Source of the DNA: Atrichornis clamosus
Taxonomy: Eukaryota > Chordata > Aves > Passeriformes > Menuridae
Length of the DNA: 64,000 bases
Assembly: GCA_013400975.1 (NCBI GenBank)
Contig: WBMZ01000387.1
Span: 1 to 64,000, forward strand
Direction of reading: 5' to 3'
Within the stretch, counting starts at the first letter, position 1. Each line of letters begins with the position of its first letter. The position numbers were made by a program, and so were the translations under genes. This document shows positions 1 to 64,000 of the stretch, piece by piece. The notes under the pieces are model-generated. The model was not told the origin of the DNA. It worked only from the letters and a program-made list of their open reading frames with translations, and searched no databases.

Positions 1-444
1 CTGGGTCCGAGGCCCACTTCCTCCATGTCTGGTGAGAGCAGGAAAAGCGACTCTGCGGGGGGAAGGAGGGAGGGTCACAGTGCGGGCTGGGCTGGGGGCT
101 GCAGTGGTGGAACAGCACAGTGAGGCTCCGGCAATGCTATTATGGCTCTGTCTGTCCCAGAGGTCATGACTGAAGGACAACTAACAAACAACAATAACGA
201 CAACAACAACAAGGACAACAAAAATGCTGGGCACTCCTAAAAATGCGCAGCTACAGTAGGATACATTTCACTTAACCCTTTCAATATTGGTGGCTGGAGT
301 GTCACCTGTTGCCGGCAACAGGAGCCATATGGAGAAATTCCAGCTGCCAGAATTAAAGGGGTTAGATTACTGATATGAAATTTAGACACACACCTCAAGT
401 CTTCAAGCATCAACCCCAAAATCTCAGGAAGAATTTCTTTTTTT
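1..444. other. Sequence beyond the RREB1 3' end, no gene seen
   Basis: This stretch contains an A/C-rich simple stretch (AACAACAATAACGACAACAACA-like) at about 185-222 and a T-run at 437-452. In other vertebrates SSR1 lies convergently downstream of RREB1, so its 3' UTR could approach here. I see no signal that supports it in these bases. Confidence 0.5.
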
Positions 445-460
445 TTTTTTTTAAATTAAT

Positions 461-500
461 TTTATTTATTTTTAACATGTCGTATATCTGTAGGTTTATT
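461..500 (-). promoter_or_regulatory. RREB1: Poly(A) signals of RREB1
   Basis: On the minus strand there is an AATAAA at 495-500 and overlapping copies (AATAAATAAA) at 461-470. Cleavage 10-30 nt downstream would fall at about 435-455. A genomic run of about 16 A (minus strand) begins there, so oligo-dT-primed cDNA ends in this run could be internal priming. Confidence 0.6.
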
Positions 501-970
501 ACCAGTAGTACTTCCTTGCTCTAGAACATGACAGTAGCAAGACGAGGGTAAGGCTCGCACTTCTCTCTTGCTTTCGACTGGAAGACGGAATAACTTTGCT
601 CTGTGAGTGACGCAGGCTGTCACCGGTGCGATGGCAGCGAGGTCACCGCGGCACTCGCGGTGCCTCTCTCGCGCACCCGCGGGGCCCCGCTCCGCACACT
701 CGCACCCACGCACGCACCCCGCCACGAGTGGGATGTGCCCCTGGGCAGGGGGGACGATACCTCGCTGGCCTCCACGGGACTCTCCGGGCAGAGGAAGGGT
801 TTCTTTGAAAGTACAGTAGAAGAGCTGCAACAACAGGAGGAGGAGCTGGTGAAAGCGTTAAGTCAAAAACACTCCGAGACGGGATCCAGGCTGCGCTACG
901 CATCTCCGGGGGCAAATATTGCCCATTGGCTTCTGCTGACTGCAGAGACAAGCGAACTGATGGATTTATA

Positions 971-1004
971 AAATAATAATAAAATAATAATAATAATAAT
1001 AATA
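971..1004. repeat. (ATA)n microsatellite in the 3' UTR
   Basis: Interrupted AAT/ATA trinucleotide repeats run for about 34 bp on the plus strand. In the RREB1 transcript this reads as UUA/UAU repeats, an AU-rich tract. Confidence 0.8.
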
Positions 1005-1771
1005 TACTGAAGCAAATCAAACATATGTAACAGCGGGTGCATAATTTCCATAGGTTACGTTGCTATGTAACTCTTCTCTGTATACACGCTCAGTCCGTGA
1101 TGGCCAGAAAAACCCCCTAGGATTCAGAAGACCATTTCTAATGCTGAAAAAGTGGAAACAAGCATGAGGTTGAAATTCATTGTGTTTCCTGCTTTTGGCT
1201 TGAACCACTTTTAACACCTTCAACTGCCACGTTGTTCAGGCCTGGAACAGGCTTAATGCTCCACCATGTGGCAAATGCAAGAACATCTACTGAGGAAAAA
1301 AAACCAATAAATCAACGTCTCCTCTGCATCTCTGACTATTTCATATGAAATTCACATCATTTTTCTTCCAGTTATTGGCTATGGTATCCAAGGGCCTCCC
1401 ACCCCACTGCCCCCATTTCCAGCTCAGAGAACAAACACAGCGACTATCACAGATATACAAGAACAAGCTCACACACACCAATACAAAAGGTAACATTAAT
1501 GCTTAAATGAAAAAGGGTCCTCTCCAAATAATTTTTTAAAATATTAAAATCATTTTTGAAAAAATCTATAATACCAAAAGATCTAATAAAGTAGTAAGGC
1601 ACTCAAATCAGTATATACTGTAGTCTCTTGCATTATTATACTGAAAGGCATATGGCACCACGTCCAGTCTGCCATACTCTCCCCGTAGCTGTAGGTTGCT
1701 CTTCCAAAACAAGTCTCCAGAAACCTTGCCCTGCTGGCTTCAGTTTGCCTGCTGGGATGGGTCTAAGCAGG

Positions 1772-2277
1772 TCATTCAACCCCCAAGAGCTGAGGCGCAC
1801 TGTCTGCAGAGGCCAGGATGTGATTCATGGGAGACGGCGCGTTGTGCATCTCCAGCAAGTCTTGGATGAAGCCCGAGGGCCTCTCGTGCTCGGAGCTACC
1901 CCGCGGTTCCTGGTCTTTTGCCACCTGTTTCTGCGCGCTCTTGGTGGGCTCTGCGAGGCAGGCGCCGCTCCTCTCCTCTCCGCAGGGGGAATCCATGACC
2001 ATGCCGGCCAGGGGCTCGTTCCGGCTCCCCACCAGGGATGTATGGCTACCGACGCCCCCCGCGGAGTCGCACTCGCTTTCGGAGATGGGGTTGGCGCCGC
2101 TGTGGCTGGACTCATTCTCACTGTCTTCTCCACACCTCGACTGCGTCTCCTCCTTGTCGCTCTCCTTCCCATGGTTTCGGGCATTTTTGACTTTCTGGTG
2201 GATACGCTGGTGACGGACCAGGCTGTGCTTCAGAGTGAAGGTCCGCTCGCAGGTTTGACACTTGTAAGGTCTCTCAC
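1772..2277 (-). CDS. RREB1: RREB1 terminal coding exon J (zinc finger 15, C terminus)
   Basis: Two bases plus 167 codons and a TGA at 1772-1774. The acceptor is AATTCTCTTCCAG. The first residues (GERPYKCQTCERTF, then HSLVRHQRIH) form the canonical TGERPYKC linker and finger 15, which with finger 14 makes an adjacent C-terminal pair. The rest is Ser/Glu-rich and probably disordered (DSENESSHSGANPISESE). The end SADSAPQLLGVE resembles the recalled human end ASQLVGME. The exon is CpG-rich, which produces long spurious ORFs on the opposite strand. Confidence 0.95.
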
Positions 2278-4762
2278 CTGGAAGAGAATTACAACACAGA
2301 GTCAGCCGTAAGGTCACACACGCACCTCCCTCTTCTCTCAAGCAGCATGAAACACTCTCCTCTTTGGAAATCCAGGATCTACATCAAATGTGGATGTCGT
2401 ATTTGTGCAGAGTTTTTGCTTCTGTACTAGTAAACTAGCTGATGGAGTGCAAGCAGGAATACAGGCACAAATGGAATATCAAAACTAAGTGTCTTGAGAC
2501 AGCTACAAGCCTGGCAAGGCCCTGCACTAAGGAGGGAGGAAGACCACAAGCACCAGGTGCTCACTACCATCCTGTCTAATTTAGTCAGCAACTTTTCTGG
2601 AAAAAGTTTGCAGCTGACCTCTGGAACTCAAAAGCCTTTGTGAAACCAGCCCACCACACAGCTGCCTGCTGCAGGTCAGCCCCAGATACATATGGAGAGA
2701 GAGAATACTTTCCTAAGCATGAACTCATGGGAAAACAAAGCAACCAGAGCCCCACAGACAAAATTCCCCCAAGTCCCGATCAAGCACAGTGCCCCAAGGT
2801 GCTGTCTACGCTGAAGAACGGAAGGTCTCACCCCAACCTGTCCTCCCTCTCCAGCTGCGCCCCTTACAGACTTTTCAGTGCTGCAATTCCACCAAGACAC
2901 CATCTTGTGCCAAGGAGCATCAGAACGAGACACCTGTGGCTCACTGCTCACTCGTAATAATGCGTGGGATCATTAAAAGAAAACCAAGGACAAACTTGCG
3001 GTGGGTGGCTGCGATGTGCAAGTAGATTCTGCTGTCCCTGGGAAGCCTGATGCTCCTTAGAAATGCTTCTCTCCAGTGCTCTGCTCAGGCACCAGCTACC
3101 AAGGGAGGGTACAGTTCTTCAGGAGCATTTTTGGCCAACAGCCTTTGCCAATCTGGCACTCAGCTGTGGCTGATGCAGCACTGTGGCTCACCCTGCACTT
3201 GGGCAGGCAGCACCAGAGCATCCCACAACTACTTGCTGAGAAGAAGCCTGCACTGGGAGAATGAATAGATTTTCAGCCCAATTGCCATGCAGAAGGTAGG
3301 CAGAGGTTTCTGGCACACTTCAGTGTGTCCCAAACATTCCTCTTGTGAGTAAACGAATTCCAAAACCTTACTGGTATCTTTAAAAACCCGCATACATTAA
3401 AACTGAAGTATTAGCAATGCGTAACCTGACAGTATTTGTCAATACAGTTGAACAAGTGGGAAGAGACAAGGAGGAGAGTCAACTCACAGCATGTGCAAAC
3501 TCCTTAGCTGAAAATACTTTGATCTGATAGTGGGGATAGGTCGTAGCTACATTTATTAAATTTGAAGAAAGCACTGTCCCAGGTTCCTGTTCCACACTTA
3601 TTCTATTTTAAAATGTCCTTCAGTGTCAAATGAGAAAGAGAAATAAACAGGAAAAAATCAAACTGACAAGGCCCGCGTAGGCCAGCCTGCAATTAAAAGA
3701 ATTAAAATAGAGGGTATCGGAATCTCCATGGGTACAAAACATTTGGGGGTAAAGCTCAGTACTTTAGATACTAGCATTTTCCCAAAGATTCTGCACTAGG
3801 CACAAGAATGGGACCTGTCCCCTGTCTCACTTGTGGCTTAATGCCAGAAGAAAACAGGTCAGTTTTGCACTCGATAGGTGAATATTTATGATTTATAAGG
3901 GTTGAAGTCTAGTTCAGACACTACTCTTTGGTGTAGTTTACTAAAAATCACTGTCAATTACAGCACAAATATTTTGTTAATTGCAAAGATCTTGTCTTCA
4001 CCAGAGAGCACCTTCAAAAGATACAAAATGTCAAACTGCACTAGTTTTCCCACCTCAAAGCAGTTTGCTGGCAGGTAAAATGCATAATTAATAAGGATGA
4101 ATTATTAATTCACCTTTGAGCTGGCTCATAGCTTCATCTCATTTGCAAGGCACTGCTGCAATCTGCATATGACATAAAGAATCCCACTGCCCAGTCAAGT
4201 CACTGGGCAAGCATTTCCCTACCTTTGTTCCACCTTCCCTGCCCAAGTGCCCACTTCACCTTGCACCCAAGCAGCAGATCATGCACATCACCAGCACGTT
4301 ACCTATACTAGGCTCAGATAATCAGACAAAACCAGACTCTCCCTCTCAACTTTCACTCAAGAGATGAAGTCTTGTCACATACTGACAAGTTTCTCCACTG
4401 CTTGTCAAAATATTGGGAAGAGGTAAAGCCACGCACAGATTTTAAGAAGGGAGTCAGAAGCTGGATAGAACAACTGCCCGGGGATCTCCACACTGCCCTC
4501 ACCTCTGAACTCTGCAAGCAATCATGGGGGAAAACAGTTTGGGAATTGAAGGTAAGGCAGTGGCGGCAATTCCTGCTCCCTGCATAGACTTTGTATGCGG
4601 CATGGAGGACTGGGGCAGAGAAGACACCTTGCAGATACCTGTAGGACTAAAAGCAGTGTCTCCAACCTCTAGTGCCGCAGAAATCGTGCACCTCCAGAGC
4701 AGAGGCCTCAGGCTGATGGCAGACCTGCTCATGGTCTGCTCTGCCCTCAAGCCTCCTCTTAC
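2278..4762 (-). other. RREB1: Intron I-J
   Basis: 2.5-kb intron with GT (minus) at its 5' end next to exon I and AG next to exon J. I see no coding exon, RNA gene or recognisable transposon in it. Confidence 0.8.
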
Positions 4763-5509
4763 CTGTATGAGACCGCATATGTCGCGTCAGATCTTGCAGA
4801 GACCAGAAACGCTTGTTGCACACAGTACAGACTTTCTTTCTTTTGTCTGCTTTTGCAGTACTCTTAGCCCCATCAGTCTTTGGTTTTTTGTCATCACTGC
4901 TCTTCTCAGTGGACTTTCTCTCTGTGCCTTCCCCCTCAGAGATGCTTTCGCTCTCTTCATTCTCCTTTCCTGTTGCCTCACAGTCCACAGGAGACTCCAC
5001 TACCTTCAAGTCCAACGGAGACTCTTCCTGCTCAAGACCAGAGTCCTGCATCGAGGGAGCTCCTGCATCATCCTGAATGCTTTTGCTTTCATCCTCACTG
5101 CTCCTTTCATCCTTTCTGTCCTCATGAATGTGGGCCTTTTTGTGACGGCTAAGAGTGCCAGCAAACTTGAAGGTTTTGCCACAAATGTCACAGGCATGTT
5201 TCCTTTCAGTCTGAGAACTGCTGCCTGCACTCTGGTCACTCTCTGCCAGCTTGAAGTCCATTAATTTGCTGGCAAAATTGAGGTCAAGACTTTTGTTACT
5301 TACAGAATCTTCCTCAGGGCCCTCTTCATATCCATCCACTTTTTCTTCGGCATCCTCTTCTGCCAGAAGGGAGTCAGCCTTTTGCTCCTCCTTGGGGCCA
5401 CGCTCACTCTCTGGTAGCTCTGTCATTTCCTCTGACTGTTCCTTCTCGCAGTAGGTCAGGTTCAAGACTTTGTTTCCTGTAGCTAGTGTCTCTGCATCAG
5501 CCTGGCTGT
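4763..5509 (-). CDS. RREB1: RREB1 coding exon I (acidic region, zinc fingers 13 and 14)
   Basis: Two bases, 248 codons and one base (joined residues 1226-1473), phase 1 at both ends. The acceptor is GTTTCCTTGCAG and the donor is CATACAG|GTAAGA. It begins DSQADAETLATGNK (the Asp is completed by the last base of exon G). A strongly acidic, probably disordered segment follows (EEGPEEDSVSNKSLDLNFAS). Next come finger 13 (HACDICGKTFKFAGTLSRHK...), another acidic/Ser-rich stretch with a PLDLK motif (5004-5018), a Lys-rich segment (DKRKKVC), and finger 14 (VCTVCNKRFWSLQDL...HMRSH). Direct G-to-I splicing is required because the intervening exon is dead. Confidence 0.95.
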
Positions 5510-8500
5510 CTGCAAGGAAACACAGAGAAACTTTCAGTGGGGTGCCCTCTGATAATTCCCAACTACCAGCAGCAAGGCCGCACACGGACCCAGGAGCATT
5601 GCTTCTGATCTGCTTCTCCTATCTGTGACCCAGGCCAATAACTTACAGCTGAAAAGAGATCAAAACACCACAGAACCCAATTAACAAGATGATGAAAAAC
5701 CTGTAACAAAATGCTTTCTCTTCCAAAATACACTCACAATCTCAGCAGTTTCTTGAAATCATTTTTAATATAATCACTTTTACCAGAGAATGCAAAATGC
5801 TGAGACACCAAAGAAGAGCTGAGGTCAATACTATCACAAATAAACCATTCCAGAGACACATGGGTATATTACTAATGAACTCATGTATTAAAAATATGAA
5901 CATAGATCGAAATAATACACACCCACATAATAATCAAACTTATTTTTGTGTAGCAGGAAATGCCTTTCAAAGGGAATGTAAAGGCCTCATGCAACCAACT
6001 GGTACATTAAATGTGAGCGGTTAGTGCAGACAGTAACACAGAAGTTGGCTTTAAAAGTCGCATATACACCACAAAAGCAAAAGATATGGAAGTCTGTCCA
6101 TACCTGGGTCTCTGATATGCCACTTGGACCCAAAACATAAAGCCAAGAGGCAATAACAGGCTTTGCTGTATCACAGTTACCCCACAAGAAGGCAAAAATG
6201 ACTGAAATGTGGTCCTTAATGGAGTCCTCTGCTTCCCTACCTGTCTGTAGCATTAATGTTGCTGAAGATATATAATGTGTGTCCAAAATATTAAACCAGG
6301 TAAGGTGCTTGAGAACAGAGGGCTGGAGCTGTACCCCTTCCAAGCTCTACACAAATAGTGTACTTGTAAATAGGAAATAAGCTGAGCTGGCTCTGGAGGC
6401 CAAAGCTGCTGCTGCTGCACAGCATGTAACTGCATCCCCAGTTCCACTTTCACAGGAATTGTTCCAGGACATGAACTTTGGAAGTTGTGCTTTCTGAAAG
6501 TTGAAACTTTGCTTTAAGCTCTCTACCCCACCTACTTTTTACTGACAGCATGCAGCCAAGGCAGCCCACAACCTACGAAGCATTTCAACATTCATCTGTA
6601 GCCCAATAGCTGCTGAGTAACTACGGGGATTTGGAAACTCCAGAAGAGCAGTTTAAGTTCTCTGTTTGCCATAGTACAACATGTACTTGTCTCCAAATTG
6701 CCTAGATTTCCTATTACAGGCATTCTTTTCCTATGCAAGGAGTAAAAACAGAAGATAAGAAGATAGTTCTCAGGCACTTATTAGTTTGAATGTAGTCTTG
6801 CAACACGACTTGCACTGACCCCATCTCCTCTCACTAGTGATAATAAATGGCCATTAAACAAATGTCAAAGCATAGCAGTATTTCTGGTGATAGTGAATGA
6901 TCACTTAGTAGCGTATAATCCTTGATACACTTTTTCTTGGGGGAGTGTAAGGGGGAGAAGTGACCTATCAAAAAAATTAATCTCACCTTTTAATCAAAAC
7001 AGACCTGTTTACGTAGACAGTGGATTACACAAAGTTCATTGCTCATCTAATTATCTGCCCGTTAAAACACGCAAGCAAGCCAGCCATAATATGTGTATAA
7101 TGCTACAGAAATTGAGGATGGAGATGTCTGAAGGCAGATGTGGGCTGCCCTGTCTCACCCCCTGCGAAGTCAGGAAATGCTCCCCTGATGGGATATGTGT
7201 TAGGCCAAAGAAAGGCTGCCAGCACAGCACAGAGGGGGTTCATTAGGGAGTGGGGCAGGAAACCATGTGAGCTGTGTTAGGATGGAGATGAGTGAAGAGC
7301 ACAAGGAGACCAAGATGGGAGAAAGCTCCTCTTTATAGTACCCAGGGAGACATTCTGTAACTCCTTCCCGACCAAAAAGAAGACAGTGGATGCAGAGTGA
7401 GTTTTTTCCTGTTTTTTCAACAGGAAGTATCAGGAGCAGTGTCACCGAGGAGAATATCCACCAGTAGCACTCAAGGTAAGAGCAAGTCAGTGTGTCTTAA
7501 AACTCTCAATACAGAAGTCCCAACTCTGCCATTCAACATGTCATATATCATGCATGATTTTCCAATTTTTCCTTAACTTTTTCTTCTTCTGCTTGTAGTA
7601 TTTCCAAAAATATATTGTTTTGCTTATTGTATACTCATTCTTCAGTGAACTGTACTCAAACCCTGTCTTCTTTCCTCTGCTCTGCCCTGGGCCCCTTCCC
7701 AGCTCTTACTCTGTTCTCGCACGGCTGGCTCACAACTACGTTTTCCTGTTCCCAAGAGAAAGCACTTCAAGGGATAGGTGGCCCACAGGTAAGTGATGTA
7801 CTGGCACAAGCAAGGAGATGAGGTCAACATCAAGAAAAGCAAACTCAAGTTTAAACAACGTGCCTTCATGAAGGGCAAAGCCCATACCAGACCCTGGGAA
7901 CATGGATGCATGGAGGCTTTCTCTTCTGAAGCCAGCCCAGCGCCCCTGAAGGAACACATTCACACATTCAAAACTCAGGTAGTGACATAGCCAGGAACAT
8001 GCTGACACAAGTACGTGCTTGGGGGAGAGCTCTTCCTCCTCACCTGCACAAACCAGACCTGCCCTTTTCCTTGTTGAGAAGGGAGTTTCACAGGCCCCTT
8101 ATGAAGCTTCATGCACGCGCTTCACATGAAGCAGGAGTTCCTGATTAGCTGAGCTGCTCTGTGGTTATCCCCAACCTGTGCAGTTGGTTTTGCAGCTGGT
8201 GAAAATGTGAGCTGCTTTGCACAAATCCTGGTTATTAGGGGATGGGTGAGAATCTGCCCAGCTCTGCTTCCGATGAAATGGAATAGCAGGAGAGCTGGGA
8301 AGGTGCATGGTAAACACAACGGTCATGAAGACAATTGTGCCAGGTCTGGTGTGGGATTTCTCCTGCAGTGCAAGGGGTGGCTGCAAGGGTAGTCCTGCAC
8401 TGGCAGCTGCTTCATCCACTCCAGCAGAGGTTAGGCCTGTTTTTTTCCTTCCTACATGCCTATCGCAGCGACAGAAACCCTGCTGGGCATACAACTCCAG

Positions 8501-11500
8501 CAGGCTTGTATCTTACACAAGGAGGAGGATTTTGACTGAGCCTTCAAATCTGGGCAAACATCCCCTCCAGTGAGACTGAGCTCCTTTCAGATGGGTAATT
8601 CCCATCTCCAGAATCTGGCTGATTTGTGTTGCAGAGCAGTCACTTGATTTCAGGCAGTGAAGGAAACAGGATGCACGGGAAAGGCCTGCTGTTTCTTTTG
8701 CCCTTTTCCTGTCTTTCACTTACTAAGGCTGTAAAATGCTTTCCGGTCCATTTGTTATCCAACAGGTATTTACAGTTGGTGAATCAAAGGACAAGAGTGG
8801 AGAAATCCACTTGCTGAGGCTCCCACCCACCGCCACTTCTTCAGTAGCCATGGGAGCAGAATACGTTACCTTGTCATGTTCAACCAGAGTTTGTGTCACT
8901 CCTCCAAAATGAAGAGAAGAAGGTGACATTACTTGATGATGTCAATCCTGACACCAGAGTAAAAAAATATGTGCAAGGTAAGGGAGAGAGAGGAGAAGAG
9001 CACAGAGGTAAGGATGTATGGGAGAAGGCAACACAAAACAACCACTGGAAACTCAGCTGCTGTGTCGTCAGCTCCTGGGAAAAAAAAACCTTCTCATAAG
9101 ATGTGTTCACAAGCAAAACCTCAAGGACTCCATCTGAGAATCCAAAAACTTTTCCGCTTGCATGAAAGAAACCACTATATAGATGTAGCCAAAATCATTT
9201 TTCCTTCAAACTGTGGAAAGAAAAGACTGTTTGCTGAAGTCTATTTACAAATCAAGTTACAGACTTTGGTCAGCCCAGTCAGAAGAAACCACTTTATCTT
9301 TTATAGGTGGCAAGAAAGAGAAAGAGGAGGGAACTGCCTTACTACATATGCAAACCAAATTATGAAGAGAGATGCCAAATGTGGAAAATTTCAGATAAAA
9401 GAGCAGATACAGATCAAGGTGGGGAGCTTGTTGGCTTGATTATTTTTTCCCCTGGTTTTCTCTTTTCCTGGAACTATGGTGGAACAGAGAGTTGTGCTTG
9501 AGATGCTGAGGAATTATTAGATAAAACGGTGTGTAATGAAAACTATTTTGTGGCTAAAGCAAGTGTTTATTGACAAATATTCCTGACATCCTAAGAGAAG
9601 TGTTAGAAAACCCATCACATAAATAATCCTTGAAACTGGAGCAGAGAGAGCACTGGAAATGGATATGGTACAAGCACTTGGCATTATCAGCTGCATGAGC
9701 TGACGATTTATTATTTTCCCTACATTAACTGAAATAACCCCAGCTTGTCTTACATTTTACAACAGAGGCAGCCACCACTAGGTGGTAGCAATTCTAGTAA
9801 ATTTGGGGTTTTTGGACCCACTCACACAATGCTTCTTTTCTACTTCTACCCACGAACTGGAGAACATCTTTTCACCCTGCAGAGTCAACTAGCAAAATTT
9901 ACGGCATCATCTTTGTCCATTTTTATTGTAAACATTCTAAATACTAACATTTAGCCACCTTTGCTACATTATCTGCAAACGCACAAGTTAAATATTTAAC
10001 CAGCCCACAGTTGAGAGGGTTTTGGTCATCTCTGTATGCCTTTTGAAATGAAAACATTCAGGATAGAAAAAGACTATTTACAGTAAATGGAACTGAATAT
10101 ATCTGGGGGAAAAGAAAAAACCACTTCTGTGGAAAAACACTTTTCGCCTTTGACACAAGGTATGATTCCCCAGTACCTTCAACAGAGCAGCTGAAGTCAT
10201 GAAGGAAAGTTTTCAGAGCTACCTCTGACTGCATCTACCAAGGGGGAATCTGCATTGAAGGGAGCGGGGGGAAAACCCACACTTTGAGCTTACGGTGAAT
10301 TCCAGTGCTCAGCAGAAAGGCAGTCTGATGTAGAGCTGACAATACAATCAGCAAGCTATATACCATCCCCTCAGCACCTTCACACAACAGCTCTAGCACT
10401 CAGGCCAATACACAGCATCAAGTAATTCCTGCCTTACCCTGAGCTGTGGCTCTAGAGCAGCTACTAAACACTGCCTGACACTGAAAGCAGTTTCAAGCCC
10501 TTTATCTTCTAGGAAATACCCACAAACATAGTTCAGAGGTACAGAAAGTTAGAACAGCTTGCAAAATGTCCCCTACTGAACCCACAGCTCACATGATTTC
10601 TGGAGGGATCACAGTGCGGCAGACATCTAGAGCAAAGATGAATTCTGCTAATCGGAAAATTCACTGTTGAGTATACTTACTTTGTAAATATTTGCCTAGT
10701 TAGCACAGAGCAGTTGTGTTCGACCCTCTCACATTACAGGCAACTCTTTACGAAAGGGATCTTTCCTTAGCAATTTCTCTTTTTCTATTATGTAAGAGAT
10801 AATCCCTTACCCCATTCCTATCCCACATCTCTTCTCTGTCAACTGTGTTTTGTTGCAAGAAGGGAGCATTCAGACAGCCCTAAGGAGACAGAAGCAGGGT
10901 TGCTTTAACATGCCAAAAGTGGGCAATGCATTAAGCTGCTCCACAGTTTCCTTGTATGCCTCTCTGCCAGTACAGTTTTTCCCGATCTGAGTGCTGTGAG
11001 CCAGGCAGAATGTCCTTAGTTCGTTTCTGGTGCTTTAGACCACTCTCCTCCTCTCCATGCAGCAAGGATATATGCAAGTCCCATCACTTACACAGCCTCC
11101 TCATCTCTGAATCCTATTCAAAACCACCATCCTGTTTTTGTTTTGGTTTAAAACAAGACCAAAAGAAACGCTCTATAAACTTGTTCCCAGTGACACTCTA
11201 TTGAACTGCACTTCCTGTCTTACACCTCATCTTAAAGCTTTGCTTTATTTATGGCTGACCAAACACTATCCAAGCATCCCCCTTCATTCCTTTTCCTTCT
11301 GGCACACAGTGAAATCCAGATGACTACTCACTTCCAAGAACAGTCCTCACAAGGACTCTGCATGTGAGCCCCGAGTGTGCTACTTGCCTACCTTTAAAAG
11401 CCAGCACAAGAAGAGAAACCACCCCATTTTAAACTAAGCCACAGTTTCAAGTTGTTAATTTACTTCCGTGGATTTGGAAATCCCTTTTTCTTGGACAACA

Positions 11501-13539
11501 GAGGGAGACCACAAGTCCAAAGCTGTTGAATGTTTCTGACCCATAATTAAACATCACTTGGCAAAGGCAGTTCTAAACGCTAAGATGTGCTAAAAAGCGC
11601 ACGCGGTAACTAAAACTGTGCACACTGTTGGATCTGGGCTCCCTCCCTTTTGCTGACTAAAGCTGCTATTTGAAGACACAAAGCATTGACGGCAAAGCCA
11701 ATTTCAACAGCATCTATCCCAGTGCCTCCCAGAAGATGCTGCCAGCTCCACACCTCAGCTGCATCAATGTGTTCTTTTAGGGCTGTACCGCCAGACAGAT
11801 CCGGGAACTGATCTCATGACTGCCAGTCCCTCCCCTTGCCCTTTTAATTTTTTTGGGCAGCTGGGTCAGCTACAGCTGCAGGGATGAACAGTTGGGAACA
11901 GGTCGAGCCAGTACTGCCAATAAGTGCTTTGTGTTATCCAACCATGGCCCAAGGCTCTGTCTGCCAGGGGCAGGTCGAACCACTCTGACCAGCCCAGTGC
12001 CGGCTGCTGAGAACAATCTACCTTCCACCAAAGTCCTACCCATCCTACGTGCTGCACCAGCGCTCGCCCGAGCAGCTTTAGAAGTGCTTGCCTCCTCACC
12101 CCACCCAACAGCTGAGCTGTTTTAAGACCCCTCTGACTATAAGGAAAGTCTTCAACCGACTCAAGCAGGACACTTCAGTTTCATTCCGCTGTGAAAATTG
12201 TCAGAGGTGAGCACTTTCAGAGCCCTTTCTGCAGACTTTTGTTCTATGAGGGGATCATGTCATAACATGAGTCTTCCTCTCTCACACCGTAGCCATCTGT
12301 TGTCTGCACAGGCAGGATGAGCCCACGTGACACCCCAGATAGTGTGCTGCAGCCCTCTGAAGTTACAGGCTGTTAACATGGTAACAAGGCAACTTAGTCT
12401 CTTCATGATAGGCAAGATCAAATCATGTCGTAACAGGTCCCCAGCATGGCAGACTGCAATGCCAGACTGGTACTGAGACCTGTATTACCACATGTGAATC
12501 ACTGCAAGGCAACCTGCCCTATTAGAAGAAGAAGAAGAAAGGATGAGAGAGGCTAGCAAGGCAGCAAACTTTCCCAAACAAATCGGTGCATGGAGATGTA
12601 AAAGGAAAATCCTGTGCACACTGTGAGCAATCTGATCAGCAGCTACCCTGAGGTTGAGAGTAATAACTCATTTGTAATTTTAACTACCCTGATGCACAGA
12701 GCCAACTTCTTGCTGCTTTTAGGTTTGTTACCATCAATTCTCCCGTGAAACCAACTCAAGGTGACACAAAGTGACGCTGTCTGTACTGGAGGTGTGAATA
12801 ACTTACAGCAGCAGCTCCCTTGTGCAAGCAGTTTGCAGGCAAGGGACATGTACCACCATCTGCTGAGCTTCCTTCTTGCACCCATCCCATTTGGTCAGCA
12901 CATTAAACCCAGAGTGAGATGCTCACTCTTGGTTTTGTGTCAGCTTCTCCTTTCTGGCTAAATGCCCCTCACCTGCCTAAAATGAAGCCTTGCATGATCT
13001 GACAGTCAATCTCTTTCGCTACTCTCAAGACAGAGGGGACAATGTGATGGCAGGCAAGCTTCAATGGAGATTAATACAAGGTAAAACAATCCAAACCGTG
13101 CCTACGTGATGCTGAATATGGTACTGGTAGGAGGACTCAAAGCCATTGCTGACATCTCTCCAGGATCACTGGCTTGCCCTGCAGCAGCAGCAGTCAAATT
13201 AAAGCCAGACTGCATCAGCAGGTTCAGAAAGCAATCGGAGGGATTTGAAGACAGCAGCTCCATAAACAGGTAGTAAAGGGAGCGGGCAGGGATGTGCCCT
13301 CAAACAACCAACCCTAATGAAGCAGTTGCGGATGCTGATAGATCTTTAAGAGTAACAGCCTGGAGGAAGTGGCCAGGTCCCCATGCTCACACTAAATAGC
13401 ATATCCTACTGCTACCACTGGAGACAGCAGTACCACAGCTCTAACGTGGCAGGGCACTTCCCACATCCTTATGTCTGCAGCGTTCAGCCCGACAAAATAC
13501 AACTTGGGCTTGCTGTTCTCAACAGCCAGGAAAAAGTGC

Positions 13540-13694
13540 ATGTGCCACTGTGAGATCCAGTATCCTCTTCCTTAGGCTGGGGAATAAGCACATTTCTCCT
13601 CAGGCAGCAGCTGGCAACACCAGGTTTGTGCAAATTCTTCTAGATTTGGTTGAAAAGACACCACTACATTTTTGAGAGGGGAAGGGTTTCTGGT
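13540..13694 (-). pseudogene. RREB1: Relic of the RREB1 alternative zinc-finger exon (dead exon)
   Basis: Read on the minus strand after a surviving acceptor (TATTGTGTCAG), the phase-1 frame gives QKPFPSQKCSGVFSTKS. The human cassette exon, as I recall it, has QKPFPCQKCDAFFSTKS. A second frame then gives CCLRRNVLIPQPKEEDTGSH, matching human CSLRRNGLIPQSKESDVGSH. The two halves are separated by a net 10-nt deletion (41 nt where human has 51), which removes the finger's C-terminal half and leads to a TGA. The first zinc-binding Cys is Ser, and the position of the donor GT is GC. Length is 155, exactly 165 minus 10. The exon cannot add coding sequence without a frameshift. Exons G and I join in frame without it. 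Confidence 0.85.
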
Positions 13695-14863
13695 CTGACA
13701 CAATATAAAATGTATGCCCATCTGTCCTCCTTGTGTGTAGTAAGAAACTTTCTTGGTTTTCTTCCTTTTCCCCTGTTAGTGCTTGGTGGCCAACCACAAT
13801 ATCCTGACTGCAAGCTCCTCAACAGCAGGCTCTCTCTGGAAAGGTCTGTCACCTATGTGAATTTGACACAATTTCCATCAAAGCCACAGGGCATCTTTCC
13901 ACTGACTTCAGTGGAATCAAGGCCCATATGTTGAATAAGCAATCAATTACTTCCCCACAGACGAAAGCTTTTCATGTCTGTAATTCATTTAAATGACTAG
14001 AACAAGGGAAGGGACTGAGCACAGGAGAAGTTGAAAGGAAAGCCAGGATCATGAGGTGCAGTGAGGAGAGCAATCCTGCAAGACATCTTTGTGATGAAGA
14101 AAGAGATTGAGAGGATAGTTACTTGTAAAGGGAGATCAGCTCTTGTCACACCTCATACCCAAAACCTCTGAAAACACACACACACCATCCACCCCCTGCC
14201 ACAGCCAGCAGCCCCTTTGATACAATATCGTGGGTATCTCTCTCCTTTCATCTTCTGAAAGTTGGTTCTGTTCTAGTTAACATCTCAACCTGTACCAGGG
14301 ATTCCCCACATCTCACAGACGTCTCAGGACGGAATTTCTTTCTCTTAATTTTCTTCCAGTGTCAACACAACTGTTTAGTTGCATCATTGTACTGCTTTTT
14401 GTAGGCTTTCAAGCCACTTTCCTTTTCAGATGCCTGCTAAATCAACCATAAATTTATGGTTACAAATACCACCACTTTTTGCACTTCTGTCTGGCTTCAT
14501 TCACAATGCAAATACAAAACTTCAAAGTTCAGCAGAAATACTTTTGCTTCAAGATAGTCCAATTCCTTTCCAGATTTCTTTTCAAGCATGCAATGACAGG
14601 ATTATCTGAGGATTAATAACTTGAAACTCAACCTGCATCATAGGTCACAATTTTCTCATATTTTCAGCCTTTAAAACTTGCGTATCAATCAAATATTTGT
14701 CATATAGACCAATACTTGCAACAGATAAAATACTCTTCCTTCCACATGTCCTAGCTAGAGGTCTCAAAGCCCAAACAAAAATTCTTAACTCTGCAAACTC
14801 CAATCCTCCCACCCCAACTTGTAATGCTACTCCCAAATGGAAACCAGAATGATTTCCAAAAAT

Positions 14864-14962
14864 GCCACCTTTAAAGGCACAAAAAAAACCATTAAAAAAG
14901 CAGTTTTCTCTGTGCCACCTTTAAAGGCACAAAAAAAACCATTAAAAAAGCAGTTTTCTCTG
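14864..14962. repeat. 50-bp perfect tandem duplication
   Basis: Two adjacent copies of a 50-bp unit (14864-14913 and 14914-14962), each starting GCCACCTTTAAAGGCAC and ending AGCAGTTTTCTCTG, are identical over 49 bp. The identity implies a recent duplication or a collapse/expansion error. It sits about 1.2 kb upstream, in gene orientation, of the dead exon. Confidence 0.92.
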
Positions 14963-17900
14963 CTTCCTGTATCGTCTCTTAAAGGCAACTGCTCTTCTGA
15001 TGAAATATACTTACTCACAGGAAGGTAACCCTAAAAAGTCCATGTGATCTGATTTTTCAATTAAATTTTTCTGTAATAAGAGTCATGATCTGTATTAAAA
15101 TACATCTGTGCCTAAATATAGACTTGGAACTGACTGTAAACTTTGGTTAGCAGCACAGCAGAGCTAGTCTAGTCTGGACATTTCATGGTAGCCAGTCATT
15201 TGAAGGGTGTCTTTTTCAATACAAAAGGTTAGCTGCATAATCATAACATGTAAGATCAGTCCTTAAGGTACCTCCTGCCACTGTTGTACTAGTAGAAACA
15301 CATTATCACCATGGTAACTACAAATGTTGCAAAGTAAAGATGTTTACAATTTCACTTTTATTTAAATCATAAAAGCAAAGAATAAAATTGCCTCCAGTCC
15401 TTTTTTTTATGACTTGTGACTTCCAATCAACAGGAAACATTCAGGTTCACAGGGTAGGTGTAACTGTACTCTATTTATTTATTTATTTACTTTGTTTATA
15501 GATTTTTTCTTGTACAGTTTGGTCCTGTCGTAGCAGCAAACCAAACCCAAACCAAAAAAACTCCCCTGCCATTAAATCTCACTTTTTACAAAATTTAATC
15601 TTGGGTCAAGTAAGACCTGCCAGTATCTGTATCTCTGAAATTCAGTATCTCTGTATTCAGTATCTCTGAAAATATGCTCAAGTGATTGTCTGCAAATAGA
15701 TTGGGTTATCTATAACAAACCAGTGGTCAAAAAAGACCATTATTGTAATTTTATATTGAACTTAGTCTGATCCACATGCTCTAAAGAAACCTAAATTAAC
15801 TGCATCACCTGCAGGGCACATCTTAGTTGCTGTTCTGAGAATTAAAAAAGTCAAGAGCAGGAGGGAAGAGCAAAAAAGAAAGGCAAACAAAGTTGAACAC
15901 AGAAAAGTAAATTATACAGTAAAGACATCAAGAGAAAGAAAGTATTAAAAGCAAGTGTTCAAGCATGTTCAAACAAAACACAGGTACTGTGTTGGACACT
16001 GTGTAAAACCAATCTATGCCAAATTCCCAGTGCCCCACTTGTGAGCTTAACACTAAAATAAAAACCACTGAGGAAGGCATATGCTTCTTCAGGGAAATGT
16101 TTTTGAATTAAACCCTCCACCACACACAGTGGTGTTGAGGCAAGGATAAGCAGGGCAAAAGCTTTCACAAGAGAGACTTTTGGTTGTGTGAGGGATGTGG
16201 GTTACTGGTAGCACGTGCATTTTTGCAGTTTCACAAAACAGAAATATGATCTTGACACCACATGGAAGGAGGCCTCCATTGTCAAAATTTTACTGAACGT
16301 GAAAGCCACACTTGCAAAAATCTTTTTAGGTCTGTATGAATACAGGACTTTAAAACTCATAATATACAGGTGATACTTAAATGCTCAAAATTAACTTAGA
16401 CTACTTACATAAATTGCCTCTGTAACAATGTTGCTACAAATGGATACAGAGGACCTGGTTGCTGCTTTTTAGCTCAAACAACTGCTTTGGTTTTTTTCTG
16501 ACAGCAGTGTTATACAGACTAGCTTGCCTGCTGTGATGGCCTGTGGATCAGATACCCACACAGAGTCTGGAAGCAGATCACTAGGACTCTCATCTATCCC
16601 ATTCACATCAGCCTGTTAGTCCTTTCTCTACCCAGGTCAGGGAGCAGCCATCAAGCCCAGACAATAATAAAGTTCCCCTTTTCTCTTTACAATAAGATAA
16701 GTGAATAGATTTTTTCTTCTTAACTCCTTTCAAAAAGCAGAGCTGTCTAACAAGTCACTGCCTGTGCAATAGGTGGGGACAGGAACACTGCACTACAGCC
16801 CTATAGACTTCTCCATGAGAACACCAACTTGCCCACCCAGAAGATAAACCCCCAATACAGCTGTATCTACCACAGAGCTGCCAAACTTCTCACATACCAC
16901 CAGTACCTGACATTCACCAAAAAAACACGGGGCTTGCTCCACCTGGATGCATCCTTGGATTTACTTTGGCACCACCTCCCTGGCCTAAACTTACTCCACC
17001 TTCCCAGCTAATCTTTCCCTCTCCCCTTCAGTAAGTCTCATCAACATTGCTGCCACAAGGAGCTGCTGCAAACTCCCAGTTTAGAAAGGGAACGCTCGTA
17101 TTGCCTGAAAGCAGGTGCCCCAAGTAGTCAAAGCTTGCTGTGGGGTGGTCCTCCAGCGACAAGTCTCTCTCAACACCAAGATGATGGCTAGAAAAGAGCC
17201 CAGGATTATCACTGCCAGAGCACACCAAGTGGAATATGCCTACTGCCACTGCTGTAGTATCACCAAAAATCTTGTATCTGTGGTGAGGATCCGGCCCTGT
17301 TAGGGCCACAATTGCTTGCCCTCCTTGTGGGGATTGCAGCACAGGCTTTCTAAAAGGATGGTGTCTCCTTCCAAGCCCAGTGGTCGTAAGTGAGACAAGT
17401 TTTACCAATATAATTCAAGGCCGAGTGCATTTTTCTGTCTTCATTAAGGGTTTACACCAGTGCTGCTACCTTGGAAGTCTGCCATCAATAAAGCAGGTCA
17501 AACCTCTTAGTCTGGGAAAAGCCTCTCCATTGTTTTCTGTCTCATGAACAGTTCTTCAGTGACTACAGGTTTTTTTTTTGGAGACTAGGGTGTTGGAAAA
17601 CAATTGAGATACAAGAGCTCTCCTTCACCACTGAAAGTAAACTGTATGCTTAATAAGATGAAATAATTTGGTCTCTGTGGACCAGAAAACAATAGCCTCA
17701 CTGTTGCACTGATACCTTGCAAGTTATGTCCTTGTGTCACCCAATGCAAACTGTAATAGGGACTGCTCTGCAGCTCAGAGTCCTTTTAAACCTCTTAGCT
17801 AACCTCTTTTACCTCTTCAGGTTTCTCTCTTTAGCACAGACACGAAACAGTCACTTCAGGAAACCTCAATTTCTTTAAAGAAAAAATTAACTTTTGTAGG

Positions 17901-18877
17901 GCTGTACTCGAATCCCCCATGTTTCCTATAAAAATCCCTTATTTTTACTTTGTATGCCAGGAGTTGAGATGCATAATGAAGTAAATATCAACAACTGCAA
18001 CTGACTTAAGAGTGAGCAATACCAAGTAGAGCTCTGTACTCTAGAGCAGAATGAGAAGCTACTAATTACTTCACTACAGTGTGGGTGGAAAAACAAGTGA
18101 ACTTCAAATCAGCACAGCATTCAATGCAGTATTTCCAATATAGCAAAGAATGAAAAATAACCCCAGACCTAGAATAAACCTCCCTACCCAATTCCTCCTT
18201 TTGTTTACACCATATCTGAGGTTACTTACACAGTGGCACAATGCTAGAGATTCCATACACATCTCCACACCTAAGGGCACGTGCCCACCTTTAGTTGTCT
18301 ATCTCTGAGAAGAAACATTTCCTAAAGGCAAGCTATTACGTAAGGCTCAGGATGAGCAGTTTCTCGCATCCTCCTTCTTTGATCTGTCAAATACAATCCA
18401 CCACAAGAAAAAAAAAAAGCTAAACACATTATTTTATTTTCCTGTCACAGTTCTACACTTATTAGGTCTCATTTTTAGAGATCTTTTTATCATTACTGAT
18501 GCAGACAAACAGCCATGAGAAGCAGCCAAACAAACTATGTAAGGCATAATGAAATATTCAACACACATGTTCACCTTCAAGACAATAAGAACTGAAACCT
18601 GAGTCTCTTTCCAGCTACAGTAAGTTATGCCACTGAAATCAAATGGGTATTAACAGTTTTATTTACCCTCTGATACTCAAAGGAACAGACATTATTCCAT
18701 TTCTGAAAAATCTACCACCACCACTAAATCACAACAGCTAGGGATTAGCAAAATAATGAAGAATACAATTCAGACATCAGAGGGAGGACAAGAGAGGAAT
18801 ATTCCTCCACGGAGAGGCCCTTGCATGGGGAACAACCTTAGGGGCTACAATCTACTGTGAGCACAGAGCATTCTTAC

Positions 18878-21620
18878 CTGTGTGAGTGAGCATGTGACGC
18901 TGCAGGGCATTTGCCCATGGAAAGACTTGAGGACAGTAAGGACAGGGAATATTTTGCAGGCAGTCTGAGTAAGCATTCCTCTTCCCTCTCAGCAGCTTAT
19001 CCTTGGCAGTTTCCTTCTCATCCTCATTCGTTCCATTTCTGCCACTTTCTTCCTTGAAATTGTCCGTGGACTGCAGAAATGGGCTAAATTTGTTAGTGTC
19101 TGTGGTAGCCAGCATCTTCTCTATGCTGGCAAACTCCCCACTTGACTCCAGATCCACACTACTGCTAGGTTTAGGCTTATTTTTCGTTCCTTTCTTTCTA
19201 CCTCTTTTCTTAGTCAACCCAGCATCAGCAATGGGAGACTGCTCTGGATCACATGCCTGAGACAGGTCACTGGGCAGGGTGGAGTCTCTCTGAACGGTGG
19301 TCACGATTGTCACTTTAGCTTTGGCATTCCCTGATTTGTCACACCCAGTGGAGCTGCTCACTGCCTTGGGACTGGCGTCTGCAGCCTCTGTTTTCAGCAA
19401 AGCATGAGCAGAAGACACAGATGAAATGATCTGTGCAATGGAAGCCAATGGCGGCAGCTCTTTAGTTACTGAAGGCTTTGGCAAGAGAGGTGGCGGTGGT
19501 GGCTTAGGCCTCAAGGGTCTCAGCAAGGCAGAATTGCCAGGGAGAGCCGGGGAAATGATCGGGACAGTCAAATGCAATGAACCTTTCAGTGGCTGGGGAT
19601 GTCTGACACCCCGGTTTGTCTCTGAGTTCCCATTGGCACCAAAAACCAAAGGACACTGCAGACAGTTATAGGCTTTATCACTGTTCCCAGAAGCAGCCAA
19701 CTCTTGATTCCTGGCTTCACATGGGGCATCATCTTTATCCTTCTTCAGGATTTTGGGGATGGACAGGTCAATAGGCTCCATGGAACAGTCGTAAAGGGAC
19801 AGGGGAGAAGAGCCAAACAGGTTCTCCTGCTTCACTTGCACAGCACTCAGGCTTTTACTCTTCTGAGAGAAATCCAACGGCTCATCAAAATCCATTGGGA
19901 AGTTGCCCACAGGTTCACGCTTGATGGAAACGTGAGACGTCGTTCCCAGCAAGAAGCCGTTTTGTGGCTCCAGGAAAGGTGTCATGGGCTTGTGGTCCAT
20001 ATAAGTGCTGTCCTCCAATAAAGAAGGGTCTGTCTGGCTTTCCTGGGCACCGCAGTCCACCATTAAGATGTAATTCTCAATCTCCTTTTCTTGCACATGC
20101 AAGTGCTGTTTGAGGATGTGGTGAATGCAATTCCTCTTAGCCGAAAAGGCTGTACCACACTCCTTGCACTCGAACGGCTTCTTCTTCTGGCAGCCGCTGT
20201 GCGTCCTCATGTGAATGCGGAGGGCCCGGTAGTGCTTCAGGTCCTCTCCACACAGCTTGCACACGGTGTCTGGGGAGCAGAAAGCATCCACCATCTCTGC
20301 GGCATTGCTGGTGACGTATTCAATGTTCTTCTCTATATCCTTCCTGGTCACTTTGAGGTGCTTCTTTCGCAGGTGTCTCTCACAATTGGCTTTCACTGTG
20401 AAAGGGTAGTGGCAGATTTTACAGATGTAAGGCCTCTCCCCGCTGTGTGTCCGCAGGTGCCGGATCAGCGCTGCCTTGTCAGCTGCGATGTAGTCACAGA
20501 TGTTGCACTGATACGGGGAAATACCTAAGTGAGAACGGATGTGAGCTCTCAGGACACCAGAGAAGGCAAACACCTGGTCACAGAAACGACAGGGGTACAA
20601 AACTTTTCTCATGGCTGGGGTCTTCTTGTTCGCTGCCCCTGCGATGATGGCTTTGAGGTCTCCTTCTGTGACTTCTTGCTTGATCTTGGCTTCCATACTC
20701 AGAGGCAGGAGAGCTTCAATTATGCTGTCCTGCTCCAGTTGTGTCTTCATCTCATGCTGAGTTAAAGGCTCCACTTTGGGTTGGAGGAGCAACTGTGACG
20801 AAGGACTTGATTTGGCTCCTGCTTGGGGGAGATGAGGGTTGGAGGAGGACTCCACTGAGTTCTTGATCAGCCTCAGAGGGGGAGGTGGGAGGCTTGGGCT
20901 GATGCAGCCAGGCGAGGCTTGCTGGGCACTGATAAGAGGAGGAGGTGTAGAGGTTGCGACAACTGTTCGGGGCGTTACCAAAGGCTTTGGCTTCAGTGGT
21001 GGCATATGCTTGAAAATGGACTGCACAGGGACAGAAGGTGCCTTAGAAAGTGGAGGAAGACTGATTTGAGGAGGAGCAGAAGAAGCCATCTTCAAGATCT
21101 GCTGAATGTCTGCCAGCTCAATGGCAGACTCATTGGAGATGGGTTTCACCACAATACTGCTGTCAGGCTGGATAATAAAACCCTTCTGGAAAGGCTGCAG
21201 TGAGAGAAGCTTTATGTTTTCTTTTGTAGGGGGAAGGACTGAAAATGATCCTCCCATGGAGGCAGCTTCCAGAGGAGAGAGGCTGAGCAGACTGGTGCTG
21301 CCAGGTTCCTGAGGTAGGTTACTCTTCAGTGCTCTGAGCCGCATTTCTTGGACCTCATCTTGTGTATTGTCCTCCTGCTTGACAGGCTTGATGTCTTTGG
21401 TGTACTGTAGGCCCAAGGATGCCATGAAGGCTTTCTGGTCTGGATTCTCACTGGCTGGAGTCGTGGACTGTGGCTTGTGCTTGTCTTTTCCCTGATCCAC
21501 CACGTGAGTTTCTGTGTGCAGCTTCAGTGCCGAAAGCATGGGGAATGCCTTGTTACACATCTCGCAAATAAATCGATGGAAGTCACTGATGCACCTTCGC
21601 AGATTTGTTTCACACCAGAC
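18878..21620 (-). CDS. RREB1: RREB1 large coding exon G (fingers 6-12, repression and SUMO motifs)
   Basis: 914 codons plus one base (joined residues 311-1224; residue 1225 split). The acceptor is CATGTCTTGCAG and the donor is ACACAG|GTAAGA. Order: finger 6 ([10 protein letters not shown]...HTETH); a long Ser/Pro-rich stretch with [19 protein letters not shown]; fingers 7-11 at about 20090-20605, starting [12 protein letters not shown]; a linker with PLDFS and PIDLS (19761-19775), CtBP-type motifs; a proline-rich region ([13 protein letters not shown]); [10 protein letters not shown], a basic AT-hook-like stretch; the conserved [20 protein letters not shown]; and finger 12 ([10 protein letters not shown]...HMLTH). 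Several psi-K-x-E sites (VKQE twice, IKQE, IKRE, LKTE) suggest SUMOylation. The apparent Met at 21635 lies in the intron and is not a start. Confidence 0.96.
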
Positions 21621-23186
21621 CTGCAAGACATGCAAAAATATTTAGAGTACATATCTCAAACTGGAAAGGCATCACACACTGCTGCAAAACAAAAACAGTT
21701 CACACTCTCTTGCACTGACTGGGTTTAGAGCAGCCACCACCTACCTGGCATGGAGATATTCCTGCTCCACAGCCTTTAGCCTCCTAAGGGGTGTATCTGA
21801 ATTAGGGGCTGATTCTCCAAAAGTTCCCTTCTATAAAGGCAAACTCCTTCAGAAGGCTATTCAGACTCTCAAATTCTTTTCCATCTCAAACCTCCCTAAC
21901 AGAAACCTTTCTCATGTCATTGACAGGACAGAAGCCTCAGTAGACTACACAGCATGGGCAGTGGACAAACTCCTTTAACTCTACTACAAAGAAACCAGGA
22001 GAGGAAGCAAAAAAAAAAAAAGGCATCCAAGAAGGCAAAACAATATAAACCAACCAAAATAATATCCCCCGAAAGCAGATCAATGAGACTCAGAGCCTAG
22101 AGTGGAGTGGTTTTTGGTTAGGGAAGTTTGATTACATTTATTCTCCCAAGAAAAATACTAGCAGAGAGCTGGCAAGATCTTCATAAACTCTACATACTTC
22201 ATAAGTCTTCTCTCACAGTGGAAGCAAAATTATTACAAAAGGAGAATACCAACATTAAAATCCCTTAGTAACTTCAAATGTCTGCCATTAATTACAAAAG
22301 AAATAAACCCAAGTTGTTTAAAAGTGCTTTCTTCTGATTTTGTAAGTTCTATACCAAAACTGTAATAGACTGACAGAATTACCTACATGCTTCCCTGGAC
22401 CAGCAGCAAATTTCAGGTCTACCCACCTTGCAGCCAGAAGAATTGGAAATCAATGCTTTAATGCCAGAAGAATAAGAAAAGTGCAGAAACTAAGCATGGT
22501 CCTCCTAGATTGTGCTGTTGATTTCTTTCTTTCTTTGAATAGATATGCAGCTACATCCAGACCCAAACTAGCTACAGCAGGCAAGGTTTGACTGAGGGAG
22601 GAATCATACCACCCAACAGAAAGCTTTATGGCTCTCAGAAAAATATTTACAGACTACCTCCCTGCCCTTCCCTAGCCACTGTCCCTCAGAGGTGCAAAAC
22701 CTCCAGACCTTACATGAGGAACACTGTGAAGTGTTTTGTGAGGAAATCAGATGTCACTGTTTAGTAAGTAAGGTGACTGCTCAAAGTTTTTTGTAATAAA
22801 AACTTTCACGCCATAACTCCATCCTTGTTAGAGTAAATTAAAATAAATAATGTCTTCCTTACCATATGTCCTCCCTATTGATTTCAGGTATGTTTTGGGT
22901 AGGCTCAAAGGAGCAAGGATCTAGTATGACCAAAGTTTTCCTTTACAATTTTTTTATACATCTTTACACTGATAGTTATCCACTGGAATGCTGAAAAAAA
23001 ACCCAGTGCCAATATTCTTTACATGAAAAAAGAAAAAAGGAAGGCAGAAAGTGTTTGAAGTCCACACAAACAGTGGTGATGTGCTTTCCACAAAATATTC
23101 TACATGCAAGATGAATCTTTCAAAGACTTCATAAGAAAAGTGCTGTAGCAGCTGGTATCTTAAAGTTATGAAGAATAGAAGAGTAC
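21621..23186 (-). other. RREB1: Intron F-G
   Basis: 1.6-kb intron with an A-run at about 22008-22021. I see no exon or recognisable repeat in it. Confidence 0.8.
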
Positions 23187-23376
23187 CTGAGAAATGCGGG
23201 GGAACTTCCTACAGGAGAAGTCTGTGAATCCCAAGTCGTGGAAGCCTGCTGGAATTGAAGGGTTGTTCTGAATGAAAGGCTTTCCCATGGGATCTCTGGG
23301 AAGCTGCTTGTGGATAACTGCATTATGGCGCAGTAAGCCTCGATGAGTACGAAAGGTAATACAACAGATGTCACAC
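23187..23376 (-). CDS. RREB1: RREB1 coding exon F (zinc finger 5)
   Basis: One base plus 63 codons (joined residues 248-310), phase 2 to 0. The acceptor is CCTTGCCAG and the donor is TCTCAG|GTACTC. Finger 5 is [20 protein letters not shown], completed by IHKQ. It is followed by the conserved segment [20 protein letters not shown], which in RREB1 links finger 5 to the atypical finger at the start of exon G. The near-perfect agreement of that linker with the human protein from memory suggests it does more than space the fingers. Confidence 0.95.
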
Positions 23377-26300
23377 CTGGCAAGGAAAGGAGTAAAACAC
23401 AAATTACTTACTAAGTGCTGCAAGCTTAAGAACTAGCATTCTTCTTGCGTTAGGACATCCTCTTTCCTCTCACCCTATGATACCAAGAACTTGCTAAATG
23501 CAAACCCAAAGCCACAGCATGTCAAAACCTATCACTACAAAAAGCCCATTTCAGTCACACTCACTTTCTACTAGTTTCTGGCTAATAAGTCCACTGGAAG
23601 TTTAAAGAATATAGCACATGAGAACTGACAATCTCACATGGGCAGATGGTAAAATGATGGCTGAGACCACAACCTTCCCACTGCCCAACCAAAGATATTT
23701 CAATGGCTTTACACCATTTAATGTTTACTGAAAAGCATTATTAAAATAAACAACGTTTTTAAAAAAAATCAGTGACAAGAAAAGGCTAAATCTGACCGAA
23801 GCAGCAAGCAACTGCAAATGTATATATGGCTCCTTTTATAACCACTGCTTAAAACATACTACTGCACACCACTCGAATACCTGTGTGTGAATCTTCCTCA
23901 CACTGCTCTTCCATAAACTTTCACTTATTTTTTTTCAAAGCTGTTAGGAGAAATAGACTATTTTAAAAGGAAAACTAGTGCTCCTTGAAGGGGAGAAAAG
24001 TCGGAAGAGGAAGACCTGAAACGGGTTCAACACTTCTGACACTTTTATACCTCATCACAACCAGTTTGCCCTGAAGAAAAATGCACTTTTATTGGTGTGA
24101 TTTCTTCTTTTCCTTAAGTTCTCAAATCCCAAATTCAGCTAAACAAAGGTTTCTCACATTAAACATTGCATTAAACAATCAAAGCTGTGCTGCAGGCAGT
24201 CAGGGCTATGCAGCAACATTTGGCCAACACATCAACAAAGCCCATTGCCTTTTAAATATCCGGAATGTTTGCTCTGCAGCGTGACAGGTCATGTCCACTC
24301 TGCACTCACTAAGTGTCACACAGCTTCACTCAACATAGTTCCTTGTAGTTACAGGTCCAGCTCCCAGCCAAAGCATGCATTTCATAGAAGCAAAACACCA
24401 GTGCATGTGAAGCAGTCAGATTTTGTTGGTGAGAATATTATAGGCACTAGGAGCTTTTCACATCTGCCCCTGCCTTAGTTCTCCCCATACTGTCTTTCCT
24501 CTCTGCATCAAGGAAAAGGACATGTGCCTACTCATTAAAAAAACATCCTGCAATTAGAAAAGACTTCTGACAAAATCCTGAAACCACCCCCTCCCTGTCC
24601 TGTCCCTAACAAACTCCCATTGTTGTTCACTTTATCACTACATAAACTCCCACAGCCATTTTTTTATTCCCTGAAAATGAAGAGATAACCAAGTCACCCA
24701 CAAAGCAATTGGACTCATAGTCTCTGAGTGGTGAAAGAAGCAAGTGTGAAGTGTATATAACACGGCCATTGTTATCACAGTACCCAGAAAGCTTGGACAT
24801 AAATATTATGCGCTGAAGGTTTAATCTGTTTTAACTCTCCTGTCAATTCACTTGGACCCTACCTTTATAATTACATAGTTCCTGCATTCCCCTAAATACG
24901 AACCAGTGCCATTTACAAAGCTAATGTTTACTTAGAGAGGCATGCCAAATGCGACAACAACCTCTGGTGAGGGGGGAGAAATGCCAACACATAGTACTTC
25001 TCCAGCATCAGGATCTACGGCTCTCCTCCAGCTCACTTGGCAGCACCCATTCTGTGATGCAAAGCTTTCATCTTCAATGAAAACAAAAACACAACCACCA
25101 AAAACGCTGGGGGAAGGAGAGCATTAAAAAGTTATGAGTAGTCACCTGAAGAACTTGCAGGCTACTGAAATAAATTCTTTTCAGAGGTGATGAAAATGTC
25201 TTGCATGAAAGCAAGCAGTGCTTCTAGCATGCTCCTCCTGGTACACCGATATACAAACACGGAGGGCTTGGAAACAAAGCTCCTGCACCACTGGGAGCAT
25301 AGCAGGCTGTTCTGTAGAGGGACACACACCCTCACCTCAGGGCATCTTGCAGGATCTCCAGGGCTCCAAAGTGCCAGGAACTCAGTGCAGTAGCTGCATC
25401 CCCTTGTGTGTGACAGTGCAGGCACAGCTACTGGTGATGGCACCACGGAGTTACTGGGAGTGCTGACTCCTGCCTGCCACTGTGCTCCCAAGATCTGGGC
25501 TGAGCAGGAGCCAGTGCTCCTTGTCAAGCAGCCAGACGTCCCACACAGTGGGGAGGTGTGCCCCATCCATCTTGCACTCCCTCACCTTCATTGGCTGTGC
25601 AACATGCTGATTTTAAGCACTAGTCTATTTAGGGCTCCCATCAAAAGTTGCACTTGAGAGTTAATCTTTCAGAGCAGACACCCGTGTGAAACTCCTTCAC
25701 AGTACACCTGTATCAACTGCTAAGCCTCAGGACAGTAAAAATTTGCAATTTAAAAATGGTGTTTTCCATGCAAAGAGAACTGCCTCCCCTCCCCCAGACA
25801 AAAGTAATGTACCTTGAAAATGGAATATAAGCTTTCTCTCTTATATTAAGCATAGAATTATACACCCCCCTGTATTTTTCTCTTTATTCTTTTATTTTCC
25901 TTGCTGTGAGTGAAAAAGCAGCAAACAAAAAGAGAAATTGGGAGAAAAGATTAAGCTCTTTTTCCATTAGGTCAAGAAGCAGCACCTGGCTGAAAAAAGA
26001 AACATCCAGATAAATCACGCCTGTCATCTCAAGTTGCAGGCTCTCCAGGGCATAGAAATGCACCGTGTGCCCTGGCTCAGTACCTTGCCCTGCCAGCACA
26101 GCTTACAGAAACGTACAGGAGCTGGAGCAGGGGAAGGATCCACGGATGCCTGGCCTTTCTCTGTGGCCCAGGCATGGACCCGTAGCACCTCCAAGACAAA
26201 CTTTCAGGTACTAAGTGTCAAAACCTAACTAGTTAAGGCAAGCATCATGCTGCATTGATTAAGGCTTGTGTCAATTTAAAATGGAGTAAGCTGCCATGTG

Positions 26301-28679
26301 TAACAGTGCATTAGGTGGAAGCCTTCAGTTTTTTTAAAGAAAGTCTAACCATTAATTTCTCTGTTCTCTCATCAGTATTATTTTCAGTCTTTAGCTAGTG
26401 TCACTGACCACAGTATTTTTAAACCTAGACCTACAGTCTAAGAAGGACAAGAGAAGGGAATCCTAGGCAATATGAGCATTTTTTCATCTTGCTTAAGCTG
26501 CTTTAAAGAAAAGTTTAGTAATTGCAGAAAGTCTGAAAAGTCCAGCATAGCAAATAAAGCATCTGAAACATATGGTAATACTTCGCTCATGATGAACTTT
26601 CAAAAAAACAAAACCAAACACCAGAAAAACCTCCCTCTCCTTAAAATTTCACAAGTCTGCTCATGTGCAGTTCCAAGGCATACATGGGTGGCACAGCTGC
26701 AGAGAACAGTGATGGGAACAGGTTCTGAGGTTGTTAGCAGAACAGGCCAAGCAATGGCTCAACACCTGTGCAGAGATAAAAGCGCTCTACTTGCAAGGTA
26801 AGTTTCCAGATGTATCTAATAAAAGCTGCTGTGTTATCATGTGATTGCTAGTCTTGGCCACAGACTTTCATTTTTCTATGAATATGATTACAGAGTAGGG
26901 AGAAAAAAGCTGCTCAGTTACAAGCATAGGGATTCAATTTTAAGTAAAAAGGAAAAACTGTTTCTAGCAGCTAAGGCTCCTTTAAAACTACTTGTATTCT
27001 CAACTGCCTTTATGTTTTGGAGTTGTTCATATCTGCAACAATGTGAATGTAATACTAGGGCTCTGGCTCACTGGCAGGAGGTGTAGAAAGCAGGGAGTAA
27101 GAAAACAGAACTTTCACAAACACAAAAGCAGAACCAAAATATAACAGTGCAATGCCCAGGCTGCCCTTGGTGCTCAGGCCACGTATCACACCAGGCAAGT
27201 CTGATTAATTATTACAACACTGGTGCACTTTTTCCAATTTTTTTTTTTTTAAATGCACACAAAGTCTCCGTGTAAAAACACAGCATTAAAAAACTTTCCA
27301 CTAAAATAAGCTAGTATTCTTGAAATCTGTACTGCTAATTAGGATATAAAAGCATTTTAAAAGGCTTTAAGAAAACGTCAGTGCTTTGTGAAGCTTGTTC
27401 AAGAGGCATGCCAGGATTTGCTACACTTTTGACAAGTGGCACCTATGCAAGAAAAGTTTACATAAGCAGTGCCTGTTGACTTGTGTTACATTCTCCTCTG
27501 AGACAACTCCAATTTGTCAGCAGAGGAAATAGGTTTTCTTCTTTCAGAAATGGAAAGACATTTTAGAGGAAATGCAGAGCCAGATTTTAAGCAATATTAA
27601 CCAGTCTTGATTTTGATTAAGAGTAATGCAGGCAAACATTCAATTCTTCTAAATTTTATATTTCAGTAGTCAAGAATGCAAATGCCAAATATTTATATCC
27701 ATCATTATGTTACCACGAAATTAAACACTATGCTCTGCATTACCTGAAACTGTCAGTGGGAAAGGGAAAGTGACATTTACCATTTTTCTACTTATATTTT
27801 TGAAACCACACAAGAGCAGATTAAGACCTGAAGTTTTCACCCGTGCAGCTCACTAAGACAAAGCTGACCATGCTGTGGATGTAACAAATATAAATAGTGT
27901 TAATTTCCAGGCCTTATCTAAAATAAAAAGCTTGGTACCACTCTGTTCCTTTCCTGACTGTGTTCTTTAGCAACTTCCACAAACAGAAGCAAGGAAAACA
28001 AAACAAGAATGAAACATATCCTGAGACAGAAGTCATTAATACACAATTAAATTATGAAGTTGTCCTACTCCTCCCACTAAAATCCCTAGTCTGTACCGTA
28101 TGTACTTCTACCTTTGTTGTTATTATTCTTATTTCTGTCTCACCTTATTTGCAGAATTAATGTGGCTCTCATAAGCAAAGAAATTCCTATGCTGACCTAA
28201 AAATAATATGACTGGGTAGAAGAGAAAGATGGGTGATTCCCTGCTGCTGACTCATGTCCACAGTGGGGGTGGGAGCACATTCCCAGCCTCCACACTGGCA
28301 GTGTCCAGCTGCAGGGGGGCTGACAAGGAGAGGGAGATGGAGGAAGGATGGTTTTAAACACAAGGGCTTTCACCACCTATGAAAGAAAAACTAGCAGATT
28401 ACAGATATATTCCCCTCCAGGAAAGGATTCCTTTGCTTCTCTTTCGCTTCTGGGGCAAGGTGAAGGAGATAGATGAGAATGTGCAAGTTGGTTTCTGGTC
28501 CTGTGCAACCCCACCCAGGTCCAGATACTCATCTCCTTTTGGATTAAAAAAAAAAGGCCCTTCCTGGCCTCCACACCCAGGGCCCTGGGAAATAACATCC
28601 AACAGCTGCACTAATCTCTTCCACTTGCTGCAGATGAGTGATGGAAAAGCAGCAGTGCTGTGAACCCCACTCTTGCCTC

Positions 28680-28980
28680 CCTCCCGAGGATCCCTCTGGG
28701 CCCTCCTGCTGTCCTGCCAATGCCCGTTCCTGCTTCCTTCCCCGGCAGCATCGTAGCGTGTCTGACCCCGAAAGACCCATCTCGACCTCGCCCACCGCTC
28801 TGGGGCTGTGCTGGAACCGCAAGGGCACTGCAGCACCGGGAGCCAACTCCCTGCCAGGCGCGACGGGCTGGAGAGGCTCCCCTCCCCTTCCCTTCCCTTG
28901 CGCCTAAGGGGCCGGACACAGCTCGCTGGATGTTCAGTGCACGCTCCTTCACAGCCTCAGCAACGGCGGGAGTTTTCTTT
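28680..28980. promoter_or_regulatory. Intronic CpG cluster, possible internal promoter or enhancer
   Basis: About 20 CpG dinucleotides lie within 300 bp of GC-rich sequence, while the flanking intron is A/T-rich and nearly CpG-free. Overlapping open frames on both strands are explained by base composition. Downstream on the plus strand are two tandem copies of GTTACCAAT (29024-29041), giving two CCAAT boxes, and a TATAAA at 29213-29218. This is compatible with an antisense or alternative promoter, but nothing in the sequence proves transcription. Confidence 0.35.
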
Positions 28981-31900
28981 GAACTTTCCTCCTCTCCCAC
29001 CTCGCCACTGGCTGTCTGATTTTGTTACCAATGTTACCAATGTGTCCTGTCACTTTAATCCTCTCCCTCAAAGAAGGCACCCTGGGGTGCAGCAAAGGCT
29101 GAAACCCCTGCACCTTCTATTAATAGAGGGATGCACAGCGTTATGTGCATTCCTAGAGCTGCGCTGTGGTCCAGGCAAGAAAAGTATCGTGTAGGAGCCA
29201 GGACAGACCCGATATAAACCAGGGTGATGTCGTGCTTCAGAAATTTGTCAGCATGCTGCAGAGCCAGCGTCTGTACCAGTGCATCGTGTCTCCCACCGTC
29301 AGAGTATCTCAAGTGAAATTAACTGCTGTAAGGTTTAATAAAAAGGCAGAAGTCATCCTGTGTCATGTTTTAACTTTCTTCGTGTGTGAGCGAAGAAAAA
29401 GGAGTAAAAAAGATTTCACTTCTTCCCAACACTGTAATGAATTGCATTTACCAGCAATACTTCAACAGTGCCAGATTTAAACACCTCTGCTCTGGTGGAA
29501 CATTAGCTTACTCTACCATTTTCTTCCACAGAATTAACACACAACTAAGAAAAAATAATAGGAAAATGGGAGATAGCCTGCAAATACTTGCACAAAGTAG
29601 TCATTTTCTCATAATGCCTTTTTTACTTAATAAAGGTTGAAGTTTTAAAAACCATAAGTATCAACAAATTGCCTGGACAGAATCACAGAGAAAGAGCTGA
29701 AGATCAATTTAAGCAACAATGAAGGATTTAACAGGTCAAACATACCTGGGGAAAAACACCCTGACCAGTATAGTCCTCTACAGCTACCGAAATTAGAAGC
29801 TGTACAACATCCAGAATAACACTTGTTATTTGTGCACACAAACTCAAGTGAACCTTCTGGTTTTCTTTCAGGGTAAGGAATGAAAAGCTCTTCCTACCGT
29901 CTAAAACATCTTTCAAATATGGAGACAAGTACTTGTTTAATTTTAATTTTAAAATTAATAGCAAGAGTTAAAAAACCCCCAAACAACTATGTGTCTATAA
30001 CGTTAAAAAAACACTACCACTTTTCATGAGTAACATAAGGAAATATATATCTAGAGGGGCTTGTCTATCCTATAAGCATCCACTGATCACAACAGGGCTC
30101 ACAAATAGGTGCAGCCGGATCTGGACTGCACTCCCTTGCCCTTATCTACATTTGCAGGTTAAGATATGCTCAGCATGCAGACATGACTGCCAGAACACAG
30201 AGCAGCACCCAGCACTTTGAGAGAGCCTGCATATAAACAACTCTTGCTCCTTAGGATCAGGCAGGCGTACTAATAACCTATTTTGGCTCAGTCCCTTTTC
30301 CCCTTTTTCAAGCAGCTTTCCTCCACAGTCAGCTTTGCATTTACCCACTTTCTGTTCTGGCAGCCAAGCTAAGATATTCAACATCATGTGACACACCACA
30401 CAGTTTCACATGAGAGCATCACTCCCCATGTCCATTCACTAGCCAGTATTTTTATCCAGCTGCTCTGGATTCCCAGTTTCCTCACACAATGAGCTCCCTG
30501 ATGTGAGCTGACCACTTCTAGGCCAGTGTTGGACTTGCGCTGCTCTTCAGATGTTTCCCAGCTCTCTTTTCTGAACAGAAACTTCAGAAAGCACATAATG
30601 TGCAGTTCTGTTCTGCTTTTGCAAGTCAGCGCACAGACAGATGCTCAACCCACTGATTTTACTTCTCCATTTGCTCAGTAAAAAGGATGCATTCACCAGC
30701 TTGCTCACATACCCTCTCCTCTGCCTTACCAAGAGTTGCATTGTACCACAGCATATTTTTTGTCATAGCATTTACCAGAGATGGATTTCAGCATCATCAA
30801 CTGTCTCATGGAATTGCTCCTGCACTGGAAATGCTGCCAACAAGAGATTAGGATTTGGTTCCGAGTTTCTATCAGCAAGATACTGAACAAACAGCTTGAG
30901 AGCAGAGCAGAGCAGAACAGGAGAGTCAGTCGAATTGGCAATGCCACACAATTGCCCCATGTCACCTCCATCTTTGACCATACCAAGTTTTGCAGCATTG
31001 ACTATGTTAGCACTCAGTAACTCCAGAGCAGTTTCTACCTAAACTATCCTTGCTGGTACAATCTCAAACCATGACTAAAAAGGGAAGTACTGGGGCCAAA
31101 ATATAGTACACCAAAAACACAGGTCAAGGAGGTCCATGAACATGTCTGTGTTGGGGTGCTCTCCATCTCTCTCAACAATTGCATAGGATACAACAACCTC
31201 AAAATTATCCATCTTCATTAAGAGAGCACAATGTTTCTTACTCTGAAGTGCTCACAAGGAATGAGGCTATGCACACAACAACAGCTGTGACAGAGACAAA
31301 AAAGTAGCACGTAACTTCACGATGCTGAATGAAGATGACTCGTCATTCATGCTTCAAGTTGCTTCCAATAACAGCAGTGTCAACTACCAGGAAAAAACTT
31401 CCTCTCCCCACCATAAACTCGTAGTTTTGTCTCACAGTAATATAAATTGCAAATAACATCTGGTTTTCAAACACCTTCACTATTCTAAGTTTGCAGTCGT
31501 CACTAACACCCTCTTCCCACAAAAGGCTGGCCACATGTAGAAAGCAACATGCTTCAGAAAAAGCAAGCCAGTAGGATTATTCCCTACTATATAAGGAGAG
31601 AAAAGATAGAAAGTAAACTTGCTTAGATAGGCATTAGGAAAAACATGAATGAAACTTAAGGGTCTTTTTCTGGCTGTTTTGTTTTTCTTTCTTTTAACAT
31701 CCTGTACAACGTACTTTTACTCACTCACTGCTGCTCCAAAAACAACTTAATCTGGTACTAGTCTTTTTCACTCGTGCTAATGATTGCAATTGTCTCCATA
31801 CACTTTAAATTTACATTCATGTCTTTTCTTGGCTATTTGATCACCCTAAAGCCAATGTGCAGGACTGCCCTGAAGAACAGTAACTGGGCAATAAACATGC

Positions 31901-33672
31901 CATATTTACTCAAAATTCACTTCCGTCCTGACTTAAATGGGGCTGCCCATGTGCATTGGCTAAAATGATTAAAGATTGGGACTTAGATCCAGGTGGCTGG
32001 CAGCATCCCACCATACACTGAAGAAAGCAGACATGCTGGCAAGGGGGGAGACCTGGTGACCAGCCTGACTGAATTGCAAGCTGCACATGATAGACATCTT
32101 CAATTTACCCACAGAGCCCAGAAGACCATTCCTAGGGCATTTGAGTTGTCCACTCCATGTCGGTGAAGCGAGGTAACCCCAAGACACGACAGCATTTTCC
32201 ACCTGTGAGTGTTTTCAAAAACAAGACCTCACAGTGGTTACCCTGGCAAAACTAGAGACAGATGACCACAGAGAGCAATGGTCAGAGTGTCCTGACACTT
32301 TTCATTCCAGGGCCTGAGCTCTTCTGTTGCTGTGCCCAGTTCCTGATCTGAGCTGTTCAAAACAATAGCTTTCCATGGCACCATTCAACCTCTAGACAAT
32401 TTGACTTCACAATTTTCAGCAAAATTTAGGGAGGCTGTTTTGAAGAACAAGATAGACTGTGAATAGCTTTCGGTTTTCTTTCTTTGGAGGTTTTACAGAA
32501 GCACATTACCCTGGGGAAAGAGAATTGCTCTTGCTGTCCTTGTGAAAATATGTCTGGGATTTGGCAAGTTACAAAGTTTAATATATTGTATCACTGTTTA
32601 GACAGGCTCTGTAGAGGGCCAAAAACTTCAAAATCTACCCTGAATCCATTCATGGCAACAGGCATCTCTGGTCACCAGGTCTGCTCAGTGACATAGGCAG
32701 ATAGAGTCTCTCACACTGCAATGTCTACTTATTTCTTGTATCTTTACAAAAATACAGCAAAACCAAATCTTGTAACTGAAGGAAAATAGCATACTGAACC
32801 AAATGTAATCAGAAAGCCCCAGTACGTTCATTAAGAGCCAGGCTTTTACTATTTTCAAACTGCACAACTATCCTTGCTGAGAACTGCTGTTGGAACGGTT
32901 CTAAGAAAGGAGGTAATTGCAACACCATCACCACCTCCCTCCTCCTCTCTTTAAGAAGACACACAGGAATGAGAGGCAGCATACATGTCTCCTTGCTGCT
33001 CTGAGGAAGGAAATATTAAAAATCCTTTAGCTCTTGGTACAGTGTACTGCAGTAAACTTCCTGAAGAAGGAGAGGAAATATAAAGGGTATGCACTGGTTA
33101 CAGAGAAATCCAAGAGAGGAATTTTATAGTGCACGTACTTTCTTTAAAAAGCCACATGTTTTACTTTAAATCTGTTCCACTGTACTTGCCAAGGGAAAGA
33201 GGAGAAACCTAACACAGCATCTGGAGAGGTTTCTCCCCGGGAAATCCTCACATCTCCTTTGCTGACGTTGCTCAGAGCTGTCTGTCAGGTGACCTTTACA
33301 AGCACATCACCACGTTTGACAGCGCCACAAAAGCTTCCAGAGAAATTACCCTGCTCTGTGAGGTTTCTCATTTTTCTACTGGCTGCCCAGCGTTTCAGCT
33401 CCCTGCTAATTATAACACTCAGATACAAACTCACCAAAATAGACAGCATCCTGAGGCCCTCGCTGCAGGGAAGTAGTCTTTAAATAATCCAGGTAGAGAG
33501 GCCAAGGGGGTCAGAATGCACCCCTGGGCTACCTCCCACTGCTAATGGGGACTGCAGACAACCTTGCTGGGGCCAGCTCATGTCATTAATTAGGGTGCAG
33601 GTTCCAGGGCTTCAAAGGGACAGAGACTGACCAGGGGGTGTAAAGGCACGAAGGAGATGCAGTGCCACAGCC

Positions 33673-33695
33673 CCCTTTGTCAGTGGGACAAAGGG
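33673..33695. promoter_or_regulatory. Palindromic HMG-box (SOX/TCF-like) site
   Basis: A perfect inverted repeat CCCTTTGTC-AGTGG-GACAAAGGG has 9-bp arms and a 5-nt spacer. Each arm contains CTTTGT/ACAAAG, the core recognised by SOX and TCF/LEF HMG-box proteins. A factor pair binding here is an inference. Confidence 0.4.
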
Positions 33696-36600
33696 CCCTA
33701 TTATTGCTCGCAAGAGCAGGGCAGTTCTTACCGTAATTAGGAGACAAAGATGCACGATTTAGGATTTTACATAATCAGGAGATACTCTCCCAAGTGGGAG
33801 CCCCTCTCACACAATCAGTGGATTAAGTATTGTTTATTCTACTGCAAGTAAACAATGAGGTGCTCCCTGCTCGGGGTTTTACATGAAAAAGCAGTACTGG
33901 GGAAGACAATGGGGAGTGTCTTTTCATCTGACTTTGAACAGCTAACCCTGTGATTTAAAGTTGTTCATTTGACAGTATCTGGAAGGGTGATGGCCCACCC
34001 TGTAAATTAGCTGCTCACATACTGATCCCAGGGCTGCCAGACAGCCTTACCTTTTCTGCTACTTAGCAGAGGGGGGCCGGGACAGACAGACTCAGACAGC
34101 TCTGAGGGCAAGAGGCTGTATTTACACAACAGTACTATAATGGCAGGATTAAAGGACCACAAGGAAGCCAGGCAAAAGCTCCTGCCTACCCCAGCACTTT
34201 GCTGCTGTCAAGGATGCATCCCTGAAAGGAGACTGGTACCACCTTCACGGCAGTGCACACTGATGCACTTCTTCAGAGCCGGTCTGCCGAAGTTTTTATA
34301 AGAACTTTGCAGGGAGCAAAAAGGAATCGGATGTTTGACCTGTGCCCTTATAGTGAAAGGCCTGGCTAGGCAGATTGAGCATCACTTATTTTTGGTCATG
34401 ACAAAACAGTCTGTGCTGGGCTACTGCCCTACTGTGTTAGCTCCAAACCAACCACTAGCTCTAGAGTATGCATCTGATACCTTCCTCACAGGTCCTGGTC
34501 AAGTGACTCTGCTTTTACAATATGGGCAATAAAAGGAGACTGGGGGTGTTATGCTCCCTGCCCTTTGCTCATAACACAGTTACTATGCTTTTTTGTTTGT
34601 CTGAACTTTAACGAGAGTTCTTTCCTCTTCTCCTCGCCAGTAAGGAGGATTTGATGAACACCTTCTAACATTCTGCAGTCTGCTCCCCTGCCACAAGCAC
34701 AATGGTATACACAGGTCTTCTGCTCTGCTACCCTTGGAAAATATTCTCTTTTCTTCATCTCTTTCACTCAAAAAAACATCCTTAAGCATCACCAAAAAGA
34801 CTTCAATCACAAGAATTCAGGACTGAGAATGGCATGCTATGTTCTGTGTATCCTCTGTGTATCCTGTTGAATCCTACAAACAGTCTTGTAGGACCTTGGA
34901 AACTAGGGGATTGCAGCCCCTGTCGGCCAAGAATTTTAACCCATTTCCTTTGGGATGAAAGAGCCATCTCAACAGCAGTCTGAACTGCTCTGCTTACTAG
35001 AGGATCTTCTGTTAGGTTGGGACAGGCAGACAGTGTCATTTGACTTGCCTAGACTAGGACAAAAGGTGTGTTTTAAACTAGATGGGCAGGGTAAATTGCA
35101 CTTCAATGTATTAGCTGTCCAGGGAGAACCACAGCTTCCTTGTCCTATCTCCACTGATATGTCTTAAATTGCTGAAGCAAATATTTGACAAAAGCCCCTT
35201 ACCATCATCTAGACAATTCCATGAAGAGCAGCAAGCCAGCACCACCCTTAAATCATACCCACAGAGCTTGAAAACTGTGGCTCTGATTTAGGGACATGTT
35301 TTAGTCTTTGCTACTCAGCACAATCAAGGGTAGTAAAATCCATTTCAAGAGAATATTATTCAAAAGCAAGTCTCCTAATACTAGAGAAAGAGCTGCATGA
35401 AGAGGAATAGCATGTTTGCACAGCCAGTGTGTCCTTCTGCCTTGCCAGAGCAGACTGCAGAGCTGCTAAGCTAGAAGGATATCTATTTCATTATCTTATA
35501 TCCATCATTCAAAGCAAGAGAATCCACCTGTCCATTCAGGTCCATGGAATACAACTTTGAAAAGGAGTCATATGTTTACAGGAACTTCAAAACGAGGGCA
35601 AAGCCAGGATAAACCTAATATGACAGCCACTTTCTCTAAAGCATCAAGCGTAAGGCAAAATTGTCCCAGATGCCATTTTGTGGGGGTTGCAGACATCTTA
35701 TTGGAGAACAAGTGTTTCAGTTTTGCCCTATAATGAAAATTCACATCACTGACTTCAGAAAAGGCCAAGTACGTATCATTAACTACTATTTGATGGACCA
35801 GGCTTTCAAGTCCTTTCCCCAATAATTGCAACACTAACAACACCTTTAAAAAGTATATTACATGTATTTACCAAGATTTTCTAAATAAAAATTTTTTTAA
35901 AGGAAAATTTAAGAGAATTCATCCCATTTAATAGAATGTGATGTCTCTGCTCCATGCCATTTATTAAGAACCTGTATCCTGGAGTCAATGTTGACACTTC
36001 AAAATTCTGAATTCTTCACCCTTCCAAAAAGACCATTAGAGTCCAATGTCCCAAAATAAGCTTAAAACATTGACAAGCTTCTGCAAACAGACCATCTCCT
36101 TTCCCAAAGTAGCAGCTTTTCTACATATTTGAACAAGATTTGAAATATTTCTTTTATATCTTCATGTATCTGGGTCTACATTTTTCTATGGTAAAAAACA
36201 GAGAAATAAAGAAGTATCAGGTGATCCTTGGGGCAATTACATGAATCAAAACACAACATTCAAGCACTTTCCCAAACAATTAATAACTTTTCCTTGTTAA
36301 GAGAAGCTGATTTAAGCCAAAATCCACATCATTCCCTAACCTCAACAGGCAGAAAAGTAAAAAACATTTTATTGAAAGTCTGAAACCAGAAACTCATCTA
36401 TCTTCACACACTCCCATGACTGAAAAAACCCTTCACATCCAGCTGCCTTCTTCTCTACAAACAGAATAATCTCACAGGTTGATACCTAAATACTTTTATC
36501 AAGTTTTTCTTCATGTTTTAAGCACCTTCAGTTGAAGTTGTTAAAATTTTGCTATGTTGGCATTTTACAGTTTTATGTAACAGTGATGGGTTTTGAGGGG

Positions 36601-36855
36601 AGGAAGCGGGGCTTAATTTTTTCTAAAAACATTTCCAGCTATTAACTGGCAAGATTTCCTGTATTTGAAAAAAATAACAGAAGTAAGCCGTACAGCACCC
36701 TGGTGACACAAGACGAGGCAAAACATTTAAAAACCTGCTCAAAAACATAAAGGGGGGCAGTTAACAGTGCAGGGGGCTGAATGGCTCCTGCCCCTCCCCA
36801 GCAGGCTTCCTAAGGCCATCTGGTGACCAGAGACACTCTCGGTACTATTTCTTAC

Positions 36856-36995
36856 CTCAGTGAATTATCAGGATGTGTCTCCATGTGGGACTCCAGCCCA
36901 TACTTGCAGTAAAAGTCTTTGAAACACACAGGACAGTGATAAACTTCATCATCAGCCTTCTTATCCCCGTCACCGGAGTGACCATCCTCGACAAC
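36856..36995 (-). CDS. RREB1: RREB1 coding exon E (zinc finger 4, start of finger 5)
   Basis: 46 codons plus two bases (joined residues 201-246, residue 247 split), phase 0 to 2. The acceptor is CTTCTTCTGAAG, with a short pyrimidine tract, and the donor is CTGAG|GTAAGA. The product is [18 protein letters not shown] followed by finger 4 ([10 protein letters not shown]...HMETH). The final LR leads into finger 5 in exon F. The acidic first third is poorly conserved in length compared with the finger. Confidence 0.94.
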
Positions 36996-38131
36996 CTTCA
37001 GAAGAAGGGAAAAGAACTTCACTAGACCCAGTTTTAAGCAATACACCAAACTTGCAATCCATTCGAAGTCTTTCTCTTAAAAGCGAAGTTGCAGGCTTCA
37101 TCTGTAACCTTGCTGCAAGCAAACACAAATGACTCATTCCTCAACTGAGAGGGTAAGCAACAGAGCCTCTGCACATGTGTGAGAACATGCACGACAGAAA
37201 AGGAGGTTCAGTAGGAGACGAAGTGTGCAGCAGAGTCACAGATGTATCAGTTCGAATGAGGAACTGTGATTTCAACAACTTACAAACCCATGTGTTTATA
37301 TACCACCGAACTAGCATTCCTCCCCCTTCAGAAAGCCAGGGGAGCTGTCAGCCTAAATTATTTATGCCACTGAGATACTGCCAACTGCTAAGTCAAGTGG
37401 TTCAGGCAGAAGCAGTGAACTTCTGCGTGTTTTCTGCAGTTCTCTTCTGATTACAGGGAGAAAAGCATGCACAGAGCAAGGGATACTGTGCTAAATGGAA
37501 CCGCTACTAGCTTGCCATTTAGAGATAATAAGAGGAAAGCATTTGGCAGCCACCATACACTTTGTACAAATGACTGAAATGTGCTAAAATATTTCATAAA
37601 CAAAACCCTAGTGGAAATGTCTAGCCTTCAAATAAATATTTTCTGGTCATTCTTGCAACTCCAATAATGCAAGATTATGCTACTGTGAAAAGGAAATGTA
37701 CTGTAGATTTTTTTTCCCACTAGATCAAGACAAAAGCAGCCTTAAGCTGCTGCTGCTTTTAAAGTAAACATTGTTTTTTAAAAGTTTAAACCACCATCCT
37801 CCAAGACTACTAGGAAATAAATTGGAGGAAAAAACAACCTAGGGGAAAAGCTGCAGCAGCAAGAGTTCATCCTCTTGCATCCAACAACAATTATTAATAA
37901 ATCATAAGCAAATAAAAAAATTTAAACAATAAAGAATTTAAAAAATTGAATTATTTCAATCTCTGAAATTAGAAATTCATTTTCAATCTCAGACAACTGT
38001 GTTGGCTACACAGACAAGCCTGGCAATTCATATACAGGGCTGTAACAGGTCTATGTTGACTGCACAAACTCAACAGCTGACAATTTAGGAGGTAACCAGA
38101 AACATCTTTTGCTTCATGCCCCATAAAGAAC
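36996..38131 (-). other. RREB1: Intron D-E
   Basis: 1.1-kb A/T-rich intron. I see nothing in it beyond splice signals; the GTTCTT donor at its start is weak. Confidence 0.8.
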
Positions 38132-38276
38132 CTTTTTTGCAGGTGTCCTCTCCTCTCTGTCCAACTCAGCATCGTGACTAAACTTCCGTTTTGAAGACAA
38201 TCTCCTGCGCTTCAGCGGCGAGGGGGGAGTTGTGCTCGCTGTGCTGTTTGGGTCCTTCTCATGAATCTTCATGTGC
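38132..38276 (-). CDS. RREB1: RREB1 coding exon D (end of finger 3, basic region)
   Basis: One base plus 48 codons (joined residues 153-200), phase 2 to phase 0. The acceptor is CCTGCTCAG. The donor is AAG|GTTCTT, an unusually weak match because +3 to +5 are T, C, T; it is chosen because the next exon continues the recalled AKK-VEDG join exactly. The product starts [11 protein letters not shown], finishing finger 3. It then runs through Ser/Thr/Pro-rich sequence into [12 protein letters not shown], a basic stretch that may be a nuclear localisation signal. It ends EERTPAKK. Confidence 0.92.
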
Positions 38277-40434
38277 CTGAGCAGGAGGGGGAACAAGACA
38301 CTGTCAGCAGGCAAATCCGGGGCGGGAAGTCCACGTAAATTTGAATGCCAACACCACTTCTAAGGTTTACCTTTAAAGGCTACCATCAGAGATCCCATAA
38401 ACCAGCCTGAGCTTTTGAAAAACAGCTGGGGTGTGATCCAACATTGGCTCTTTGCAGTGCCTGGGACTGCGAGGGGCTGCAGCAGGGAACCCAGAAGTTT
38501 TTCCCCATGACCCAACCCACAGCATGGCACTTGCCCTGCTATCATCTAGCTCCATGAGCACTATGCTCATTCCCCATCATCCAAGAGGTCCTGGTTCTGC
38601 CTAAAGCTGCACAGCAATCCACACATCCAGCCTCCCAGTCTTGTGGCAGTCTAGTAAGTGAAAGCCTGCATCTTAGCATCCACTACTCTCAGTGCAAAAA
38701 AAGCACCCCATCTTCAGCTGGCTCTCCTTTTAGAGTTTGAGATAGTACCTCAAATAGATCAGCATATGCCAACATTAGAGCAACATTTCTTAAATATTCT
38801 CGTTTCCTTCTCATCCTTAACACAATGGTGCACCTCAATATCGAATTTCAAGTGCAGCTTTGAAGTCAAGAGATATCTGGTCACGCTGTTAAACTGCAGC
38901 ACCTACGGATGGCAAAACTCTACTGCCAAGGCACGTTCACAAACCTGCTTTCCCAGGAAAACAACTATTTCTTGTCACAAAGACACAGCAAAGGGAAGAG
39001 GGACAAAATTACTTAGGAAGTAATCTCATGAATGTCTGTATACCTGACCCACTTGCCTCTTCGTTTTCTGTATTTGCAACCTGAGGAAGACATTGTCATC
39101 CCGTACCCTTCAGTTAGATAGAAGGTATTGCTCCCATGCTTCTTTTTCTGAGAACTCAAAGTTCAAATTTAACTTTTTTCCTTTTTTTTTTTTTAAAGTA
39201 GGGCCTTTAGCCTCACTTCAAATTTATAGTGTTATTGAAAAAAAAAATAGAACTCAAAAGTATGCTCCTAGATACAATGGAAAATTTTTGCTTCTAATAG
39301 CTAGAAATGTGAGTGCAGGAGAGAGCTGCCATTTGTCCATATGACTGACTTTAAAGAAACACGAGGGAGACAATGTTAATGGCATTTGGGCACATCTTTC
39401 AGAAGTCACATCCACAACTCAGCTCAGGATAGTGCCATTTAACATGACTGCACACTATCATGTTATAACATGAGAGAATGTTGTAACCTAGAAGTCTTGC
39501 ACATCCTCATAACTGCTTGTGTGTTATGACATAAAATGCATTTTAGTTTTGGTTGCCAAGGGCATGATGCTTCGAGATAACACACTGGACCAAACTGACC
39601 CACAAGCAGACTCCACTGGACCTGCTGGGAAGACAGTCTCATCAGACAATGCTTTTTTTAATGTTTCTTTTCACAATCTTGGAACCTTTGGGGAGCATCT
39701 AAATCGCTGTCTCAAACTACAGCCAGGTTTCTGAGGGTGTTATAGAGGAACAGCCTCAAGCTGAAAGCACCACACGTACCACAACCAACATTAAAATGGA
39801 TGTTCAGCTACTGCCTGCCCATCCATCAAGCCTGGGGCTGTTCTGAGGATCCAGGTACACATGAATTAAAAAACCGTGGTTTCCCCAAATCCCCAGTAAC
39901 CCTCACTGGTTACACAAATGGTGGACAGACACTGGTGACACCTGTCACACATATCTACGTGCAGATGTGCCCAGCAGTTTGGACACAGAACCACGGAAAC
40001 ATTGCTGAATTCGTCTGACCTCTTTCCCTGCCAATCACCCAGCTGGGAGCAAAAGGAATGCTGAACCTCCGAGGGTTTGGCTCTCTCAATGTTTGACAGC
40101 ATCCAGGCAAAACTTGAGGGTGCTGACACAGCTTACAGAGCGCTGTGCACTCCTATGCCTTGGCCGTCTGGTAGCCCCAGCACCACAGCCACCAAAGAAA
40201 CTGATTTATACATATGAATTCAGTGCTACCTGGTCTCACAAAATCTGCAGGAAGTCATCTATAGGTCTATACAAAATATTCAACGGCACAGGCAAAGCAA
40301 AACCCTTAAGGTGGATTGTTGGTCTATGTTTTTATTACTTCTTTTGGGTAAAGACTGCTTTCCAGTTTCAATGATCACTTGGAAGTGAGACAGAGGCTTT
40401 TGCATGTGCCTGTCTGTCCCTACAGCCCAAGCAC

Positions 40435-40455
40435 GCACACACACACACACACACA
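40435..40455. repeat. (AC)n microsatellite
   Basis: Roughly ten CA/AC dinucleotide units occur on the plus strand. It is a simple repeat with no other signal. Confidence 0.85.
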
Positions 40456-40702
40456 AAAACACGGCCTGACTGCTTAACCCTCTGGTAGCTCAGTTGATGC
40501 ACAGCTACCTCTGCTTGGCCAGCTACTATTCAGATAGATAGAGAGCAAAATCAGTCAGGCTAAATCACAATTCATCCAGAAAACAAACAACAAAAAAACT
40601 GCTATGCACTGAGCATGGGGCTTTTTCTTCCCATCTTCTTTAAAAGTCTCTTTTCAGCCATTAACAAGTATACACAACTCCTGTTTAGCAGCTACTCATG
40701 CA

Positions 40703-40740
40703 AAATAGTTTCCTTAGGGCTAAATAGTTTCCTTAGGGCT
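40703..40740. repeat. 19-bp tandem duplication
   Basis: Two perfect adjacent copies of a 19-bp unit containing TAGTTTCCTTAGGGCT are present. It is small and of no evident function. Confidence 0.85.
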
Positions 40741-41696
40741 AAGTTCTTTCCTCCTGCTGTTTGTCCACTTGTTGAACTCTGCTTGTTTTGATGGAGCTGC
40801 TCCTGCTTGAGAGGGGTGTGATGGCACATCCACAACATACCAAGAGGAAAAACTCTTGGGACCTCCAGGTTAGTGCCAGTCCAACCTGGCACCTCTACCT
40901 GGCATGACCTAACGCATGCAAACACACTGGCTCCTGCAAGTCCTGAAAGCAGTTCAGCTGTGTTTGCAATATAAAGTATGCCAATAAGGCAGGGCTTGCT
41001 AACATGGGTGCAGCACCACAGTGATGGGGCTTTGCGACATCTGGTGTCAGTCACTGGCTGCCCCCAGCTTGCAGTTCTCCTTCCTGCAACGTGTGCACTT
41101 TTGCCATGCCCTAAAAGCCAGAGTCAAATCTGTACCACAGCAAGGAATGTGGTGATCCCTTCATGTTTCACTTTTGCATATTTGAACGGAAGCAGCCTGA
41201 GCTATTGAGCTATAAACAGGAAGACACCCTGACTGCACCTTTGCCTTTTACTGCATAGGTCAAACATCACAGCCACTGTGATAGCTCTATGCATGTGATC
41301 ATAAGGAAAAAAAGAAAATTTCGAAACCAAAGCAGCAGGTTCCAGGGTTCTCAAGGAGAGTCGCAACCTGCCCACATTACAGCCAGCAGGTTGTCCTTTG
41401 GCAGGTTAAGCAAGTTTCACTACATCAAGTTAAGGGTGGAGAGGAAAAAGATTACTAGAGCTACAGCCCAAGATAAGCGGGAAGATAAAGCCAAGAAGTA
41501 CAAAGGATAGACACAATCTTCATCTCTCTCTTTTACTTTGCAACATGGATGTCATTCTGCCTTGAGAAAACATTTATCACCCAACATGGGTTGAACTGCA
41601 GCAGACGCCAAGTCACATCCACATCCACATCCACAACCTTTCTTTTAAACACTCTCTTCACTGAGACTTCTACTTAAAACGTTTTCTAACCATAAT

Positions 41697-41711
41697 GGGG
41701 GGGGGGGGGGG
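41697..41711. repeat. Homopolymer run of 15 G
   Basis: Fifteen consecutive G on the plus strand are followed by CAGAGGGAGGG. Long G runs are rare and error-prone in sequencing, so its length may be inaccurate. Confidence 0.85.
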
Positions 41712-44700
41712 CAGAGGGAGGGAAGCATTTGTGTTGCCTTATACTCCTTTAGAAGAGTTTGCCTTGATTAGATCTTACATGTAACACTGAAAATGTTCAA
41801 CCTCGCTGTTTAGCCTGCCAAGATACAAGAAGAACAGGAACAAAGCTGTGTTTAGAAGTTATTTTGCTATTGTGACTATAACAACATATTTTGGCCTGAC
41901 AACACTGGCATACTTAGAATGCGAAAGACAGGCTTGTTTCAGGCTAGCTTCAGCATCTTACAATGATAAAGAAAAATGATATGACATTCATGAGTTCCAA
42001 AAAATAAAGATAAACACTCAAACACTTTAAGTGAGAACATAGTTCAAAAAAAGAAGGGCAAAATCAGGACATGCACAGAAATGTTCATATTCAGCCGCAG
42101 ATGCAAGTTACAGCAACATGTGCCAGCAGCTCTAAAGTGACCACTACTGCAGCTCAGAAGACAGCCAGAATCACAGTGGATGAAACTTGGCTTTTTTTCT
42201 AAATTAAATCAATGAATTGTGACTCCGAGCCATCCTACAGAGCAACCCAAGTACAGCAGGCAAGCTCAGGAAGGTACAGAGCCCTGAAATCTGCACTTCA
42301 TGAACTGGTTATTAGTCTTCTCAGCATGCAATCAAGTACACATACACTGGGGACAGTGACAAAGGTGGAACACTAAAATCCAACCATGATACACAGGATG
42401 ACAGAAAGGAGTTAAAAACTTGAGCTTAATATTAGGGAGGACTCCTTTGCATTAAGTGCTAGCTAGCCTTGATTAACCTCTCAGAGAAAGGGGAGGAACT
42501 CTATTTAAAATGAGACCAGACAGAGAACCAGAAAAATTTGCAACAAATAATCCCAGAATGAAAAGAGGAAATTAAGTCTTTTCCAAACATGGTCTGATCC
42601 ACCTCTGAACTAAACTCTTAATGTTTAAGAACTGCTACGCAAAAAAAAATACCGTGCTACACACTACGCTTTTTACAGCACAGCTGTAGGACAAAGAGTT
42701 CTTCTCGTAATCTCTTCCCTCCCCCTCACACGAAGAATTTCACAGGTGAGCCAAGAGGATCCAACTGTGCTAGGACTGTGTGCCAGTCAGCTCTCCCAAC
42801 AAAATCACATTTTTTACAGTGCTTGACTGCCTTTCATTCCATCCTCCCCCTGAGAATCACCTTCCGCTTCTCCGCTTCTGCCACAAATTTCCTTTCCCCT
42901 CTCAGGGTCACATGAACAGGATGATTAAGATGATACTGCACAAGAACTCCCCTGGCTTATTTCCTTTTTTTTTTTTTTTTTTAAGACAAATGGGCAGAAA
43001 AAGTTTCCAGCCCCACACTGTAATGCAGAGCATGATTTCAGAAGGGTGACTATTGCACCAGAACAGCTGCAAGTGAGTATTTTGCTACTTTACACTGAAG
43101 AAGAGACTTCTGTAGTAATAGGCAAATGCAGAACTCAAGTGCCTTTTTCCTTTTTCTCTTGTGGATGGTGTTGGAACTATGTCTATGGGAGGTGACTCAT
43201 GGGGAGGGCGGGGGAACCATGAGTCCTGCTGAAGTGACATGCAACTCCTGTTGGTCACAACCCAGTCTTTACCACATCTCTAAAAAGGGCTGATATATTT
43301 TCCTAATGCTGAGGGGATTTGCATGTTGATCATGTAAGCTTTCTGGAGGTCTCGAAACAGGGCAGCCTAGAGCTTCAATGCCAAAACCAGAACGTGGGCA
43401 GGTTTTGACTGGCTGGCTCAAGGCTAGAATGAGCAGCCAAAGCATCATGAAGGAGGCAACTGCAAGATGCAGCTGCTCCCAGCTCCGGGTCCCACTGAAT
43501 TATGAACAAAACCAGGAGCTTCTGCTTTGCATGCAGATAACCTGATCAGCGACACTTTGGCTCTTGGATAGAAAGCATCCTTCACTATGCATGGGAAACC
43601 CTCACCTCGTAATTCTGAGGAGAAAAAAGCACACCATAGATGCACCTTCAGTTTCCATGGCTCCTGATATGCTTCACATCCCTAAGGAAAAAAGCCTGTC
43701 TGGCTTGGACATCTGGGCGAAAGGAAGATAGGGAACAAAAGAGTGCATTTGCAGCCTCTGAGCAGGGTCCAGGGTTAAGCCTCTCCCTTTTAACTATGGC
43801 AGCACAAGCACTGCTGGCTTTCAGTCAAGAGAGGTTTATGCCAGGTAGGTCTGATTAGAAGGAGCAGCATGTCCAGAGGGGGAGCAGCAAGCAATTTCAC
43901 TGAGGCCTGGTTGGGAAAGTCCCAGCATCTAAATCAAGATTAATTCTTGAGCACAGAATCCAGTGTATGTATAAACACCCTCCTCCTCCCTCACGCCTGT
44001 GGAAACACGGTAGAAAGGCCAATGAATCTGGGCATTATCAGTCCAGAGAGATCATCTGACAGTATCAAGTTCAGGTTCTGGCTTCATATCCCACATATTA
44101 TTATAAGTTTCTCCACTTTACCACTAGATGTACCCTATACTCTACTGCATTGCACATGGTTATTCCTCATCTCCCTCGTGATTTCTAGGTAGTTTGATAT
44201 CAAAACCAAGGGGAAAATCCTCATACACCTGATGCTCATCTAAAGACAAGGAAGCCACACATCCAATCATTCAAATCAAAGAGAAAGAATAAAAATCAAT
44301 GCTTTTCATCCTACTTAAAACGTACTTCATTTTTCCCCTTACAACATAAAGAGTTACTCTAGTTCCCAAGCTAGTCTGGGAAGGACTGAGCTGGTCAGAG
44401 TGATTTAGTGGATTCAAATGTTTTATGTCGTTTACTGTTTTGTGTCTTGAGATCTTTCACTTATATTGCTCCACTCAAATAACAGTAAACAAACTCCAAA
44501 GAATCGTAAAACCCTTTTTCAATAATTTAAAGGAAGAAAAAGTCTATCCTTCAGATCATGACCTAACATCTCTGTTTAAAGAAAATTGTCTTGTTTTGTT
44601 TAAGTTTCAACTTAGTGCCATTGTATCAGAACCAACAGGAGTGCAGGATGCATCCAAGATAGGCTGAAATTTGGACCATGATGTTCTTCAGGCCTCATGA

Positions 44701-47700
44701 AGTGAAACATGTCTCATAAAGGAACAGAAGACACCCGTCAACACTACACTGGTAATATCTCTTTTCAGAAACTTCTATGTCACGTTATCTTTGTCACTGC
44801 TTTTGTTTCATTCTGCTTTAAAAAATGATACTTTAGCCCAAGTAGTCTAGAAATATAGGAACTTCTCTTCAAAGCTTCTGCCATTTGATATGTATGGGAA
44901 GCAAATTCTAAACAAAGAGAAAGTGAAGCAGCAGTATTTTTAGGAACGATCATTTAATACCCTGATTCTAACTCCCTCCTTAAGAGTCTTGTGAATATGA
45001 CTGAAACTTAAAAGTACAGTAGCATTATGCCCTTGGGTTAAAGAGGTTAGTCACTTGTTTGTTTGTTAAAACATGAAGAGCATCTGTATTGACAATGTAT
45101 TTCCAGTGTTAATTACCAACATCACCCACTTAAGAGAGCAATCCACTCAGCCCTTGCCAGTTGTAATCACAAGAACCAAAAAGATGCAGGTAATTTTGCA
45201 AATCGGACATGATCTATACTGGGACATGTTTCTGTTTATCTTCTCTTCTTGGCTTGTTTAATATTTTTATCCTCAAAAAAACCCAAAAATGACCCCAAAA
45301 GCCCTCAGACATGCACATACACTTCACAGCAAGTCAAGAGACAAATCAAATACCAAAATCCCTACCATATGGGAAACTCCCTCTTACAACTGCAGAGCAA
45401 TCTCAAAGCAAACTCCAAGTGTCCCCACATATTCTAGTGGTAACCAGTGTTGGATGCTAGCACGGGATAAACAAAACAAAGCTGAGCAGCAAGAAGTCTC
45501 TATGGCTGTGCTGGTAAGTAAGCACTGCAGTGCATGCAGGGAAAGGGGAGGGTGGGGCGAGCAGGTCCCAGGAAGGATCAGATTGGGAAGCCCTGACTCA
45601 TTTCAGCTGCAAGTCTGCAACCAGGCACAGGAGGAGATCCCTGAGCTAGTGATCCCCATGGCACCCAGGCCATCCTGCCAGCATGGTGGCACAGCTCGTT
45701 ATCCTCATGGGGGCTCCAGTGCTTACTGGTGCTGTCTACCAAGGCTAAGGTGGCCCTGGGGAGCCTCCCCACACAGCAGCGCACGGCGGCACAGGGGTGC
45801 AGCTGCTCCCTCGGCATCCCCCAGGTGTCCAGGGTGCCACACAGACATGCCCTAAGCATCCTCCCCAGTTCAGAGCAGCTGCCGCACTGCCTGGCTCCCA
45901 GCACAGTGAGATTCTCCTGGCAGACAGCATCACTAGGATGGCATAAGTGCCATTATTCACATCCACCAAGACTGGCTGGGTGTACCAGTGATTAAATTCA
46001 AATGATAGATTTCAAACTTCTTTTCAGTGCTACCGGGACAGCAAAGTTAGTCTGCAAAGTTAGCCAGTGCCATGCAGCTGCGAGTATGTGATACCTAAGG
46101 ATATATGATACACACACATGCATACAGAGCATTCTGTATTTTTATCCTAGAGAAAAATTTTGCTTTGCTGTGAATAAAGGCAAGTTGTAAGCATGAGTGA
46201 GAAGAAAGATAATGATCTACAAATCCAACAAGGGGGGGTACCATTTCTGAATAATTATGCTGTATTCACATTTAAGCAACTACTTGCTACGCAGACTCAG
46301 CAAGTTCAAACAGGCTGAAATTGATACAACTGCATTCCCAGCTTGGCTCGAAGTTACTCCTGTTCCCTAACAGCAACGTTGTCAGAACACCTCAAAGGAG
46401 AAAAGGGAGACATATATTTGCCTGATGATGCTGTGACAGGGAAGTGGTTCAAACCATGCCTCCAAAGTAAAGCTTCCCAAAGGACAACAGAAGAAAGTAG
46501 TTCACATCAACCCTGGTGTAAGGGAGGGCAAAAGAGGAGGAAATGCAGTGCGAGCTTCTCCGTATCACTTCACCAAGTGTCAGCCCACAGACTGCATTAT
46601 GTTCAGAGCAGACCTAAATGAACAATGCCAAATATTGCAAGGAAACTTCCAAGCCAGAAGAAACTTTCCTAAGGGACAGTATTAAACAAGATCCTTCTGA
46701 GGCCACCGAACTTCCTTAAGCTTGAAGAAAAATGTTTATTAACAACAATAAAATTAAGCACAAGTAATAATTTTTAAAGTGTACCAAAAATCTGGCCTGG
46801 GACACTTTGAACTGTTCCCTTCAATCTTTTTGGAAATTTGTGGTTTTCAGGCATGTCCTTTAGTTACCACACTATATAACCTTATTCAAAGACTTCACTG
46901 CTAATCTTTCAGGAAATTTCATTTTTAAAGAAAACAAGCGCTATTATATGGTAAGGACGATTAAAACCATTTAAAAATTTTAGTAACAGGAAAAAGGAAA
47001 GCAAAGGGAAGACAAAATTAAAGTATATCAGAATGGGGAAAAGATCTTAAAGAGCAAATACAGTTGAAGAAGTCCTAGGTACATCCTGCCTCCCCTCCAA
47101 AACCGCACACCTTTCTTAACCAAGCAAACATAAGCCCCAGCTACTTCCCAGAACCAGGCAAAGCCCTCATGCTGTTGGTTCCCTCTCACACTCCACTGTT
47201 GAGCAATCCTGATGGCACAGCACATTGCTGCGTCACACAGCTCGAGAAGGAAAAAACAGCTGGCCACAGCACTGCTGGGGACACTGTGCAGATGGAGCTG
47301 AGTATCTCTCCCCAGCACACACACACACACCCAGAGATGCACGCACACAAGGAAGCTGCACGAGATAAGAGAAGCACATCTTTCTTAAAAGCAGGGTCTC
47401 CGCATTACCCCACTATCAGCAGCCACCAAGTAACTCAAGAGGCAAGGAAGTAAGAGGTTATCACTGCACACACACAAACTGTGTAAACTTTTCCCAGCAC
47501 TCAGGCCGGCATCCTAGCAAAAGAGGTTTCACGTGCTCAGCCCATTTCCTCTCTTGTTCCTGAACATGTGGTCCTCCTTCCTCACAGCATTCTCTCGTCG
47601 AGCAGAGAAGCACTAGGAAAAGGTTTCACATCTTGTTACATGTCTGTTTAGTCAAGTGTAGGAGCTAGAAAAAGAAGTCCCTGCATGACCTGTGCTACTT

Positions 47701-47813
47701 TACAGGAGTTTGGGAACTTTTGCCCTCAAGTGAAATTCATTCAGCCCATGAGCAAGTGTCATCTTACTCTGTCTACCCTCCGTTTGAAACTATCAAGAAG
47801 GACAGCACACACA

Positions 47814-47848
47814 CGTTTTTGACATCAAGTGGCTTGATGTCAAAAACG
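47814..47848. repeat. Perfect 16-bp inverted repeat with 3-nt loop
   Basis: CGTTTTTGACATCAAG, loop TGG, then its exact reverse complement. Either strand could fold into a 16-bp hairpin. It lies deep in the C-D intron with no known element boundaries around it. Confidence 0.95.
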
Positions 47849-49846
47849 AGCCACAAAGAAGTTGTACGCTTTCTCTGTTTCAAGATATCTTTTCACATGA
47901 GTCAGCACTGAGGAAAGCTGACTGAGAATTTACTTTTTTTTCACTGAGAGTGTTCAGTAAACTTCTGCTAAGAGAGCAGCCTGAAGAACTCAGCATATCT
48001 ATAGATGCCCTCAAGAAACAGAAAGCAGTATTCAGTATTTGCATATTGTGTGCTATTTAGCAGTTGTATAATGGCACTACTACTTTATAGACTGTGTCTT
48101 TGCCTAAGTTGTGTGCATCATGCATGTGAGCATCATGGTTCAAAACCCAAATGAAAGGGCCTGGTGAGATCCAAATGACAAGATTCCCCTCACTTTTTTT
48201 TTTTTTTTTTAACAACAGCTACAGAAGTTTCCCCAAATGCTGTCAATCTACTGTTAAGAAATAGCCTGTTTTTAAAAGAGGGGAGAAAAGAAAGAGGAAA
48301 AAATTGCTGACCCTGAAAGGGGGTATGTTTTGCAGCTTGCTGGTTCCAGCATGCTGAACCAGAACAGGTTGAGCAGGTTAGATACTGGGGGGAGAAAAGG
48401 TAAAGCTGGAAGACATACATTAAAGGTGGAATGACAACAACCACAAATGCAATTTGTGATAGACTTTTTCCTCATTCTCGTGGGTACTTGGCCCAGGAAT
48501 CTTTTCAGAGGATAGGAGGAGAAACAGAAGGAATACACATTCATTAGAGAAGTGATGCAAGTATTTCTGATGTGCATGAACAAAGATTACCTTAACATAC
48601 AAACCCTCTCAGCAAACTTTCTCACCACCAGCATTTTCTACACAGAATCACCCAACCGAAATACAAGATCTAAGACAAACCACCAACCAAAATGCCAACA
48701 AAACAATGTTATTTGTTAACCTTGAGAGCTAACACCTCCACAAGAATCACATGTCAGGTTTATGGCAAAGGACTAAAAACACCTCAACTCCTTGCAAGAT
48801 CGCCTGGATCTTCTAGTGCTTGCTAAGTTAAGGCTTGTATTTATTTTGTAGCTCTTCAAGGTGAGCAGGGGAGGAAACATCCCTGAGAATACTAGACCTT
48901 CAGAGGAGGTGATATTCCTGAAAGGGTACTTATGTGGAAAGATCAAGGTCTTGCACTGCCATGTGCTTTGCGACTAGAGCCTAATCTGTCAAGTGGCTTG
49001 TGCTTATTTGAACTGTGACATGGGTAACAAAGCAGCACTAAGCCACGCTCAATACGCTCTGTTATACGGGAGATTTATGTTACTGCCCGTGAGAAGGGTG
49101 GTATTACCCTGCCACGTCAGACCACCTTCTCCACACAAATCACACCAGAAACCTAAACTCAGAGAGAGAGTCCCCTTTTCTTGCCTGCAGAAAACCAAAA
49201 TGTAAGAATCCACAACATTACAATGCATAAGATCACACTTTGCTATTGCTTAAAGGCAACACACACAAAATCTAGGACTAAAAAGCACACTGAAGTCTTT
49301 CTTATGTTTAGTTACTGAGGAGCTCTGGAGATGCAAGTATAATGTTCCTCATTGTGTACGCTTAGGTTCTCAAGAACAATGGAGCTAATTAAGGTCTGCA
49401 TATAAATCTTAACTCTGCACTTCCTTGCTTCACTTGATTCTAATCAGATCTCGGCATTCATGTTTTTGTGTTAACTTCCTTTGCTGTTCTTTAATGATAA
49501 CTCAAGGGGGATACTGTCCAAGCCTACAAGCAGCATGTAACACATCTGAAATCATCGCATCTCCTTTCAGCTCTGAGGGCTCACAGAGGTACTGTGGCAC
49601 AAGACCTCATCCAGAGTCTTTTACCACTGAAGATACTGGCAGGGAGGGGTTTTTTGAAGCGCTCGATTTGTGAGTCACGTGAATTAAAGAAAAGTATATA
49701 TATACTCTTTACAAAAGTAAATCTACTCAGCAACAGTGAGACAGACAAAAGTTTCTTCCTAGGACTATTAAAAATACTGTAGTCTTCTAATTCTCATCAA
49801 GGACACAGAGAAACAGACTGTTCCTGCTATGTTGTTGTTAAAAGGG

Positions 49847-49958
49847 CCTTCCTGCCTTCCTTCCTTCCTTCCCCTTCCTTTCTCCCCCTTCCTTCCTTCC
49901 TGCCTTCCTCCCTTCCTTCTTTCCTCCCTCCCACCTCCCCTTCCCTTCCTTCTTTCCT
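49847..49958. repeat. TTCC/GGAA polypyrimidine microsatellite
   Basis: About 112 bp of nearly pure pyrimidine on the plus strand, made of CCTT units with CCC and CTTTC variants and only a few purine interruptions. In gene orientation it is a GGAA repeat, the core of ETS-family binding sites. Confidence 0.9.
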
Positions 49959-52900
49959 ATTTTACTTTCTCTTTAATTTAATCTTCTTCAAAACATGGGG
50001 GTCCCAACAGAATACCAAACATTTATTCTGCATATTATCTGCTGACAGGCAAGGGACCAAAAAGCTTCCCTCCACCTGTTTCCCAATCCTTATTTACAAA
50101 ATGTATTAGCAAAAAATGTAACAAACATTTTTTAATTGCAAATAAAACCAGAAGAGCTTCCACATCTCACCTGCATCCTACAACTACAGTCATCAATTAC
50201 TAGAAGCAGGAATTAGTCTTTGTGTTCGTTATCCCTGCTGAAGAATTAGGGCACTTGCATTTGCTGAAGCTTATCTTTCACTAGCATGCTGACAGTGGTT
50301 AAATCATCTCCCCACGTATAAGGAATGGATTTAAAAGTCTGCAGTACAGTCTGCTTCTTAATATTTAAGAGCACTGCTTACCAATTACTATATTGAAATA
50401 AAAGCTCCTTAGGAGACAACTGAGGAGACATTTCTATTGTGCAAGACAATGAGAGACAGCCTTTTCACACGTGGGAAGTGTCAATCATTTTCAGTGTGGC
50501 GAGTTCCTTGGTTATTTGTCTTTAGCTTCAAGATTTTGTACGTTCAGTTTTTGAAAGCAACACCAAATTTCCAGACTTTGCAAACCACCAGAAACAAACC
50601 AGGTTGTAATAAGGCAATTCCTCTCCTCTTCTGGGGAAAAAAAGGGTCATCATCACATTTGGCTATGCTATGCCTCCAAAACTCCCAACTTAAGCAAATG
50701 CCAGCCTGCACGTGCTGGACTACAGAGATCCTATTTGTACTTAGAGGCTGGGCATTGTTACTGCACTGCACCCCACAAAGCACACACAACGTACTGGAAG
50801 CAGGCCAATGCCATAAATAACATGGGAGTGATTTCCATTACAGGTGGAATGCAGGGAGAGGATGGATTCAGCCAGATCTTGAGGACACTGTGCCTACTGG
50901 ATATTTGCAAAGTCACAGGTGGCCTGTATGCATGCTTGCCCATGAAACACAGACTCATACTGAAGCAAGCAGGGAAACCATCACCACGCATGTATCCCAA
51001 ACCCCATGCCTTTATCAGAATCCAACACTCGTCTTGTGACCAGTGTGTTAGAATCCTCCAGACGTGTACACTCTTCATTTGACAGCAAAGATGGCTGGTT
51101 AAAATGCCAACATTCACAGATTACCCTCCAGCACGTGCATTTTATATCTTTCTTAAGAAACTCACCCAGCAACACACAGGTGCACACATAACGTGTTGTT
51201 TGAAAACGACTTAACTTGAACATCAGAATAGTACCATACCTTGATAAAAAACCCAGCTGTTTATCTCTCCACAGCATATTAAAATGAGAAGTTTGGGAAA
51301 ATTATCTAGTACTGAGAATAAGACTGAGAATGAAAGTGCCTTCTTAATTAAAAGAAGAAATACCTTCTTTGATAGGACCCTTTGTAAGAATGCTTCAAAG
51401 CATAGCTTCTGCGATCCAGATCTTCCAATCTGAGTTTCAAAGACTTCTGCATGTGGTTGTTGCATGTGGTGTTTCACATGTGCCAAAAAAAAAAAAATCC
51501 CCAAACTTTGAGACCTGCTCCTGAGATGGTACATAAACAGCCTACAAGTACCCAAGCAGGATGTAAATAAAAAGCCATTCTGAATAATTTTGTTACGTAT
51601 GGGGCAATGAATGGAAGAAGAGAAAGAAGGTAGGTACTTGTTACATTTTGGTTTCATATGAAACACTTCAGTTAGTTTGCATTACTGGACTTATATGGAC
51701 AGTCTGGAGAATACCAGCCATGGACAATGCAGCTTCATTTACCAAACTGGGGAAGCTGTGTATATATTATCCCTTTACTCTTTTCAGACTTGCTACAGAG
51801 CCTTTAATAGCTTCCCACTGGAAACTGGCAGCAAGGTCATTTCTCGCCTCCCTTTTGGCATTTATATCCCATTAACATTTTCTAGTTGCATGGAGAGCAT
51901 GTCTTTGGCAGGGAGGAAAATGTGACTTCAAAGTGATAGGCACTGACTATCCTCAGTCACAGAAATGGAAAAGAAACTGCTGGCAAAGTATCCTACCCCC
52001 AAAGGAAACACTTTTGGAGCAAGTGGAGGCATTGTCCTTCCCCCTGAAGCCTGATGCATGTTCTACTGGAATACAACACAGTAAGTCAAGTACAATTTTT
52101 CTCTCTACCTCAAGGTCCCTTGCTAATGTTCACAAATCACCACTACAACCCACAGCAGCAACCTCACTTCTCTGTCTGCATTTTGGGGAGATGCAGCGGT
52201 GAAGATGGAGTAAGAGACTTGAAACCTATTCAGTGTCACTCTAGACCCAAAAGGCCTCCTTGGAGTTGGGATTATTTGCAGATAAACTCTCTAGGGAGCT
52301 ATTGTGACAGTACAGATGGAAAACCTTTGGAGAGGCTTTAGTAATTGCAATCTGTTGACTGGAGACAGCACACTGGAAATCCCCAGCTCTTCCAGAGCTA
52401 CAGAAAACTCTTTATACACCCCTCTCCCCCTTCATATAGTCTACGCTCTTAATGGAGATACGAATATTCAACTTTAATTCACTGTGACCGAGAGAAAGCC
52501 ACAGGGTCTGTTTCCCTAGCATGAAAGTGTGAGGATAGGCAAATCCTAAATTGAAGGTTTTCTTATGTACTGATCATTGCAGTGCCAGTAACAGGAATTT
52601 TGAACTCAAAACTACTGTGATCTAACTCTTTCCTCTGAATTCCTAAAAAGCCCCAAGAAAACAATGACCCCAAACCCCAAATCAGCCCTAAGTTGGGCGC
52701 TAGAGTGCTTGCTATTTCCAGAGAGACTTGCTCTTTCCAGTACTGGTCAAAAAGAAATCTTTGAAAAACTCAGCATCATCTCCAGCTCTTCTTCTCCAGA
52801 ACAATTCCCGATGCCGATACTAGGCACTGACAGAGCTCCCAGTTACTGTACCAGATTGCACCAACCCTCTGCAAACAGTAGGAGCATCACTGATACGGCA

Positions 52901-54789
52901 GCAGACAGTTTGACTGCACATGAGGAAGAATGAGAAAATCAGCATTTTGCTCTGGACATTGAGTACTCTCCAGAGACTCTGGCTCTCTCCAAATGCGACT
53001 GTCCCCGCAGGAGGCTCAGGTCACTCCTGAACAGTCTGGCTGCCTGTAAGAGAGTTTTCTGAGACTCTCCAGGCTCAATGTTCCCTGTTGAAAATCCTAG
53101 GGAAGAGTCACACTGGTCAGAAAAGGCAGCAGGGTTTAACCTCTTTTCCTTAGTAGTGTTGCACAAGAGCACCTTCCCCCTCCATCCCTGTCTGCTGTTC
53201 CCATTCAACTTGACTCGTTGACGAGAAGCCAAGCAGCACAACAAAAAGAAACTGAACTTCATGTGAGAGGCTATGACTCATTTACAAATGAAGTGTTGCT
53301 TGTATTGTGGGAGTCAGGAAGGCCAGCATCAATTTCACAAGTGAAGAGTACATGCAACACCCCAGCACAGCTACACTAACTCAAAGAAGCGGTGTGCAGA
53401 AAATAGTGTTCTAGCTCCACTAAAAGTTTGGCTATTGCATAAAAGTTCTACTGTCATGCAAAAGAGCATCAAGACATCTGGAGGGTTTTTTTCTCCCTTG
53501 GTAAAGTGAAGGTGGAGAAATAATACTTTTGATGGAGATGGCGGGCACTTGAGAATGTAACAACACAGGTAATCATTTTCTAACCCAAAAAAGCAACCAA
53601 AACTAGTCTCCCTCCTTCCTCCATTCAGCTGAATGTCTAATGATCTGGCTGCTCTGAGGTGGAAAAATGGATCAGAAATTTCATTCTGTGATGTAACAGC
53701 AGAAAGCACTCCCGTGGTGCAGTATTTCCCTGGACAAAACCATTCCATTGAACTTTTTCCCCTAAAAGGTCTTTTAAAAGTCCAGATTTAAAAATAGTAT
53801 AGATAGCTAAATAAGAGCCAGAACAGGGCAGAGGGGGAGAAAGAGAAGAGAGGATATACATAGCATATGCCTACACATTTTTCTCCCCATTCACATGGTG
53901 GCAGAATAACTTCTCCCTCACTCCTCTCCTGTGAACTGAGCATATTTGGTGTAAGTGCACTAATATTCGGGAGGCTCCTGCAGAACCTTCACGAGCTACA
54001 CTGATTCTTTACCAGCACATTCACAAGTTTCTGCTAAACCTGCAGCTCCTCTCTCCGACCCCACACTGTGCAATGCTCCAGGGATACCACCATGCTGGCT
54101 ACCAGGGGCACATTAGAAATGCTTTTTTTGTTTGTTTGGACATACATCTGTCACAACTTAGATACCACAGCACAAAAACAGAGAACAATAAAGAACTGCA
54201 CATAAAAGCAGAGAAAGATGGACATGTACTATCATCTAGCTGGCTCAGAAGAACAGACATGGCACCACCACAAGCACGGCCTGCGGGAGTTATACATGAG
54301 GCAGGACCTGGCAAACAGGTCTCTGCTCTGGAATCCTGAGGCAGAAACAGTTTTGAATGTTATGTGAGAGGCATTCAGCCACAGCACTCACAGTCCACTG
54401 GACATGATGCTACAGCTAAGTTTGAGATGCCTGCAAAAGAAATTTACTTCATGCCATCTTACATTAGAAATACCTGTTTCAGGAGGAGTTACTGGTGGGA
54501 AAAATGAACATCTTTCCTGTGTGTCATAGCACCAGATAAAAAATTTGATTTCACTTTGCATTCATCTGCCTACTTGCACATTTATGCTTTCTTTCAGCAA
54601 CAAGATCCAGTATTACAGTCTGTTATAGCAACAAGAAACAGTTATTCACTGGGGAAAAAAAAAAGGCACAGTCTGCCAACTACAACTCTCCTTTAGCAGA
54701 ACCACCGTGTTTCAGTGTGTTTTCAGGATTTTGCCTATCATGGGTCTGGGGTCACTTGTTGCAGTGACACCAAGCTCAGGAACACGTTT

Positions 54790-55186
54790 CTGCTGCTGCA
54801 GGACAGACCTACACAAGAAGGAGCTTTACAGAATAGACAGGTACCTATGAGATGCAAAAAACTTTTAATATCAGGATCTTCCATGCATGAATTTAGGTCC
54901 TTCTTAGCGCAATCAGTAAATACTTGATGATGCCCAATGAGCAAAAAGTCAAAAGTAGTACACAAGTACACAAGTAGTCCTTCAGCAAGCANCTGCTGCT
55001 GCAGGACAGACCTACACAAGAAGGAGCTTTACAGAATAGACAGGTACCTATGAGATGCAAAAAACTTTTAATATCAGGATCTTCCATGCATGAATTTAGG
55101 TCCTTCTTAGCGCAATCAGTAAATACTTGATGATGCCCAATGAGCAAAAACTCAAAGAAACCACACAAGTAGTCCTTCAGCAAGCA
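54790..55186. repeat. ~200-bp direct duplication flanking a single N
   Basis: Copy 1 (54790-54991) and copy 2 (54993-55186) both begin CTGCTGCTGCAGGACAG and end TCCTTCAGCAAGCA. They are essentially identical for about 155 bp and differ only in a short stretch near the end, where copy 1 has an extra ACACAAGT-like unit. The one N at 54992 lies exactly between them. This is the signature of two overlapping contig ends that were joined without merging; a true duplication is less likely. Confidence 0.9.
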
Positions 55187-56541
55187 GCTTGGACACAGGT
55201 GACTGACTATCCCAGAGCTCCACCACTGAAAGTCACCCTTGGATACTGACAGTGTCATCAGTTGCAACTCAGCAGCAGCCCTGCCTTCCCCACGTCACAC
55301 AGAGGAATCACCCAATCTGGCAAACGTGGCTCGTAACACCTCTGGTCAGATGAGTCAGACGTGTGATTTATTCAATGCCCAAGCCCAGTATCTCCTCTTC
55401 GTGTTTTTCCATTTTTTATCTATCTTTCCAAGTCTCCCCAGTTGCAATCAATTTTAAGTTAAATAAATATGGAATTACAAAACTGCATTCCCTCTGTTTT
55501 CACGTGTTTAACATGAACAAAATGATACAGAAAAGGTAAAAAGCTGCAAGCAGCAGTTGCTCCCATTGTGCAGCATTATGTTATCTTTCCTACTGTGATC
55601 AAAAACACCCCCTTCATTCCACCTATAGCACATTGCTTGGAAAATTACTGGTAATAATCAAGGAAACAAGGCCTCTTCCCTCCCACACAGAACCAGTTTG
55701 TAACCATAGCTCTTGCCATTTTGCTTGTAAGCAATATTCTTTTTCCCCACCTGTCTTGCAGTTTCTTTGTAGGTTGTAAACTCTTTGATATGGGGACTAA
55801 AGCTATGTGGGAACCCATGAAGTCTTAACCAGCTCTGAGGTGTTCTACCCATGCAAATAAATACTGAATCAAGGGATGGAGAGAGGGGAAGGAAAATCCA
55901 TGTGCTTTAACATTTTGTTTCCCCAGCTGACAACTGTACATATTGCTACATCCCTAAACTGCATGAAATATGTTTGGAAATTTGGATTACAGAGAATTTG
56001 TCAGCTCTATAGCTCAATAAGTTGCCTATAATGCAAACAAATACTGATGTATGTACTTAAAAACAAGACGAATATGCCAAAAAGGCATCTTCATGACGGC
56101 ACTTGGATACCTACATAACTACAACATACTACATAGTATCAACACCACAGATGTTCTAATACAACCACTTGCAGCCAAAACTCTGAAGCTGCAAAATGAG
56201 AAGCTCCTATAGAGCTTGGTTATATAATTTTGTCCCCTGAGAAAAATCCATTTGTCATAATAGTACTACTACTACAACAACTAAAAAAAAGGCAGTAAAA
56301 ACACTTGATAATATTTGAAGAGAGCTAGAAGACCTTTCTCATTCTGACTTCCTCTCACTACTTAAGCATCCTAGTAGCTGTAGTGTGTATGCATGTCATG
56401 CCATATTTATAAGTCACAGATACTCCACATTTTCTGCCCAAGTTAAGTGCCTTTAGTCAGCCTGCTACTCCCTCCAAGGAAACAGAACATCCCCCTGTGC
56501 TGTAATCCTTTCCAAACTTCTGGGACACGATCAGCACTCAC

Positions 56542-56705
56542 CTGTGCATGTTTCCATTGGTGGTGAAGGACTGTCCACATACTGAACATTTATAAGGCCT
56601 TTCACCTGAGTGCACCAGCATGTGGCGATCAAGGGAGCTCGCTGAGCTCAGAGACTTTCCACAGATGCTGCAGGAATGGTCTGTCCCTCCAGTGTCAGTG
56701 TTATG
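56542..56705 (-). CDS. RREB1: RREB1 coding exon C (zinc fingers 2 and 3)
   Basis: 54 codons plus two bases (joined residues 98-151, residue 152 split), phase 0 to phase 2. The acceptor is TTTCTCCAG and the donor is CACAG|GTGAGT. It starts [17 protein letters not shown] and includes the linker HSGERPYKC. Finger 2 (CSIC...HMLVH) is complete. Finger 3 (CSVC...HRHMKIH) is split, with both histidines in exon D. This region is nearly identical to the human protein as I recall it, as expected for a DNA-contacting pair. Confidence 0.95.
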
Positions 56706-58071
56706 CTGGAGAAAGCAATGATTTTTTTTCATTGAATGCCCCTTCTCAAGTGCCAGCAAAATATCAGCAAGAACCATAAACATCTTAAATTAAGCAGCTC
56801 TAAAGAACCACTTGGCACAATACCTTATATGAAGGTGTGCCCTGTAGATACCTCTCCTCCCCAGCCCTCCCCCCTCAACTCCAACCCCCTCCTCCCCTCT
56901 CATTTTTAACCCCTTAATGCACCAGCACAAGTAGCTGTTTCGTACAGCCTGCAATGTCTGTCACATGCAGCATTTCTGCTGGGTCTGCAGGAAAAGAGGA
57001 TAGAAAAGGACTCAGCAACAACCCGTCAGACAAATGGTACCTTGGGATACTTTAAGCTGTGCAGCAGTTTGGGGTTGTGTGAGCAGAAAGAGGATGTAAT
57101 TATGAACTTCATGGCAGAAGAAAGACACTTAAAAACAAATACTCTTTAAAGATATTACTTTCAATCTGACTGCATAGCAAGAAGACAAAAGTAAACTGTT
57201 TCTGAGTGCACATGCAGACTTCTGTGGCCGTAAGAATGCATTACAAGTTTAAATCATGGCCATTAGTTACTGTGCTATATGAATCACTCTTTCTTACTTG
57301 CATTCAGAAGCTTGAAGATTTCTTCACACACAAAAAAACCCCCAAAACACCAGAAGAGTAAGTAAAAAATCATTAAGTAACAGTTACAGTATAGGAGGAA
57401 AAACTGAAGTAGTAAGTATCTAGCGAACCTACAGTCATCAACCACACCTTAGCATCCAAAGCAGAACCTTCTGCTAGAGAAAAGGCCAAACCCCCTTATG
57501 AAGCATGCATATATTTCAGGAGGAGCAGGAACAGGCCTGTAGCTGACCAAAAAGTGCGTTATCCATTCAAAAAAATACATTTTCCATTCTGCCTCCCAAA
57601 ACTGCTATATCCTGTGAAGGACTGAGAAGCTCTTCTGCACTGAGTTGACTTAAAAATTGTGTCTTCCTGCTTCTTAATTTGCATGACCAGTAAAAAGATC
57701 TGTACTCAAACAGGATAACAAAACAGGACTTATGCCTCGTGATGGAAGTGGTTTTCCGGATCCTTAGGATACCTTAAGCTACACAGAACAGGACATATAT
57801 CCTCGTTTGAGCCACTGGGTGGGGGGGTGGGTGGAATGCTGGGTAAGGAAGGGAGGAAAATTACCCACCTCAGGGTTAGGTTTTTGGGGTGTGTTTTTTT
57901 AAAGAAAAAGCAAGGGAAGGCTAAAATAAAAGCAAAACAAGCAAATTAAGTTATAAGGGAAGCATTTCCTCAGCTTGCACATGGAATTGTTTTTCACCAC
58001 TGCAGAATGCACCCTGGCAAACCAGACATTCTTAACAAAAGTAAGAAATCAAGAGCTGGTACTCTGCATAC
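56706..58071 (-). other. RREB1: Intron B-C
   Basis: 1.4-kb intron with a G-rich stretch near 57823-57835. No exon or recognisable repeat was seen. Confidence 0.8.
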
Positions 58072-58161
58072 CTGACGAATGTGCATAGTTAGCTGGTGCT
58101 GTGTAGTGCAAATCTTTTCACACAGAGGACAGGTATAGGAAGACTTCTCTTCTTTTGTTTC
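58072..58161 (-). CDS. RREB1: RREB1 coding exon B (zinc finger 1)
   Basis: Thirty codons (joined residues 68-97), phase 0 at both ends. The acceptor is TTGTCCATAG and the donor is CGTCAG|GTATGC. The product begins [14 protein letters not shown] and ends TMHIRQ. It encodes the first C2H2 finger: the two cysteines are in CPLC, the first histidine is in MHIRQ, and the second histidine is the first residue of exon C. The exon is too short and too bounded by splice sites to appear as a standalone ORF. Confidence 0.93.
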
Positions 58162-61100
58162 CTATGGACAAGAGAGAACAAAACAATCAGAAGGAACATC
58201 AGTATCAAAGAAGTCAAAAGCTGTTAGTGCTGAGGGTGGAAAAATATAATCCATCCCAAGTACAGAAGGCCACTGCTAACAGAATAACTTGCATTCATAC
58301 ATTTATCATCTGATAGATTCCTCAAGGAAGTTTCCGAAACTTCTGAATGTATAAATAGGGACCATTTCAACTATCACAGAAGTACAGCAGCTGTTTTAAC
58401 AGCACACGGATACTCAGCAGTAGCAGTTTAGGACAGGAAGTGAAGGCAATTGCAAGGAGCTCAAACTGCCAGGAGGAATTTAGGTGAGCAGAAAATAATT
58501 CCTGGAACATTGTCAGAATATATGGGCAAACATCATTAATCTTCCTGAAAGATTTTTAATAGCACAAGTTGTTGGAACTTCAGATTTTCCACCCGATCTT
58601 GATGGCAAAGCACTATCTTGGTGCCGTTTTCTAGGGGCTGCATGTTCTGCTCCACGGCTGACTCAGAAGGAAGAGTGGCATTTACTGAATCACCAGCACC
58701 ATTTCCTTTAGTATCCTGTGTTTCTTCTGGAAGCATCCCATCCAGGCACACCAGTCAGGCCCCACCCTGCTGAAGCTCGCAAGATCTGATGAGATCATAG
58801 CAAGAAAGAGGTGACAATGCAGGAGTGTACGTGACTCCAAAAGAACACATTATGAACCCGGTTATTCTCCGCCCAGGTGAGAATCAGGAGCAACCACGGT
58901 CAAACCACGAGTACAAACAATGAAGTCGACCCGAGAGCTCAACCTGATTTAAGTATGCCCTTGAGACACTGAGCAAAGCCACCACTCTTTCAGCCAAGGG
59001 TGAAATGGCACTGTAGCAGGAACCAAAGGCGTTTGCCTGAATCTGCCCACGAGGATGGCTACTGGATGACATAAAGGCATTTTCACCACCTCACCAGGAA
59101 GTCCAGACATGGCTTCTGCACTGACGCCTGTATATTAAAAGGAAGATGGTTTGGCACTGAAAATTAAACCTCGGTTTTCCATTAGAATGAGGTACACTTC
59201 TAGTGACAAGACAGTACAAAACTTATCTCTCAATGACCAATGGGAAAGTGTAATATTTATGCCAAAATAACATTTTCTACTGAAGTTCTCTGCTGGCTAT
59301 ATTAAGTATCATTAGCAAAAGCTTGAAAACAAGCAAAAAAGGAAAACCCATTCTTGCTAGCTCTTCAGCTGGAAGTTGATGGGTATGAGGGTCTCCATGC
59401 ACTTCCTCTCTTCACACAATTCTCTTTCCCAACGACATCCCAAAAGCTAACAACTCAAAAGCAACCAATTCAGGATGTCAGACACAAGCATTTGTGAAGA
59501 ACATTGAGAATGACTAACCCAAGTCTCCGTGACAAATTCACTGGCATATTAGGAGGGAAGATGCTGACATAGTGACAGAGAAAGTTCTTTTTATGTCTCA
59601 ATAAAGCAGCATCTCCTTCTGCATGATTTGGGGAACCATTTTAGAGAATCCCCAATTATAATTACATTTTGTTTTCAAAAACAGGGCCATGATAATTTTG
59701 TATTAACTTTAGTGACCTGTGGACATGGATGAAGAACTGTTTTCCCATTTTGGCCGAAGTAAACAAAACTTGAGACTTTGTTTCCAAAACGCAATGATTA
59801 GGTTATCCCACTCCTCCCCACTCTTTCCCTTGTACTTGTTTTTCCAACTACATTTCAGGCCTCTACATCCCAAAGGTAACCACAGCAGGCCACACGTACA
59901 GGCCAAGGTCTGATGTACTAGCACTTGCAAAACATTAGAAAGAAAGAAAGGCTGCCATTAAGAAATCTGAACACTCACAGAAAATTAAAATGCATTATCT
60001 CAGTGTCCCTCCTCCATTTTTATATACAAACATGTAATTCATAAACATTCATTCCATCCTATTATACAACTTTAATTTTACAATATGCAACCTGACCATG
60101 GAGTAATGTTCAGCTCCAGTTGTACTGCTCTCTGTTAAAGTTGGCTCAAGACAGAGAACAAACACACTGTGCCGTGAGGAAAATCCCTGCATATGTGCTG
60201 ACAGTTTAGATGATGTTTAATCCCCAGGGTATTTCTGCAAAATTATCAACCCACTACTGGTTTTTAGCCACCCTCCTCTTTAAACGAGTGCTGCAGTTCT
60301 ACATGATGCACTTGATTATTTCAAAGTCTGCTTTCCAGACTGCTTTCTCTTCAATCAGCAAATTAACAGAAGATAGAGTAATTACTGATTCACCTTGAAG
60401 CAAAGATCAGAAACACACTATAGCTCAGCCAGAGCTGATTACTATTGAATCTGGGGTTTATTATTAACTAAAACCCAAACTTTCTCCAGTGGTCAGACAG
60501 GGTACATGCCGCATACCATAACACAGCTCAAGCAAATCCAGGGTATCTGCAACAGGAATGCTGCTGACTGACCCAATCCAGACCAAAAAAACATTAGCAT
60601 CCCTACTGTAAAAGTACCCCCATTTACCAATTTAACGTATAGCACCCAGTTACCCCACCAGAGCCAGGTTGGCGAAAACACAGTTCTTGAACTGAAAGAT
60701 AAAATTAGCAGCTCATTTGTCAGCTACTCTCCCTTTAGTAAGTCAACCCAGCACAACTGCTCTGCATTCAACTGATGGCAAATGCTTTTGGAGCTGTGCA
60801 GTAAGTCTATTTGTTTTTCTCCAGCTCAAGAAACACCTCTACCACACTTTTTATTTTCTTCAAGAGCAAAGCACATGTGAAGTTAAAATACATGGAGGTC
60901 AGTCGATGTGAGAACATGCTTATTAGACTATGGGCAGACGACAGCCAAGATAAAGTCAGCATTATGAAGAAAACCATAGACTTTGGGACAAAGGTTCAGG
61001 GCAAAATGTGTCGCTGCCAACTCATGAGAAACAGCAGTCAGACCCAGAAAACCAGCTAACTGTTATTATCCTTGAAATTATAATGAGGGGCATATTCTGA

Positions 61101-62721
61101 CCAGAATCTGTGATCCCTATGCTGCTACACACTAAAACAATTCATTGCTTTCATTCTCTAATGCTGAAAGGGGAAATTCACTGTATTAGAGGCTGCTAAC
61201 AAGATTGATACCCACTTAGTATTTCACATCTCACTTCTATTTTCTCAGTAATGAAGCCATTTGCCCCTCTGGCCTTAACCATCTTTCAGCCTAAAACCAA
61301 AGAGGCTATTTACTATGCTTTCAATGCATTTGTTTATTTTTATGCTGTAAGAATCCCTCTTAATCCTGTCACATTTACTCTCGAGCTTCCTTTGATTCGA
61401 TGCCCACAGAAATACCAGGTGGAATAAAGGTCACCAACGCTAATAAACTTCCCTGAAGTCAGACCACATGGTGTACCAGTGGACAGCTGTGTAACAGCAC
61501 TGCCACTGACACCAGTCTGGACTCCAGTGCCTCACTTCACATGATGAAATCAAGGGACCAGGGCAGCCCCTAAGTCAGAGCACTGCAAATAAACTCTAAA
61601 ACCAAGTGCTAGACACTACAATCCCACAAACATAGCTGTCTGTATACTGCCCGTTCCTCATTTAAGGATGTCCATTGACAGTTAATGGCTTTTAACTTCT
61701 TTCATGATAAAAAATCCAAGACAAGTCTGTCAACTGGGCAGCTACTCGGCAAGCTATTAATAAACTACTATAGGAACACTACGTGAGTCATGCCTCTCAA
61801 CCTTTCTGGTCCCTGTTACATCTTGATTCATTTGCAAAGTCTCCTTGCTTCACCTGAAGCTCTAAAGGCAAATGACCACAGGGCTTTGGTGGTTTTCTTG
61901 ATATTTTGCAGCACCTTCTTTGGTGAAGCTTGGCCCAACAGGAGTAAAACATGGATATGAATAACCACAGCTTTAACTGATATGACTCTCTCCTTTCACT
62001 TGTTTAGATCAATATTGCTATCAACTGGTGCCATCAACTGGTAAATGGGAAAAACCTGATAAAAGCTACAGATACTTGCTCTGCAAAATTCATTTCAAGG
62101 AATTCTGCAAGAGCTCTTCATGGTTTTAGTGACAAGGAAGTAAGGGCACCTTACACTACACATATGAACTGAGCATCCTGATGGATGTTTTGTTCCAGCA
62201 CCACCTTTAACCATAAATCACTTGAATCTTCCCCAGGGACAGCTGCACACCTCATGAGGGATTTCACACAATGGCCGAGCCAAGCCCTTTGCCAAACTGC
62301 TTTGCTCCTCTCTGAAGTATTTCTTTTCTCCTAGTTTCATGAATTGAGCTGGTCCCCCAACAGATTATGTGAATGCAAGAGCCTTCAGAAAGGACGCAGC
62401 GGGACGAAATGGCCATTCTTAGGTGACTTTGTCACTGCTAGGGACATCAGCTAAACCAGCTCATCATGGCATGACACTGGAGCTTGTACTCAAATGTTTT
62501 ATATTTGAATCCAAGCAAGCAGATCTTTTAAATTCCCAGTTTTTTAAGTTACGTTCTGGAAAAATACCAAAAAACATACATAAAAGAACAATGGCAGAGG
62601 CAAGAAACAACTGCTAAGGGAAAAAAAGGCAAAACAATCAAAGAAACATAAATGACATGTTTTCACTTCACGTGCAGCTGCCTGTCTCCCCTTTGCCCTC
62701 CCTTCATTTGGATTTACGTAC
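58162..62721 (-). other. RREB1: Intron A-B
   Basis: 4.6-kb intron. Apart from the AmnSINE1-like element near exon B I see no exon, RNA gene or transposon in it. Confidence 0.8.
58545..58825 (-). mobile_element. AmnSINE1-like ancient SINE with a 5S-rRNA-derived head
   Basis: The minus strand from about 58797 down to 58735 reads as 5S rRNA: GATCTCATCAGATCT, AGCTTCAGCAGGGTGGGGCC (box-A region) and TGGATGGGA (box-C region). It differs from modern 5S at scattered positions. It then continues GGTGCTGGTGATTCAGTAAA, CACTCTTCCTTCTGAGTCAG and, at the 3' end, ACTTGTGCTATTAAAAATC. These agree with the body and tail of AmnSINE1, the 5S-headed Deu-domain SINE of amniotes, as I remember it. The 5' boundary is approximate. 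The 71-codon open frame over it is not a gene. It is in RREB1 orientation, about 400 bp upstream of exon B. Confidence 0.75.
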
Positions 62722-62924
62722 CTGGTTCCTCCTGCCAATCCGATTTGGTGCAGGAGACTTTGAGGGGGATTTGACATTTTGAGAGTTCCCACCATTTTCA
62801 GCAATCTTGCCCACATTCATCACTGCTGACATCATGGCATCAATGGAGGACAAATCTGCTCCGTCCAAACTATTTGGTGAGCTTGGTGATACCTTATAGC
62901 TGTTTAAGCTTTCCAGCTGCTTCT
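62722..62924 (-). CDS. RREB1: RREB1 coding exon A (N-terminal region)
   Basis: This exon carries two bases of a split codon plus 67 codons (joined-frame residues 1-67). The acceptor is TTTTAATTCCAG and the donor is CAG|GTACGTAA, phase 0. The peptide includes [17 protein letters not shown] and later [12 protein letters not shown], which match the recalled RREB1 N terminus. No zinc finger lies here; the segment is Ser/Asn/Pro-rich and probably disordered. The start is uncertain. Where human RREB1 has its initiator Met this sequence reads Val (GTA), and the frame stays open to the acceptor. Translation therefore either begins in an upstream exon outside the window or at the ATG ATG pair at 62830-62835. 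Confidence 0.88.
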
Positions 62925-64000
62925 CTGGAATTAAAACAAAAACACACATAGGAGTTCCTAGGCCATCTTAAAAAACCCCAAACAAGCCACAGTATTTTCA
63001 CCAGCCTGTAACTCACATCACACTCCGCTGGATCATCATGGAGCACAAGCAACAGTCCATAATAACTGGAGTTCTTGTAATAGGACAAGTTTCTCATATT
63101 GGAATGCGTAGGACAAAGTGTACGTTCTTCCAATAGAACAGTCACGTTATCTCCATTTTCAACCTTAATTCGATATAGGGCTTATAGAGTGATTTACCTT
63201 ACACCCTCTTGCTGCAAAATGGTATTATTTGTAGTACCTTGTGAACACCATGAACTAGTAGTGCAGTACTGATGAATGCATGCTCTGGCAAGCACAATCA
63301 TTCAAGCCAGCACGTGTTTTGAGCAGGACTGCACAATTAAGGCATTAGCAACAGTGTAGGGTACTGGGTTCTCTTTTAAGCATAGTTTAAGCCAGCTCTG
63401 TATATGGAATAAGCTAAAGTAGCAAAAATCCAACCAAAACAAAACCCTATGTCCCCTCCGTTGCCTCTTTACTGCCACAGCTGGCATGTATGTAATTTTT
63501 TCTCTCTTTTGGTCTACCAAGCCATAGTAGTCCACGGAGCTTGGATGTGTTACATCTGTGACTAATACCACAGCTAAAGCTGTTGAGATTCAAACTTCTC
63601 CATCACATACTGTATGTAGCAGGGATGCTCCCATCTCAGATACCAAATTCAAGACACACCTAAAATCTCACCTCTGGTTTCTCAACTTAGAGACACGTCA
63701 AGCACACAGGTAAGGCCTCCCATTTTCCTCTTCACAAGTTTGAAAAGGAAATTGCTTTCAAACTAAACACTCCTTTCCCCTGCAAGAAGTCTCCCAAACA
63801 AACAGGAACACTCTGCAAGTCTACTGCTCTGCCACCTCTGGTGGAAAGCACAGAATCTTAAAAGTGTGTTGTGAGAAAGTAATTGTAACAGAAGAGTATG
63901 TGAGGGTGAACAAGGAGGAACACGCTTGTCTGTGAACATTTGATCTCTGCATAATACTGCCTTTGGAACCTAAGTTTGAAGATTATAAACAGGTGGTTTT
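62925..64000 (-). other. RREB1: Sequence upstream of exon A (intron or unseen 5' part of RREB1)
   Basis: The region begins with the acceptor of exon A, so it is intronic. I found no upstream coding exon, CpG island or promoter within the remaining 1.1 kb. Confidence 0.7.

Follow-up and report, generated by a model that had tools for sequence, protein, structure and literature searches.

Has the songbird Atrichornis clamosus lost the optional exon that in other vertebrates gives RREB1 a 55-residue zinc-finger cassette, and is a 155-bp stretch in an intron of its RREB1 gene what remains of that exon? An initial annotation had proposed both on the strength of the DNA letters and of a pair of human isoforms that differ by about 55 residues. 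The DNA analysed here (the window) is positions 1 to 64,000 of contig WBMZ01000387.1 of this species.

The RREB1 gene in the window

The minus strand of the window carries a large part of the RREB1 gene of an oscine passerine, and the features needed first are the following (a slash marks an exon-intron junction here and below):

18878..21620, minus strand: RREB1 giant exon G, which ends in ...HMLTHT plus the G of a split codon and has the donor CAG/GTAAGA
13540..13694, minus strand: decayed cassette exon H, 155 nt (ancestral exon 165 nt, 55 codons, phase 1-1)
4763..5509, minus strand: RREB1 exon I, 747 nt, phase 1-1, which takes G directly (HT-D-SQADAET)
1772..2277, minus strand: RREB1 last coding exon J, with the stop, in the spliced open reading frame

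When G, I and J are spliced in phase they give an open C-terminal part of 1331 residues, which shares 95.9-97.1% of its residues with RREB1 of the oscine birds sampled. In a tree built with 34 relatives it groups as an oscine; its sister group there consists of the tits, warblers, chats, rockjumper and sparrow-like birds that were sampled, and a manakin falls outside. Further RREB1 finger matches lie upstream at about 23.4, 36.9 and 56.6 kb. The G-I intron is 13.4 kb long and contains the fossil exon at 13694-13540.

Two repeats were also seen in the window. One is a perfect 50-bp tandem duplication in the G-I intron (14863-14962, two copies, 100% identical), and the other is a 179-bp direct repeat (54790-54968 and 54993-55171, 97% identical) whose copies flank the only N of the window (54992) and which has the look of a scar left by an assembly gap, not of a biological feature.

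Identity of the fossil exon

The spliced protein found 657 proteins at E <= 1e-3 in a homology search, the best 120 of which were examined, and the cassette used for comparison was taken from the RREB1 proteins among them that have 55-residue inserts exactly at the G-I joint (for example those of turtle, lizards, frog, marsupials and kiwi). The cassette that the initial annotation assumed is real: 97 cassettes were parsed by pattern from 225 proteins, 58 of them 55 residues and 39 of them 54 residues long. In a frameshift-aware alignment the fossil matches this insert from its second to its last residue, with a score of 155 versus a mean of 23 (sd 4.3, maximum 41) for 300 dinucleotide shuffles. 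The same site is the best of 852 tiles from both strands of the window, the next best (score 90) being the living RREB1 fingers, and tblastn within the window places the turtle and kiwi cassettes there with E = 6.9e-12 and 4.2e-11, respectively. Chance is excluded as the source of this match.

The details of the site agree with the same identification. The fossil is flanked by the giant exon and exon I on the strand of RREB1, its start at 13694 is preceded by ...TATATTGTGTCAG and is entered by G/AC after the split codon, its end at 13540 is followed by GC, and its 155 nt are the 165-nt exon minus 10 nt. Translated in phase 1 it gives DQKPFPSQKCSGVFSTKS and meets a TGA, and its second frame gives LHKPGVASCCLRRNVLIPQPKEEDTGSHSGT, which includes the cassette-specific tail LRRN.LIPQ.KE. 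We are therefore nearly certain that 13540-13694 is a fossil of the optional RREB1 zinc-finger exon that encodes the 55-residue cassette of other vertebrates. The initial annotation had the coordinates of this stretch exactly right; its match in the second frame is real, but it had quoted that frame only from LRRN, and the match extends eight to ten residues farther back, from KPGVASCC.

Damage to the zinc finger and the reading frame

Comparison with live cassettes locates the following features:

13675..13677, minus strand: codon of the first zinc ligand, now TCT for Ser in place of the Cys that 133 of 133 STKSNCERH proteins have
13628..13641, minus strand: 14 nt versus 24 nt in the live exon (NCERHFLR in kiwi), a net 10-nt deletion by which the first zinc His is gone and the frame shifted
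13622..13624, minus strand: codon of the second zinc-ligand His, now CCT for Pro; 133 of 133 STKSNCERH proteins have the His
13600..13602, minus strand: TGA in the entry frame, at exon nt 93, about 60 nt before the old exon end

All 133 of the proteins with STKSNCERH (among 234, and ranging from sharks to mammals, with kiwi as the one named bird) keep the C2H2 ligands, a count that is informative only for the other three ligands because STKSNCERH itself contains the first His. In the fossil three of the four zinc ligands (Cys1, His1 and His2) are gone, so that no functional C2H2 finger is encoded, and the entry-phase frame is shifted and then ends in the TGA. The change of a zinc Cys to Ser had been read correctly from the start. 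The net 10-nt deletion and the loss of His1 also stand, but the earlier statement that this deletion removed the other half of the finger went too far, as the second His codon is present, as Pro; this substitution had been overlooked because it lies ahead of LRRN, where the quoted part of the second frame began. The TGA had likewise been listed as damage in its own right, and it is there in the entry frame, but as a consequence of the upstream frameshift: neither half of the fossil has a stop in its own ancestral frame, and therefore there was no separate nonsense mutation. The decay is incomplete, because the ancestral frames hold no nonsense substitution and 33 of the 47 aligned fossil residues are still those of kiwi (13 differ from both kiwi and turtle).

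No Pfam family matched the fossil's first frame at E <= 1, the Pfam zf-C2H2 model aligns to two live cassettes below its curated cut-off, and a search of solved structures with the first frame of the fossil gave 4 weak matches at E <= 10, all to generic zinc-finger proteins (PRDM9 twice, HIC2 and Gfi-1).

Splice sites of the fossil

Splice sites were scored with approximate frequency matrices, and the two remnants at the borders of the fossil are as follows:

13695..13714, minus strand: residual 3' splice site, TACATTTTATATTGTGTCAG/ACC
13538..13542, minus strand: dead donor, exon end CAT and intron GCACTT

By these approximate matrices the fossil acceptor scores 7.2 (95th percentile of the AG sites of the window) versus 10.0-12.2 for live acceptors (98.7-99.7 for those of G, I and J), and the fossil donor scores -4.3 versus 11.2 for the donors of G and I. 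The acceptor is thus moderate and the donor very poor. Its GC stands at the 82nd percentile among the window's 3348 GC dinucleotides, which makes it poor but not the worst of its kind, and some weak use of this GC donor is conceivable. We infer that the ancestral donor was ACAG/GT, because the two closest of nine unspliced exon open reading frames (below) read ...DSTG. The GC at the junction had been noted before, but this understated the damage, as in CAT/GCACTT the last exon base is not G either and positions +4/+5 depart from the consensus.

The live cassette across vertebrates

How well is this exon kept where it is alive? A search with the kiwi cassette gave 179 candidates, 178 of them at E <= 1e-3, and the taxa read from 120 of these 178 include sharks, bichir, teleosts, frogs, lizards, snakes, turtle, marsupials and placentals. 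Kiwi is the only named bird among these 120; 8 of the 120 have no species name, and all 8 are at least as far from kiwi as turtle is. When non-bird species were compared with turtle, conservation was higher in the cassette than over the remainder of the protein in 6 of 6 (shark 80% versus 57%, Tasmanian devil 93% versus 75%). A search for short open reading frames with an alignment of the kiwi, turtle and fossil sequences gave 9 candidates, all with an intact finger; by their sequences they look mammal, amphibian and fish, and no avian copy is recognisable among the 9.

Isoform X1 of Crocodylus porosus (P0056) joins G to I without the cassette, and there is no named crocodilian among the 120 cassette proteins listed of 178. 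A parallel, independent loss of the cassette in the crocodile is possible on these protein data.

Probable extent of the loss among birds

Among the 120 proteins listed of the 657, 58 are named bird proteins (46 species, counted by name): G runs straight into I in 53, the kiwi protein contains the cassette, and four have no visible joint; the protein database is clustered, so members may hide behind a representative, and an isoform missing from it does not equal an exon missing from DNA. Several bird annotations are projected from other species. Isoforms named X1 without the cassette are found in Cyanistes, Manacus, two Agelaius, Camarhynchus and Cuculus. The direct G-I joint of 53 of the 58 listed bird proteins makes it probable that the loss extends beyond A. 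clamosus, although the DNA evidence is from one bird and the others are represented by proteins only; perhaps it extends to all neognaths, with the same protein-only evidence outside A. clamosus.

Permanent loss in the A. clamosus lineage itself, which the initial annotation had proposed, appears well supported by four kinds of damage (to the Cys codon, by the frameshifting deletion, to the His codon and to the donor). That proposal needs amending in two respects: the loss is probably not confined to this lineage, and two finger isoforms rather than one are concerned (below).

Alternative explanations

If the fossil is not simply dead, what else could it be? It might serve as a poison exon, in which the surviving acceptor is used with a cryptic donor to give a frameshifted, stop-containing insert that would lower RREB1 mRNA through nonsense-mediated decay. 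Such inclusion is formally conceivable because the acceptor, retained at the 95th percentile, is still fair, and the entry frame reaches its TGA 93 nt into the exon. The original donor is very poor, however, and among the 27 GT sites no more than 400 nt away the best one reaches 4.8 (92nd percentile of GTs, giving a 304-nt exon) versus 11.2 for the donors of G and I, and we consider a poison exon very improbable. A 33-nt remnant micro-exon (13694-13662, donor GTG/GTGTCT) would keep phase 1-1, end ahead of the stop and insert the 11 residues (D)QKPFPSQKCS, without a finger; we can hardly credit it, as its donor scores 2.2, just the 76th percentile of the window's GTs, and an insert of this kind is absent from all 53 bird proteins with a visible G-I joint.

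Two further explanations question the fossil itself. The sequence comes from a single assembly with an assembly-like scar elsewhere in the window (the N at 54992), and sequencing or assembly error in a live exon might be suspected, but four separate kinds of damage, the 13 residues unlike both kiwi and turtle and the 53 of 58 listed bird proteins that likewise join G to I make error close to untenable. C2H2 fingers are common and alike, and other RREB1 fingers in the window score up to 90, so the stretch might have been copied from another RREB1 finger or a ZNF gene; the exon-specific tail (GVASC.LRRN.LIPQ.KE.D.GSH) nevertheless has no match as good anywhere else in the window, and the position, strand, phase and length of the fossil fit the original exon exactly, which leaves a copied finger with next to no credibility.

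Isoforms and consequences of the loss

Mammalian models use exon H in two ways, as G-H-I-J and as G-H-J, in which H is joined to J (DST-GERPYKC). The latter is seen in four mammal isoforms (P0122, P0128, P0148 and P0164, 1459-1485 residues, tails read) that join the cassette to J and skip I, and the gorilla G-H-J protein has 1473 residues and 159.0 kDa. Because the cassette is also joined directly to exon J in mammals, two finger isoforms are lost with the exon and not one, and A. clamosus probably makes only RREB1 without the H finger.

What might those isoforms do? In glycerol-gradient fractions CTBP1 was predominantly with a human RREB1 isoform of 159-kDa size, as described in the excerpted text of PMC7495420, and by its size the gorilla G-H-J protein would correspond to that CTBP1-associated isoform. 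In mouse, the nervous-system-enriched V7 transcript omits zinc-finger exon 12, and the authors state that finger differences might alter DNA or partner binding (excerpts of PMC10780896). Mouse exon 12 is probably this cassette, judging from its description there (a one-finger exon absent from V7) rather than from sequence comparison. As to this finger, the C termini made by A. clamosus would then be equivalent to that of mouse V7 and, judged by size, to that of the human 181-kDa form.

Since a songbird, and perhaps a whole bird clade, has naturally lost this finger and no other part, it offers a clean comparative experiment on what the finger isoforms do. The loss carries moderate weight: the exon is ancient, it supplies one zinc finger to an essential factor, and it is broken in A. 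clamosus at least and probably in many other birds.

Kiwi and a possible order of events

Did the exon lose its importance before it broke? Kiwi and turtle differ about equally in the cassette (89% identity) and in the rest of the protein (88%). At strictly conserved columns, the one predicted kiwi protein is changed at 6 of 44 in the cassette versus 15 of 825 elsewhere (P = 0.0004), and turtle, at 1 of 44 versus 10 of 825 (P = 0.44), has no such excess. Changes assigned to the kiwi versus the turtle lineage number 6:0 in the cassette and 50:35 outside it (where 102 sites were unpolarised), a difference that is not significant (P = 0.08) and again depends on one predicted kiwi protein. The kiwi excess fits a relaxation of constraint before breakage.

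The order of events may then have been that constraint weakened first, as kiwi suggests, and that splicing and the reading frame broke later; once the finger isoforms no longer mattered in the bird line, nothing would have maintained the exon. Leaving it out would always have spared the remainder of the protein, and the gene survived, because the exon length is a multiple of three (165 nt), as had been argued from the outset, and G, H and I meet in phase 1 (G ends and I begins in it). Turtle (intact and conserved), kiwi (intact and fast-changing) and songbird (broken) would form a possible series of stages in the death of an exon. A wider scenario is plausible, although we stop short of favouring it. 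An exon kept since the jawed-vertebrate ancestor would have been abandoned in birds, with constraint relaxed before the palaeognath-neognath split, the kiwi copy intact but fast-changing and the exon lost by all neognaths; both finger isoforms would be gone, including the counterpart of the 159-kDa form found mainly with CTBP1 in human cells, and the co-repressor wiring of RREB1 would thus differ between birds and other vertebrates.

Comparison with known systems

The closest comparison is with the mouse RREB1 cassette exon (excerpts of PMC10780896). The gene is common to both cases, and the fossil agrees with the mammalian cassette in position, length, phase and sequence, but mouse exon 12 is live and alternatively used, whereas the bird exon is broken, which resembles a permanent V7-type C terminus. 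Lineage-specific exon loss is a known phenomenon, an example being exon 3 of TNNI3, which moles and shrews have lost or inactivated (excerpts of PMC12992808). In that case and in RREB1 the exon is gone and the gene persists; H differs in that it was optional, encodes one zinc finger and has left remains that are still readable. MOXD2 is a gene inactivated in birds (excerpts of PMC4830563) and shares with H the inactivation of coding sequence in a bird line, but in RREB1 only one cassette is affected and the host gene is intact. The present case is an ordinary, well-preserved exon loss of a known kind and no new system. Literature searches on RREB1, exon and gene loss, birds and cassette exons gave, among the matches listed, no title or abstract opening on this loss, which is no proof of absence, and in the excerpted text of a cardinal genome paper RREB1 appears only as a predicted binding factor.

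One passerine RREB1 model departs from the usual G-I joint in another way. P0061 (Agelaius phoeniceus, 1458 residues) omits the 3' part of G (...HPQPLK/ESQADAE), which removes the last G finger, and P0059 and P0060 are of similar length and also lack the usual joint; a form of the P0061 type is possibly a passerine isoform.
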